64,000 nt of DNA, taken from the NCBI GenBank assembly GCA_003342815.1, contig PTEX01000012.1:69737-133736 (forward strand), given 5' to 3'. The stretch is from Eudromia elegans. Its lineage: Eukaryota > Chordata > Aves > Tinamiformes > Tinamidae. Made by a program: the position numbers and the translations under genes. The number at the start of each line of letters is the position of its first letter. The stretch's first letter is position 1. The notes beneath the pieces are model-generated. The model searched no databases. It saw only the letters and a list, made by a program, of their open reading frames with translations, and had not been told where the DNA came from. Positions 1 to 64,000 of the stretch are shown here, piece by piece.

Positions 1-88
1 GACTAGGGTAAATTGACAAGACCAGTCCCTTGATGGAGCATCCCGACTAGGGTAAATTGACAAGACCAGTCCCTTGATGGAGCATCCC
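1..88. repeat. 44-bp unit, two perfect tandem copies
   Basis: Bases 1-44 and 45-88 are identical. The array may continue upstream of the window, so the true copy number is unknown. The unit has no recognisable coding or transposon content. Confidence 0.95.
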
Positions 89-639
89 AACTTCTAGCAA
101 CTGATTGAGACATGAGGCAGTCTTGTGCTAGGTAGAAGATTCGGAAGTGAAAATCTTGTAGGATCCTGTCTTTAGGGAAAAGCTGCAAGATGGGTAGTGC
201 TCCAGTATCTGCTTTATTTAGAGTGCACGTCAGTCACACAATGGTGATATCTAGACTGAACTTAAGTTCTGAATCTTTTCCTGTGTAAATATAGTCTGGA
301 TATCATAAATGTAAGAACAAGTGTTTGGGAATATTAGGTCTAGTGGTCTTAGTGCTTTTAGTAAGACCTTTTTGAATGTTTTAAAAGTAATCTGAAATTT
401 TTTTAGGAGGTGTGTACTGACAGATGTGTAGGTGGTATTGCTTTGACTGAAGTTACAGGGCAAATAAAGACCTGTAGAAACAAACGTGTGCCTGTGAGAG
501 CCCGTTTGCACCATCGTGTCGTTCTGAGGAGCTGCTCACTTTCGTAATTGTGGTCTGGATGGAGCTCTGGGGCTCTCTGTGCCCTTATGCACTAGTACTG
601 CTGGATTAACGTGTGTGTGTCGCTTGTGTGTTTTAATCA

Positions 640-760
640 TTGCTTAAGTACAGCCGGGTGGGCGGCCCGGGAGAGCGCGCGGGGCTGCCGCGGAGCGCTG
701 CGCTGGGTGCACAGGGCGGACGCGGCGAGTTTAGTTCTGCCTGTGCTTTAGGTGAGGTCG
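640..760 (+). promoter_or_regulatory. CpG-dense patch with two GGGCGG boxes and a donor-like site
   Basis: About 14 CpG dinucleotides fall in roughly 80 bases (655-735), in an intron that is otherwise CpG-poor. Two GGGCGG boxes (Sp1-type) lie at 660-665 and 714-719. A donor-like GTGAGG starts at 752. This would fit a short CpG-island alternative promoter with a non-coding first exon ending at 751, but no start codon or other proof is present. It could equally be an enhancer or a chance GC patch. Confidence 0.3.
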
Positions 761-1314
761 GTAACTCAGCTTCGTCTGCTCTGTGTTCAGCACTCAGGAC
801 GGCTCTAGTCTGGTCTGCTTTTGTTGTTCTTAGTGCTCCGCCTTAACCTCTTGTTGGAGGGGAAGGAAGAGCTCGTGAAAGGTTAGAGGTGGTGTCTGGA
901 AGGACGTAATTCTTGAAGATGGTGTCAATCAGGGCATAAATTTGAAATACTTTTTAACATGATAATCTTTAGCAATAAAACTTGTACTCGGAGATGTTTA
1001 ACAGTCTAATGGCAGCCACATTAGCTGCTTCCTTGCTTCGGTCATGGGCAAAGCTTGGCGAAAGGGAGGGCATTTTCCACTCAATGCAAACTCAGCGTGT
1101 TTAAGCAGCACCGTAAATGGATGGGATTCCCTTTGAACCAGTGCTTGGCTGGAAGAGCTGTGATTACAGCTCGGCGCTGCTATACAAGGAATGAGATGAT
1201 GTTAGTTCATCCATTGTTTAAACACGTCTGCTCCCGGCACATAACATCCCGGCAGCTGTTTTGCGTCAGCCACCCCACGGAGCAGCACAGGGAAACGTCC
1301 TTGTCCGTTGCGGC

Positions 1315-1425
1315 TGGTATCGACCGTGCGCGTGAGCGGCCGGCGGCGCGGAGCGAGGACAGCCCCGGTGCCGGGGCCCGCTGCGCCTCTCCTGCGCGTC
1401 TGCGGCTCCTCCCGGCTCTTCATTT
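1315..1425. promoter_or_regulatory. Second CpG-dense patch
   Basis: About 15 or more CpGs fall in roughly 100 bases, with runs such as GCGGCCGGCGGCGCGG. It lies about 600 bp after the first CpG patch. No coding match was recognised. It may belong to the same regulatory element; function is inferred only from base composition. Confidence 0.25.
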
Positions 1426-3970
1426 CCACGTAGCTCTTTGTAGCTCCAGGGAAATTGCCTGTGTGGATTGGTTAAAGGAGATAGATACTGTTGTCCTGAT
1501 GAAGTTTTCCGTAACCGTAACTTATGCTAATTAAAAGTGCATGGACAGTTACTGGCTGGCTTTTATGCCAGTCTATTAAAAAAAAAAAAATCCACAGCTT
1601 TCTCTCATCAAAAAGTGAAAATAAAATTTGCTGGTCTTATTCATTGCCATCTCTCCAGCCTGCCAATATGGAATTATACATGATGCTAGAGAAACACAAA
1701 GAAATTCAAAAGAAGGGGAGCAGAAGGAGAACAACTCTGTTGAAGTCTCCCCTAAAAAGGCTCAGGGTGCTGCCATGCATGGATATCCATCTCCTTCTCC
1801 CCCCTTTGGGGACGGGTCCTCTGGAGCTGGCACGTTCCTTCTCCTTGCTGAAGCTCGGGCTGTGCGATCTCAGTCAGGCAACTTGTGCCTTGAGGCCCCA
1901 GCCTCACAGTCCCTAATGTGCCACCTTCCCCAGGGCTTTGAGGTTTCAGCCCCTGTCAAGATGCAGGGATCATGACCCATTTTTTTTGTATATGTACAAG
2001 TTGGAAGGAAACCAGTACCGTCCACTACAAATCCACAGCGTTAGAAAGCCAACATCGTGTCTGATACTGCAGCTGTCCCCTCATGTTGATCGATTGATTT
2101 TTTGTCTCTATTCATATATTCCTGTTTCTAAACTCTTTCTCTTTCCTGTTGCTATGGTAAAAGCCTGCCTAAAAAGGAAGAATTATAACAGCGAGATCCA
2201 CTGACCTACAAAATATTCAGAATGTAGTTCTCTGCAGAGCCCTGCCTTTAAGATCACTGGTGGCCTATCTGTAATGGGAACGAGAGAGGACCAAAGCAGA
2301 GGGAGGTTGTGCCTGGGTTTTGATTTAGTCCAAATTCCTGCTTTCGTGCCAAATAGCTGCTTCTAAGCAGTGAATCTGCACCACTGGTGTCCCCCTATAA
2401 GCAGGACTTTGCTGTGCTTACAAGTGTTACAAGGAGTGAGCATCCAAGAATCCGTTCTTGGGTTTCTGTTTCTGCTAATAACCTTCCAGCTCCAATGTGA
2501 TTTTCTCCTCTGTGTACATGAATGTCACGGATACAGCGCTGTGTTACAGGGGCTCATCCTTGCTGGAGGCAGGGTTCTTTTCCAAGGAGATGATTTGAAA
2601 TGAAATGGAAACCAAACCGTGAATTTTTTGGTTCACCTCCCAGACTACAAAAAAGGATGGTCTCATTAATGATTAACACAGCAGCTGGTAGCTCAGAGGA
2701 AATTTGGAAGAAAACACTGCAGTGTCTCCTTCCTCTTGTAAAATATATTTTGGCTTAACAGTTTTCAGCACTCGCCCGAGCTTATTTGTTTAGATGTTTG
2801 AATCGCAGTAGACTAGACGTCCGCCCTCATATACCTCCTTCAAGGTGAATAAGGGTGCCTTATTTTCTAGCTGTGGTCCAGCGTTTTTGCAACACTATCA
2901 CTACTCATTGGTTTGCAGTTCCCATAGTTTGTTAGTGGTGGTTTTTAGAACACTTTATTGTTTCAGTCCAGAGAGGCAGCTGAGGCTTCCAAAGCCGTTT
3001 TACTGGCAGCATGGTTACATCATGAAATATCAAGTAAAAGTCTACAACAGTTTTGCCCTGATATTGGCATCGTGTCTGCTGTGTTGGCTTGCTCTCCAAA
3101 AGTCCTTGTTACAGAGTTACTCTGGTTGTAAAGTGCTTGTGGTTACCATAGCACAGTGCTTATGCTGCGGTGCGCGTGGGCAGCTGATAATGCTCCAATG
3201 AACCAGTCTCTTATAAGAACTAGAGGGGTCATTTTTGTCCAAGGGTTCCCAGAGTGTGAGGTTCTACTTAGAGAATCAAAAGTGCCAAAAAAACATCCCC
3301 ACCACATAGTAGTCGCACATATGGCAAAGAGTATGTAATGCAGTGGTAAGAAATCTGGAGGATTTTCTGTCTTGCTCTGTGTGATCACTGTGAGTGTATA
3401 TTCTCTTCTAAATTGACTGTGTTTTATCTCAATAGATATACCATAGTCTGTGGAATCTCGTGCAAATATTTTGATATCTCTGTGTACACATGTGCCTTTT
3501 CCTCTAAATTCACTGTAGAAGATTGATGGAGAGGTGTATAATATAGCAATTTGCCCTCTGGTAGAGCTGGGGCAGAAGTGGAATTTACTGTGTGCACAGC
3601 GATGGTGGGCGATGCCTCCCAAGGTTAGTGCAAAGCTGATTAGATGCTTTATGTGCTGATACCGAGGAGCGTGGTGCATGGGGCCTTGCAAAGGCCATAG
3701 GCACCCTGGCCCAACAGCACTCCCTTGGCCTGACGCTCTTCAGGGGAGAACAAGGAGCTGCTGCCCTAACAGCTCAAGTGAAAGGAGGCATCTCTGAGGC
3801 AGATGATGTCCCAACTCCATAGGTGAGGAAGAGCATGGGGATGGAAAGGGGAGGCAGGACCTCTGCTCATGGGAGCCCCACAGAGTCTTGCGCTCTCCCC
3901 AAGGTGCTTAGAGAGAGGGAGATGGTGAGTGGGGCAATGTTGCCCTGGCCTGGCATGGGAGCAGGTCAAG

Positions 3971-4157
3971 GCCGTTGAGCTCTGGAACAGGCTGCCAAGA
4001 GAGGCTACAGAGTCTCCTTCTCTGGAGATCTTCCTGGATCTCCCACCTGGATGCCACCCTGTGCTGTAGGTGTACCTGCTTGAGCAGGGGGCTTGGACTA
4101 GATGATCTCGAGAGGTCCCTTCCAACCTCAACCATCCTGTGATTCTGGGATTCTGTG
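3971..4157 (+). mobile_element. CR1 LINE, 3' end fragment, sense orientation
   Basis: The text matches the well-known avian CR1 3' end: CTGGAACAGGCTGCC, then CTTGGACTAGATGATCTC, GAGGTCCCTTCCAACCTC, and the terminal GATTCTGGGATTCTGTG. Like most CR1 copies it is 5'-truncated. It lies only about 170 bp upstream of the first visible SRGAP1 exon. Confidence 0.93.
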
Positions 4158-4329
4158 TACGGTAGACCCCTAAGCTGCTGCCCTTGCTGCCTCCCGCCAC
4201 TGGACCCGAGATCGGATCCAGGTCGTGCAGCTGCAGAGGCTGAAGGGCTCCGAAGCATTCGTAGTTGTGACCGGTGACATTCAGTCCTCATTTGCTTTCT
4301 CTGACTTGAGTTGCATTTCCTTCTTTTAG

Positions 4330-4525
4330 AGATCCGAGCTCAACTAATCGAGCAACAAAAATGCCTGGAGCAGCAGACTGAAATGAGAGTGCAACTTCTT
4401 CAGGATCTGCAGGATTTCTTCCGCAAGAAGTCAGAAATAGAGATGGAGTATTCCCGGAACCTGGAAAAACTGGCAGAGAGATTCATGGCCAAAACAAGAA
4501 GTACGAAGGACCACCAGCAATACAA
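4330..4525 (+). CDS. SRGAP1: SRGAP1 exon 2 (F-BAR, residues 23-88)
   Basis: The exon starts with the last two bases of Glu23 and ends with the first two bases of Lys88 (196 nt). It encodes the start of the F-BAR domain, with [16 protein letters not shown] followed by [20 protein letters not shown] and [17 protein letters not shown]: long charged amphipathic helices typical of F-BAR helix 1 and 2. The acceptor is TTCTTTTAG and the donor is AA|GTAAGA; the alternative cut after AAG is excluded because it would not leave a GT. From memory of human SRGAP1, the substitutions are conservative (V to I, A to S, T to M). An in-frame Met at 4383-4385 (residue 41) could serve as a start only if an alternative first exon exists. 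Confidence 0.97.
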
Positions 4526-7500
4526 GTAAGAGGCACTGCCCTCCCGCACGCCCCCCACAGCAACTGCCGTGCTCCTGGTCTGCTACCAGCACGTCGCTGC
4601 TTCTGTTTCTGAGTGCTGTTAAGTAGGGCCCAGCTTCAAAGACATCTTTAAATTTTCCACCCCTGTTCAACACTGCGGCAGTTTTCATTACTGTTGAAGG
4701 TAGCTGGGTGCCTAAATACTATTTTGCTGACCTGGCCCTCTACAATTATTGATAGAACTTCTGACAGATGGCTTCAGTTTCTCAAAACTCAGGCTAAACA
4801 AGTATTATCGCTTACCTATCAAGCAGGCTATAAATCAGCCCAAAGCACAGCCAGCCTGCAGGAGACATACCAGGGCCCAGGTGGGCTGCAAGGCTGTGTG
4901 TGCTCGGCTGCAGTGGGCCTGGCAAAATTTGATTGGGTCTAAATGAAGGGCACTCACCCTTGCCAAAAAGGCCAGGATTATTGGCCAAAAAAAAAGGTGT
5001 TGAGGTGGAAAAATATTCTGGTTGGTTGCTGCATGTGAATGTGTGCTGCTGCTTGATCCCTCTTGTTTCTAGAAGTAAAGATGTAGGTGCTGTGCTTGCT
5101 AAGAATTGGATGCATCCCTTTCATGGGACAGGAACTTCTGTGCAAAACAGAGGTAGTCAGGTAGGATCTGTCAAAAAGGGCAAACAACCCGTTTTTAAGA
5201 ACGCTTCAAATGCATTGCTTGCTGACATGGCACTGTCTGGTTATTTTTCTGACTTGAGCTGTTTAATTAACATATTTGCTCGGCACTGTTATACTTAGGT
5301 GTATTAAACAATACTATCTGTATGTAAAACTGAAAAATAAGTGCCTTTTACCCTATCCACTTAGTGTTGTGCTCTAAACATACAGAGAGATCTTCTGTTT
5401 GAGGGCAACATTTGACAAGGAAAAGGTTGATCTGAATGCAGCTGTTAAAGATGCGGAAAAATGACCATATATTTCTTAAAACTTAGTTAACTGACTCAGT
5501 GATTCCCTCAAATATGCAACACATGGCTACGTCTCCACCTCAGAGAGAGCCCAGACTTTTATTCAGGTTCAGTAAAAGTCTTTCTACATGATGCTTACAG
5601 TCTTGATCTTGTTTTAGATGAGTATTGAGAAAAAAAGCCTCACTTTGGGCTTTGTTCTGCGGTTCCCTGGTGGTTTTGAGAAGAGGTTATTGCAACAGTG
5701 AAGTCAGTGGTTCCCCCCACCCAGATCCTGTTGTCCCCCTCACAGCAGGCAAAGCTTCTCCCAGCCTCAACAGCACTGGCTGGTGAATAATTCAGAAGGG
5801 TTGGTTTGGGGACATGCAGAAACAGAGAAAAAAAAAAAAAAGTAATAGAGGCCTGGCTCTCGGGGATGCTCCCAGAGGCTCACCTGAGTGTAAGACCCTG
5901 CAGGGCCTTGAGGTGCGCGAGTCTGCAGAGCTGCAGCCCTCACGCTCAACGGGGAGGTTTCTTTAACTCCCTTCTGAATTCACAGCAAGGTAAGGTAGCA
6001 CTGAAGGACCAGGAAAAAGCTTTTGTCTGTTAAACATTCATTGTTGCTTCGACAGGGGGATGAAAACAAAAGCTCGGCAGTCACATGAGGAGTTAAAGGG
6101 CAAATTTTAAACAGTGAGAATAGTTAATTATTAAAACAGTTTACACTAAGGGTTGAAGGAGTTTCTCCCTGAATTTCTTGTCGCCTCTGGCTATTCTGTG
6201 CCCTCATGCATGATCCTTATGACTACGTGAGAATATCTGCCGGAAAAACAATGAGAACCACAACTTTCTACACCACTTAGTTCCAAGGAAAACTTGAACT
6301 TAAAATTCCAATAAAATCAAAAGGAAAATTTTACAGTTAATTACATATGTCGTATGTATTTTGGTATTTTTTTTTTGTTTGTAAAAGACATAAATAAGTT
6401 ATAAGAAGTTATAAGAAGACATGAGATGTCTGTGGATATGGCTTTGCACTTGAAATGGGCCTACACCCCACAAAGTCTAAAACGAAAATGCAGGACTAGA
6501 CCACTATGGAAAAAGTCCTGTCCTCCTCTTTGTCCTGTAATTGAAATGTTGGTGCCTGGTAGCACCTAGCATAGAATTCATGAACGCTGATCACAAAATA
6601 CTTATGCTTGTGACATTTCCTTGCAATTTTATAGCAGTTATAAAAAAAATTACAGTGAAACAGCTTTTTGATGGACAAACACACTTAAAATTTTGTTCGT
6701 GAAGAATTTGAAATGTGTCTCTGGCCCTTATTTATTTCTGATTTAAAAAAAAAAATTGTTACTCCCTCAGCAGCAGCCTTTTTAGATTTTGAATATTTAT
6801 ATATAGTCCATATATATAGTCCATACATATATAGCAGGGCTTTTCCTAATATTGTCAACCTAGTTTTTAGTGTTCTGAATTCTTGTCCTTTTTCCCTTCT
6901 TTTATATCTGTGCCTCATGGGATTTGTAAAATATGCCTTAAAGCAGGAATAGATGGGCTATTGAGAAACAGGAGTCCAAATCTAGCATACTCTGTTAGGA
7001 AGAGTATTGATTACACTGTGACTGCTGGCATGAGCAAAGGCAAGAAGACTTGACTTCTAGTGTGTGCCTGTGTGTGTATATTGGCTGACCGTTCACTGGA
7101 CTTCTGCTGTTATTTCTGGCAGATTTGTCTAAGCCTTTTTTTTTTTTTAATATATAAACCTGAGTAATTCAGAAATTACAGTGTAAACTTTGGGCTCCTA
7201 CCAAGCTCATTACATAATGAGTTATGGCTCTAAATGTCAGAGGCTGTTTGTGTTAATTATGTAACTTCGCCATTTCTGCATGTAATATGTATCTGTATCT
7301 CCTCCTCAGGAAAGATCAGAATCTCTTGTCGCCGGTGAACTGCTGGTACTTACTCCTGAACCAAGTAAGAAGGGAAAGCAAAGACCACGCGACGTTGAGT
7401 GATATCTACCTGAACAACGTGATCATGCGCTTCATGCAGATAAGCGAGGACTCCACCAGGATGTTCAAGAAGGTAATGCCTGCCCTCAGACCTGCCATGG

Positions 7501-10500
7501 GGCTTGTAATGGGCACAAGGGAGACCAGGCTGTCTTAACTGGTTGCATTTCAAAGGGAAGATTCAGAACACATAGCATAAGAGGTGTTCTAGTACACTTA
7601 TAAATCCTTCATGACCATTCTCGTGGAGCAAACCCATAGTGCTGAAATGCCTGTGAACCTGCTGCATATGCTGGCAACCTGAAGAGTTGAATGGCAGATT
7701 TCCAAGAGGCAAGGAAAAATCCTGTTATCTCAAAAGGATGTTTGTCTACCCATGCAGAAAAGAAAAAGTTTTAGCCTAGGACTCCCAAAAATAGTAATGT
7801 TGTATTAATGATTTATTAAAACAGTAGAAACAGTATTCGGTTATAACTCTGTCATGAGGAAACTCTGATTCAGGCCGAAGTGAAGGAATGGATTGATGTG
7901 AAGATGTTAGCCATATGCTGTGATTTTCCTAAAACTATTTTCCTTCTTTCACCATGCTGCAAAAAAATGTGTATTTTTGATAACACAGCTGCTCCTATCA
8001 GGTCACGTAATCATTGTCTCTCCACAGGGTTGTCCTTGTGCATGTCTTTTGTGTGTCACATAGCACGGGTGTGTATAAGTGCCCCGTTAAGCAGGAACTC
8101 TAAGGGAGCCTTAGTTTGATATTTACGTAATGTGTTTACAGCTGTTACAATGTTCTGAAATAAAAATAGAATATACATGGGGACCATCACTCACAGGGAA
8201 CTACTCATGGACAAACCGTATTTATTACAGAAATGAGTCCCAAATGTGTAAAGGTTAAAGAATATAAAGTCTCTGACTAAGTGATGTAAGGGTGCCTGAT
8301 CAATGCCTTTGAATAAGGAGCTGATCTCGCATCCACCTGACCACAGTCCTAGACAAATAGCAATGGGGTAGGGACAAGAATCATCTAGGGAGTGCAGAGG
8401 CTCTACTTGGAAGAGAAGAAGTAAAAACATTAATCAAATCTATTGCTGTGCATGAAAACCTTTAATAGCAATAGAATTTAAATTTATAGTTCCTCAATCA
8501 GTAATAATTTGTTCACATAATATGCATGTAGTGCATAAAGCTGTAGTTCTTAAACAACTAAACTTACTAATAAGGAAGATTTTCATAGAAGTTGAAAAGA
8601 TAATGGGAGAAGCTGTTAGAGCATGCCCCAGTACAGTCTGTATGCTGAGTTCTCAGACTTGACTGGGCCAGTAGAAATCTCATGTTACTGGATTTGAGAA
8701 GTTTTTCAGCTGATGAGGTATTTCAGAGGTCTCATCTTTTCTGCATATACATTATTGGACCAGCCTATCCTCTTGCAACACAATTCATGTTGTTTATATT
8801 GGAAGTCTTGCTTTGCTTGTGCTATCTCTGAACACTCTGGATAAAAATATCTGGATGAACTTTTCCATGGACAAGTATGTCCTTCTTTATCCACTCATAA
8901 TTAATTTATGGAGATTACTGCAGTTTCCATTTTAGATGGGGAAAAAATGTGAGTGATTTTGTGTTGACATTAGTAGGGCCCACAGTTTCACAGCTTCTTG
9001 ACAAAGTTGTTTCTTTCCCCCCGTACAACATGTTGGGGAGAAGATTTCCCCCATACTACATGTCCAGCAACATGTAGCATTTCAAATGTCCTCATTCTGG
9101 CGTAGCTTCTTGAAGAGAGGGTTTTTTTCTTTTATTTTCATTCCTAACTTGGATCTTCCACAGGGGAAAGAAGAGAAGGGAAATAGAGGGAGTACTGCTG
9201 TGCCTAACCTGGAGCTCACATTAGTGAAGCCCAGATCCCAGACTGCCATCTCCCACTTCCCATTAGGGTTTGTTAGCTTGTGGTCAGAGTGACACTGTCA
9301 CCTCAAGGAGCTGTTAGTTAGCTTGGAGTAAAGGCAGAGCATAGCCTATGGACAGAGATCTATCTGAGCAAGGCCAAATAACAAGAGGGGAAGGGTGGCT
9401 GAAAGATGTGCAACACCTTAAAGGATGTGAAGGAGCTTTGTATGGACACGGCATGGATGTGGCAGTGGTCCTTTACCGGTATTAATGGAGAGCACTTATT
9501 TTTAGGCCTTTAGTGTGACACAAATTAATGTTCACCGGAGAATGTTGTTATTCCCATTGAGCTCCAGCCAACAGGGTCTTTGCTGCAGTGCTTGCTACAG
9601 AGTCCTCGTGGGGTGATCTGCTCACTGCCAGCACCCGGGTGCGGAACTGATGATGCCTTGATGATGATGAACCTCCAGTTCCTCTTCTAGGAAAATAGGA
9701 AGCGGGGTTTGGAGTGAGCTGAACTAGCTGGACAGGGAGAAAACCAAGCCCTGTGCGGGCAGTGAAGCTGCTAGCAAGCTGTCTTGCTTTATTAATGAGG
9801 AACATCAGCCCCCTGCTTCTATGTTTAGTCCAAATGGGCAGCTTCAACTATGATTTCTGTCAGATGAGAATGAGCAGGATGAGAAAGTGCATTACAGGAC
9901 ACTCAGAACTGCTTAATGGGCATACACCAGAGAGGGGAAAGCGATTAGGGGCAGAGTGCATGTGCTACATGCTGCGGTTTGTCTGCAGAGAAGGCGCACT
10001 TAAAGTAACATCCACATTCTCCTCCAGCAAGTTTGTATTCCCACTACAGAAAATTACATAAAAATTTGTTAGGGAACTGTAAATATCCAGGAGTTTAAAT
10101 CACTTTCTCTAGGTGAGGCTATTAAAGATTGGATTTGGAATTTCTGTTCGAGAAAATGTAATCAATCTCAGTGGGTATCATCACTGTGAAAGTATGTGGG
10201 ATTTATTCACTGTTCAGAGGTTTGAGATTAAAGAAAACAAATGATATCCAATGATATTTCTACACCAATGTATCATTCTTTGTAGCTGTTCTGGTTGTAC
10301 TGTTCTGAGGAATATGTATTCTTTCTTTAAGTGATAGCCATCAATAATAGGAACAATAGTAATATCTAGATTTCAAAAATAAATACTGGCAAGTGCAACC
10401 TTCATGATGTAGTGCAGTCTGTGGTCAAGAATACAGCATCCATCCATCCATCCATCCATCCATCCATCCATCCATCCATCCATCCATCCATCCAGTACAT

Positions 10501-13500
10501 CTGCACTCTCTCCAGCACTCACAGCATTTCACTTAGGAGCACGTGATATTTTTCTAAGTAATTTCCAAATCAAGCTTTTCTATATTCAATAATTAGATTA
10601 TTAAATACATGCCTGTCAGTTTTTTAACCTAATGGTTAAAAGCATCACTGTTAAGCCCTTGCTTTAGTTCTGCCTGGATCTTGCAACAGCTGCTTCTGCA
10701 TCTTCAGAAATGCGTCGTGTCCCCTTTCGAGCCTGAGGACCACAGTGCTAAGGCCTTGCTTGCTGTCTGGGTCCTGCTGTGGACTCTCTCTCTGAGGGCT
10801 GAAGAAAGAGAGTGTCGGAGGGCAGGTTGCCCCATGGTCCTCAGGCAGATGCAGGCAGCAGTAGAGTAGCTCTGAACTTCTTTGGTTCTTTCCACACCCT
10901 CTTTTTTACTCTCTCCCTTCCTGTGAGATCCTTCCATCTGTGCGTTGACGCCGACATTTTCCAGAGGACTAGTCAGTCTTTCTGTGCCACTCGAGAGCAG
11001 CTCCGGGTGGAGCGTGGCAAGGAGAAGATGAGTCTCCTCGTTTGCTGGTTGTGCTCAGCAGCAGGGCATGGCTTTGTTCCCTCTACTGCTCACAGCTCTG
11101 CTGTGTGGCAAAGCACAGTCAGGAATCCTCTCTGTAGCCCTTCTGAACAGATACATATGCGTAGTACCCAGCGAGGGGCTGTGTGGGAGCCTCACACAGG
11201 CGTGGGGGCCACCAGTGCCCCTTGGTTTGGACCTTGCACTTCCTCACTGTGCGCTCTTCCCGACCCGTGAAATACTCTCTCATTGTGATTCTTCCTGTCA
11301 GATATGTGTGTATATGTGTGTTCGTACATCTGTTGTAACATTTGGATTATGTTTTGTTGAAACGACCCTTCTGCATTCTAGCTGAAATATTCTGATGGAT
11401 GAGGAGGTGTTGTATTCACAAACTGGATTGTATAGGGAGGGCTTGCCTCTCTAGGCCAGTGCACTTAACATTTGAATATTCCTCATTTTTGTAGACCTGG
11501 GAGTTCTGACATTCTTTTTCCAGGGGTTAGGAACCAGCTACTGTTTAAATATACTAAATGCAGGACAAAGATAGGACCTAGTTCAGAGATTTTGTGGCAT
11601 TTGCCTGATATACCATGTCAGGCCTCATACTTGCAGACTGGCACTAACACTTCTCCTGGTTGCTGGCATATAAAAGCAGTACAGATTGCTGATCATGCCT
11701 GGCCTTCATACTGCACATAAAATTGCAAACATAAAGTAGCAGAGTTCAAACCTTGCATCCTCGCCTGTGTCTTCAGGCAGATGGGCTAGATGGCCTCATG
11801 GGGACAATTAAAGAATAAAGCAATAAGGAAAAATGTCAAGCAGAAGGGAAAAGTAGTATGCAGAGCATTACACACAGTGATTCTGGCTACCCCAGCATTA
11901 ATAATCAACTGCATAAACACATACCCGCAAAATCCTTAGGCAGATTTGTATATTTATAATTTATAAAAATGTATTTTCTTTGCGCAGAAACCCTAATGAG
12001 GCGAGATGAACGTATCTTCCAGTGTTTACGGTAAAAGATACTGGCAAAGCCAAGCACAATAAATATTTTAGTTCCGTAATCTGGCTATTAACAGTGAATG
12101 TGACTGCCTGCCAAATCTGTTCTAAAATGATAAAGATTGGGGAGTAGATAGGGATTTCTTTCATCATTTTCTTAAGCCATTTAGGTTTAAAAAGATAGGA
12201 AACTGTTTGTTGGTATAAGCTGGCTGGTCTGGTACAAAATTTTACTGTAGGTTAGTTATGTTGGTGTTTTCTTTTTTTTTTTTTAAAAAAAAATACAACT
12301 TCCTCCAGGGACGAACAGCAAATTCATTTAAAAGAATTAGCCACAGATTATTTTCTCTAAATAATATAATGGATAGTAGCTTTGCGTGTGCTTAATACAC
12401 ACACCCAAGTGTTCTGTGAAGAACTTAACAATTTTTTAGTTAAAAAAGACACATCAGTAAGGTTTGGGTGCCCAGGTATGGTCTAAGTAAAGTAGATGGA
12501 AAAAATCCTACAAACATTAGTTGAAGGCTATTGACGTGGAATGAAATTTAAGTTTCTTGAATGTTAATCCGTAAATATAAGTCTCGGTAACATCAGTTGG
12601 ATTGCTGATGTTGAAATCTAAGCACATACCAGAAAGCTGTCACCAGGTACACTTATCGGTGTCTGTTGCACAGGTGTGACCTACTGTTAATTTAGGGGAA
12701 TAAATATGCAACTTTTACGTTTATTGAGGCAGGTTTTCCAAACTGTATCCTAATGCTTTGAACCAAATTAGAAACCAATGCTATATTTTTGGCAAGGGTT
12801 TACATATACTCTGACCCATTCTTTCCTGTGGTCCTTGCTCTTTTGGTTAATAGGTTAATAATAATTTCTCTAGGAAGCAATAAATAAGCATCTCTGTGAT
12901 TGTTCCCAAGGTTTTAATGGCCTGAATTGGCTATTAACTTAGCTGCAGGGCAATAGGGGCTGCATCTTTTTTTTGCTGTTGTTGGGCTGCCCTGAGCACA
13001 GGCTTCTAGCAAGGTGCTCCATTCAAACACACTGAACTGCTGCAGGGTGTAGGTAGCATAAACAAGATACAGGAGAGAGTCACGAACCACTGAAAATAAG
13101 TGCATTCCTTGTTGGGTGCTCAGACAGGATATATATTACACACTAAAAGCGGTATTGCTTACCACTTGAGTCAATATTTCTTGGTCTTAAATACTAATGT
13201 AAAAGGCATTGGTTCTTGAAAATAAATCCAGTTTGTATCGTTCTGTAAGGTAAACCAAATTTCCTGGGTTTTGTCAGAGAATTGCCACAAAATCCCTTCT
13301 CAGAAGAAGACAGACTGACACATCATATGTCCCTGCAGGCTCCCTTACAGGCTTCTCCTGCAAGTTGGAGTCCCCCTGTGAGCTGGTGGAAGGATTATTC
13401 ATCTGTGATCATATGGAATTGCTAGATTGTGTCTTCCTGCTCTTTACTCTTTTTGCTAGCCACCTTCCTCCTCCTCTTTCTTATTTTAGAATCTGTCTTC

Positions 13501-16500
13501 CTTTCATTAAAACATCTCCTTTCTTCCCCTATTGTTATCTGTTCGCTTCATCTTCAAACTTGCCATTGATCCGTGTGGTGCCTGAGTGTGCATGTGTGGT
13601 AGCCAGAGCCAAATCCCTAGGGCTGGGCTGCTTCAGTGCTGGACAAAGCTGGACAAAGAAGCAAAGAGGAGAACTGTCCTAGAAAAGGGGGATTTTCGCC
13701 CTAGTCCTTTGCTCTTCCAGTGTCTGTTTGCATTAAGTCAAACTAAAGGGCAGGAAGGAAAGGTGAGTCTTTCGAGGAACTGCTGTGTACTTTGCTTGCA
13801 ACGCAGTTTGCAGAGGCTACAAATAAAGTTTGGCTGGGCCTTTCTGTTCCCCTTCCAAAACACATTTCCTTGCACTGCCACATGAAGTCATGCTGTTTTA
13901 AACTCAGCATTGTTGTATTTATTTGAGTTCTTACTAACTTGAAAGGGAGGTGCTGCTTGGAGTTGGAGCTAATCCCTATTTTATTTCTCCGTGCGTACAT
14001 GGTTTCATCCTCCAGTCTTAATATATATAATCTTAGTTGTAATTTAAAAAATCGAGTGCTTATGTTGAGTACTATAAAATCAGTTACCCAGGAGTAAACA
14101 GGCAGCCTCCCTTCTTGGTCCTTTGAGGAGATGTCGGAGCTCCATGGCTGGTAAAAGGTGGGCTGCTGATACAAAGAACTGAAAAGCAGTTCAGAATTTT
14201 TGCTAAAGCTTCCTGTGTTCCCTGGGGCAGCTTGCAAATGCACAATTCCTTTCCCGTCCTGTTCTTTCACAAGCACTTTATACACTGTCATGCATATGCA
14301 TTTCTGTCTGTAATTATCATAATATTACATGAGGATCATCTGATATTTGCCGAGAAATGGAAGTAGGAAGCCTTGTTTGCTAAATACTTCTAATCGAGCA
14401 TACCTATTAAAAAATATCAAACTCTGGAGTATAAAGGATTCAGAAAGTTGTGTAGTAGACAGGTGTAACTGCTTCAGAGCATGTCTTACAGTGCCGTGCG
14501 AAAGCTGAGGCTCTTGGCAGAAAAACGATGTGACTTTTTTGAACTTTCATTTCTAGCTTCTAGTCAGTTAAAAAACATAAGGATTGAAGTAAATACCAAC
14601 AAATGACATGGCAAATTCTTTAGGATACTGGCCAGACTTTCAGATGGGACAGTGGGAGCAGGGGCACCTCGTGCAAAGCTACCCCTTTGAGCCGCTGTGT
14701 GTGGCCTTTGTCCTCCAGGAAGGTGAAGCGCTTGGAAGTGTCGTGCGCTCCCTCCTCGGGTGTGGGTGTCGCGCTGGGAATCCTCGTGCAGAAACTGTCA
14801 TTCCTGCAGGTGTTTTAGCACTGGCCGACTGTGAGCTAGTGCCTTCGGAGATGAGTTGCCCCAGCAGATTTTTGTTTTGTTTTTCATTGGCTTTTGTACA
14901 AATACGAGGTACTTTTCACAGTTAGGACCGTTATCTATCAGGAAGTTTTTTGTTTGTTTGTTTGTTTTTAAGGAGCTGGGCTAATTATCAATTTATTCAC
15001 AAAAAAATTAAAAAAAGACATTTTCAGCATGATTAGATGTTATGGTGATAAGAAATATAGCCAGGCTGTTTGCCCAGTCCTATAGCTCTATTCTATAGTT
15101 GTTTTCCAAAGGATGTGGTGTAAATGCCTTCAACTCTTGCACAGTTGCCACAATTTTCATCTGACTGAACCATTATGGACAACTAACAAAGGAATATGTT
15201 TGAATGAGACTCCAATTAAATGCTCCTGCTTTGACATACTTGCTTTCTCTAATAACCACTGCCAAATATTTCTTGTTTCTGGGTCAGAATGGAAGTAAAG
15301 CCACAGTCCAGAAAAGCTAAGCAGGCGGTTCCAGCAGCAGCGCTCCATGGGTTGTTCTGCAGTTGGCTCTTTCAGAGAGGAGCCACAATTATTTCTTCTG
15401 TAAATATTTAGGTAGTTGCATGTGCTGAGAAACAAAAACTATTATAGATAAAAAAAATAGGTAGGTTATGCTTCTGGAATATTGCATCGTGAAGGTTTAG
15501 TTTATGTGTGTGTCCTAGCAATTGTAAAACAGTAAAGAATTCCTTCCATTTAAACTGCTTGTAATATTAATCCTAAAAGATCAGCCCTTCTGTTGCCACT
15601 TGGTTTCCTGATGCTTCCTGGGATTCACACTCTAATATTACTTCTGGGTTTCCCTGTGAAGCTCTCAGTCTAGCCTTTGTCCATCTGCTTCTGCATCCCT
15701 GAATCCATAGTTTTCATGCACTGGAATTCTGACAGAAAGGTGTCCATGTGGGTGCTGTTGCATTCACTGGCTAGTATTAACAAGCAATGAATACAGATAT
15801 CCAGATGCAAAAGTATGTTGTGATTTCTGTGTTTATTTCTAATTATTCCTTTTTAATTACAGAGCAAAGAGATTGCATTTCAGCTTCATGAGGACTTAAT
15901 GAAAGTTCTTAACGAGCTTTACACAGTAAGTACAGTTACTTAGCTTCTCTTATACAAATTCCATGTCAAACCTGTCCTATAAGCCTGAAGTCTCCTTTTA
16001 TCTAGCAAGTTACCACGAGTGGAAATGGTAATTTTTGTCTTTTTATGAAGGCCAAGCTGTTTTGTTTGCGAAGCCTACCCATTTGTTCAAAACATGAATG
16101 CTGATGCTTTTGGGATTGCTTGTTACCTTTCTGCAGGTTTTCCCCCAGTGTGTGCTAAGCCAATTGATTAAAAGTTTCCTTACCAGAGCAAAGCTCATCG
16201 CATTTATGCTGTGTTTTTACCCATGTTGCCATCTGTTTGGCTTGACTAGACAACTATACACAGTAAAAATCATAGGGTCTTCGAGTCCAGTCCTGTCGTG
16301 TCCAACTGTTAAATATGTGTGCTCCCCACTCCCTGACTAGAAGTGAATAATGGAAAAAACAAAACAACAACAAGCAAATAAAGCAGAGGATTGGGTTGGC
16401 CTTCCGAGTGCAGAGAGATCAAGCAAAAATAGTTGGAGCGTTCTGGCAAGCTGCTGGAAGCATGTGGGAAGGTCTAGTAGGAGAGCAGGTCAGGGCTTTT

Positions 16501-19500
16501 CTTTTCCTCTTTGTAACTTAACACGACATGTTGAAACAGTGATGAATCTTATGTGCCTGAAATCCATTTCCCCCTTTTTTTTTTCTCTTTTTTTGAGGAG
16601 AGGCTCAAACAGCATATTCTGAGAAGGTACAAAGCGTTCTTTTTCTTTTAATGTTATAGCTAGAGAATGAGGAGGGACTAGTGACATTCACCTCCTATGA
16701 AAATCTGTTAATTAAATTGCTAGTTACATTGCTGATTAAATTGTCTTTCCTATCTTGAAGGTTCCAGACATTTCTGCTTGCCAGTACCCTACCCAGCAGT
16801 CTCTAGACTGCTCCTTTCCATAACCTCTTTTGGTGGAACAGAAAAAAAAATATATATGTATATTTGTATGAAAAAAAAAGTTCTGTGATTTTTGAAGAAG
16901 AAATTTTAGACAGTTATCAGAGATTAGGTCTCCATAGCCTGGTGAAATGTTATCTTTGTGCGCCTAGTCTGTTTTTTCCTTTGATCTCAGGGAAATGGGC
17001 AGCATCAGGAGATGGGCTGGAGAGCATTTGAACTTGAGAACCACTTAGGTGAAAAATCTTTCAGAGGTGTAAAGCAGCTTAGACCTGTCTGCCTGCCCTG
17101 TGTAGCCATGGATGCGGATTCCCAAAACACCTAAATGATTTTTGCAGAGCTCGTCTTGGGGATTTTTTTCCTACCTGGCTGCTGGTGTTTCAGAGCGTGG
17201 CACTGCAAGACCTTGCTGTGTGAGGCCGGCAGTGAGTTGCATCTTGGGACTATTGGCTGGGATCAGCCTCGGCGAAGCAGGGACGGCCTCAGCCAACTCC
17301 CACGACCGTGGGGGTCTGAGCCTGCAGGAGCACTTGCACAAATGGGGCTTCAGGAGTGAGTAAGCCCTCAAGACACAACCTTGTTCCAATTAAGCAGTTA
17401 CATAACTCCCATGCCTGGCAAGGCCCTGAATTAGTTTCTGTGCTCCCAGGATAGGAAAATGTTAAAGCGTTATGTTGAAATGCTTTGCTGAATCACCCGT
17501 GAAACTTTGCAAGCCTGGGCTTTAGTATTTCCATCTTTTTTTCTTTACATTAGTGTTATCTCTTCCCGCTGGAGGCTCCAGACGCTCACTGAGATGTTAA
17601 CTTCCATGTTAGGGCTTCCACTGAGCTCCTTTCTCAGCATTTAAGCTTTGAGGATTTTTGTAAAATGCAAAAATTGTTGGAATTTATGAAGTACAGGAAG
17701 TACAAATTGAGTTTAGTTACTGATGTGGGAGACTTCCGAACATGATATGCTAAAAGTGGAATTGGAAGCATCTGCTTCAGGTGAAACTACCTGCACCATA
17801 AACTGCTGTCCAGCTCCTCACTGATGGCCAAGGACCTGGCCAACTGTGAATGGCCACGGTTAGCTAGAGGAGTGCCACACTTCAAATAAAGTGACAGAGT
17901 GGTGCAAATGAGCATCTCTTCCAATGGTGCCTCTTGAGAGTGATAATGAGCCTCTCTGTGTAATGTAAATGCGTGTCTACATGGAAAGATACCTGGACTG
18001 ATGGGTAACTCATGTGCCTAGGCTCTTAGCTATGTGTAATATTTAATGTAATGTAAACTCAAGTAGATATGGTTCTCAATTTTAATCATTTACAAAAAAA
18101 AAGTAGAAATAATCTTTCTGTTTGCCCCATGACTTATGGAAAAAAAAGAAAAAAAAAACAGTAAAATTAATTTCAATTTTACTGTTGTAAAGTAAGTGGT
18201 GGTGTCCAAAAGAAAGTTCCTTTCTTTTTGAAATGAATTTCAAATCAGTGACTGATAGACTCGTTCCAAGGAGCCTCTCCCTATTGCTCCATTCTGTTTT
18301 CTAAAGCAATAGTGCTGTCATGTAGCATAGCGCTTTAAATGTGAAACCTCACCAGAGTTTAGATACGTTTGAAGCCTGCAAGTGAGAAGAAAGGTTTTTA
18401 ATGAACTGACTGAATGGATGAAGAAGAGTTTAATAATCTATTTACTCCTTGTGGCAGCATTGCTTATCTTACAGGAAAGGTCAATAAAATTGAAACAAAT
18501 TGAGATAAAATTGAATTCTTCCAGAATTCAAACAAACAAACAAGCAGTTCTGTTTATGAATAGATTGAAGAGAAAGAAAGAACTGAATCATTACAAGCAA
18601 GAAGCAGAAACAATGAGAACCTACCTTTTGGAGTCAATGTAAAGAAACTGCATGTTTTATTTGTGAGATCGGGTGTCCTTGTCTTCTGTGTCATCCAACG
18701 TGCCAGAAACAAATGATTTGGAAATTCATCACTGGAAAATAATTTTGCATATCTGCCTCAGAAAATCCCTTTTAGTCTGCTTATAGGGATCGTATGTTCC
18801 TTAGGAACTTTGTAGTTTCTTAGTTTTTAGATCAAATTGCTCAGGCCAGTAGACAGTACCGTAGATTTTGCAAGGAAGAAACTGTTTCAGGAGAAGAAAA
18901 GCAAGAGAAAACACTGAAGAGACTTTCCATCTTCCATTGGAAATGCATTACAAAGGTTTGCAATTAAAAAAACCTCTTGCTGCTCAAGGGTATTCTTAAG
19001 CTTATGAAAGTTTAAACCTCTGTCCTCTGCGAGAGCAAATACAAAGTGATTTGGCTGCTTGCTCAGTGTGGGAAAGCTCAGAACTGCAATGAAATATCAA
19101 AAACAAAAAAAAAAAAGTCTGTGGACTACTAAATTCCTACTACTAAAGGTCCTTCTTAGACCTTTCTAATTACTTATACTTTTTATAATTCCTGCCTTTT
19201 CCTGTTTCATTACTAGAAATCATGGAAAGAGGAGATTTATACCATAGGTTTTCATTTATTCCCTAGGAAATACCTAGGCTTGTGTTGATTTTGGCTTGTG
19301 TCATCCTAATTAAAGTTATACATCATAAACAGAATTGCTGTAAAAACAAAAACAGAAGCAGGTGAATCAGGGCTCCCAGAGAATTTCCAAGAACCCTTGA
19401 GTGAAAAAGGCTTATTTTGCTGGAATGATCTGTTCAGAATTGTGTAAGGGAAACTTGCATTTTTCATTTTGTATCCTTTTTCCATAGAGCAGAGTTTTTC

Positions 19501-22500
19501 ACATAGTGTATTAAATATTCTTATCTTTTCTACATATTAGTTGGGTGATTAGTGAAAATCATACTTAAAATTTTACTACGTTATGTATTTAAGATTTTAT
19601 TTTCAGTTCTTGGTATTTTAGGCACCAGTACTTACATTATGATTCAAAACATCCTTCTAAAAATAATTAAATAACTAAGCTTCAGTCTGTATCTCTGCAA
19701 GTTCAGCAAATTATAAGTGGCAAGTGCTTTTGATTACGCCTGCCTTCTCCATGGCTGTGCCAGCCCGTCACTGTTTTCACGTTTGCAGCATCCCAGCTGC
19801 TGCATTCATCTCTTGCTCCTCTCCCCAGTACTCTTGCAGTCAATGCAGACTAGTAATTAGTCCCATGGTTTACAGAAGGGTATAAACTATTAGAACTAGA
19901 GCTTGGCACGTGTTTGGAGTGAGCAGAGATGGGAGGAGGGAAGGCTGATTATTTGGGAGGAGTCACAGAGGGGAGATTACTTCCTGGCAATTCAAAAAAA
20001 AGATATATATACACACATAAACATACATACCTAGATATATATATACACACACACACACTAATCAATCCAAAAATGGCTGGGGGGTTGGGTGGGTATTTTT
20101 TGTGAGTTGGGAGATTTAGGAAGTTCTTTGCATGCTAGATGTGAAAGAGATCAAAATGGAGCAGTTTGAAGTGGGTTTTTTTTCTGCAAGAGACTTCAGA
20201 TGACTTTCCCAGATTAACTTCACTAATTCTGCAGATTTTGGCTGAAAAGTCAGTTTTTCACTGGTTATTTTCCCAAATCTATTTAAGATAAAAAGATTGA
20301 GGGTGGAGGACGATACCTGAATAGACTGTCCTCCCAAGACACCCTTACTGGAACGTGGCAGTCAGCTTCACCTGTACTTTCTGGACAAACAAAAACTGCA
20401 GGGGTTGGAGGGAAAGCTGGCAATACTTGTAAAAGATATCTCTGAGGAGTTTCCTCAGCTCTCCTACAGCTGCTCCTCCTTTGAGGGAGAACTGACCTGC
20501 CCTTTCCTCCTTCAGGAGGGGGACTCAAGAAAAGCGGGACTAATCAAAGGATAGGTTGGGGATGAGAAATGAAAAGTACCAAGCAGGGAAGATGGGGGTA
20601 AAAAGGTTGAAAATGCGGTGGTTTTCAGCCATCGTGGTGGGGTTAGTGTAGTGAGCACTGACTAGAGCCACCCCAAGAGTAGCCACTGCTTCAGAGCAGC
20701 TTGTGTGACAGGCGGTTGGGGCAGGGTGATGATGTATCTGGGCTGGGACAATGCTCCAAGAAATGAAATGCAGTTACCTAACTTGGCTGTTTTACACATC
20801 CAGCTGAATACGATGACGTGTTAGAGGGTAATGATTGAGAACTGGTTAGGTCTTTCTTGCTCTCCCTCTTTGCTCAGTCCTGCAAATTCCTTCTTATTAA
20901 ACATGAATGGCTTTAAGCCTTCATTTTTGCTTCACAATGAAATAAAAATAAACCAGCCACTTCTGGAGGTGACTGTGGAACCAAAGCCAGCTGATCACAA
21001 ACACAGCTGATGGATCTGGGGTTGCTCCACACCTACAGCCCACTGGTCTGCTGAGGAGTGAGGAAGGGCTGTGAAGGGTTCGGCAGGTAAAAACACCAGC
21101 GTAAATCAGCTGCAATATTTAGTGCCACTTAGACTTCTGAAAGGTACCTACCTGCCTGAAGGCATCTCATCCAAAATCTCCAGCCCCTACTTTAGGAGAG
21201 AGGAGCTTGAAACCATCCTCTGTGTATAACACAGCATTACGATATTCCCTGAGCCTTCAAGTTGCCAAAAGGAATAACTGCTGGTTGCCTCTCTAGAAGA
21301 CTCTGCTGTTTCACCATATCATACAGGACTGCAAACATCTGTGAACTAATTTCCACTATCAAACGTAATCTAAGGCAGCTAAAGAATGGCTTAAGTGACA
21401 GTTCTGTTAAGGACTTGGATCATCTGTTTGCCTTTTATTTCTATTTTTTTTGTACTCATTGACCATGAGGAAAAAAGTAAAAAATGTGTATGTCAAAGAG
21501 CAGGAATTTTTCAGGCATCATAAAAATACGTTTTCACGTCTCCTATTTGGCTCTCCAAATTACAGTACATGGTATCACACTTTTCACAAGCAATATAAAT
21601 CTAAGGCTTGTTGGAAAAATGAAGAAGTAGGAACAGTCCAAGCGAACAGTTTAATATTAAATAAGACTAGGGCAGCTGTGCCACTTGCATTTTCCATTGC
21701 TTTATCTTAGTCATTAAAAATCTTGGCTGTTTTATTTTGCAAAGTAGTTGTTGCCAAATTTTCTTCTTTCTTTGCTGAAGTAACACAGAATCTGGATACT
21801 TTATAGAAGACTTTAGCCTAATTTACTGCAGCGCCAGAGATCTGAGGGATGGTGAGATCAGTAGTTCTGTATTGGTAATAATATATCAGTGACAATTCTT
21901 GGAACGACATCAGAGGCTGGTTTGGATATGAAGAGACTTAGGAAAATATATAATGCTGAGCCTACTTAACTGCTAGCAGCCAGTGAGGCAGTGAAATTGG
22001 CATGAGATTTTACATAATTCTTGGGAAAAGCACCAACTAACTTGATTTATTGAACCCCATGCAATTGCAGTTTCTGGTGAGAACTCACTACTTACACTTC
22101 TGAGACAATTCTGAAAAAATTTAAACACAATAATTGCAGCAGAGATGAACTACTGTTCCGTTGAATGCCTACTTCCTGAGAAACACTGAAAAAAATAATT
22201 ATTTAGTTTTATTGTAAAAAAATAAGGCTCCTGTGGGCAGCATGTGATGATTTCAATATATTTTAACTTTGAACTATTAGATTTTAGTGCTTTGAGTTCA
22301 GAAGTTCATATTAGAGCTCTGAAAATGAAAAATAAAGCCATGTTACAGGAACGCCGCCTCTCTCTTCCCGCACAAAAGGGCATCACTAATTGCTGTCTGC
22401 TTGATGGATTTGCCCAGATAACTATTGTGGGTTTAAATAAAATACTTATCTCTCGCGCTGTGCCCTTCCCTGTGGTGGGTGCGCTGTGCTCTGCCCTTAG

Positions 22501-25500
22501 TCTACTTGCTGAGCTATTGCAAATGATGCTGCCCAGTCTTGTGCGCCCGCTGAGGAGTGTATATGCACAGAGGGTGTATAATTTGGGTAGCATAATCTTT
22601 TTCAACTGCTTGTAGCCTCATTTCATTGTCTGTCAGAAGTGTGTATTTTACATCATTGGAGCTTTGGTAATAAACTTGCTAAATTAGTAGGAGGTAAAGT
22701 CATTGTTTAAGGGACTAGTGTGCATTTAACGATGCCTGTTCAGTACAGAGAAGTGCAGCATATCTGTCATGTTGACAGTTTGCCATCTGCAAAATTAGGA
22801 CCTTGCTCCCTCTCTTCAGCGAATACTTGATGCTTGATCAATAACCACTTTGGGGACTAATTAAAGTCAGCTCCGTGATGGATACTCTCCCAGGATAGCC
22901 CATCAATTCAACAGGTTGGCAGGAATTTGAGGAGTATTGCTTGTTTCATCCGATTATTTGCAGTTTGAATAATAGGTCTGTGGCTCTATTATGTATTCAC
23001 AGACCCAAAATCTGGGAATCTCAGAACGATTCATACAAATCTATTTATAAGAATTAGGCAAGGTCTGTCACTCTTTTGCAGTATTTAACAGTCTTTTAAG
23101 AACCTCTGGGAAAAACGATGGCATAACATTAAGAATAAAGAGTCATATAAGTAACTCAGAATGTAAATTATAGGCTAATTTATTGAGAAAACATGCGCTG
23201 AAGTACTTGAAAGCCAACTCCCTCGGTTATTCCGGTTTATTTTCTGTGCGTGTGTCTGTCTACTGCTGTATCAGTTCCTAAAAACATTGACAAATCATAA
23301 AAAATAGTGGAGCTGTGACCTTTTCTCCCCAAAGGCCTGCAAAATAATGATGTCACTAGCGCATGAGATAAGAAATGCCATCAGCATAGCAGACTGGACA
23401 AGAGTCAAACGTGTAGGCTAATGACTGCACTGTGCATTAATTTCTAAACCAGCACGGCTCAAGCAGGACAAGTTCTGCCTCTTGCCCAGCCCTCATTTTA
23501 CATCTTTTTGTCTTCCTTAAGAGTCATCTGCAGCACAAACGTGAATTTATTGTGGGAATATGGATTTAAGTGGGCTTCCCAGCTCTTCACAGGGAAGCTT
23601 GCTGTGTCGTTCTCTCACAAAACCTGGGCGTGTGCGAGGCGGTGGGAGACGCTGCGTTTGGCGGCGCGTGCTGCGAGGCAGAGGGGACACCTTGGCGCGG
23701 CGGGTTTGGCAGCGGCGCGGGAGCCCGTGTGGTGCCCTCGTGCAGGCCGGCGTGGCTCTCCCGCTGCACGAGGACGTTCCTGCCCAGGCAGCCGCGCTCC
23801 AGGGCACTGAGAGGAAAGGGCTTCAGGAACTCCTGTGGCTGCTGCCCTGTCCCACGGAGCGGATCCTTGCTTCACCACCCCTGCTAGATGCTTTGTGGTG
23901 CGTTAGGGAAATCCAATATACAGCCTGGAGGCAGAAAAACTCCCCGCAGGCGGAAAAACAGCGTGTTAACTACCTCGCTGGGAAGACGGGCACGTTAGCC
24001 TTGTCCCACCAGCTAAGAAGTCTCAGTTCTTACAGTGGAGATGAATTTGGACTAATAAATAAACAGCAATAAATAAGAAGAAAAAAAATAAAAGTATGGG
24101 TGAGCAAAACGGCTGCAGACTTCTGTAGAAAAGCACTCACAAATCAGGAGGGCAAAAGAGAAGGACGTAGCTCTTGGTTTTAGTTTCTTTTCCCCATCAG
24201 CTTTAATAGACCCATGTCACTTGTGCCTTTTCAGATTTGTTTTGCAAATCAATTCCTTAAAGAGTCCACTAAATAATCCCTTCTACGTGGTTATTTAAGT
24301 AGGATTCTCTGGGCCCAACTCTAAAAATGCCTTTGATAACAGTGCAGGAATAGGAGGCTGAGCATGCAGTTTGGTTGAACCGGGGTAGCTCTCCAGTCTG
24401 TAGCTCCCCATGCTCTGTTCCCAGGTGAGCTTGTTTCATCTTCGTCTTCATTTTGGCCTCCTCCATTGAGACTGCCTGTTTCTTGTGGGCATAAGCAGGC
24501 CTGGGGCAGGAAGGCCTTCACTGTGGTTGGGCCTCGGAGTGCTGTGCTATAAACTAAAGCAAGAGCAACGCTAGTCCCTGCTGCCCAGATCGCAGTTTTG
24601 GCAGAGAAATCCCCTTTGGCTGCACAGCGCTTCGCGTGTGCGTCTCGTGAGCTGGCGTGCGCCATGGCAGGCAGCCGGCCTGAGGGGTCCCTCGTGGGCC
24701 AGGCCTCAGCTGTCACCACCGAGGTTTGTCCACGTCATCCGGTGGCCGTGTCCCCTCCGTGGAGGCGCCCCAGGCCATAGCTCTGCTCCACTGCAGGAGG
24801 GCAGCCCATAGACCTCCCTTGTGGCCATGGCCCTCGAGCAGGGTGCTCGTGGTTCCTGTGGCCTAGGCCCAAAAAAGCATCTGCTGGGGAGAGCCCTCTG
24901 GCACCATGTCACGAGGAGAGGAGGCCGGCTGCCCTCTTGACGAGTCCTCCCTGCTTGGCTTCTCGTTGGGATCCCAAACAGCTTCTAAAAGTTAACGCTG
25001 GGCAGGGCGGGGAGCTTCTGTGCCACCAGTGGACATGCCGCCTTGGCGGCCGCTTCCCCCCATGATGGAGGCTGGGGCTGAGGCTCGCCCTGCTTGACGA
25101 GGAAAGGGAGGCCGTGGCTGGACCAGCCCCGCTCACGTTGTCCCCACAGCCGTGTTGCTGCAGCCTGAGCTCTGCTGGCTGCAGAGGCAGCGTGTGCAGG
25201 GGCAGATAAGGGTGTTAACTTGGCACTGCACGGGAAGGGCGAAGCGTCTTGGCAATCTGTCCTCCCCCGGGCCGGTCTGCAGGGCTGGCTCTGGCCATCG
25301 GGATCCGCTGGCCACGCCATGGGAAGCCACTTCTTCCCCAACCTTGGACTGCCGGCCAGCTGGCGGGGGTGTGTTCCCAGACCAAAGCTGCTTCCTTGCC
25401 CAGGCCTCCATGTAACGGGGTCCTGATGCTCTCACCTGGTCCACGGCCAAGATGTTTGCTTGAGACTGGAGAAGTCAGAAAGATTAACCACTGCCTGGGG

Positions 25501-28500
25501 TTAGTATTGTTGCTCGTAGTTCAAGTTTTCATTCAAAGACAAAAATCCTGAAATTTAATGACAAAGATTTGTTCTCTCTTATCAGATCAATGAAAAAAGA
25601 TCTCAAAAGATATTTCCCGATTTCGACTGAAACAGCTGCTATCTTGCGGCTAAATCACCCACCAAAATATTCCCGCAATGCAAGGACCTTCTCAGAAGAA
25701 ATGATGCAGAATGCAAGCCTATTTGCTTACGTTATTACTCATCTTTCTTTATTATATATCATCTTTCTTTGTTCCTAGTGGTTGATAAAGCACTCTGGAC
25801 ATTCAGAGTTTTACATATGTAAATACTTGTTCCTGTAAACGGACTAGGCAACGCTGGCATCATGTAAAGGCAGTCATACAAAGTCAGCTGTGCAGATAAA
25901 GTCTATAGCCTGCAGTTAGCTATTGGCATACAATTAAATAAACTAGAAAAGAAAATGCAACCAGAAGTCTTCAGTCTGTGTTGGCAAAGAAACTTATCTA
26001 TGGTCTGTGTTTATAAGCTAGTGTGTTACTCAAAAAGACCCTGTTCTTTCTGTGTCAGCATCCTTGTATCTTCATTTTCCCTCAACTCTCTTTTGACTCT
26101 GTCTTCTGCAGGTCATGAAAACTTACCATATGTATCATGCAGAGAGCATCAGTGCAGAAAGCAAGCTGAAGGAGGCAGAGAAGCAAGAAGAAAAACAGAT
26201 TGGGAGGGCGGGAGACCCTGTCTTTCATATTCGACTAGAAGAACGGCACCAGAGACGGAGCTCTGTAAAGAAGATAGAAAAAATGAAGGAAAAAGTAAAC
26301 TGTTTTTGTTTTGCTTTGTTCGAAGTAAATTCAACACATTTCTGAATTTCGTTAGCATGACATTAGATAGAGGAGTCCACATGGGAAATAAAATTAAAAA
26401 AAAAAATCTTTCATAGGTTACAGAAAACTTGATTTATTTTCAGTTCAGAGAGAGGAATACATGATTCCCAGTAGAATTCTTATTATGTGATTTGAAATAA
26501 AGCACTAAGTTACCTCTTTGTAGTATGTTTATTATATATATAGCAAGCTGACAGTTAAGGATCTCTCTTGATAATAGGAATATATGCTTGAATTGTTACT
26601 GGTTTTGGTACGTATCAAAAATGAAGCAGTTCAAATTCATTAATATACAATCTCTTTCCTAGCGTCAAGCAAAATACTCTGAAAACAAGCTGAAATCTAT
26701 TAAGGCCCGTAATGAATACCTGCTCACTCTTGAAGCAACCAACGCTTCTGTTTTCAAGTATTATATTCATGACCTTTCGGATTTAATTGATGTAAGTAGC
26801 ACGTTTGTTTTTATATTTGTTCTGCTCAGAAATATCACATATTTTTATTTTGCTTTTCATTTTCAAAAGGAATATTAGTGATATGAGTTGCCTACATCTT
26901 ATCTTGCCTTATCATCTATAATGTTCTATGTTCTATAATATAACTAGGAAGTTTTCTTTTAAGCTTTATATTTCGCAAAACAAGGTGTCAATAGGATGCT
27001 GAGCCTACTTCTTTGAAGTTAGAGCATTATATTACTTCCAGAAGTGGCAAGAAAAAATATGACAGGAATGACACAAAAAATAGACGTTTCCATTGTGTAC
27101 TGTAAAAGGATTTCTGCAGTATTTTTTTAACAGGATAAACTTCTTAAAAGGGCATATCTTCTTGGCATTTAACTCAAGGCATGTACTGTGTGTCTTTAAA
27201 ATCATTTGGTTTTATTCATTGTCATTCAAAAATATGCTGCTGCATATTGCCTATGCTTTCTGCTGCAGCAGTGGCGCTTGTTATTTACAACAGTAAACAT
27301 TCACATACAGTCATTCCTTTTGCTCTGGTGGGATGTTCATCACAAAGACAAGCTATCTAAGCTGTGGTTTGCTATGTAGCCTAAATGCAGTGTTTGACAA
27401 GAGGATCTCTCTTCTTTTGGCTGGAGAAGAAAACCTTAATTAAAGAAAATACTTGAGGGGAATGGACTAGAACAGCTGCATAAGTCTGTTTTACTGTATT
27501 TTACTAAATTATTGCGAATCAGTTTTCATTTACATTTTTTTCTTATAACTCACAATTTTTTCTTGCTTTTGTTGTGATTTTTTTTTTCTTTTTCCTTGCA
27601 ATTTTTCCCTCCACAAATGTTTGCTGCCTTTTTTTCTTGTTTTATTCTCATGTTCTCATATTTTCCTGTGTTTTCAGGATTTCTTGCAGTCGCTATTTCA
27701 GCATCTCCTTTTCCTTCTCTGCATCTGTCACTGTTTTGCCTCTTCTGATTTCTGCTGGCTTATTCTACTATATATGATCCCTGTCTAATCTACATCCATA
27801 CATTTGCACATGCTGTTCCACCCATTTGTCCTGCCCAAGCAACATCTACGGTGCTCCTGATAGATAATCAAGGCAGAAAACTAAGGACAAGTGGCCATAG
27901 CTGCTAGGGAACACCTGAGTGAGAAGTTGTCCCTACCCATCAGCTAATTTTCCAGGATGTTGCTGAAAGGCTGTTGGTTTTGTAGCTTTTAGAAAATCAG
28001 TGTCTGCAGTGTGTGTTTCTCCTTGCTCACAACAGCCTCAGGCTGCTTTAGACATCCCTGATGTCCACAGAGCTTGCCAGAGCAGGGAGAGCTGGCAGGA
28101 GGAACGCAGGCCCTGGAGCCTCTTGAAGAACTGTGAGGAGAAGCCAAAGCAAAGCTCTCCATGCGTGCATGTACAAGACAAAACTCAGTGGAGTTAGTGC
28201 TTGAAAAGGTATTTACACAGCCATGAAGACTAGAATCTTTAGCTGCTAATCTTTAGCTGCTATTTTTTATTAGAAGTATAAGTTCTACAAAATGCAGTGG
28301 TGCAGGAAAAGGATCACTACTTAGAGTGCTTTTTTGTAAGCAGTGGATTAACAGAGGCAATAACAAATTCTTTTGGCAAAATAGCTTTAGAAATGACTCT
28401 TCTCTGAGGAATTTAAATGGAAGATCTAGAAATCACATTTTTGTGCAAGCTGGCTGTAAATATGTGTAATCAGAATTTGCTTCAGAGCCAACTTAATCCA

Positions 28501-31500
28501 ATTGTGGAATTGTTTAAATGAGTGTCTTTCAGGCAGTTGTATTTAATCAGAATATTCTGTGAAAGCACTGGTATCTAGACAGAGTGTTTACTACTTGACA
28601 AAGGAAACAGGTTTTGTAAATCCTAGAGCCTTGGCAAGATTTGGGGGTTATATCATTGGAATGTGAGACATGCTTCCCACTGACCATATGTTGCAACAAG
28701 CCAGACATCTCATTCTGTAAATCTGTTGATGGAATGGTACAGTCTTGAGTTTGCAGAGTGGGGGTGGTGATTTCCTTCTTTACCTTCTGCACTTTGTCCC
28801 CAGCTGCCTTCCTTTCTGTGCTTTCCTCATCTTTCTCTCATTGCTTCTCAAAGAATCTCAGAATGGTGAAGGTTGGAAGGGACCTCTAGAGCTCATGTAG
28901 TCCAATTCCCTGCTCCAGCAGGGTCACCTAGAGCATGGGGCACAGGGTGGCATCCAGGCGGGTTTGGAAGATCTCCAGAGAAGGAGACTCCACAGCCTCT
29001 CCAGGCAGCCTGTTCCAGTGCTCTGTCACCTTCACAGGAAAGAAGTTCTTCCTCACGTGGAGATGGAACTGCCTGTGTTTCAGCTTGAACCCGTTACCCC
29101 TTGTCCTGTCATTGGCCACTAAAAAGACTGAAAAGAGTCTGGCCCCATCCTCTTGACACCCTCTCTTGAGGCATTTACACACCCTGATAACATCCCCTCT
29201 CGACTCCTCCTCACAGCAGAGATGCTGCAGTCCCTAGCACTCACAACTGAGTGCTTTCCTGTGTTATTGATAAATATGCCTGGTGAAAATGCAGAAAATG
29301 TATGGAGGAGTACAGTGAGCTGTGCAATGTACTTCCCTGTGTTTGCAACAATATGGGAGATGATTGTGAGATATTTTTGTAACAAACACATGTTTATAGT
29401 TTTTTTGTTTGGCTGCACTGCAGCTGGATTTGTCAGGCTACTGTGGAAAATCCTGAATTGCAGTTTGTAGGCTGAACTTCTGAACTGTTCGGTTCATTCA
29501 TTTTGTTAACAAAGCTCAGTGCTTTTCACTGAAAATGATGAGGTGTTGGTCATAATCTTAAAGCCTTTTGATAAAAGCAAGATAAAATACCTTACTCAAG
29601 CCTTAGCTGCATGTTTTAATGCAGTTGGTGAGCTGAGGTTTTGGACCAACCTTTGCCAAGTAGTAGTGGGATGAACATGGTTTGGTGTGTATAGTCTATT
29701 TCTGTCCTCTGCATATTTGTAGCAGGGGAATTTGAATTTTCTGTTGAATGGGATATTTATTCTCTGTTGAATATATAGTGGGCTCCAGTTGAAGTGAAGG
29801 GCAGCATTATTTTTTTTCTTTACTTGCATCAGCTGAAAAGTAATGAAGAATATTTTTAATTAAATTATCTTCATATTGTATGTAGAAAAATGTTTGAAAA
29901 ATGTTGATTTCTAAAGAGTGGTGGAGTACACGCAGCCTGCTAATGTGTCTGTTATTAACAAGATCTGACTTTATGGCACACGTTATAATTCAGTTATTTG
30001 AAGGTTTCTGTGTAATTGAGGTTACTAGATTTGTCTGGGCAAAAGAGGGAGGCAGAGACCCTTTTTCAGACTTACCATATACTCATGATCTGAAGGTGAA
30101 TGCTCAGAAGTTGTGATCAAAACAAATTTGACAGTAGTTCCGCTAGTGGAATAAATACAATATTTATGTGTTGATCTTGCTGAGAGTGGAATTTCTGACC
30201 CTCTATTTGCAGTCTATAGTAATGCTTTGTGGGGTGAGAAGCTGGAGAACATCTAGCTGCTGTGAGCTTAATTTATTCTGTAAGGTGCTTTGTTAATCTT
30301 TCATAGAAGCAAGCTTAAAACCATGCTAGAGTGTATGCAGCTCCCAATCTTTATTATGTAAGTTCTCATAAATACGACATATAGAGCCAGGTCCCTTTGA
30401 TTTAAATGTTGATGTCGATGTAACAGGGATGATTAGAAAGTGACTTATTAGAGCTTAGCACTTTTTTATGAATTTCTCTTTCTGCAGACATTGCAATTTT
30501 GTTATTATTCATGAAATGAAGTGAGCAGCTTGGTTGTTTCGTTGAAGCTCTGTGCTAAGCACTGCAGCTTTTTTTTTGTTCAGGCCTAAATATACTCTGG
30601 GGCGCAATAAAGACAGTAGATGCTCTTGAGACTGTTTCAGATTTAATTCCAAATAAGAATAAAATGCAAATTACAAAATTAATTTTTCACACATATCCCA
30701 AGTCTCTCTCTCTACTTTGCCCCACCAGAAGTCATTATGAAGCTTGAAATGCAATAAAATACATAGGCTATGACTTCATTCTCTCATTTTTCATCTTGCA
30801 AGTCTTATTGCACTGCCTGACATCTCATCTCCCAGCCCATGGATAGAGAGCAGATTTCATTACGATCTAAGCTGTAGCCAGAATGTGCTGATGAATGAGC
30901 CTCACAGATGCATATTTGTTTTGGCTAGAACTGTGGTTTCTCATTTGCACCTTGCAAATCTTCTGGATGTACAAAGTTTCCCTGGAAATCATGCAGGCGT
31001 GTGTGTGCGTGTGTGTGTGCATGGGTACTTCTGGTAACCCTCTTGAGGTGCTGGAGCTTTTTACCCCGTGTTCCAGACGAGTTGGACTGCATGTTGTGGG
31101 CACAGCAGTTTAGGAGCCATGAATTATGGTGTTGGTCATAAAATGGACAAATGCTCTGAGGGCTGTCTCCGTTCTCTTACCATCTCCTGCTTACCTATAG
31201 CAGATCAAAACAGGGCCCTCCTTCGTGCTGAGTAGCCATGAGGTGGTAACAGAGCCATTCTCAGGTTAAGAATATTTATGCCTGCAAATTTTGGAGAAAT
31301 AGAAGTCTATTCCTGCAGAAGCAAGAGTGATAATATGATTGGGAGTTCTTATCTTTTGCTGTTAAAATAGATTTTATTTCTATGTATAATCTTGAAGCAA
31401 AAATCCAAATTCAGGCATTTTGAATTCCCTTCAAAGAGCCATTGTGGTCAAGGCATTTGCTGAGGCATCTGGATTTAGTTCCTGTTTCCTTTGCAGGCTT

Positions 31501-34500
31501 TAAGATTGCTAAGAGATGCCTTATTCAGGCAGGATACTCTGCCTTCTCTGAAGAGCCCTTGTGCCGGGCTGAGAAGCGGTGTTGTGCCCTGCGCAGCTGC
31601 CGCCACCTGCAAACGATGCCCGTGACTCCCGTTCACGAGCAGGTGGCAGCCGCAGCGGAGGTTGCGGGTTAGCAGCCGAGTTCTCGGTAGTGTCACGGCA
31701 GAAAGGCAGCCACCTCGTATTCCCCCATGCCACAAGGCTGCCTCAGAACCTGTGTATCCATGACTGAAATGTGTCGGCTTCTGTTTGTCCTCTGGCCCAA
31801 AAGCCAGGCTCTCGATGCCTGGAGTTTTTAACACACGAGTAGTTGGCCGCTCCAAACCAAGTGTTGCCCTCTATTTCTTATTTCCTCTCAGTTTAATCTT
31901 CTGTGCGGTCCTTCCAGAGCTAATGCACATGAAGTGAAACAGCTGTCTTGATCCACTTTCTTATCATCACTTTTAGTCTGTCTTTTTCATCCAAGATAGT
32001 GAATTAAATGTGAGATTTGGTTTGACAGGGAACACGAGAAAAACACCGAGAGGTTTTTCCTTTTAGAAACATGTGCAAACAATTTTATTTTTTTTAGGCT
32101 AGAGAGCTTTGAAATATGAATGTGCTTAAGTACAGAGGTTGAGTGATTGTTTTAGTAAGTGTAACATAAATTTCCATTGTATAAATGCAAAAGAGAGAGG
32201 TTAAGCTGTGTGCATTTGATAGAACATGACATCTGTTTTTTTCCCCCTTTTTCTTCTCTGGTAGATTTTAACTGGTTCAAGAGCCGGTTTGGGGCGGATA
32301 TTCCCATCAGCAGGACAGATCTGCAGTATCTTCCCAGGCTGAAAGCCGCTGCTGATCAACATCATTTTGTCGTCAGTATTGTGGATAGAACAGCCCTCTG
32401 TTGTCAGACCAAAATAGGGGCAGCTTGATCACTAGTGTTTAGTGTATTAAATGTAAGGCAAGGTGTGGGTGGTTTCTCTTCCCATAGAAACTTAGAAGAG
32501 AGATAGTTATGAGAAGGAGATACTTAGGAGAAACAGAGGGAGAACACAGGAGCTCTTCTCCTGGTAGATGTTTGGGCACTGTGACCCAGGGCTGAGTCAA
32601 GCCTAAAGGCAGCGTTGAGAAAGAAACATTTTGTGTGCAGCTGTGAGCAGAGCAGCAGGCCCGTGCTGGGTGAGAGAGGGACCGCGGTTGTCCTGCCTTC
32701 ATCGCCAGGGAAGCTCCCTGAGCAGCCCCTGAGGATGCTGCTCACTGCGTAATGTGAGGGAAATTAAGAAAACAATCACTGGGTACGCTCCTGCTGTGAC
32801 ATTTTGAGAATATATACAGCTGTTCCGCTAAAATATTAACAGCTCGTGAATAATGCAGGCCCAGGGGTGTTTAAAATTCAAGAACATGCTTGACTTTACA
32901 TTTTACCAATTAGATTTCCATTAGATTTCACATACATTTCAGTGTTATTCTCACCCCTAGAAAGAAATTATGACTTTCTGCATTTAGTAACATGATGTAC
33001 ATTGCTGACACTGTCAGAGTAAGGGGAGTAAGGTGTTTACATCAAATACATTGTACTATCAGGGGAAGGATGTTAAGCAGTTCTTATTAAATCAAAAAGC
33101 ATCTTATATGGGTCACTAACAAGGGAGACAAAGGAGGGCTTTTGTTTTAGTTTCTGTTTTTTTTCCTTTAGGCCCTGGCAGGAGCGTTTTCAGTTTGGTG
33201 CCACCATTGACTTAGATGGTAGTAGTCTCTCAGACAGGGCTTAAATATGTGATCTGAGGCTCATCTGTGACAACAGTGCTGGAAAGGCCACTTTCTCATG
33301 TATCTCATGTAAATGTGGTAGCTGCACATCTATATCTTACATACAAAGGTACATGTGTTTCCATACTTGTACAGCTGATGTCTCTTCTAACCTTGCCCCT
33401 GGATCTTCACTTCTCTTTTTCTGTCAGTAGACTGAGGATACAAAGATACTTGAGGATACTTGATACATCTTGAGGCAATATTGCATTTTTATTTATTATT
33501 TTTTTATTATTATTTAATTATTTATTATTATTTAGTAAAATATTTTGAAGATTAAAAAATTGTGAATGGAAAATTATAATGATAACTTGTGGCTTGGAGT
33601 ATTAGTATGGAGTTCCTGCCTTTTAGTTTATTTTTTCTTCTTTTGTTGTGTTATTAGTGCTGTGATCTTGGATACCACGCAAGTCTGAACAGAGCGCTGA
33701 GAACGTACCTCTCTGCAGAGTATAACCTTGAAACCTCCAGGCATGAGGGCCTTGACATCATTGAAAATGCAGTGGACAGCTTGGAACCACGAAGTGACAA
33801 ACAGAGATTCATGGAAATGTTCCCCACTGCCTTTTGTCCACCAATGAAATTCGAGTTCCAGTCTCATATGGGCGATGAGGTCTGTAGTTAGTGACAAATG
33901 CAGGAAACCCCATGGTGACAGTTTCTATGTCTATGTACAAAGAAGCTTTCCTTGGCCTGAAATCAATTTATTTTCAGCAGGATATAGATGTTATCCCCTT
34001 TTACAAGGAGTTTGGTAAAAGCTGCCCAAAAGCAAATGGATCAGCAACAAGGTTTTGCAAAACTGGCAGCAGCTCTCTCTGCTGAGCTGCTTGAGAATTT
34101 CAGATGGAAACAGCCATATTTCCATCTGTTCTGTATTGCCCCATAAGGACACTGCTGGCCAAACTGTGGCCAGCCCAGTGCTGGCTAAAGTAGTGACCTG
34201 GTATCTTCACTACCTGCCTCAGCCCCAGCAGAGCTTGTGGGAGTGATTCAAGAGTAGCTGCAGGGCTGCTCCAAATTGTACTCACTGAAATGCAGCCTTC
34301 TTCCCTTCCTCCTCCCCCATCATCATCATCTTCTGCTATGCCGAGGACCTGTGTAAAACAGAATACAGAATAACCTGTATATATGTTTATTAAAGGAAAC
34401 TACAGGGCTTTCGTTACAAAGCAGCCATACAACGAGGCTGTGCTCTGTAGTCACAGGATGTGGTATGTAGTTCCATATCTTGTAACACTGATGTACTTTA

Positions 34501-37500
34501 AATGTAAATAGACAGATCTCATTGTTTGCTTTGTTACGTTTCAATAGCTTTGCCAGGCACTCACGTAGTTTTACAGAGAGCAACCCAAAACTCTGGATTT
34601 TATTTTCTTTGCCTCTTACAGCTCTTTTCGGTTCTTTGTTAGGTTTGTCAGGTCACTGCCCAGCAGCCTGTGCAAGCAGAGCTTATGCTTAGGTATCAGC
34701 AGCTGCAGTCACGACTGGCTACACTCAAAATCGAAAACGAGGAGGTAAGATCCATGTCTGCCCCAGCTGTGCTATGGGCACCGTTTTCAGCTGTGCAGCA
34801 GACACTGCAGGGTGCTGCAGAGTTTTCTGCCTGGTCAGAAGATATAAAGGATGGTAAAATGGCTTCAATCTGTGTGAGCTATTTTAATTTTACAAATCAA
34901 ATACTGGCAAATATGCTAAGTTGGAAGCATAAAAGAAAAAGCTCTTTATACACCCTTGCCTTTCCTGATAGTTGGAGACATTTCATGGGGTATAAATCAG
35001 TGCAGGATTTGGCACACAGTAAGTGCAGCTTTGTTTGCCCAAGTCATGTATAGAACAGAACCAGAACAAAACACCAACATATGTTGGTTTCACATAGCCT
35101 TTGTTCTTTCAGAAAAGATTTGAGATCTTTCATTATCAACTGATGAAAACATATGTGCATTTGCATGCTTTTATACCGCTGTCTGCTTTTTTTTTTTAAC
35201 TCTGTGTTCAAACTTTTATTTATCAATTCAATTCTGGGAAAATAAACCAGTTGTGTAAATATATTTCAACTCGGAGAAAAAAAGGTTAGTCTTTTTTAGC
35301 TAACACTTGTATTCATTTAGCCCACATGTATCATATAATAAGTTGAATTTTAAAGGAAGCTCTTATATTCTAGGCAATATGTACTTTGTAAAACCAAGTA
35401 ATGCTTGGTTGCATACAGTCAAGTGGTAATTCTCATTTGGATTGTTGAAATTACTGTATTTTCCTCACAGCTGCTCAGTCCAGTTTTAGGAAAGTATCGA
35501 ATGGAGAAGAATTGAAACAGGGTGATTTTTTCCTTCATTCATCCATATGTCTGTCAGCAAACTGTACTGCTTGAAACCCATTTTTGCTAGCCTGGAACTT
35601 GACTGTGAAGGTTGCTGGCTATGTAGAACCTCCTGTTGCAGCCACCTTCGTGAAAGCCTTAGATCCTGCATATACCTTTTTTATGTATTCAGCTCTCTGT
35701 TAGAAGCTTAAACTTGCATCAAATATATTATGAATGTAGCAGGATAAAATTACTGCTGCCTCAGCTTGCTATATATGAGTAAATGTGTTGAATGTGGAGA
35801 CTTTTTCCTGAGATGCCAGAAGAAAGAGCATTTGGCAAGTGACATAAAGTGTCACCAGGGTCTAAGTTTCTGGAATTCTTAGAAGTTGTTTGGTTGGTTC
35901 TTGCACGGTGTACATAAACCTCAACAAAAATCCTGATGTAGCCAACTACGCACAGATACTGTATGAGCATCTGTGTGAGTACTTCACTTACACAAAGCAC
36001 TGAATTTCTGTAGTCTTCTTTTAAGGGAAGATAGATCCTCACCTGACTAGAAAGTCTATCCTGAACAGAAAGTCCTGAATAGAAAGTCCTTTTAGAAAGT
36101 CCGTAATTTACCTGTCCATCTGGTCACCATACAGAATTCTGTATTTCACAGAAATTATGGTGAATGCTTGCCAGGGAGCATATTTTGAAGTTTTGTGATA
36201 AAAAAAGCTGCCGAGTTACTGTCTTCTGTGCCTACTCCATCCCCAAATTGCTACTTCGAAAGGGCAAAGGAATTTGGGCCATCTTTTGTGGTAGCTGAGT
36301 CAAAATCTGTTATGCTCTCAGCTGGAGCTATTTATAAACAGTAGTAGTGAATGCCTGTCATGGGAATAACTCACCTAGTAAAATAAAGTGTTTTTTTCTT
36401 TATAAAGAACAGAAAAGCTATGCTGTTCTCTATCCTCTGCTCTGACAGCAAAGGCAGGCTGCATAGTGGGCACAAATTGCACTTTTATCCTATTTAAGGC
36501 AGTGTAAAATATTTTCCATTTAAATGAGAACCCATTCCTATGCTAAAATATAAATGTTATTTCCTTTTTTTTTTGATGTACCCTTTTAGATTAGAATTTT
36601 TCTCGTTTTAATCATGAATGCCTAGCTCAAAATGCTAATGTCCATTAGACATGTACACGCATCTTTTTAGAACTGCCTAAATTCTGAAAATAGCTCAAGG
36701 AGATGGAAGGTGACAAAAACAAAAGGAAGGAGAAAGAGATTTTGACATTTGAGCACAAGGGCATGGGGGAGAGACACTGACAGGCATGAGAAGGAGGCTT
36801 TACTATGCTGGGGACGTGTGTAAAAGTGCCCGTAATTCTGAGTCTCTCTACTAGAGACCCTTCCAGCAGAGCTTGGAGGTAAATCATGTCCTCATGGATC
36901 TTGACAGTTACTTTTACTGCACTGTGTAGACGCTGCCTCCATGCCCTGGTTTCCACTGTGAGTGTCCACGCTCCACAAGTCCACCCACAAGGGGTGTAAA
37001 CTGCTCTTTCTCCAGCCTGCTCTTCCAGCTGCACTTCTGCTGTCTAAACACCACTGCACAGATGGGTTTTTCTCATGGAAGAACCTACAGCCTCCTCAGA
37101 TGTACCTCTGTTCAGCCACACTCTCATCTGGAGGTTTGACCATTCAGAGCAACGTGTCTGTATCGCTCATCATCCCAAGTCACAGGGACCATAATCAAAT
37201 CATGCCACATTTCTCTTTCATTCTAATTTCAAGAAACAAGTGCGGGAGACTGCCATACAGACAACACAAGAGTACATCCATGTTTGTGGGCTGCACCACA
37301 GCAAAGCAGAGAACTAAACATAGTATCTGCTCATGTTGTTCTTCATATATATATATATATAGAGAGAGAGAGAACTTATATATGTATATATATATCTGTT
37401 CTAGTGGACCCCATTTTTCAAATTAACACATCGCAGTAGGAGAGTGTGCCAGAGGATTGATTTGAGTAGCAAACTTCTGTTTTAAGCTGTTTTATTATCT

Positions 37501-40500
37501 GTTTATCTTGCCATTTGGTAAGCTGTGCTTTTTGACACCAGGTTAAAAAAACCACGGAGGCTACCTTGCAAACAATACAAGACATGGTTACCATTGAGGA
37601 CTATGATGTGTCGGAATGCTTCCAGCACAGTCGCTCGACAGAGTCTGTGAAGTCAACAGTCTCGGAGACGTACCTGAGTAAGCCCAGCATTGCAAAAAGA
37701 AGAGCTAACCAGCAGGAAACGGAGCAATTCTATTTCATGGTATGTTGGTTGCTTCCTCGTCCATGTGACGCCAAACACCTGAAGTGAATGTTATGCAGAA
37801 GTTCCTGGAATTTAGGAAATGTACATAATGATAGCTTGGTCTTCATCTCTACAGAAATTCAGAGAATATCTGGAAGGCAGTAATCTCATCACAAAGCTTC
37901 AGGCAAAGCATGACTTGCTGCAGAGGACACTTGGAGAAGGTAAATATCTCAAAATAAATTGAAAAGTGATTTGAGGCCATAAAGTGAATATTTCAAAGGT
38001 TTGAAGGAGATAATTAAAGCTTACTTGTCCAGTAAACAGAGGCCTGTTTTCTTTTTACCAGTCATAGTTTTGGTGCAGTGATAGGGCTATGTGCTACAAG
38101 GTGGCTTTATTTCCTCCACAGATATTCACTGTGCAAACATTTATGTTTGTTAAATGTTATGTCAGTTCAACTGACTTTATCTGGAAATGGAGCTACTGAG
38201 TGAGAAAGCTCAGTTCTGAAATGAGGGCTGACATAGTCTGTATAGGTTGATTTCAGAGCTGTGCCAAATGCTTTGCTCTCCACAGCAATTCGTGTTGTCT
38301 CTGGGTCTTTTCTTAAGAGATGAAGAAAGTGATTATTTTAACATGGCAAATTAGCCAGGACCAGTCTCTTATACTCTACTTGCTAGTGCAAATTCCCTGA
38401 TGTGCAGATTTGATCCTTCTTGAAGCCTGTCTCTTCAATGACTCCTTTTTGACAGGTAGCAAGTGAAAACCTAAACATTTTTTTATCTTATCCATTGTCC
38501 TGGTTGCTCTCCACGATTTTTAATAATGCATTTTTAAATATAAGTTGACTTAGGAGATGTTCATGATCAAAAGAACTAAAGCTGAATTACGACAGTAATG
38601 AATCAGCCCCTATATACAGTTCCAGACGATCTTTTACTAGTCTTCTCAACAGGCACTTCCTCATGGACCCAGAGGAAAAGCAGATTCATACTTGCCTAGA
38701 GGACTAGCCACACAGTGTGACATGATCTTGAGAGGAAGTGAATTACACAACAGAGTAAAAAATCCCCTCCTGAAGATTAAGGACTGTATGTAATTCAAAG
38801 TTCAGATTAAAGAGAGCAGACTTGTTCTCTGAAGAGCAATAGGATATGGCAATTTATTTTCTTCTTACTGCCAAAAACCTGTTGTTAATCAAATCTTTTC
38901 TTACTTCCAATACAAAAGAAGCAGCTCTACATTCAGCTGGGGAGGTGCCTAAACAACCATTAACATTTCTGTGACTGTGATCCAAAGCCCTAGCCCAGAC
39001 AGTGACTGCAGTTGGGGGATGAGAAATAAGTAGAGTTTTACTGCAGGGCTGGACTCTAGAAGTTCATAACTGCTTTTAAGCAACTGCATTATCTCCTTTT
39101 TGGTTGAAGTTTTCATATAATAGGCTCCTGTTCTAAATGGGTGTGTTGAGCAGTTTAGTCCAGCAAAACAACATGCACTTATGTCAGTCAAAACTGAGGA
39201 AATTTTTCCTCCAAATATTTACAGGAAATATATTTGGAAAAAAAAAGTAAATGTCTGTTATTTGGAAGCCCAGTAAAATACATTTTCATGGAGTGAAGGG
39301 AAAAAGAAAAAAGCAACAGAATCCTTTGCCTAATGCATGTGAGAAAGAAACAAAGGGAGAAGTGTATCAAAGGAAAATCAAAGAAAAACTTCCCAGCAGG
39401 ATGACCAAAGTGATAAATTGCTGCCAGAGGCTGGTTATTCTGCCATGCTTGGGCAGGTTTGGACCCTTCTGCTTGAAGAGCTCCCTTCGATGCCAACCCG
39501 TTGATCTTTTTCGCCCTTTGTTCCTCCACATGGTTGTTGTGCCATCACACTGTGGCACATAGAATAGTGCCCCAAATGTATGCATACACTTTCAGAGTGG
39601 TGATTTGAAGCAAAAGGCATCATTCTTGCAGGTTAAAAATTCCAAATACCCCATTTTATTGAGAAGTGTGCCTTGCATTACAATGTACATGCCTCAGAAG
39701 GAAGACCTGAATTCTGTGCATGCCTTGAATGGAGATGGCTGAACAAGTACTTTCATGGTGGAATTAAGAACATTATTGCTATAGCTGGTATAGAAATGAA
39801 TTTATAGGAAATTACCTTAACTCCTGCTCACTCAAACTGCCTTTTGTGGAGCCTTTTATGTCAGCAAGACAACAATGCATCAAATAACCCAGGGTGGTGT
39901 ATTAAATAACATGGGAGAGAATGGAGAGAAGAGAAAGGGAAGGAAGGGCTTGCTGAACTGTGAGGTTTTTCTTTGGCACCCTTCCTTGCTTTTATCTCAT
40001 CATCTCTCTCCTCTTGCTGTGCAGACCCTTGACAGGATGATGTAAGCTCAAGCTGTGGGGCGCGAGGTTAAGGGTTACACAGTCATTCTTCATGACTTAA
40101 ATATGAGCGAGGCCCTCACTGGGCCCGCCTCTCCAGCAGTGGGACTAACGGCAGAAAGCGGCTTGTGCCGTCGTTGGGGATCCACAAGAAATGAGCAAGG
40201 TGGACTGAGCTGGCCCCTTGCTCAGAAGTTCTCAGTTTAGGTTCTCAGAAGCATCAGGGAACGGATAAGAGAGTGTGGACAGAGTCATCTTCCAGAAGAC
40301 AGCGTTAGCAAGCAGTGAACAGGATGCTTGTGAAGTATGTTGGATACTTGGCAGTCAGGATGGCTCTCAAAAAAATTCTGTGGATGCCATTTGAGTGTAT
40401 CTCAAACAAGTCTGGTGTAAGGATGCACGTGGCATAAATCCAGATTTCAGTGTGATGTCCAAAATATGGGTGACGTTTGAATCCTGTTTCACTTGATCTG

Positions 40501-43500
40501 CTATCTACTGCAGTCCACTTGTATTTATGGACAGAGCAGATAGATTAAGTGCTGTATGCTGTATATGCATCTGCAGCTTTGGAAAACTAAATGAGAAATA
40601 CTCAAATAATAGTGATGCTCAACACAGGAAACACACTGATTGCCTTATTAATTCAAACCCCAAACTCTTCTGTTAAATGAGATAAGAGGAAAGGTAAGAA
40701 ATCTAAGAGGAAGTTGTAAAATAAATTGTTAGTTTTCCAGGTAAGTTTTGCCCTGCTCTCCCTGTAGTTAAACCCTGAACCTGGAATTCTTGACATCTTA
40801 CCTATGTTTTCCCAGCATTCATTATTGAGATTCTTAATCTCAGTAAATTTCCTTTTTTTTTTTTTTTTTCTTTTTGAGTTGGGAGAAGGAAGTTGCTGAC
40901 TTAGCCTCTCCAGGTCATAGATTTTGCATACTCTTCTTCTGTTCCCTCTTTTCAGTGCTCTAAAATAAATGTCAGCAGTCTTAGTAATGCCCGATTTTCT
41001 TCCCATACCTTGTTCTTTGTGTCACCGTTTGTGGCTCCACACCGTTCTGGTACTGCAAGATATATTTTCACATGCAGGTATTCAGTACAGTGCAGTATTA
41101 TTGGATATTGCCACATAACGATGTTATATTTTGCATACCACTTGGATTGTCACTCTTGCAGACTTGCAGTCTGATGTGCCTTTTTTTGCCTCAACTTTGA
41201 AATACAGTGGTCTACTCAGACCTGTTCCAAGCGATGCTCAGAGTGATTTTCTGAGTCAGAATTGTTATCAGTAGTTCTGTTAGCTGCATAAGTGTTTATT
41301 TCTTCCCCTGTATTTATTATTTGAACTTGCCAATATTGAATTTGATTTGCTGTTTTTTGTCTTGTTTCCTAATTTGATTAAATTCCTGTGAAGTGTTTAC
41401 AATTTTGTCAGGACTTGATACAAATACATTTTAGTCATCTGCTCAGTTTTCTACCTCCCTTGCTGCTGTGATCTCTCCAAAACATTAATAAATGCTTTAT
41501 ATAGAAGGACATAATAGGGACACTTGAGTGAATGTCTGTTATCTCTGACATGATGAAAACTGATGGATTAATTCCACTTAGCTTCTCTTTCGTCTTGTTT
41601 GTGATCAATGATAATATTCTGCCACTCAATCCATGCCTGTTAAGTTACTTTAGTAGCTCCATGTGAAGAAACTTGTCAGAAGCCTTTGAAAATCTCCGTA
41701 AATTGATTTCCCTTTATCCACTGTTTTACCGACAAGTTCAAAGAATTCTAACAAGTTAATAGAGCATGATTCACCCTTGGGAATACTGGACTGGTTCTGG
41801 TTGGAACTTACCATATCATGACCTTCCTGCTGTTTCATTATTTTGCTTTTGATTATTGTGTGTTTCCATAGTGCACATGCCTGACTCACTGGTTTGCAAA
41901 GGTTACCAGGAACCTTTTTGGAGGACAGTGTTTGCTTCTCTATAACTTTCTGCAGCCCTCACTCTTCTTAAGTTTGCATTGTGTTGCTTCCAAATGATAG
42001 CATTGTAATTTTTTTCATGTGATATGCAACCACAAGAGAGGAGGGAGCCTTTCATTAGCAAGTCATTGGTGCCCAGAGCCCTCTGTTGGTGCCCAGAGCT
42101 CTAAACCGGCACTAAATGGGTTTAGGTACAAGAGGAGATGCAGTCTTGTCCTGGCACATCTCTATATCCGTACTGACTTGGCCATTAGAGTTCATGAGCA
42201 TAAGCGATGGCAGCTCTTTGGAGCTGTGCTTCAGACTGTTCACCGGATCAAGTGGCTCTTCAGCTTATGGGCAGGCTGCTGAGAAATTGCTTTGTTCACA
42301 GGGTGTGTTTTAAATGTGACCCTAGAGAGGGTAGGTAATTGCGCGGCCCTGTTCGTTATATAATTGTTTCTTTTTACTAGTACCTGAAGGCTGGGATTAA
42401 ATGTAAATTGCTAAGCATAATTTACATATTAAAAAAGTATTTAATTCCAAATTCTACACATGATTGTTTCCTATTCATTGAACTCTTTTAGGTCACAGAG
42501 CTGAATACATGACAACAAGGTAAGGCCTTTTTATTTGACTTGCTTTAGAGAGCTATGCATGTAATAAAATTTGAAAAACTGAAATTTTTAGAACAAGTTC
42601 TTATGGATATATATCTTTGATAAGTTAACACTGAAGAACCTGCCTTCAGCAATGTCAATGTATTTGGTATTTTACCAGGTCTGTATATTGACAGAATAGC
42701 AGGGAGGGAGTGTTGTTTTGCACTGCTTAGTGCAGTACATTTTACATACTTGTGAGTTTCTTTAGTGCAATACCCGTGGGCTTGCACCCACCCATCAGTG
42801 CAGATGAGCTCAGCACTATCGGCAGTATCGGAGTGTGGGGCAACAGCCCGCTCTCAGGTTTGCAGCTGCCACTTGTGGGTGCCCCAGCTGCAGGGAGCAC
42901 CGCTCCATCCTACAGGCAGCAAGAGCATCCAGCCCCACTGCCTTGGGCTCATTCTGCCTTTCCTTTCACATCCCACCCATTGCAGGTCAATGCCTTCCCT
43001 TTCTCCTTTGGACTTTCCCCGCCCCATCCATCAGCTCTGAGTTAAAAGAAAAATAAATATGTTGCCTTCACAACCGAGAAGTTTGTATCCAGCTCTTGCT
43101 CTGCGTTCTAGATTACTTGGCTTCATACTGTCGTTTCTGCTGGGTCCTCATATCCCGGGAACATCCCTACAAAGATTTCAGAGCTCCCTTCCTTCCATAG
43201 ACCCATAGTCCATTTTAACTCTGTCCACTGGACTTTGTCACCCTCTTTCCTTACACAGTTCCAACTGAAAAGTGGTGACAAATCAGAGCGTTCGTCCATA
43301 TTGCTGACATAATTAATGTGCCTGTAAACTTAACTCTGCCCCTACATGCTACCAGGTACCTATGGAGGTCATCAAGCCAATGCGTAATACCCCACAGCAG
43401 GTGACACATCAGGTTCACAGCATCCTAAATTCCCTGTTCTGCAAGTGATTGGAGGAAAATGGGGTACTCAAGCAGGGTTTTACTCAAGCGAAGTGAGGGA

Positions 43501-46500
43501 ACAGCTTGAAGCCATCTTAACGTCTGTCTTCTCACAGCTGGGCACTGAAGTTCTGGAAGGAAGCCGGGAAGGAGCAGGCCCAGCCTCTCTTCCCCGGCAC
43601 CGCTTCCCTGCTCCTGCTGGGGTCTGTCCCTTGCCCCTGGGTTCCCATTGCCGAGACACGCACATGGAAATGTTCTTCAAAGCCAAAGCTAGGATACAGT
43701 AGGGCAGAGGTTTTCTTTAAAGCTGTAGGTGCTATAGGGACAGGCCAGATTCCCACCGCTAATATGTTTTCAAAGTATTGTTCCTTACCTCATCCTCCAA
43801 AAACATTGGATTTTTTGTTGATTCCTGGAAGAGCCATAGAAACATTGGACTGCTGATGGAATCAGAGGAAACTGTTGGCATGCAGAATACCACACTATTC
43901 ACAAGATAAATCACAACTTACAGGAGAATATTTGTTGTCTGTAATCACTTTCAGTCATAGTTATCACATGTGTAACCTGATATAACATCCAAGGTAAACA
44001 TTTTGCAGACCCAAGTTCTTCATGTGTTTTTTTCTTTTTGGGGGCTGTGCTGCATTTGCTTGTTTGTTTTACATGGATGACTTTCTAAAACTTCTTTTAG
44101 CTAATTTGCAAAGTGTTTATTTTTTTGTGTGGCGATGTTAATGATTGGATGCGGAAGGCTCGAGCCCTTCAACCTGACTGGCTCTAGCTGAGAGTGCAGC
44201 CAGTTTGTTCTGAAGTGCCGCAGGTTCTGCTGAGCACCTTTGCATTGCACGGGAGCCGCTCCAGCAGGAAGCAGCCCCCTGCTTAGTGAAAGAGGTGCTC
44301 ATCAGGTCCCGTGGTCCACCGCGGCCAGCAGTGGGGTCCTCAGGGCTGCGGCGTGTTTCGTGCATGACAGCAACAGCAAGAGGCTGTTCCAGTTGTGCAG
44401 CGCTTGGAAAAAATGCATATGATAAAACAATGTACATGGGATTGATCAGGAATGTCATAGTTACCCATAAGGAGCATACCTTTAATGGAAGAGTTCTCTA
44501 ATCACTGTTGCACTTGAATCTGATGGATTGTCTTTGCTTGTGAACTACTGTGATTATTTCTCCCTTTACAATGTTCTGTTGTTTTGCCATGAGCTTGCAG
44601 ACATTTCGTTTTATTGTGTGACTTAATTCTGCCTTTCTCAGTAATGATGTTCCCTTCCCTTAGGCCTCCAAATCTTCCCCCTAAGCCCCAGAAACACAGG
44701 AAGCCCAGACCCCGATCACAGTATAGTGCTAAGTTGTTTAATGGTGATTTGGAAACATTCATTAAGGTACTGGCACCAGCCACCCGGGTGGCTGATCTCA
44801 ACACTTCTCACGATAATGGTCAAGACCTCATGCGAGCTGAGGCAGATCATTATGTTTCAGTCTGTCCTGGGCCTCTTTTCTCACCCAGTTGGTCAATATA
44901 ATACTTCCTGAAGTCAGAAGGAAAGCCAAGGTTTTGTTTCTCACTGCGATTTTGTTAATCACACAGAGATAGTTCTGGCAACCTGGATTTAGGGACCGCA
45001 GCCTCATTTAGAATATAGGAAATAGTGGTGTATCCCACAGCTCAGGACAACTTCCTGCTTGCCATTTGACTACGTTCAGTATTCAAAGTCTGTGAAGAAG
45101 CAGGCTTGAGATCCAGCTCTAGATTTCCTATGACTTTAGGAATTTATTATATTGTGTGAAATTGTGATCATCACTATTCTGGTTCCTGTATCTTTTCTGT
45201 ATTTACTATCTTCTTCTTTTTCCTACTTTTATTTCTAATAATGCTTCTAGCCGGGGCCGAAGGAACTCTCACACAAGACACCAGGTATAGTTTGGTGAAA
45301 AGGGAACCATCCTCTGGCTCAACGTCAGTTCTTTCACTGAGCTGAAAGGAGAAGTTTGCATTAAGGAAGGAGTCCATGAATGGAATGCAGCAGACAAAAC
45401 TGAACCAGAGCGTCACTATGGAGTGACTGAAGTCTTAAATGATGGGTATATCCTAACAAGCACCTGCTCACCACAGTCAATTAATGTTCCTGTGATCAGA
45501 ATACTATGTTAAAGGAGAAAAAAATCTTCAAAAAGTGCATAACAATACATTTACAAATTAAGTGACTGAAATCCTAACTGTAAGCTGTGTGAGCTGGGTG
45601 TGCATGTTACATGGTTTGTTTTTCTCTTGCTGTGAAGCGTTGCTGGCAGCAAGTGTTTTGCAGAGCCAAGTTCTGTCTTCCGTGGCACCACACCAGTTTA
45701 GCTGTCTTTGAACGGCGCTTACAGGCGGCCTCAGTAAAACTCCATGAAAAACGATTGTTGTTATGCAGGTGCTGCAAACCATGGTGCGAGAGATGAGTAT
45801 CACAAGCAATTTCCTGCTAAAAGATGAAAGTAAGCAAAGAAACAGAAACCCGCACCACAAAAATCCCATTATTAGGAAAGCACAAATGGTGTGGGAAGAA
45901 ATGCTGCCTCAGCTTGTTCTCTCTCCCTGAAAGGAGCTCTCCCTGGCAGTAGAGGTGTGAGTTTACTTGCGAGTGCAGAGACTTCTGCCTAGTTCAAACT
46001 CCAGAACCCTCCCTGGCCAAGGAGCCTGTCATTCCTCATAGGGCTGAGTCGCTCCGACAGGCATGAAAGGCTGACAGCTAGTGAAATCCAGCACGGCACC
46101 ACATGGCTTTGCATTACATTTTTGCATCAAAATGCTCATTAGTGAATGAGTGATCATTCACTAATTACATCAGATTAAATTTACAACGGCAGCAGGGTCC
46201 ATGTTCTTGACATCTCACCAGCACAGATTGTTGCTTCAGATTATGTCCCTGTCGTTAGATCCTAACCCAGAGCTGGTGGTTTAGATTATTGAAGAGAGTT
46301 CGTTAACTATGAATTAGTTGCATAGCTTTGAACAGGTGAGACAGCAATTTTCTGTTGGGCAATTTCTTACTGCAAACTGTCTTTTCAGAGGTTTTACTCC
46401 CTTTGCATGAATCAGTGACTAACAGGAGATGTGAGTGCATGCTGTGCATGTGTTCTAATATTTTGGGGGGGAGGCTGGATGTCAAAGGGTTCGGGGTATG

Positions 46501-49500
46501 TGAAGATGACAATAATCCAGGTTTAGAAGTTGACCTATTCCTTTATTTTATTTTATTTTATTTTATTTTATTTTATTTTATTTTATTTTATTTTATTTTA
46601 TTTTATTTTATTTTATTTTATTTTATTTTATTTTATATTTATGATTTTATTCGACTGAAACTGAATCAAGACACAACCCAAATGGAAATTTTTGGTCCAG
46701 ATGCTATTGACTCTGGCTAGGTGTTTTTTGTTGGGTTTAAACTTAAAACAATCGACCCCCAATTTAAGTAGACTAGTTACCAATCCAGTCTTTTGTAAGC
46801 CCCACTAAAGCCACATGGAGTACACAGTAAATGAGGGGTTAAGTTGTCTCAGGAAGTGGATGATTTTAGTGATTCTGTGTGTTATTTTTTCAAATGTATA
46901 AAAAATAGTTGGCTTCCCTGCCTGGACTTAATTAATAATCCTCCCATTAGTGTAAATCGGCGTGAAAATGAAGGACTAGTATATAAGTGAAAAAGCATGT
47001 TTTGAGTTACAAGGTACTTTTAAAATTCATATTTTTGTAGTATAGACTGGTTTTATATTAAACTTAGAGAGGACTTAGTTCTCTCAGTGCTTACATATTG
47101 GAAATTCATTTTGGAAAGAAAAATTATAGCTTTCAAGCCAAGAATTTTCAAGGTGCCTATTATTATTATGAAAAAGTATTTTTTCCAGCATAAGCACTAA
47201 CTTTGCTAAATAATTTTTAATCATATGGTTTTTGTCTTTAATAAATATTTGATGACTGAGAGTCATTAATGTGCATTGGATAAAACACTATTTCTTAAAG
47301 TGCCTCCAAAAAAAACCCACACCTCCAAAGGACTGTGATAGTTCTTTTGGAAAAGAAAGTGGTTTAAAAAAAAAAGGGCTAATCATTCACTGAAAATCAG
47401 TGTATGGTCAATTCATCCCCCTGACCCTGCAAGCGTTTCTTATATTAAAACACCTCTTTTTAGCAGTGTCACCCTTTTTTGTCAGCAGTTTTCCCCTCTC
47501 CTCCCACTATCTTCATGGATTAGGCCTTTAGCATGTAAGACTTTCCCCACCAGGAGAAGAAAGGTAAGGTAGATGAATGTGGAATGATCATCTTCATGGT
47601 GCCATTAACATTAAATTTCAAAAGAAAAAGTTCACCGCTTTAACACATTTTGCTTCCAGAGTCTAAACTGAATGCATGAGCTCAGATGTCACATACAGTG
47701 TTAGGCAGATACGATAGTAGAGTCAGAGCATGGAGGCTGCAGATTTCCTGATTCGGTGTTTTTCAATAAGAACGTTAATCCTTTCTTTTCTCCTCTTCCT
47801 TCTCTCCCTCCCTAATGGGAAGAGAATTCAGTTAGAAATGATTTTGTGGTGTTGTGGGTTTTATTTTTGTCAGCACTGTATGTCCATCTGGATTGATAAG
47901 AAAACTAATTTTCACGTTCACTCTAGGGTAGGGAGTTTCCTCTTTCAGGTTTGCAGTACACATTTCTGCTTCTGTCTTTGCAGGATTCAGGACAAGTCAT
48001 TCCTCTCATTGTGGAAAGCTGTATCAGATTTATCAATTTATATGGTGAGCTCTAAAACACTTTATGACATTTCTTTAATCCCCTGGCTATTTCGTGGGCC
48101 TTTTTCGTGGGCCTACAGCTTTCTCAAACCTAAAAATAGATTCGTTTCTCACCACTTTCCCCCATCTTTGCTTCAGGTCTTCAGCATCAAGGAATTTTTA
48201 GAGTGTCTGGTTCCCAGGTGGAAGTCAATGATATTAAAAATTCATTTGAGAGAGGTAATTGCATTTTCATATATTCAAGCACCTTAATATCTGACACTTA
48301 AAAAATCTGTTAAATTCTAATTGCTTTCCTGGCTTTCTAGGTGAATTGCCATGTACTTTGTGTATTGCTTCTAAAACTTTGCATCATCGTATTCCTAATA
48401 GAGTCTGATGACGACCTGTAAATGCTTTTCCCCTGTAGAGTCTCAGGAGCTTGAGGTTGTGTTCTACCCTTTGTGTAGCCAAGGCGTACGACTCTTGAAT
48501 TAACTGCAGACTTTCTTATTTTGTTCATGGTAAACTGCAAGGAATGTTTTTGTCTATATTGTACTTTGAGGATCTTCAGAAAGGAAAGATTATCTTTTTT
48601 AATGAGATTCAAGAGACTACTTAATGCAATTTGAGACTGCCGTTATTTGATCTTGTGGAATGTGAGCGCTCGGCTTTCGAGTCCCTCCGCCAAAGCCACA
48701 TCCGATCAGTGCACTCGCAGGTTGTGAAAGAGCCATTTCCATGGTCAACCACTGGTTTCATTCCTGAAGGAAGCTTCAACACCAGAGGAGGAATCAAGGG
48801 AAAGATGCCAGGAAGTGAAAAGAGCTTTTTAAGCATGACGAGCTGGCAATGCCGAGCCTAGGATTGCTCTGCTAGCGCAGCCACAGTCCAAGAATCCTCT
48901 AATTGTGTTTGAACAATACCCATTACATTGTTTTTCAGTTATATATCCTCTTGCTTGGATTTTAGAACCTATATTTTAATTTCCAGATCTTTTGCAGATT
49001 ATCTGCTAATAGGAAAACCCTTGGAGCAATAAGTCTCGTGACTGATAGCATGAAAAAATACACACAGTATTTTTTGTCCTGGTATTAGTTATGTATCTTG
49101 TTAAACCTGATATAGTCCTTGACAAATATATGAGGCAGCTTTTTTTACATGCTAAATGAAGCCACAGTCTCCTTTTAATTTTAAATCTGCTCTGTGGTTA
49201 ACTGCTTCTACTAGGTAGCATTATTCTGGAATATGTCTACATTTCAAAATGCTTCAAAATAAAGATCAAGTCTCTAAAACGCACATAGTCCAGTCATGGC
49301 TTTTAGGGTTTCAGTTTCCCTACATTGTACCGCAAAACTGTTGAATGTATTTCTGAATGTTACGGGGGTTTTTTAGAATGAATGTAGAAAGATTTGCAGT
49401 TTGGAGAGTTATTTTATTCCATTTGCTTTATGTAAGGTCCCAAATAACCCGAGAAGGCCTCTTCAATTAAGAACAGTTGCTCTTTATTTTAGTAACAAAA

Positions 49501-52500
49501 AATCATGACATATCCAGAAATGCACTGTTGGAACTTCAGGGCCTAGGAGATCAATAGGTTATGTAATTTGAAGAAACCTTTTTTCACACTGCTATTTCCG
49601 TTTAGTCACAGGCCGAGATTTCTAAATCAATGTTTATTATCTTACTTGAATGCTTGCATTGCCACCTCCCACACAGTACAACCAAAAATCCCACAGTGTC
49701 ATTCCCGTATACAAATGTTGCATGCAAGCATTCCCCTGCATGTATGTTTTACTTGGTTTATTTACTTTTTTAGGTGAAAATCCTTTGGCAGATGACCAAA
49801 GTAACCATGACATTAACTCAGTTGCTGGAGTACTGAAGCTCTATTTCCGAGGGCTGGAAAATCCTGTCTTTCCTAAGGAAAGATTTAATGATCTTATTTC
49901 TTGTATCAGTAAGTAGAAATCCTTATTTCTTTCTCCTTAGAACTGTGTTTTCATATATACAGTAGCAGCCTGCAAAAAGAGCTAAATTCACCGATTCTTG
50001 TTAGACAATTTGTTTGCCATCTGCAATAGTCTGGGTGGGTTGTTAGTCATACTTGCAGCTGTGGTCAATGCCTCTCTCCGGCAGGATTAATGTACAGTGC
50101 AAGTCTTTGTTGAGCACAGCGGGAAGAAAATCTCCCAGTATATGAGAGATAGTCAAATTTACACGCAGTGTTGTTTTTCTCGGCCCGCTGGGGCAGACGG
50201 ACGGGGATGGAGTCATGACCGTGCAAACAGAGTGTGTGACTTTGCACAAAGGTTTTCATACCCTGCGGTATGCAGTCGGTGCTGGTGAATAAGTGAATAG
50301 CTGTTGGACACTGTGTGGTGCTGGACTGTAGCCCAAACCCCCCAGGTCTGGTCCAGCTGCTGGAGCTGCTGGGCGCAGGCCCTGCGGGCTGGAGGATGCT
50401 CTGCATTCCAGCCTCGAGCAGGATGCTCCGCAGGACCGATGTGAGTCAGTCTGCTGCCTGCAGCTGGGCACGGCGGCTGTAGGGATTGCGGATACTCCCG
50501 GCGGATGGCGGAGTCGCCCAGGAATGCACGAATCCCCTCGCAGGGCCCAGGTGCCTGCAGATGCCTGTGGAGGGGTGAGGCCGAGCCAGCAATCAATAGG
50601 TTCACTGTTCCTTGCGGGTCTGTGAGTAGCAGGCAGAGCTGCTGGCTTTGTGGAAGGATTTCCTCCTCAGAGCCCCTTCCTTGGGAATCACTGGCTTCAG
50701 CCAAAAGCAGAGAGGCCGTTGCGCCCGTCCCGAGGCCCTGGGGACGGGAAGGAGGGTGGGCTGTCTGCAGAGAGTTGGCCCGGCCCAGGAGGGCAGGGCT
50801 GCATGGGGCGCCTGGAGCCTGGCGCATGCCCTCTCCTCCCCATGCAGGGAGCCGGGGCTGCGGCGGTCGGGCACGGAGGCTGCGGAGCTGTGCGGCGCTG
50901 CACCCGCTCTGCGTGTACCATTTGGGCTTGGTCAGGACACACCTTGGCCCTCTTCTGCAGCTGTCCCTGCTGACAGGCCCAGGGGTACTGGAGGGAGCTC
51001 CAGACTGCAGGCTAGTGGCCTGGTCCCGCACAAGAGATGATCCCGCACAAGGGATGATGCCCTGAAGGGACACTGTGTCTTCAGGAAGTGTAGTATTGGT
51101 CCTGAAGCATTCTCCCTCAGCTGCCTGCTGGGCCACAGCCCAGCCAATGTCTGAGAGTCGACTAAAAATGAAAGCTGAAGAGGGATCAGTCTAGCTGAGC
51201 TTGATTTTTTGCATGATAGGAATGCTAGGACTTGACCTGATCATTCCTGCATGGCTTTGCAGGAGTTATCTTGTGAATGAATTAAAGTATATCCAGTGGA
51301 AAAAAACCCCACTGATTTAATGACTTCAGTTGACAGGTAATCTACCACATCCTTGGAAAAGCTGTTAAAATGATTAATCACTTTAATCATTACATGTGTG
51401 TGCCAGGTTTCCTTTTCAAAATTTCTGCTGTCACATTCTGCTCTTTGGACCTCTTTGTGGGATTATTATTTTGACTAACCATTAAGAAGAACAGGACTGG
51501 TAGTCTTATATGTGGAAGTAGTATTGCCCCCTACTTGCAGATTCCTCCACTTGTGCTGGACGGCTTTAAATAGAATTGGGAAATACCAAGGGTGAGTATT
51601 CAGCTTACAGACACTGCACATGTGAGGGCTTGGGAGATGGAAAAATATCTGCCCAGACAACCTCTTAAAGAAGAGGAACCTGCCTGACTTCAACATGTCT
51701 CCATTGACCACGGATGCTTTTTAAGAGAGACTGAGATGTTTGGAGCAGAGGCAGAGGTTCAGCAGACTGAGCATTTGTGCACAGGGGATTAGCCAGCTTC
51801 TCCGAGGGGTCCGGCCCAGTTACCCAAAATGGTCATTTGTTATAGAGAACTTCTAACAAAACTGACAATGAATACCAGATCTCTAACACTGGGTTGTGGT
51901 TTCCTTAGAAGAGGTCCAAGTTTTGCAAGTCAGGATAGGCTATAGAGAGGCTTCTTTCATAAGGGGAATTGACAACCTCTTTTTATAACAGCATCATGCA
52001 GTAGAACTGAAATCAGTCACAAACAGTCGTGAGCAAAGTCACTGCTTTCCCAGATACATTTTAGAACGGCACAGTTATTGGAAAAGGACTTATTGCCATC
52101 TGATCCTGTTTTTAAACTGATTTTTTTGAGACTGTTGTTTGCTTTGGTTTCCCCAACACTGTCTATAGAGCCACTCTGTAAAGTCCTGTGAATACTTCCT
52201 TCAGTGGATGGAGAAGTTTGGCTTTTATCAGCACAAAAAGGGTTTTCTTGGAGGCATACTGGCATGCCTTCATTTTCTGTAGTCACAGGAGGAGTTTTGA
52301 GCGTGGTGCAACAAGAGAAAGAAGCAGCTCTTGCAGCCGTGTCTGCAGCCTGCCCCCGAATCACAGCTGGCCGGCGTGGGCCGCGAGCCTGCAGCCTCGG
52401 AGTACCCGAGGGGAGCCCGTGGCTCGCTGCTTTTGCAGCTGTGTGCCCGCCCTGAGCACTTCACCAAACTGTCCACTGCTTCCAGGGAATATGATGCTTT

Positions 52501-55500
52501 TTTTTAAAGGGGAAAAACAGCAAGCATTTGAGAATACAGTACCTGGCACAGTTCAATCTAAATGGAACTGTCTGGTCTTGAAGACAGGGCCCCATTGCCA
52601 TCTTTTGACCGTATCACTCTGTGCGTCCTGCAAAGAGGAACACAGTCTAGGCAAGACTTTTGTCCCAGTTCAGATTTTGAGCCTGTGAGAGCTGCATTAG
52701 TCTCTTTTCCTGTGCTCATATGACCCTGGCACACTAAATAGTTCCTTCATATGGTCCTTCATATTAATGGGAGCAGGGACAGGCTACATTTCTTCTGTGG
52801 TGACAGAAGTCACTGTAAATTCTTTACGTCACCGCTGAGTATGCAAAGACCAGAAAGCTTTAATGGTTTTAATTAGGCGGGTGTGAATACTCAGATTCTT
52901 GTTGCATTAGTTTTCTGATAAAACAGTAAGCAAAGGAATAAACCTTTTCAGCTTGTGGGACCGAAATTGCCAGTGCATTTTTGTTAGCGTTGGCAGAAAT
53001 TGTTATAAAAGGGGGGAACAGAAAAAACAAATTCCTAAAGTTAGTATTCATGTAAAATTATAAAAGGGCAGAATGTCATACATTTTATATGTGAATGTAA
53101 TGGTGCTAGTGAAAAAAAAACCCTTGGAACAGAAGTACTTAGCTATGGATGTCAAGCATAATTGAGGCTACTGCTGTAAAATGAACCTTTCCTCAGTGGC
53201 TGCATTGAGGAATTCCGTTGCATTTATGCATATATTTTCAAATGAAATAGGGCATTGTGATTTAATGCTCTCTCCTTTGCAAATACATTGGAAACAGTGC
53301 AAAATGCCTGTGACTTTCAGGGTATTTTATATTAGACTCATGAGAACATTGTTATTCTGTTTGAGTTTATAAAATATTTTAGATAAAATTGGAATCAAAT
53401 TATGGTCGCTCGTTATTCTGTTGGAGTTTTTAAAATATTTTAGATAAAATTGGAATCAGATTATGATGGCTCCAGAGGAGACCTGCGAGGTAGGACAGCA
53501 TGTGAGAACTCCTCCTCTTTAGGGGTTTCTCTGCATCACACAGCCACAGTTCTGTATTCTCAGCAAAAAGGGTGGCTCTTGTTGCTGACAGCAGCACACG
53601 ATAGTCCAGAGGGTAAAATAAGGGGGAGGGAGGAGAGTTGTGCTGTGCTTCTTTTCTGCCCTTTAGCTGTAACAGGTTGCCTCAAACAGAAGCAAGGTGT
53701 TTGGGGCAGGAGTTACGTATGTAGGCTGAGGGTCCTGAAGCTGTGTCCTCAAGGCTGCCCCTGTTTCATCCTCCCTGCATGCGCACTCCCCGCTCAGCGT
53801 GGGTTCTTATAAATCTGAATTACAGTTGACTTTTACATACACAGCTGTGCGATGCAGCAGCAGACACACCTAAGCTGTCCAGACAATTTAGTTACTGCTT
53901 AGGTCATTATAATTCTTCTTGCTGTCATATATTAACACAACAGAATGGATAAAACCTTGTCTATTTTCCCTTCTAATTTTCATCATTTTGGTCCTTTGCA
54001 CCTGGTAGCTTGCATTTCCCTAAAGATATAAATACCTTATGTCGAGAAATTATCTTGTTGCATTTCCAGACTGTTGCCCATTATTAGAAAGTTTAAAAAA
54101 CCAAAAACTGTGGTATGAATTGTTAACTCTTCCTAAAGACGTTTCAGCAAAACAATAACAGCTGTTTCCTTTCTCCGGATAATAGTGGAGATGGTTGTCT
54201 TTGACCCTCTGTAATGCTGTCTTAAACAGATCTCACAGAGCCATAAGTGGCATTGCTGAGTTGAAATGTATATATATACACATTTGATTTGGAGAGATTT
54301 ACCTAAAAGTAGAGAGAGGCGCAAACCTTTAAGTTCACCCTTATATATATTTATTTGTTCTTCTCTTTGTGCTGCCCTTGCCTGTGAATTGTGCTTAGCT
54401 AGCACAGCACAGCACTGGCTGTTGCTTTAGCTCTGTTAATTCAGTGCTGACACCAGGTTTCTCCTGCTATACGGGCTGATAATAACATCTTGCCCATGCA
54501 AAATGTTTTCCTTTTGTTGCTCCTTTTGAGATCGACCAATTAAAGATGTTAACAGGATGGTAAAAGAGATGTGATCCAGGGTTTGCGTGTTTGATTTCTG
54601 ACCTCTGACTGCTTCTCTCCTCACGGGATACCCACCTCTCTCCACCAGCACAGGCAAGGCTATATGTAGGGCCAAGATGGTGAACAGGAAGGTGCAGTTA
54701 AAAATGCTTTTATATCATTTTAACCAACCTTTAATAACAAAGGCATGGATCTGTTCAGTTGGCCCAAAACATTTGGGAATCACCGGCAATTGCTCTCTTG
54801 CAAATGTCTTTTGTTCTCAGTCACCAAAGCTTTGAGTTTATGTATTTGAATATTTATTGCCTGTTAGATGCTCTACTACTTCAGGACTATTACTTAATTA
54901 AACATCAATTTGCCTTATGTTTTCTTAATATACTTCAGCATGAATATATCCCTGTCTTCATTTATAATTTAATCCTGTTTTGTTTATGTTTGGGGTTTTC
55001 TGGTAGTAATTGTGCTTCCTCCCTTCTCTGACTAGCTTTACTCTTCTGAGGCAGATTGTTCATCTTTGCACTTCAGAGTCTGTTTCACAAAATCGACTCA
55101 ACAGGTGATTAAGATGTGCCCTTCCTCAAGGAAGAGCAAAGTGCACGTTCACTGCCAGTGTGCCTCTCTGCAGTGGGCAAAGGCCTCTGAAACAAGTTCC
55201 AGTGCTTATCTTGCTGGGAAGATGAAACTCACATCTTTTATGTAAGGCTTGAGTAGCCAGGATTTACACCTCTCTCCCTGGTCCTAATGGCTGGCCATGG
55301 AACAGGTAGCTCATAAGAAATTCTTTGCTTATGCAGCAATATGAGTCTCAGATGGATTTATTTGTCCATTTCAAGCACAAAGACAATTGGAGAGAAGGCC
55401 ATGGGAGACCATTAAATAAAAAATTTCCAAGAGCAAGGTGAGGTTGCACTACAACAGATTGTCTTGGGGAGGCTTTGAAGGATTTATAGACAGACTGCAC

Positions 55501-58500
55501 AGACATCTCTCAGAGGTGACAGAGGTGAAGAGGCAGGTGAAAAAGGTGGACTGATAAATCTGGAGAGCCCCACCAAACCTCTGCTTTTTCATATTTCAGA
55601 GTTTCATATTTCTCCATTTGCCATGTTTACTTGGTGGTAGTGTTGATTTGTGGTTGGTATCTCTGTGTCCTTGACATGGGATCTCCCTTCCCCGCCTCCC
55701 TCCACAATCAGAGAATCTGCATCAGTTCTGAGTGTGCTTGGCTTTACTGCAAGCTTCTCTAATTGCTTGTGCCTGAGGATGGGAGCCTCGTTTATCATCA
55801 GAGTAATGAACAAGGGCTCACATTCCCTCTTCTCCTCTTCTGTTTGGCAGCTAATTGCATTATTTAGGCAAGTCATAGCTATCAGTACTTCAGATTTCAT
55901 AGCTGAAAAATGGGAAATACCTCAGTGAGCACTGAGATAGGACTACTTACAGTTCTTAAAAATCAGAGAAATAAAAAGAGGGTCTCCACCGGAAGTGCTG
56001 TGAGAGGGAAGGTGCAGCAAACCTTCGTGTACCAGTACTGGTACTGTCGGTGGTTCCCCCCAGCAAGCAGTTTGTGGCCTGTAGGACCCTTCCCTCCTGA
56101 GGCTTTCCTTAGGAAAGGCCATGGGGACCCAGTGATGCGTTTGGTTCCCTCTGTGTGGGAAGCAGCAGAGCCGCACATTCTTCCTGCCTGGATGTGGAAA
56201 CGTTTCCCGGCATTCATTCCTCCTTTCCTACATTTCCACAAACACACAGGCACTGCGCACACACAAGCAGCTGCTAAATTTGGCTGCTTGTTTAAAAGCA
56301 GCAGGCAAATACAAAATGCTATTTACCTATCTCCCTCAAAACAGACCAGTGCTGAGAAAGGGAAACAAGCAGTTTGAAATAGTATGGAAAGCACCCAAAT
56401 TCAGCACTTGGCAGTGCTTTGGATTTTCAATAAAGAAGCTTTCATGGAAACTGGGACTGGGTTACCAGGAAGGTGTTAGAAATGCACACACCTCGTTCTA
56501 GTACGTGTAGCTTGCAACAGCTTCGCTATGGGCACGACTTACTTGTGCTTGTACCAGCACAACTGCCTTGACTCAAGGCCTTACAGCCGGGCTGTGTCCC
56601 TGGTTCTGTCCTGTCCAGGCTTCCTCCTGGGACTCGTTTCGGGCTCATAGAGCGCCCTGGGTATGGCCCAGGAGCGTGATGGCTGCCCGGGGCAGAGGCG
56701 TGCCAGGCACCGTGAGAGCCGTGTGGTGGCTGCCTCAGGGCTCGGGGCGGTGGCCTGTGCTGGCTTGTTAGTTCAGACCGAGCTCTTGCACCCGGGTAGT
56801 CAGCACGCGGCCGGAAGGAGCTGCTGGAGCCACCTGGGGCTTGAACCGGTCCGGTTCTTGGTTCAGCTCTGGTTTGAGTTTGGCTAGGGCGAATCCGGCC
56901 CTGGTTTAGGCCAGCAAAGGTTTCTTGAAGTGCCTGGCAGAGGCAGGGCTGCAGCACAGCCTATTGGTCAGGAAAGGCTTTAATGCATCGGACAGATGCT
57001 GGTGCCGTGTCACAGCTTCTCTCCAGCTTCCCAATCCAGTGCACAGCACTGGAAAGCCAGAGGGGAGTTCCCAGCCCGGCACACCCCTACCACAGGCTGC
57101 TGTTCTCAACCAGTGCCCAGAAATACTTCCGTCAGGCCCATGCCACTCAGCAGGAACATTAAAGTAAGCTTCGAGTCCCGTACTCCGCCTGCAGAAGCGC
57201 AGTGCCAGAGTCTTGCTTCATTTGTGCTCTTTGGTTATGAATTATGCAACCTGGCAGCCCTCTTTTCCCACGTAAGCCTTGACACAGGGCTCACCAATGC
57301 CACTATTCCAACATCCAGCCCCTCCCCGGGTAGAATAGGTTTTTTCTCTTCCTGCAAGGGTTTCATGTTGCTGCTCCTGCAATAACTGTCTCAGTGCTGA
57401 GGTGCTCTGCGTATGCTCAGTTCCTGGTACCAGAGTACTCGTTACTGGACACCGGTTGTTCTTCTGAGAACAACACACATTTTGCATCTACCAGTAAGTG
57501 CTGATTTGTAGGAAACAGGCATAGAAAAAAAGCACAAATAAACACAAGGAGCTGTGTTTACAGTTAACACGTTTTTATGTGAGCAATTATAAATGTCACA
57601 TTTTTAGTACAAATGGATTATTGACTATTGGCATCAGCTCTTGTTTCTCACTTCCAAATTTTTGAACATCTTACTGAAGTCTGCTAAGTCTACTAAGATT
57701 TTCCCTGCATAGTGTTAACTACAGCATTATTTCTTGTTGACATAAGAAGCATTGCTGACATTATAGATTGTTTCTAGCAGGGTTAAATTGCGTAGAAAAC
57801 ACCTTGATTAGAAACTTCAGAGACCAGTTGTTCTGAAAGATAATTTCTCTTCTTTCCCCATCCTTACCTGCACTTGTAGCACATAATGCTTCTGACCAAC
57901 ACACAAAAATTAATTCATCGTTCTTATTATACTGTAGGAAGTGACTTTTTTTTTTGGCTGACTTTGTTTTGCTCACTTTGAAAGAATTCTGGTGGACTGG
58001 TTCACCAAAATTCAGAGAAGGTAGATGTGACCTTTGAATTTGTTGTTGCATGTTGAAAAACATAAAGCTTTTTGGCTGCTTTGCTATTTTTGGACTTACA
58101 AATGGAGAATTGATAAAAAATACTAATTAGCGAAGCTTAGTGACTGGAATGTTATTCTCAATATCCACATCAAAATAAAGAGAATGAATCTCTGTCTGAA
58201 ATTGAAGACAAACTTCTTTGGCTGGTTGCTTCAGATTAGTTTTGTGCTGATACTGGGGTTTTATGAGCTGTGCAGCAGGTGACATAGAATTTGACTTCAG
58301 CAGATTTGCAAGGTGTATTTAAATGCATTGCTTTTAAAGTAATATGATTTTAATGAGAAGGAGAGGACGTTTAGGGCTTCTTTTTTTTCAATAGCCCCAA
58401 ATGAGAAGGTATTGGCTAGGGACATGTGATACTGAAGAGTCAAATGCCAATTGAGTGATCTCACTGAATGCTGTGTAGGACTATAATAGGAAAGACAATT

Positions 58501-61500
58501 TAAAGTATCTTCTTATGCTTTACAGGAATAGACAATCTCTGTGAGAGGGCTCTTCACATCCGCAAACTCCTTCTTACTTTGCCCAGGTCGGTCCTTATAG
58601 TGATGAGATACCTCTTTGCCTTCCTCAACCAGTAAGTGCTTTAGAATTCCTCAAGATACGGTATCTTTTATGTACCTCTCTTTGCGGGTATCCCAGTTTG
58701 TTGTGTTCACTCATACTCAGTGGAGAATTTATACTGAAGCTCCATTTAACACAAGAGATAATATTTTAATTGGCAAAGATAGTAGAAGTAAAACAGTTTT
58801 CATGCAAATTAGAATTCCATTTGTCCAGAACTGAGCAAAGTTCTAGTAAGACAGATATTGTCTGAAATGGGGAGTGCAAGTAAAGTACAGTAAGAAAAAT
58901 AACATACACAAACTGTAGCTACATTAAAAATAATCTATATAATTTAAAAGTAGATTTTTTTTCCACATCCCAAGCTGCTTTTAATCTCTTGATGGGAAAA
59001 ATACACAACACACACACAAGCAATGCAAGTACCACAAGCCACTTACTTGATGCTAGGTTCAACCAGAGAGAGACTCCATGTTTCTGCTTGTATTTTCTAA
59101 TAATGGGACTACAAGAAGGGAGAATGTATGTATGTGTGTTTTGATATAAACTAGTTGGATTTTCACATTACAAAAGAAAGGCAACTTCTGAAGAATGGAT
59201 ATGCAAGCAGGTAGACTTCCTGTCTCCTGCTTAAACTTCCAAAGTTATATTGAGTTGCTCAAGGATATCTCGGGACAGGCTTTCTCCAGGCACAGAAAAT
59301 CCACAGCCTCTCTGCACAGCCTGTCCCAAGGTGAAGATTTTTTTCACTGCTGCCAGTAGGAATCTCCCTTGCTGCAACTTGTATCTGTTGCTTCTCATCC
59401 TTTTGCCGAGCACCTCCAAGAAGAGTCTTGCTCTATGTGGTCTATACCTCCCCTTTAGGTAGTTGAAGATTGCAGCTAAATTCCCTCTTCCTCTTATGTA
59501 CTCATTGTGCACCAGCCCCCTAACCATTTCTGTGATCTTTCTCTGAAATCTACACATTTTATTAATTTTTCTTGTATTGGAGGCCCGGAACTGGACACGG
59601 CATCACAAGTATATCTACAAGAGTGCCAAGTGGAGGGGAATAATCCCTTCTCTTGCGCAGTTGGGCTGTGCTCTTCCTAACACAGCCAGGATTGCAATTA
59701 GGCTTCATGGCTGCTGGGGAGAATGTACTGAATCAGGTCCAGCAGGACCCCACTGCTTTCCCTTGGTTGCTGCTACCCAGCCAATCAGTTCTGGACAGTA
59801 GTAATGTGTGCAATTAATCTGTCCCTCGCGCAGAACTTTGCCTTTATCGTTAATGAACTTGATGAAGTTGCCATTAGCCCATTGCTCTGTCCTGTTAAGG
59901 TAACTATATGTGCTGACCGTGTCCTTCAGCCTGTCTGTTGCTTCCTGCAGCGTGGTGCCATCTGCAAGTGCCTGCCAGCCCGCTGACCAGGCTGCTCATG
60001 AACATGTGGAACAGTGTCAGCCCCAGCCATGGCCCCGTGGAGCGGTGCCCGTTGCCACCAGCAGCACTGCCCATGTTTCATGATGACAGTTACCACTGTC
60101 TGTCTTCTTTGTTGCACTACCTTGTGCGTATATAGAGGATGGAACAGAAACACCTTTATCTGTAAGAATAAGATGTCTCCAATTAGCACACAGGCTGGGA
60201 TAACAGTACATGGCATAGGAAAAGGCAGAGCGAGGATTGATTTGGCAGGCAGGTTATAAGGGAGTCATTCAGAAAGCTTGCTGCTTCAGCTTGTCTTGCT
60301 TGTGTGTGGCAAACTCTCCAAAATTCCCTTTCTGAAGGGAAGATACTGCTGTTTTTAAACACAAGCAGATATACTGATTTAAACACAAGCAGATATACTG
60401 ATGCATTTACTGATTCAGCGTGCAGAAAAGTACTGAGGTAAAGGGTGTCCAAGGGACTTGGGTTGTGTTTGACTGGCCCTGCACAGAAGCAATCAAAAGC
60501 CAGGGTCTCTTGTGAGAAATTTGAACTAGGGGAATAAAGAGCAACCTTCCATTCAAAATCCAAGTTGATAACTGATAATACTGAATTTTCTGAAGGAAAA
60601 AAATAGCATGCAGAAGTTGTTTAATAAAAATAAGTCTTTTGTTCGGATGATTCCAAGATGAACCTCCCATGGGATTTTCTGGGCAGAAGAAAAGGTGTTC
60701 AAGGATTTTAGGTTGCTTCGTGAAAACAGAAACTAGGAGTCACAAGAGCCTTTGTAAGAACCAGGAACTGAGTTACCTCCAGAGGACAATTCAGTCTGCC
60801 TGAGTTTTATAGCCAGTGGATGGGAAAGATGCATCAGGGTCTAATGAGAAATGGTAAGTATGCAAACCCATTTAGGATCCAGTCCACTTGGGCCTCTGAG
60901 GATAAACCCTGATGAGATAAAGCAGTAGCAGCTGATGCATTTTACATTAGCCCATTAGCTCAGTGTACGCTAAACATAGCAGTGCAGAAGCACGTATGCA
61001 CACACATGTACATACCAGAAGCTCACTTTGTAATTTATACTGGCTATTGAAGAACTCCCTTTTTCTTTTTTTTTTTTTTTTTTTTTTTTAATGTTGTGTT
61101 GGAGTAAGTGTCAAGGAGAACAGGAAATCTCATTGTCTCATTGTGAGGAAGTGAAAATTTCTCAACTTTTTAGAATAAGCTTGATTGCAGTGGATAAGTC
61201 ATTTTTTCCTGATTTTTCTGTTCTAACAGCCTTTCGCAGTACAGTGATGAAAACATGATGGATCCGTACAATCTGGCCATTTGTTTTGGGCCAACACTGA
61301 TGCCTGTTCCAGACATACAAGACCAGGTGTCTTGTCAGGCACATGTAAATGAAATAATAAAAACTATCATCATCCATCATGAAGCAATTTTTCCAGATGC
61401 TAAAGAACTTGATGGCCCAGTGTATGAAAAATGTATGGCTGGAGATGACTACTGGTAAGTCCAAGTATTATTCTTCTATCTCCTTAACTAAACCTTCAGA

Positions 61501-62206
61501 TTTTCCAGTTCTAAACCTTCAGATTTTCCAGTTGACTCTTGTGGTCTATAATGTCTTTCTCAAAGGTTCACAAGGGGAGTGTTAACTGTAAGACAAGTGA
61601 AGAAAAGGTGGTTACAGTGATCACAGGATGTTGTTACCTGCAAGGTTTTGTGGAAGGAGCTGCCCTTGTGTTCAAGCAGAGGCAGACAGGCTGCCAGGGG
61701 CGCAGAGTGCACAGCCAGACAGGCAACTCGTGGAGGTGAACTGCCTTAACCAGTTCCAGCTTCTGATGCAGGGCTCTGCCCCTTGCTCCTTTCCACTTTT
61801 AGCCGCTTGCACACACTTTTTGTAAAGGAAAGGTTCAAAAAGTTGTGATGTGGATGAAGCTGCTGTCTGAAGGACAAGTCTGTTGACTTGGTCAGTAATT
61901 ATATATTCATAGCAGGGCATGAGAATTACTTTTCAAATAACTTCATGACATTATAATGATCATTTTAAATAATGGCACGGAGGGGTGACATCCTAGATAT
62001 TTGTATAAAAAAGCCATTTGCCCTTGGTGGGCTGGGAAGGACAGCGACTAGGGTTTAATGCCCTCTCTGAAGCACCCATTTTGTGCTGTGGCTTCTCTTT
62101 CTGCTCAACCTTTTGTTTCTCTTCAGTGACAGCCCGTACAGCGAACATGGTACATTAGAGGAAGTGGACCAGGATGCTAGTACAGAGCCCCATACCAGTG
62201 AAGACG
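4330..62206 (+). CDS. SRGAP1: SRGAP1 gene, 18 exons seen, both ends outside window
   Basis: This is the exon-intron span of SLIT-ROBO Rho GTPase-activating protein 1. Known role of the family: cytoplasmic adaptor-GAPs that bind curved plasma membrane through an F-BAR dimer, bind ROBO receptors through SH3, and inactivate Rho-family GTPases (Cdc42/RhoA for SRGAP1). Exon join with the long alternative exon: 4330-4525, 7310-7472, 15863-15925, 26112-26294, 26663-26791, 33658-33879, 34643-34744, 37542-37739, 37855-37939, 42492-42519, 44664-44766, 47984-48044, 48177-48254, 49774-49908, 58526-58631, 61230-61454, 62127-62206, which totals 2157 coding nt. The alternative short exon 45251-45284 replaces 44664-44766. 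Paralogue choice rests on SRGAP1-type residues such as [31 protein letters not shown] and [17 protein letters not shown], which differ in SRGAP2 and SRGAP3. There is no frameshift or stop in any exon, so the gene looks intact. Exon 1, the SH3 exons and the 3' end are not in the window. Confidence 0.97.
4526..7309 (+). other. SRGAP1: Intron 2
   Basis: This is a 2784-nt GT-AG intron. It holds a poly-A run at about 5826-5841, a small 13-bp doublet near 6403-6420, AT-rich TATATA stretches near 6798-6832, and a short dyad CTCATTA/TAATGAG near 7207. I see no exon or recognisable mobile element in it. Confidence 0.9.
7310..7472 (+). CDS. SRGAP1: SRGAP1 exon 3 (F-BAR, residues 88-142)
   Basis: The exon is 163 nt. 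Its first base completes Lys88, then 54 codons end at Lys-Lys with phase 0. It encodes [18 protein letters not shown], then [17 protein letters not shown] and [14 protein letters not shown], a hallmark segment of the srGAP F-BAR core. The acceptor is CTCCTCAG and the donor is GTAATG. Reading on past the donor stays open for only about 22 codons, so the splice site is needed. Confidence 0.97.
7473..15862 (+). other. SRGAP1: Intron 3
   Basis: This is an 8390-nt GT-AG intron. Contents: a (CATC)n microsatellite at 10437-10494, a T14/A9 homopolymer palindrome at about 12271-12294, and a TTTG run at about 14948-14968. Short open frames here (for example at 10812-11270 and 13743-14291) have no recognisable protein features. 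No exon was identified. Confidence 0.9.
10437..10494. repeat. (CATC)n tetranucleotide microsatellite
   Basis: About 14.5 uninterrupted copies of CATC. It is likely to be length-polymorphic. No coding role. Confidence 0.98.
15863..15925 (+). CDS. SRGAP1: SRGAP1 exon 4 (F-BAR, residues 143-163)
   Basis: This 63-nt exon has exactly 21 codons with phase 0 at both ends: [18 protein letters not shown] then LYT. It is part of an F-BAR core helix. The acceptor is TTTTAATTACAG and the donor is GTAAGT. It is too short to stand out as an ORF and was found by joining the neighbouring exons against the family sequence. Skipping it would keep frame and remove 21 residues of helix, which would probably damage the F-BAR fold. 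Confidence 0.97.
18157..18186. repeat. Perfect 12-bp inverted repeat, 6-nt loop
   Basis: AACAGTAAAATT at 18157-18168 is the exact reverse complement of AATTTTACTGTT at 18175-18186. The flanks are A-rich. It could be a stable hairpin in the intron RNA or a chance product of AT-rich sequence. No flanking target-site duplication was noticed. Confidence 0.85.
20002..20058. repeat. Compound (TA)n / (CA)n microsatellite
   Basis: Alternating TATATA and CACACA runs with short interruptions, ending in about seven CA units. Simple sequence. Confidence 0.93.
23620..23880. other. GC-rich, CpG-dense intronic block
   Basis: Runs such as GGCGGCGCGTGCTGCGAGG and GGCGCGGCGGG stand out from the AT-rich surroundings. 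All frames are partly open on both strands, which is what GC-rich DNA does by chance. No recognised coding match, repeat family or promoter motif was found. Confidence 0.5.
24640..25420. other. Second GC-rich block in intron 4
   Basis: About 780 bases of GC-rich sequence with overlapping short open frames on both strands (for example 24985-25341 antisense and 25249-25551 sense). None gives a recognisable protein. It may be an unclassified repeat or a regulatory GC patch. Confidence 0.4.
26112..26294 (+). CDS. SRGAP1: SRGAP1 exon 5 (F-BAR, residues 164-224)
   Basis: This 183-nt exon has 61 codons, phase 0 at both ends. It encodes [16 protein letters not shown], then [35 protein letters not shown] and [10 protein letters not shown]. 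The lysine/glutamate-rich helices and [14 protein letters not shown] are shared by the srGAP family. The stretch between KQIG and RRSS is paralogue-specific: [13 protein letters not shown] is the SRGAP1 form, while SRGAP2 and SRGAP3 differ. The acceptor is CTTCTGCAG and the donor is GTAAAC. Confidence 0.97.
26295..26662 (+). other. SRGAP1: Intron 5
   Basis: A short 368-nt AT-rich GT-AG intron. The acceptor is CTCTTTCCTAG. I see nothing else in it. Confidence 0.93.
26663..26791 (+). CDS. SRGAP1: SRGAP1 exon 6 (F-BAR, residues 225-267)
   Basis: This 129-nt exon has 43 codons with phase 0 at both ends: [18 protein letters not shown], then [19 protein letters not shown] and LSDLID. It encodes the distal F-BAR helix with the conserved [12 protein letters not shown] segment. 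The acceptor is CTAG and the donor is GTAAGT. It appears identical to the mammalian protein as I recall it. Confidence 0.97.
28850..29215 (-). mobile_element. CR1 LINE fragment, antisense
   Basis: The + strand reads as the reverse complement of the CR1 3' end, with GGTTGGAAGGGACCTCTAGA and GTCCAATTCCCTGCTCCAGC. On the - strand 28928-29182 encodes the CR1 ORF2 C-terminus, with [17 protein letters not shown] and [17 protein letters not shown]. It is well preserved, so this is a fairly young copy, truncated at its 5' end. The exact 5' boundary near 29215 is approximate. Confidence 0.96.
30997..31020. repeat. (GT)n simple repeat
   Basis: A short GTGTGCGTGTGTGTG run with GC interruptions. Confidence 0.9.
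31602..31647. repeat. Inverted repeat carrying two E-boxes in a GC-rich patch
   Basis: GCCACCTGC (31602-31610) pairs perfectly with GCAGGTGGC (31639-31647). An inner stem, CGTGA (31621-31625) with TCACG (31633-31637), lies inside the loop. Each outer arm contains the E-box CACCTG/CAGGTG. The surroundings (31560-31690) are CpG-richer than the rest of the intron. A regulatory role is inferred only. Confidence 0.6.
33486..33536. repeat. ATT-rich low-complexity run
   Basis: Degenerate (ATT)n/(TTTA)n sequence about 120 bp before the next exon. Confidence 0.85.
33658..33879 (+). CDS. SRGAP1: SRGAP1 exon 7 (F-BAR distal part, residues 268-341)
   Basis: This 222-nt exon has 74 codons, phase 0 at both ends: [18 protein letters not shown], then [37 protein letters not shown] and [16 protein letters not shown]. 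It closes the classical F-BAR region (about residue 314) and begins the extension found in srGAPs. The acceptor is TGTTATTAG. The donor GAG|GTCTGT departs from consensus at +3 to +5 and looks weak. Reading into the intron stops after three codons (TAG at 33889-33891). Confidence 0.97.
33880..34642 (+). other. SRGAP1: Intron 7
   Basis: A 763-nt GT-AG intron. It has a short CATCAT run near 34318-34330 and nothing else recognisable. Confidence 0.92.
34643..34744 (+). CDS. SRGAP1: SRGAP1 exon 8 (extended F-BAR, residues 342-375)
   Basis: This 102-nt exon has 34 codons, phase 0 at both ends: [17 protein letters not shown], then [17 protein letters not shown]. It is a coiled-coil helix of the F-BAR extension. 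The acceptor is TCTTTGTTAG and the donor is GTAAGA. Oddly, the coding frame stays open for 102 further codons into the intron (to the stop at 35051-35053). Confidence 0.96.
36048..36102. repeat. Degenerate tandem AGAAAGTCC motif, about four copies
   Basis: AGAAAGTCT, AGAAAGTCC, AGAAAGTCC and AGAAAGTCC occur with 7-10 nt spacers. A small local duplication. Confidence 0.8.
37345..37395. repeat. Compound (AT)n(AG)n(AT)n microsatellite
   Basis: (AT)8 is followed by (AG)6-7 and a second TA run, about 150 bp upstream of the next exon. Confidence 0.93.
37542..37739 (+). CDS. SRGAP1: SRGAP1 exon 9 (extended F-BAR, residues 376-441)
   Basis: This 198-nt exon has 66 codons, phase 0 at both ends: [20 protein letters not shown], then [36 protein letters not shown] and [10 protein letters not shown]. 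The serine-rich [14 protein letters not shown] segment is conserved in all srGAPs and links helices of the extended F-BAR module. The acceptor is TTGACACCAG and the donor is GTATGT. Confidence 0.97.
37740..37854 (+). other. SRGAP1: Intron 9, very short
   Basis: Only 115 nt, GT-AG, acceptor CATCTCTACAG. The shortest intron in the window; its length is not a multiple of three, so retention would break the frame. Confidence 0.96.
37855..37939 (+). CDS. SRGAP1: SRGAP1 exon 10 (end of extended F-BAR, residues 442-470)
   Basis: This 85-nt exon has 28 codons plus one base of Gly470: [18 protein letters not shown], then [10 protein letters not shown]. It is the final helix of the extended F-BAR region, conserved in all srGAPs. 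Human SRGAP1 has Leu where this has Phe (KF versus KL), from memory. The donor is GAAG|GTAAAT. Confidence 0.97.
37940..42491 (+). other. SRGAP1: Intron 10
   Basis: A 4552-nt GT-AG intron. It contains a T17 run at 40853-40869, an ancient CR1/L3-type LINE remnant in antisense at about 41190-41900, and a 14-bp direct repeat TTGGTGCCCAGAGC at 42066-42079 and 42086-42099. No exon was identified. Confidence 0.9.
41190..41900 (-). mobile_element. Ancient CR1/L3-type LINE remnant, antisense
   Basis: On the - strand, 41650-41889 contains [19 protein letters not shown], which resembles the CR1/L3 ORF2 reverse-transcriptase stretch around VDKGKAVDVVYLDFSKAFD, although the DFSKAFD part is degraded. The + strand text (TTGTCAGAAGCCTTTGAAAA, ATTGAATTTGATTTG) reads like reverse-complemented L3/CR1 sequence. 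It is highly diverged, and the boundaries are approximate. Confidence 0.6.
42492..42519 (+). CDS. SRGAP1: SRGAP1 exon 11, 28-nt micro-exon (residues 470-479)
   Basis: The exon completes Gly470 and encodes HRAEYMTT, ending with AG, the first two bases of residue 479. The acceptor is CTCTTTTAG and the donor is AG|GTAAGG. It links the F-BAR module to whichever alternative exon follows. Residue 479 becomes Arg (AG|G) with the long alternative exon or Ser (AG|C) with the short one. It is far too short to be found as an ORF; support comes from frame, splice sites and the family sequence. Confidence 0.95.
42520..44663 (+). other. SRGAP1: Intron 11
   Basis: A 2144-nt GT-AG intron. RBFOX-type TGCATG motifs lie at 42556-42561 (37 nt after the exon 11 donor) and 44361-44366. 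A few short open frames have no recognisable product. No exon was identified. Confidence 0.9.
44664..44766 (+). CDS. SRGAP1: SRGAP1 alternative exon 12a, proline-rich/basic form
   Basis: This 103-nt exon completes Arg479 and adds 34 residues: [17 protein letters not shown], then [23 protein letters not shown] fits the class II SH3-ligand pattern PxxPx(K/R), followed by a strongly basic HRKPRPR cluster, immediately before the RhoGAP domain. It corresponds to the long human SRGAP1 isoform and to a constitutive-looking segment of SRGAP3 (LPPKPQK...KLFNGSME), as I recall them. The acceptor is CCCTTAG and the donor is GTACTG. It is followed by 484 nt and then exon 12b; the two cannot be used together without a frameshift. 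Confidence 0.93.
44767..45250 (+). other. SRGAP1: Intron between the alternative exons
   Basis: A 484-nt spacer between exons 12a and 12b. It is long enough that steric hindrance between the two splice sites is not the likely cause of mutual exclusion. The frame of exon 12a stays open for 44 codons after its donor. The end is a TTCTTCTTTTT-type pyrimidine tract before CTTCTAG. Confidence 0.9.
45251..45284 (+). CDS. SRGAP1: SRGAP1 alternative exon 12b, arginine-rich short form
   Basis: This 34-nt exon completes Ser479 and adds [11 protein letters not shown]. The peptide matches the short human SRGAP1 isoform, and aligns with the SRGAP2 segment RRSSTVRKQ at the same place. RGRRNS resembles a basophilic-kinase site (RRxS). 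The acceptor is ATGCTTCTAG and the donor is GTATAG, which is weaker than GTAAGT. Both alternative exons have length 1 modulo 3, so each alone preserves the frame. Confidence 0.9.
46138..46165. promoter_or_regulatory. Perfect 12-bp hairpin with GTGA tetraloop
   Basis: ATTAGTGAATGA (46138-46149) is the exact reverse complement of TCATTCACTAAT (46154-46165), with loop GTGA (46150-46153), a GNRA-type tetraloop in RNA. It lies about 850 nt after the short alternative exon and near three TGCATG motifs. The structure is seen in the sequence; a role in splicing is inference. Confidence 0.6.
46404..46450 (+). promoter_or_regulatory. Cluster of three TGCATG (RBFOX-type) motifs
   Basis: TGCATG occurs at 46404-46409, 46436-46441 and 46445-46450. 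RBFOX proteins bind UGCAUG in RNA, and sites downstream of an exon usually promote its inclusion. Two more lie in the same intron at 45601-45606 and 47673-47678. About 0.7 copies would be expected in 2.7 kb of random sequence. Confidence 0.5.
46542..46636. repeat. (TTTTA)n pentanucleotide microsatellite
   Basis: About 19 near-perfect copies of TTTTA. The FILFY repeat in the translated + strand frame here is only simple sequence. Confidence 0.98.
47984..48044 (+). CDS. SRGAP1: SRGAP1 exon 13 (start of RhoGAP, residues 514-534)
   Basis: This 61-nt exon has 20 codons plus one base of Gly534: [33 protein letters not shown] matches the first helix of RhoGAP domains (IPxIVxxCIxxIE). The acceptor is TTTGCAG and the donor is G|GTGAGC. 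Its downstream frame depends on exactly one of exons 12a and 12b being used. Confidence 0.97.
48045..48176 (+). other. SRGAP1: Intron 13, very short
   Basis: 132 nt, GT-AG. It contains a near-perfect 13-bp doublet of TTCGTGGGCC at 48091-48112. Although the length is divisible by three, retention would meet TAA within four codons. Confidence 0.95.
48177..48254 (+). CDS. SRGAP1: SRGAP1 exon 14 (RhoGAP arginine finger, residues 534-560)
   Basis: This 78-nt exon completes Gly534, encodes [18 protein letters not shown] then IKNSFER, and ends with the first base of Gly560. GIFRVSGS is the RhoGAP signature (GIxRxSG); its Arg, about residue 542, is the arginine finger that enters the GTPase active site. 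The residue is intact, so catalytic activity is expected. The acceptor is CTTTGCTTCAG and the donor is GTAATT. In the wrong frame this exon has TAG at 48199-48201, just before the finger. Confidence 0.97.
48255..49773 (+). other. SRGAP1: Intron 14
   Basis: A 1519-nt GT-AG intron with acceptor TTACTTTTTTAG. Short open frames near 48631-48861 have no recognisable product. I see no repeat or exon. Confidence 0.9.
49774..49908 (+). CDS. SRGAP1: SRGAP1 exon 15 (RhoGAP core, residues 560-605)
   Basis: This 135-nt exon completes Gly560, has 44 codons, and ends with one base of Arg605. It encodes [18 protein letters not shown], then [17 protein letters not shown] and [22 protein letters not shown] is the srGAP version of the RhoGAP motif KLxxRELPxPL, whose Lys and Arg help shape the catalytic site. 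Human SRGAP1 has Leu where this has Val (ENPLF), from memory. The donor is A|GTAAGT. Confidence 0.97.
50160..51140. other. GC-rich block with 307-codon antisense ORF (50213-51136)
   Basis: Nearly 1 kb of GC-rich sequence is open in several frames on both strands. The longest open frame in the window is here on the - strand (307 codons). Its predicted protein is Pro/Ser/Arg/Gln-rich, with no domain, signal peptide or membrane segment that I recognise. Simultaneous open frames on both strands point to composition rather than a gene. It could be an unclassified repeat, a decayed insertion or a regulatory GC island. Confidence 0.4.
51024..51057. repeat. 17-bp tandem doublet
   Basis: TCCCGCACAAGAGATGA at 51024-51040 is followed directly by TCCCGCACAAGGGATGA at 51041-51057, with one mismatch. 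Confidence 0.95.
53351..53472. repeat. 61-bp tandem duplication
   Basis: Copy 1 (53351-53411) and copy 2 (53412-53472) share the core AAAATATTTTAGATAAAATT and the ends GTTATTCTGTT and GGCTC/CGCTC, with about six mismatches. Moderate divergence suggests it is not very recent. Confidence 0.93.
58526..58631 (+). CDS. SRGAP1: SRGAP1 exon 16 (RhoGAP, residues 605-640)
   Basis: This 106-nt exon completes Arg605, encodes [19 protein letters not shown] then [15 protein letters not shown], and ends with two bases of His640. [20 protein letters not shown] matches the RhoGAP helix LLxxLPxxNLxxLxYLxxHL. The Cys in DNLCER (TGT) is Tyr (TAT/TAC) in human SRGAP1 as I recall it; this is a single-base, surface-helix change that may be lineage-specific. 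The acceptor is GCTTTACAG and the donor is CA|GTAAGT. Confidence 0.97.
59225..60110 (-). mobile_element. Old CR1 LINE fragment, antisense
   Basis: The - strand 59231-59557 encodes a decayed CR1 ORF2 C-terminus ([35 protein letters not shown]). The + strand continues with text typical of reverse-complemented CR1: AAGTGGAGGGGAATAATC, CTCTTCCTAACACAGCC, AGGATTGCAATTAGGCTTC, and GTGTCAGCCCCAGCC. It is diverged and longer than the other copies. The 60110 end is approximate. Confidence 0.88.
60355..60402. repeat. 24-bp perfect tandem doublet
   Basis: The 24-base unit at 60355-60378, beginning TTAAACACAAGCAGATATAC, is repeated exactly at 60379-60402. No coding role. Confidence 0.96.
61066..61089. 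repeat. Poly-T tract (about 24 T)
   Basis: A homopolymer run 140 nt upstream of the next exon. It is not part of the immediate polypyrimidine tract. Confidence 0.95.
61230..61454 (+). CDS. SRGAP1: SRGAP1 exon 17 (RhoGAP C-terminal half, residues 640-715)
   Basis: This 225-nt exon completes His640, has 74 codons, and ends with two bases of Cys715. It encodes [18 protein letters not shown], then [37 protein letters not shown] and [29 protein letters not shown] is the RhoGAP motif NLAxxFGPxL, whose Asn contacts the catalytic arginine loop. The remainder closes the GAP domain (about residue 694) and begins the linker. Differences from human, from memory: PDIQ for PEIQ, HEAIF for HETIF. The donor is TG|GTAAGT. 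Confidence 0.97.
61455..62126 (+). other. SRGAP1: Intron 17
   Basis: A 672-nt GT-AG intron. A perfect 23-bp tandem doublet sits at 61488-61510 and 61511-61533, close after the donor. The acceptor is TTTCTCTTCAG. Nothing else was recognised. Confidence 0.93.
61488..61533. repeat. 23-bp perfect tandem doublet
   Basis: CTAAACCTTCAGATTTTCCA plus GTT is repeated exactly. It starts 34 nt after the exon 17 donor; each copy contains TTTTCCAG, which resembles a weak acceptor but has no exon behind it. Confidence 0.95.
62127..62206 (+). CDS. SRGAP1: SRGAP1 exon 18 (acidic linker, residues 715-742)
   Basis: This 80-nt exon completes Cys715, encodes [18 protein letters not shown] then TEPHTSED, and ends with one base of residue 742. 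It is an acidic, Ser/Thr-rich linker between RhoGAP and SH3; the peptide is specific to SRGAP1. The donor is G|GTATGT. The next exon should begin AG TGT GA.. (Glu-Cys-Glu, start of the SH3 approach) and is not found before base 64000. Confidence 0.96.
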
Positions 62207-64000
62207 GTATGTCTGCTGCTTTGTCGTGCCTTTTTATTCCTATTGTGATAGGAATGGGTTTTCCAGGTGTTTCATGCAGGAGATCTGCTTCCTTTCTTCA
62301 TTGTGTTTCTTGAAAGAAGAGGACTTTAGTCACGGTGTTCTGTAGCAAAGCCACCTTTCTTAATCCTGTTTGTGTGCTTTTTCACTCTGGTCTGTCTGTG
62401 TTTGGCCAGCTGTTTCCTTATCTTCTTCTGGCTTGACCAGTCACAGGAAGGGCAGGAGAGAGACTGTTTCAGTCAGCATATGCTATTTTCTGATATAGTG
62501 TTTCATTTTTGTTGACCTTTTCTCTGTTTTGTGAAAACGCTAAACTTATCAAAAGTGTGGATATTTTAACTAAGAGGTAATTGCCACTCATACAATTTTG
62601 AAAGCTATGCCTTCCTAAGGATTTATAACTGTTGAAAACCTTGGGCATAACCCATCAGTAAGACTTCTGAAGAAAGGCCCTTCACTCTAAACATTAACTT
62701 CTTTCACTCTGACAATTCAGGATACAGTGGGTAACCATGAAGAAGGTGGTGCATCTCTATTAGGTTAATTCTTTTTAGCCAGGTCTCCTAAATAAATAAG
62801 ATTTACTTGAACTTTGGCTTGGACAGTTGGGTCACCCCCCAAATATCTCACCTGGGAACTTCTGAACTCATTGGCCATCTTCAGTCAAATGAACAGATGT
62901 AAAGAGATGAGAGATGCTGTGAGAGCTCACTGCCTACCTGGCCAGCCACAACCCAAACCGCAGTGCCCAGCACATGTGCACTGAGAAGCAGCAGGAGCAA
63001 AGGCTGCCTCTTGTCCCCTTTGGAGGATGTGTAGGAGGAAGAGGAGGAGACCGAAAGGGAGAGAGGGGAGGAAGAGAGCTACAGCAGCAGAGGAGCAAAA
63101 TACTCTAAAAAAATGTGAAAGGATGTCAAAAGCAACAGGACCTGGGATGCTTGCCACAGGGAAGGGGAAAGGGAAGGTGTATCTGTAGGAAGGCTGGCTG
63201 TGCTGTGCACACAGAACAATGTAAACAGTTGTTCCAGCGTCATATATCTGCCTGCTTTGTCACATAGAGAAGCCAGCAGTGACGGGTCACCCGTCCCTGC
63301 CTGCCTGCTGCAGCAAGGAGGGCAGGCAGAGCCTGTTAATGCAGCCGTTTGGGAGGGGGAGATATTTGTGTGGGCAGCCGTGCCCAGGCTTGTGACCAAA
63401 GTCAGGATGTGAGAGTAGTTTATCTTACCCCTAGGGTGTCCCCCCACACCTCAACTCAGCATAGGGAAGTCGGCTTGTGAGGGGGCCCCCAGGGAGCTCT
63501 GGTAAAAAGGCTGAATTACTCAGAGCATGTGGGGTTCTTTCATTCACCAGATTGTGAAGTGGTTTAATTGTAATTGCCCAATCACACCTTTTTAATGAAT
63601 TTGGTTCTGAAAGGAAGCAGGCATTTGTGTTTACAGTGAAATAGTTGTTAGGACAGAAATATTTGTGATTTAGGGAGATACTGTTGCAGAGATGAAGCCT
63701 GGAAAACACAAACCAGTGTTCCCTTTCACTTCCCAGCCTGCATTTTTTTTTTCCATTGATAAAGACTTTCCATTATAATAGCATGTTTTCCTAATGTACG
63801 TTACAGACATTTGCATTAAATGAAATGCATTCACCATCTCTTTGTATGTATATTCATGTGGCTGTCCCTTGGACAATTCCTTCCATAAAATATTCATGAT
63901 TCATCTCATGAAATGAGATGAGGTGATAATTTTACAGCTTGAATATTGAATCTCATGAGAGCCACTGACTGACCTGGGCAGACAAAGAGAAAGCTTCTGC
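62207..64000 (+). other. SRGAP1: Intron 18 (partial, runs off the window)
   Basis: 1794 nt of intron after exon 18. It has a short perfect dyad, TCATCTCAT/ATGAGATGA with a 3-nt loop, at 63901-63921. No SH3-coding exon was found. I see no mobile element. Confidence 0.88.

Follow-up and report, generated by a model that had tools for sequence, protein, structure and literature searches.

Exons IIIb and IIIc of the FGFR2 gene are homologous to each other and similar in length. PMC7764535 states in a legend, on the authority of Jones et al. 2001, that inclusion of both exons, or of neither, shifts the reading frame and leads to a premature stop codon. Events of an either-or type have also been catalogued for SRGAP1: a study of human microglia in Alzheimer's disease (PMC10548223) names, among its significant events, an 'MXE of exon 12 of SRGAP1', and the TCGA event SRGAP1|93242|ME appears in two further papers (PMC8141138, PMC9355308). 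The text of PMC10548223 that describes the event gives no coordinates, and its exon 12 is equated with the exons described below by exon number only. Both the SRGAP1 event and the principle of ‘policing’ by the reading frame can be regarded as essentially known, having already been published; for the same position in SRGAP2 or SRGAP3, no report of mutually exclusive exons was found among the open-licence papers searched.

The srGAP proteins, in which a membrane-bending F-BAR module is paired with a RhoGAP domain, steer cell shape and migration. An either-or exon conserved where those two parts meet would be well suited to adjusting GAP output with the rest of the protein untouched. The analysis described here concerns such a position within a stretch of 64,000 nucleotides from the bird Eudromia elegans (the ‘window’). 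Its best explanation is that two exons, termed 12a and 12b, form a mutually exclusive pair in SRGAP1 that is older than the split between SRGAP1 and SRGAP3, a reading to which a probability of roughly 0.85 is assigned.

The gene and its exon 12 position

The window lies on contig C14 of the genome that was searched (944 Mb, 723 contigs). The original prediction had named the gene SRGAP1, and an SH3 exon located downstream of the window (C14:138595) bears out that name: from AIAKF onward it is identical, up to the last residue of the chain, to the solved SRGAP1 SH3 domain 2gnc. The SRGAP2 chains 2dl8 and 4rtt outscore 2gnc against this exon (120 and 119 bits, with 4 mismatches in 58 positions, versus 114 bits) because they are longer, and no SRGAP3 SH3 domain is found among the three matches listed. 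A 117-residue F-BAR stretch of the gene on contig C36 is closer to solved SRGAP2 (246 bits) than is that of the window gene (207 bits), which identifies C36 as SRGAP2; contig C679 we take to carry SRGAP3, by elimination and from its likeness to the human sequence. A fourth, ARHGAP4-like srGAP was not found with exon 13-14 and SH3 queries, which recovered three srGAP genes only: matches outside these three contigs were 27-43% identical among the 15 listed for exons 13-14 and 29-41% identical among the 14 listed for SH3. The exon 13-14 search of the genome was lossy (the window's own exon 14 is missing from its list), making its misses weak evidence, and an ARHGAP4-like gene was either overlooked, is absent from the assembly, or has been lost.

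The elements that make up the exon 12 position, numbered from the first letter of the window, are as follows.

42492-42519, plus strand: SRGAP1 exon 11, the upstream constant exon, 28 nt, ending in AG at phase 2; homologues of 28 nt in SRGAP3 and SRGAP2
44664-44766, plus strand: exon 12a, 103 nt, 35 residues, with the RhoGAP lead-in encoded at its end; SRGAP3 homologue of 103 nt
44767-44772, plus strand: donor of 12a, GTACTG, without G at +5
45140-45250, plus strand: region upstream of 12b, AG-free for 109 nt (45140-45248) and rich in pyrimidines near the acceptor, whose AG closes the region
45251-45284, plus strand: exon 12b, 34 nt, giving 12 residues with the preceding AG; homologues of 31 nt in SRGAP3 and SRGAP2
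45285-45290, plus strand: donor of 12b, GTATAG, without G at +5
47984-48044, plus strand: exon 13, the downstream constant exon, 61 nt, starting at phase 0
48177-48254, plus strand: exon 14, 78 nt, with the arginine-finger codon AGA at 48200-48202
48199-48201, plus strand: TAG, reached with 12a and 12b both included; an equivalent place exists in SRGAP3
49774-49908, plus strand: exon 15, 135 nt
49834-49836, plus strand: TGA, reached with 12a and 12b both skipped

Exons 12a and 12b both have AG/GT borders and lengths of 1 modulo 3. Because exon 11 ends at phase 2 and exon 13 starts at phase 0, whatever fills the position between them must be 1 modulo 3 in length, and so two such exons, or none, shift the frame and bring a stop at or before the catalytic core. 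When the four combinations are spliced in silico, 11-12a-13 and 11-12b-13 both stay open through exons 14 and 15; 11-12a-12b-13 ends at the TAG in exon 14 (53 nt from the exon end), and 11-13 ends at the TGA in exon 15 (72 nt from the exon end). SRGAP1 contains, in other words, two adjacent exons that each fit the same flanking exons. Both premature stops have introns downstream of them, further exons with donors being present at 58632 and 61455, and a premature stop followed by an exon junction, the arrangement that in FGFR2 is associated with nonsense-mediated decay (NMD), is thus found in the both-in and the both-out frames alike.

Every predicted value holds, from the exon borders and lengths to the dinucleotides at the splice sites and the places of the stops, and the four-way test agrees with the proposed one-of-two logic of the frame; the predicted loss of the RhoGAP domain is likewise seen, in that neither the both-in nor the both-out SRGAP1 product has a Pfam RhoGAP match. 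Two statements call for adjustment. The TAG was correctly placed, but instead of lying ‘just before’ the arginine-finger codon it overlaps that codon by two bases; and the claim that the cell ‘must choose’ one exon is right in that other combinations would give broken products, but overstates the obligation, since the logic of the frame shows no more than that.

Two other features lie in the introns of this region. A TTTAT pentanucleotide repeat of twenty copies (46542-46642) is found between 12b and exon 13, and a stop-free frame of 325 codons (50213-51190, minus strand) is found in the intron after exon 15, with no Pfam match at E values up to 0.01.

The corresponding position in SRGAP3 and SRGAP2

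In the same genome, SRGAP3 has the order and phase found in SRGAP1: exon 11 (28 nt) is followed by 12a (103 nt), then by 12b (31 nt, with the peptide RGRRNARMRNQ) and then by exon 13. The 12a peptides of the two genes are 74% identical over 35 residues, and the SRGAP3 12b, located between SRGAP3 12a and exon 13, is intact, with AG/GT borders and the right phase. In-silico splicing of SRGAP3 leaves the 12a-only and 12b-only frames open, each exon again fitting the flanking exons; on double inclusion the frame ends at a TAG that overlaps the arginine-finger codon and lies, as in SRGAP1, 53 nt short of the end of its exon, while the double skip stops in exon 14 (versus exon 15 in SRGAP1).

These observations bear directly on the origin of the pair. 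It had been suggested that an ancestral choice existed and that the paralogues then each settled on one version, with SRGAP3 fixed on 12a, SRGAP2 fixed on 12b, and SRGAP1 alone still choosing. The first part is supported, since the pair is present in both SRGAP1 and SRGAP3 of one genome, and so would be ancestral at least to these two genes. The second part fails for SRGAP3, where a check of the introns for the ‘other’ exon recovered the intact 12b and refutes fixation on 12a at the level of DNA. Only SRGAP2 appears reduced, 12a having been found there neither by the genome search (which is lossy) nor by a local search with positive controls. The account in which each paralogue settled on one exon is the least probable of those considered here.

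The codon at which double inclusion stops in both genes is relevant to a further explanation, in which the pair acts as a productive/unproductive switch whose regulated double inclusion or skipping lowers the level of SRGAP1 via NMD, beside the production of two isoforms. Introns do follow the stops of both wrong combinations, and double inclusion in SRGAP3 ends at the same codon and the same distance of 53 nt from the exon end, its double skip ending in another exon. There is, however, no sign of selection for such ‘poison’ products, because any two exons of 1 modulo 3 would shift the frame alike and because the shared TAG follows from the TTT-AGA codons that the arginine-finger motif has in common in SRGAP1 and SRGAP3. 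A switch of this kind is considered unlikely.

The conservation of 12b was assessed by collecting stop-free AG/N/GT candidates of eight lengths (22-43 nt, 1 modulo 3) from the exon 11-13 interval of each paralogue, and ranking them by summed BLOSUM62 score. Among the 59 candidates in SRGAP3 the 12b-like exon has the top score (38, followed by its own shorter versions at 27 and 22, with the next unrelated candidate at 5), and it also leads the 73 candidates in SRGAP2 (score 26, with its own shorter version at 21 and the next unrelated candidate at 6). Between SRGAP1 and SRGAP3, 7 of the 11 residues of 12b are identical, and by a codon-table count the codons differ at 4 of those 7; with its peptide kept and its codons changed, 12b is, on this comparison, coding and not a product of chance. 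It might still be supposed that 12b is little used or a relic in SRGAP1, leaving 12a as the sole working form in this animal, and the donor GTATAG without G at +5, together with the short length of 34 nt, would agree with that; but the conservation of the peptide with SRGAP3 and SRGAP2 through synonymous changes, the intact splice sites and phase, and the human exon 12 event named in PMC10548223 make it very unlikely. The mutually exclusive pair is, on present reading, real, conserved and functional-looking, the use of either exon in the animal being a prediction from DNA.

In SRGAP2, exon 11 (28 nt) is followed at the same position by a 12b-type exon of 31 nt (SGRRSSTIRKQ), and skipping of that exon brings a stop in exon 13. 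The exon has a tandem acceptor, with sites six bases apart (C36 minus strand, oriented index 17810-17816), which would yield exons of 31 or 25 nt; the resulting forms, SGRRSSTIRKQ and RRSSTIRKQ, are both in frame.

The whole-genome search with 12a, although lossy, listed two places, SRGAP1 and SRGAP3, and none in SRGAP2; the local search likewise gave no convincing relic of 12a in the SRGAP2 introns. (In these tests and in those for RNA duplexes below, ‘shuffles’ denotes first-order Markov resamples rather than exact dinucleotide shuffles.) When SRGAP3 12a is aligned locally with the SRGAP2 intron between exons 11 and 12b, the score is 17, reached by 8 of 300 shuffles, or by 2 of 100 when both introns are taken together. 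The corresponding values for SRGAP1 12a are 57 of 300 and 46 of 100; the scores of the two 12a peptides against the SRGAP2 introns were reached by 92 and 80 of 100 shuffles; and end-to-end alignment gave 28 of 300 (SRGAP3 12a) and 55 of 300 (SRGAP1 12a). Because the other alignments are unremarkable, and because eight nucleotide tests were made in the 300-shuffle round, the score of 17 was treated as chance. SRGAP2 thus seems to be down to one exon, of the 12b kind, and since 12a holds a general RhoGAP lead-in, the loss of 12a from SRGAP2 would be favoured over its never having been there.

Splice signals and the RhoGAP lead-in

A G at +5 is missing from all five donors at the exon 12 position of the three genes, versus 5 of 29 other donors (Fisher p = 0.0009, the paralogues not being independent; GT was sought within two bases, and 9 exon ends with unclear borders were excluded). 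The AG-free stretches at the 12b acceptors are 109, 72 and 73 nt long, versus 20-63 nt at 14 other acceptors of exons 11-15. Together, such donors and acceptors fit two weak, regulated exons. The intron between 12a and 12b, with GT-AG borders, is 484 nt long in SRGAP1 and 1392 nt in SRGAP3, lengths that rule out simple steric exclusion, and the borders give no indication of U2/U12 incompatibility. Among 14 pairs of flanking regions in SRGAP1 and SRGAP3, no RNA duplex stands out: the best, formed by the region downstream of 12a with that upstream of 12b, is the lowest pair in both genes, and shuffled sequences did as well 4 times in 60 for SRGAP1 and 7 times in 60 for SRGAP3. With long introns, GT-AG sites and no duplex, no exclusion mechanism is visible in the sequence.

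Exon 12b was also considered as a possible SRRM4-type neural microexon. A UGC lies at -9 in 12b of both SRGAP1 and SRGAP3, but the triplet is not distinctive here: of 17 acceptors inspected in these genes, 7, those two included, have a UGC within 20 nt. No evidently relevant paper on SRGAP1 and SRRM4 was found among the open-licence papers searched. The motif TGCATG, which we take to be an RBFOX-type site, occurs 7 times on the plus strand of the 5.5-kb interval between exons 11 and 13 in SRGAP1 and is not found in that of SRGAP3; in the window as a whole, 56 copies are found on both strands versus 56.1 expected. Three of them are clustered downstream of 12b, in a span of 47 bases (46404-46450).

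The two forms of the protein are unequal in sequence, a point absent from the original prediction. Their Pfam RhoGAP scores are close (86.6 bits for the 12b form and 85.8 bits for the 12a form), for queries that end at exon 15 and so cover model positions 1-83 of 148. Against solved RhoGAP chains (among which chains of one protein recur), 25 of 30 matches to the 12a form start in or before 12a residues, five of them (ARHGAP1 chains) starting before 12a, in exon 11; the lead-in encoded by 12a is aligned, for example, with KVYCCDLTTLVK of beta2-chimaerin. Of the 27 matches to the 12b form, only 4 extend into 12b, and three of these do so by a single residue. The 12a form gains 7-10 bits over the 12b form for three chimaerin chains and 3fk2, and 1.4 bits for 5irc; 5jd0, 5jcp and 1grn score slightly better with 12b. 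So 12b replaces the lead-in of the RhoGAP fold with an arginine-rich peptide, and the 12b form is probably unlike the 12a form in the strength or the target of its GAP activity, although neither the similar Pfam scores of the core nor the several solved RhoGAPs that gain little or nothing from 12a point to a changed activity.

How the pair might work can be outlined as follows. One exon would be picked in cells by regulated competition between two exons with weak donors, and splicing errors would be cleared by NMD, as reported for FGFR2 IIIb/IIIc. The choice would alter how the F-BARx part is joined to the RhoGAP core, either by a proline- and basic-rich linker with the usual lead-in (12a) or by a short arginine-rich peptide without one (12b). 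A broader proposal, tentative at best, is that an ancient switch in SRGAP1 and SRGAP3 adds or removes the RhoGAP lead-in and thereby sets GAP strength or target, and that SRGAP2, having lost 12a, is locked in the 12b state. If this were true, it would help to explain why the role of SRGAP2 differs from those of its sister genes, and the contrast between two paralogues able to switch and one that seemingly is not would offer a clean test.

Comparison with known systems

Within the family, the SRGAP3 pair is like that of SRGAP1 in order, phase, flanking exons and the TAG codon met on double inclusion, and differs in its 31-nt 12b, its 1392-nt intron and the exon in which the double skip stops. 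SRGAP2 shares the 12b-type exon at the position and differs in that no 12a was found, in its 31/25-nt tandem acceptor and in a skip that stops in exon 13. The human isoforms, of 1085 and 1062 residues for SRGAP1 and 1099 and 1075 for SRGAP3, differ by 23 and 24 residues; these gaps equal (103-34)/3 and (103-31)/3, as would be expected if, in each of the two genes, the choice between 12a and 12b is what distinguishes the annotated isoforms.

The human SRGAP1 events share the gene and the type of event in all three papers as cited, and in PMC10548223 the exon number as well; they come from RNA-seq of human tissue, whereas the pair described here belongs to another vertebrate and is known from DNA alone. 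With FGFR2 IIIb/IIIc the likeness lies in the frame, either exon being acceptable and both or neither shifting it to a premature stop, as in the legend of PMC7764535. The difference is that 12a and 12b are unrelated, at 103 and 34 nt and with peptides unlike by eye, rather than a homologous, tandem-duplicated pair. Exon anatomy, frames and stops are matters of observation, as is the matching pair in SRGAP3, which is new here at the level of DNA, as are the corrected account of the paralogues and the swap of the RhoGAP lead-in. What these points add to the published SRGAP1 event and to the FGFR2 principle is conservation and correction, and not a new kind of system.
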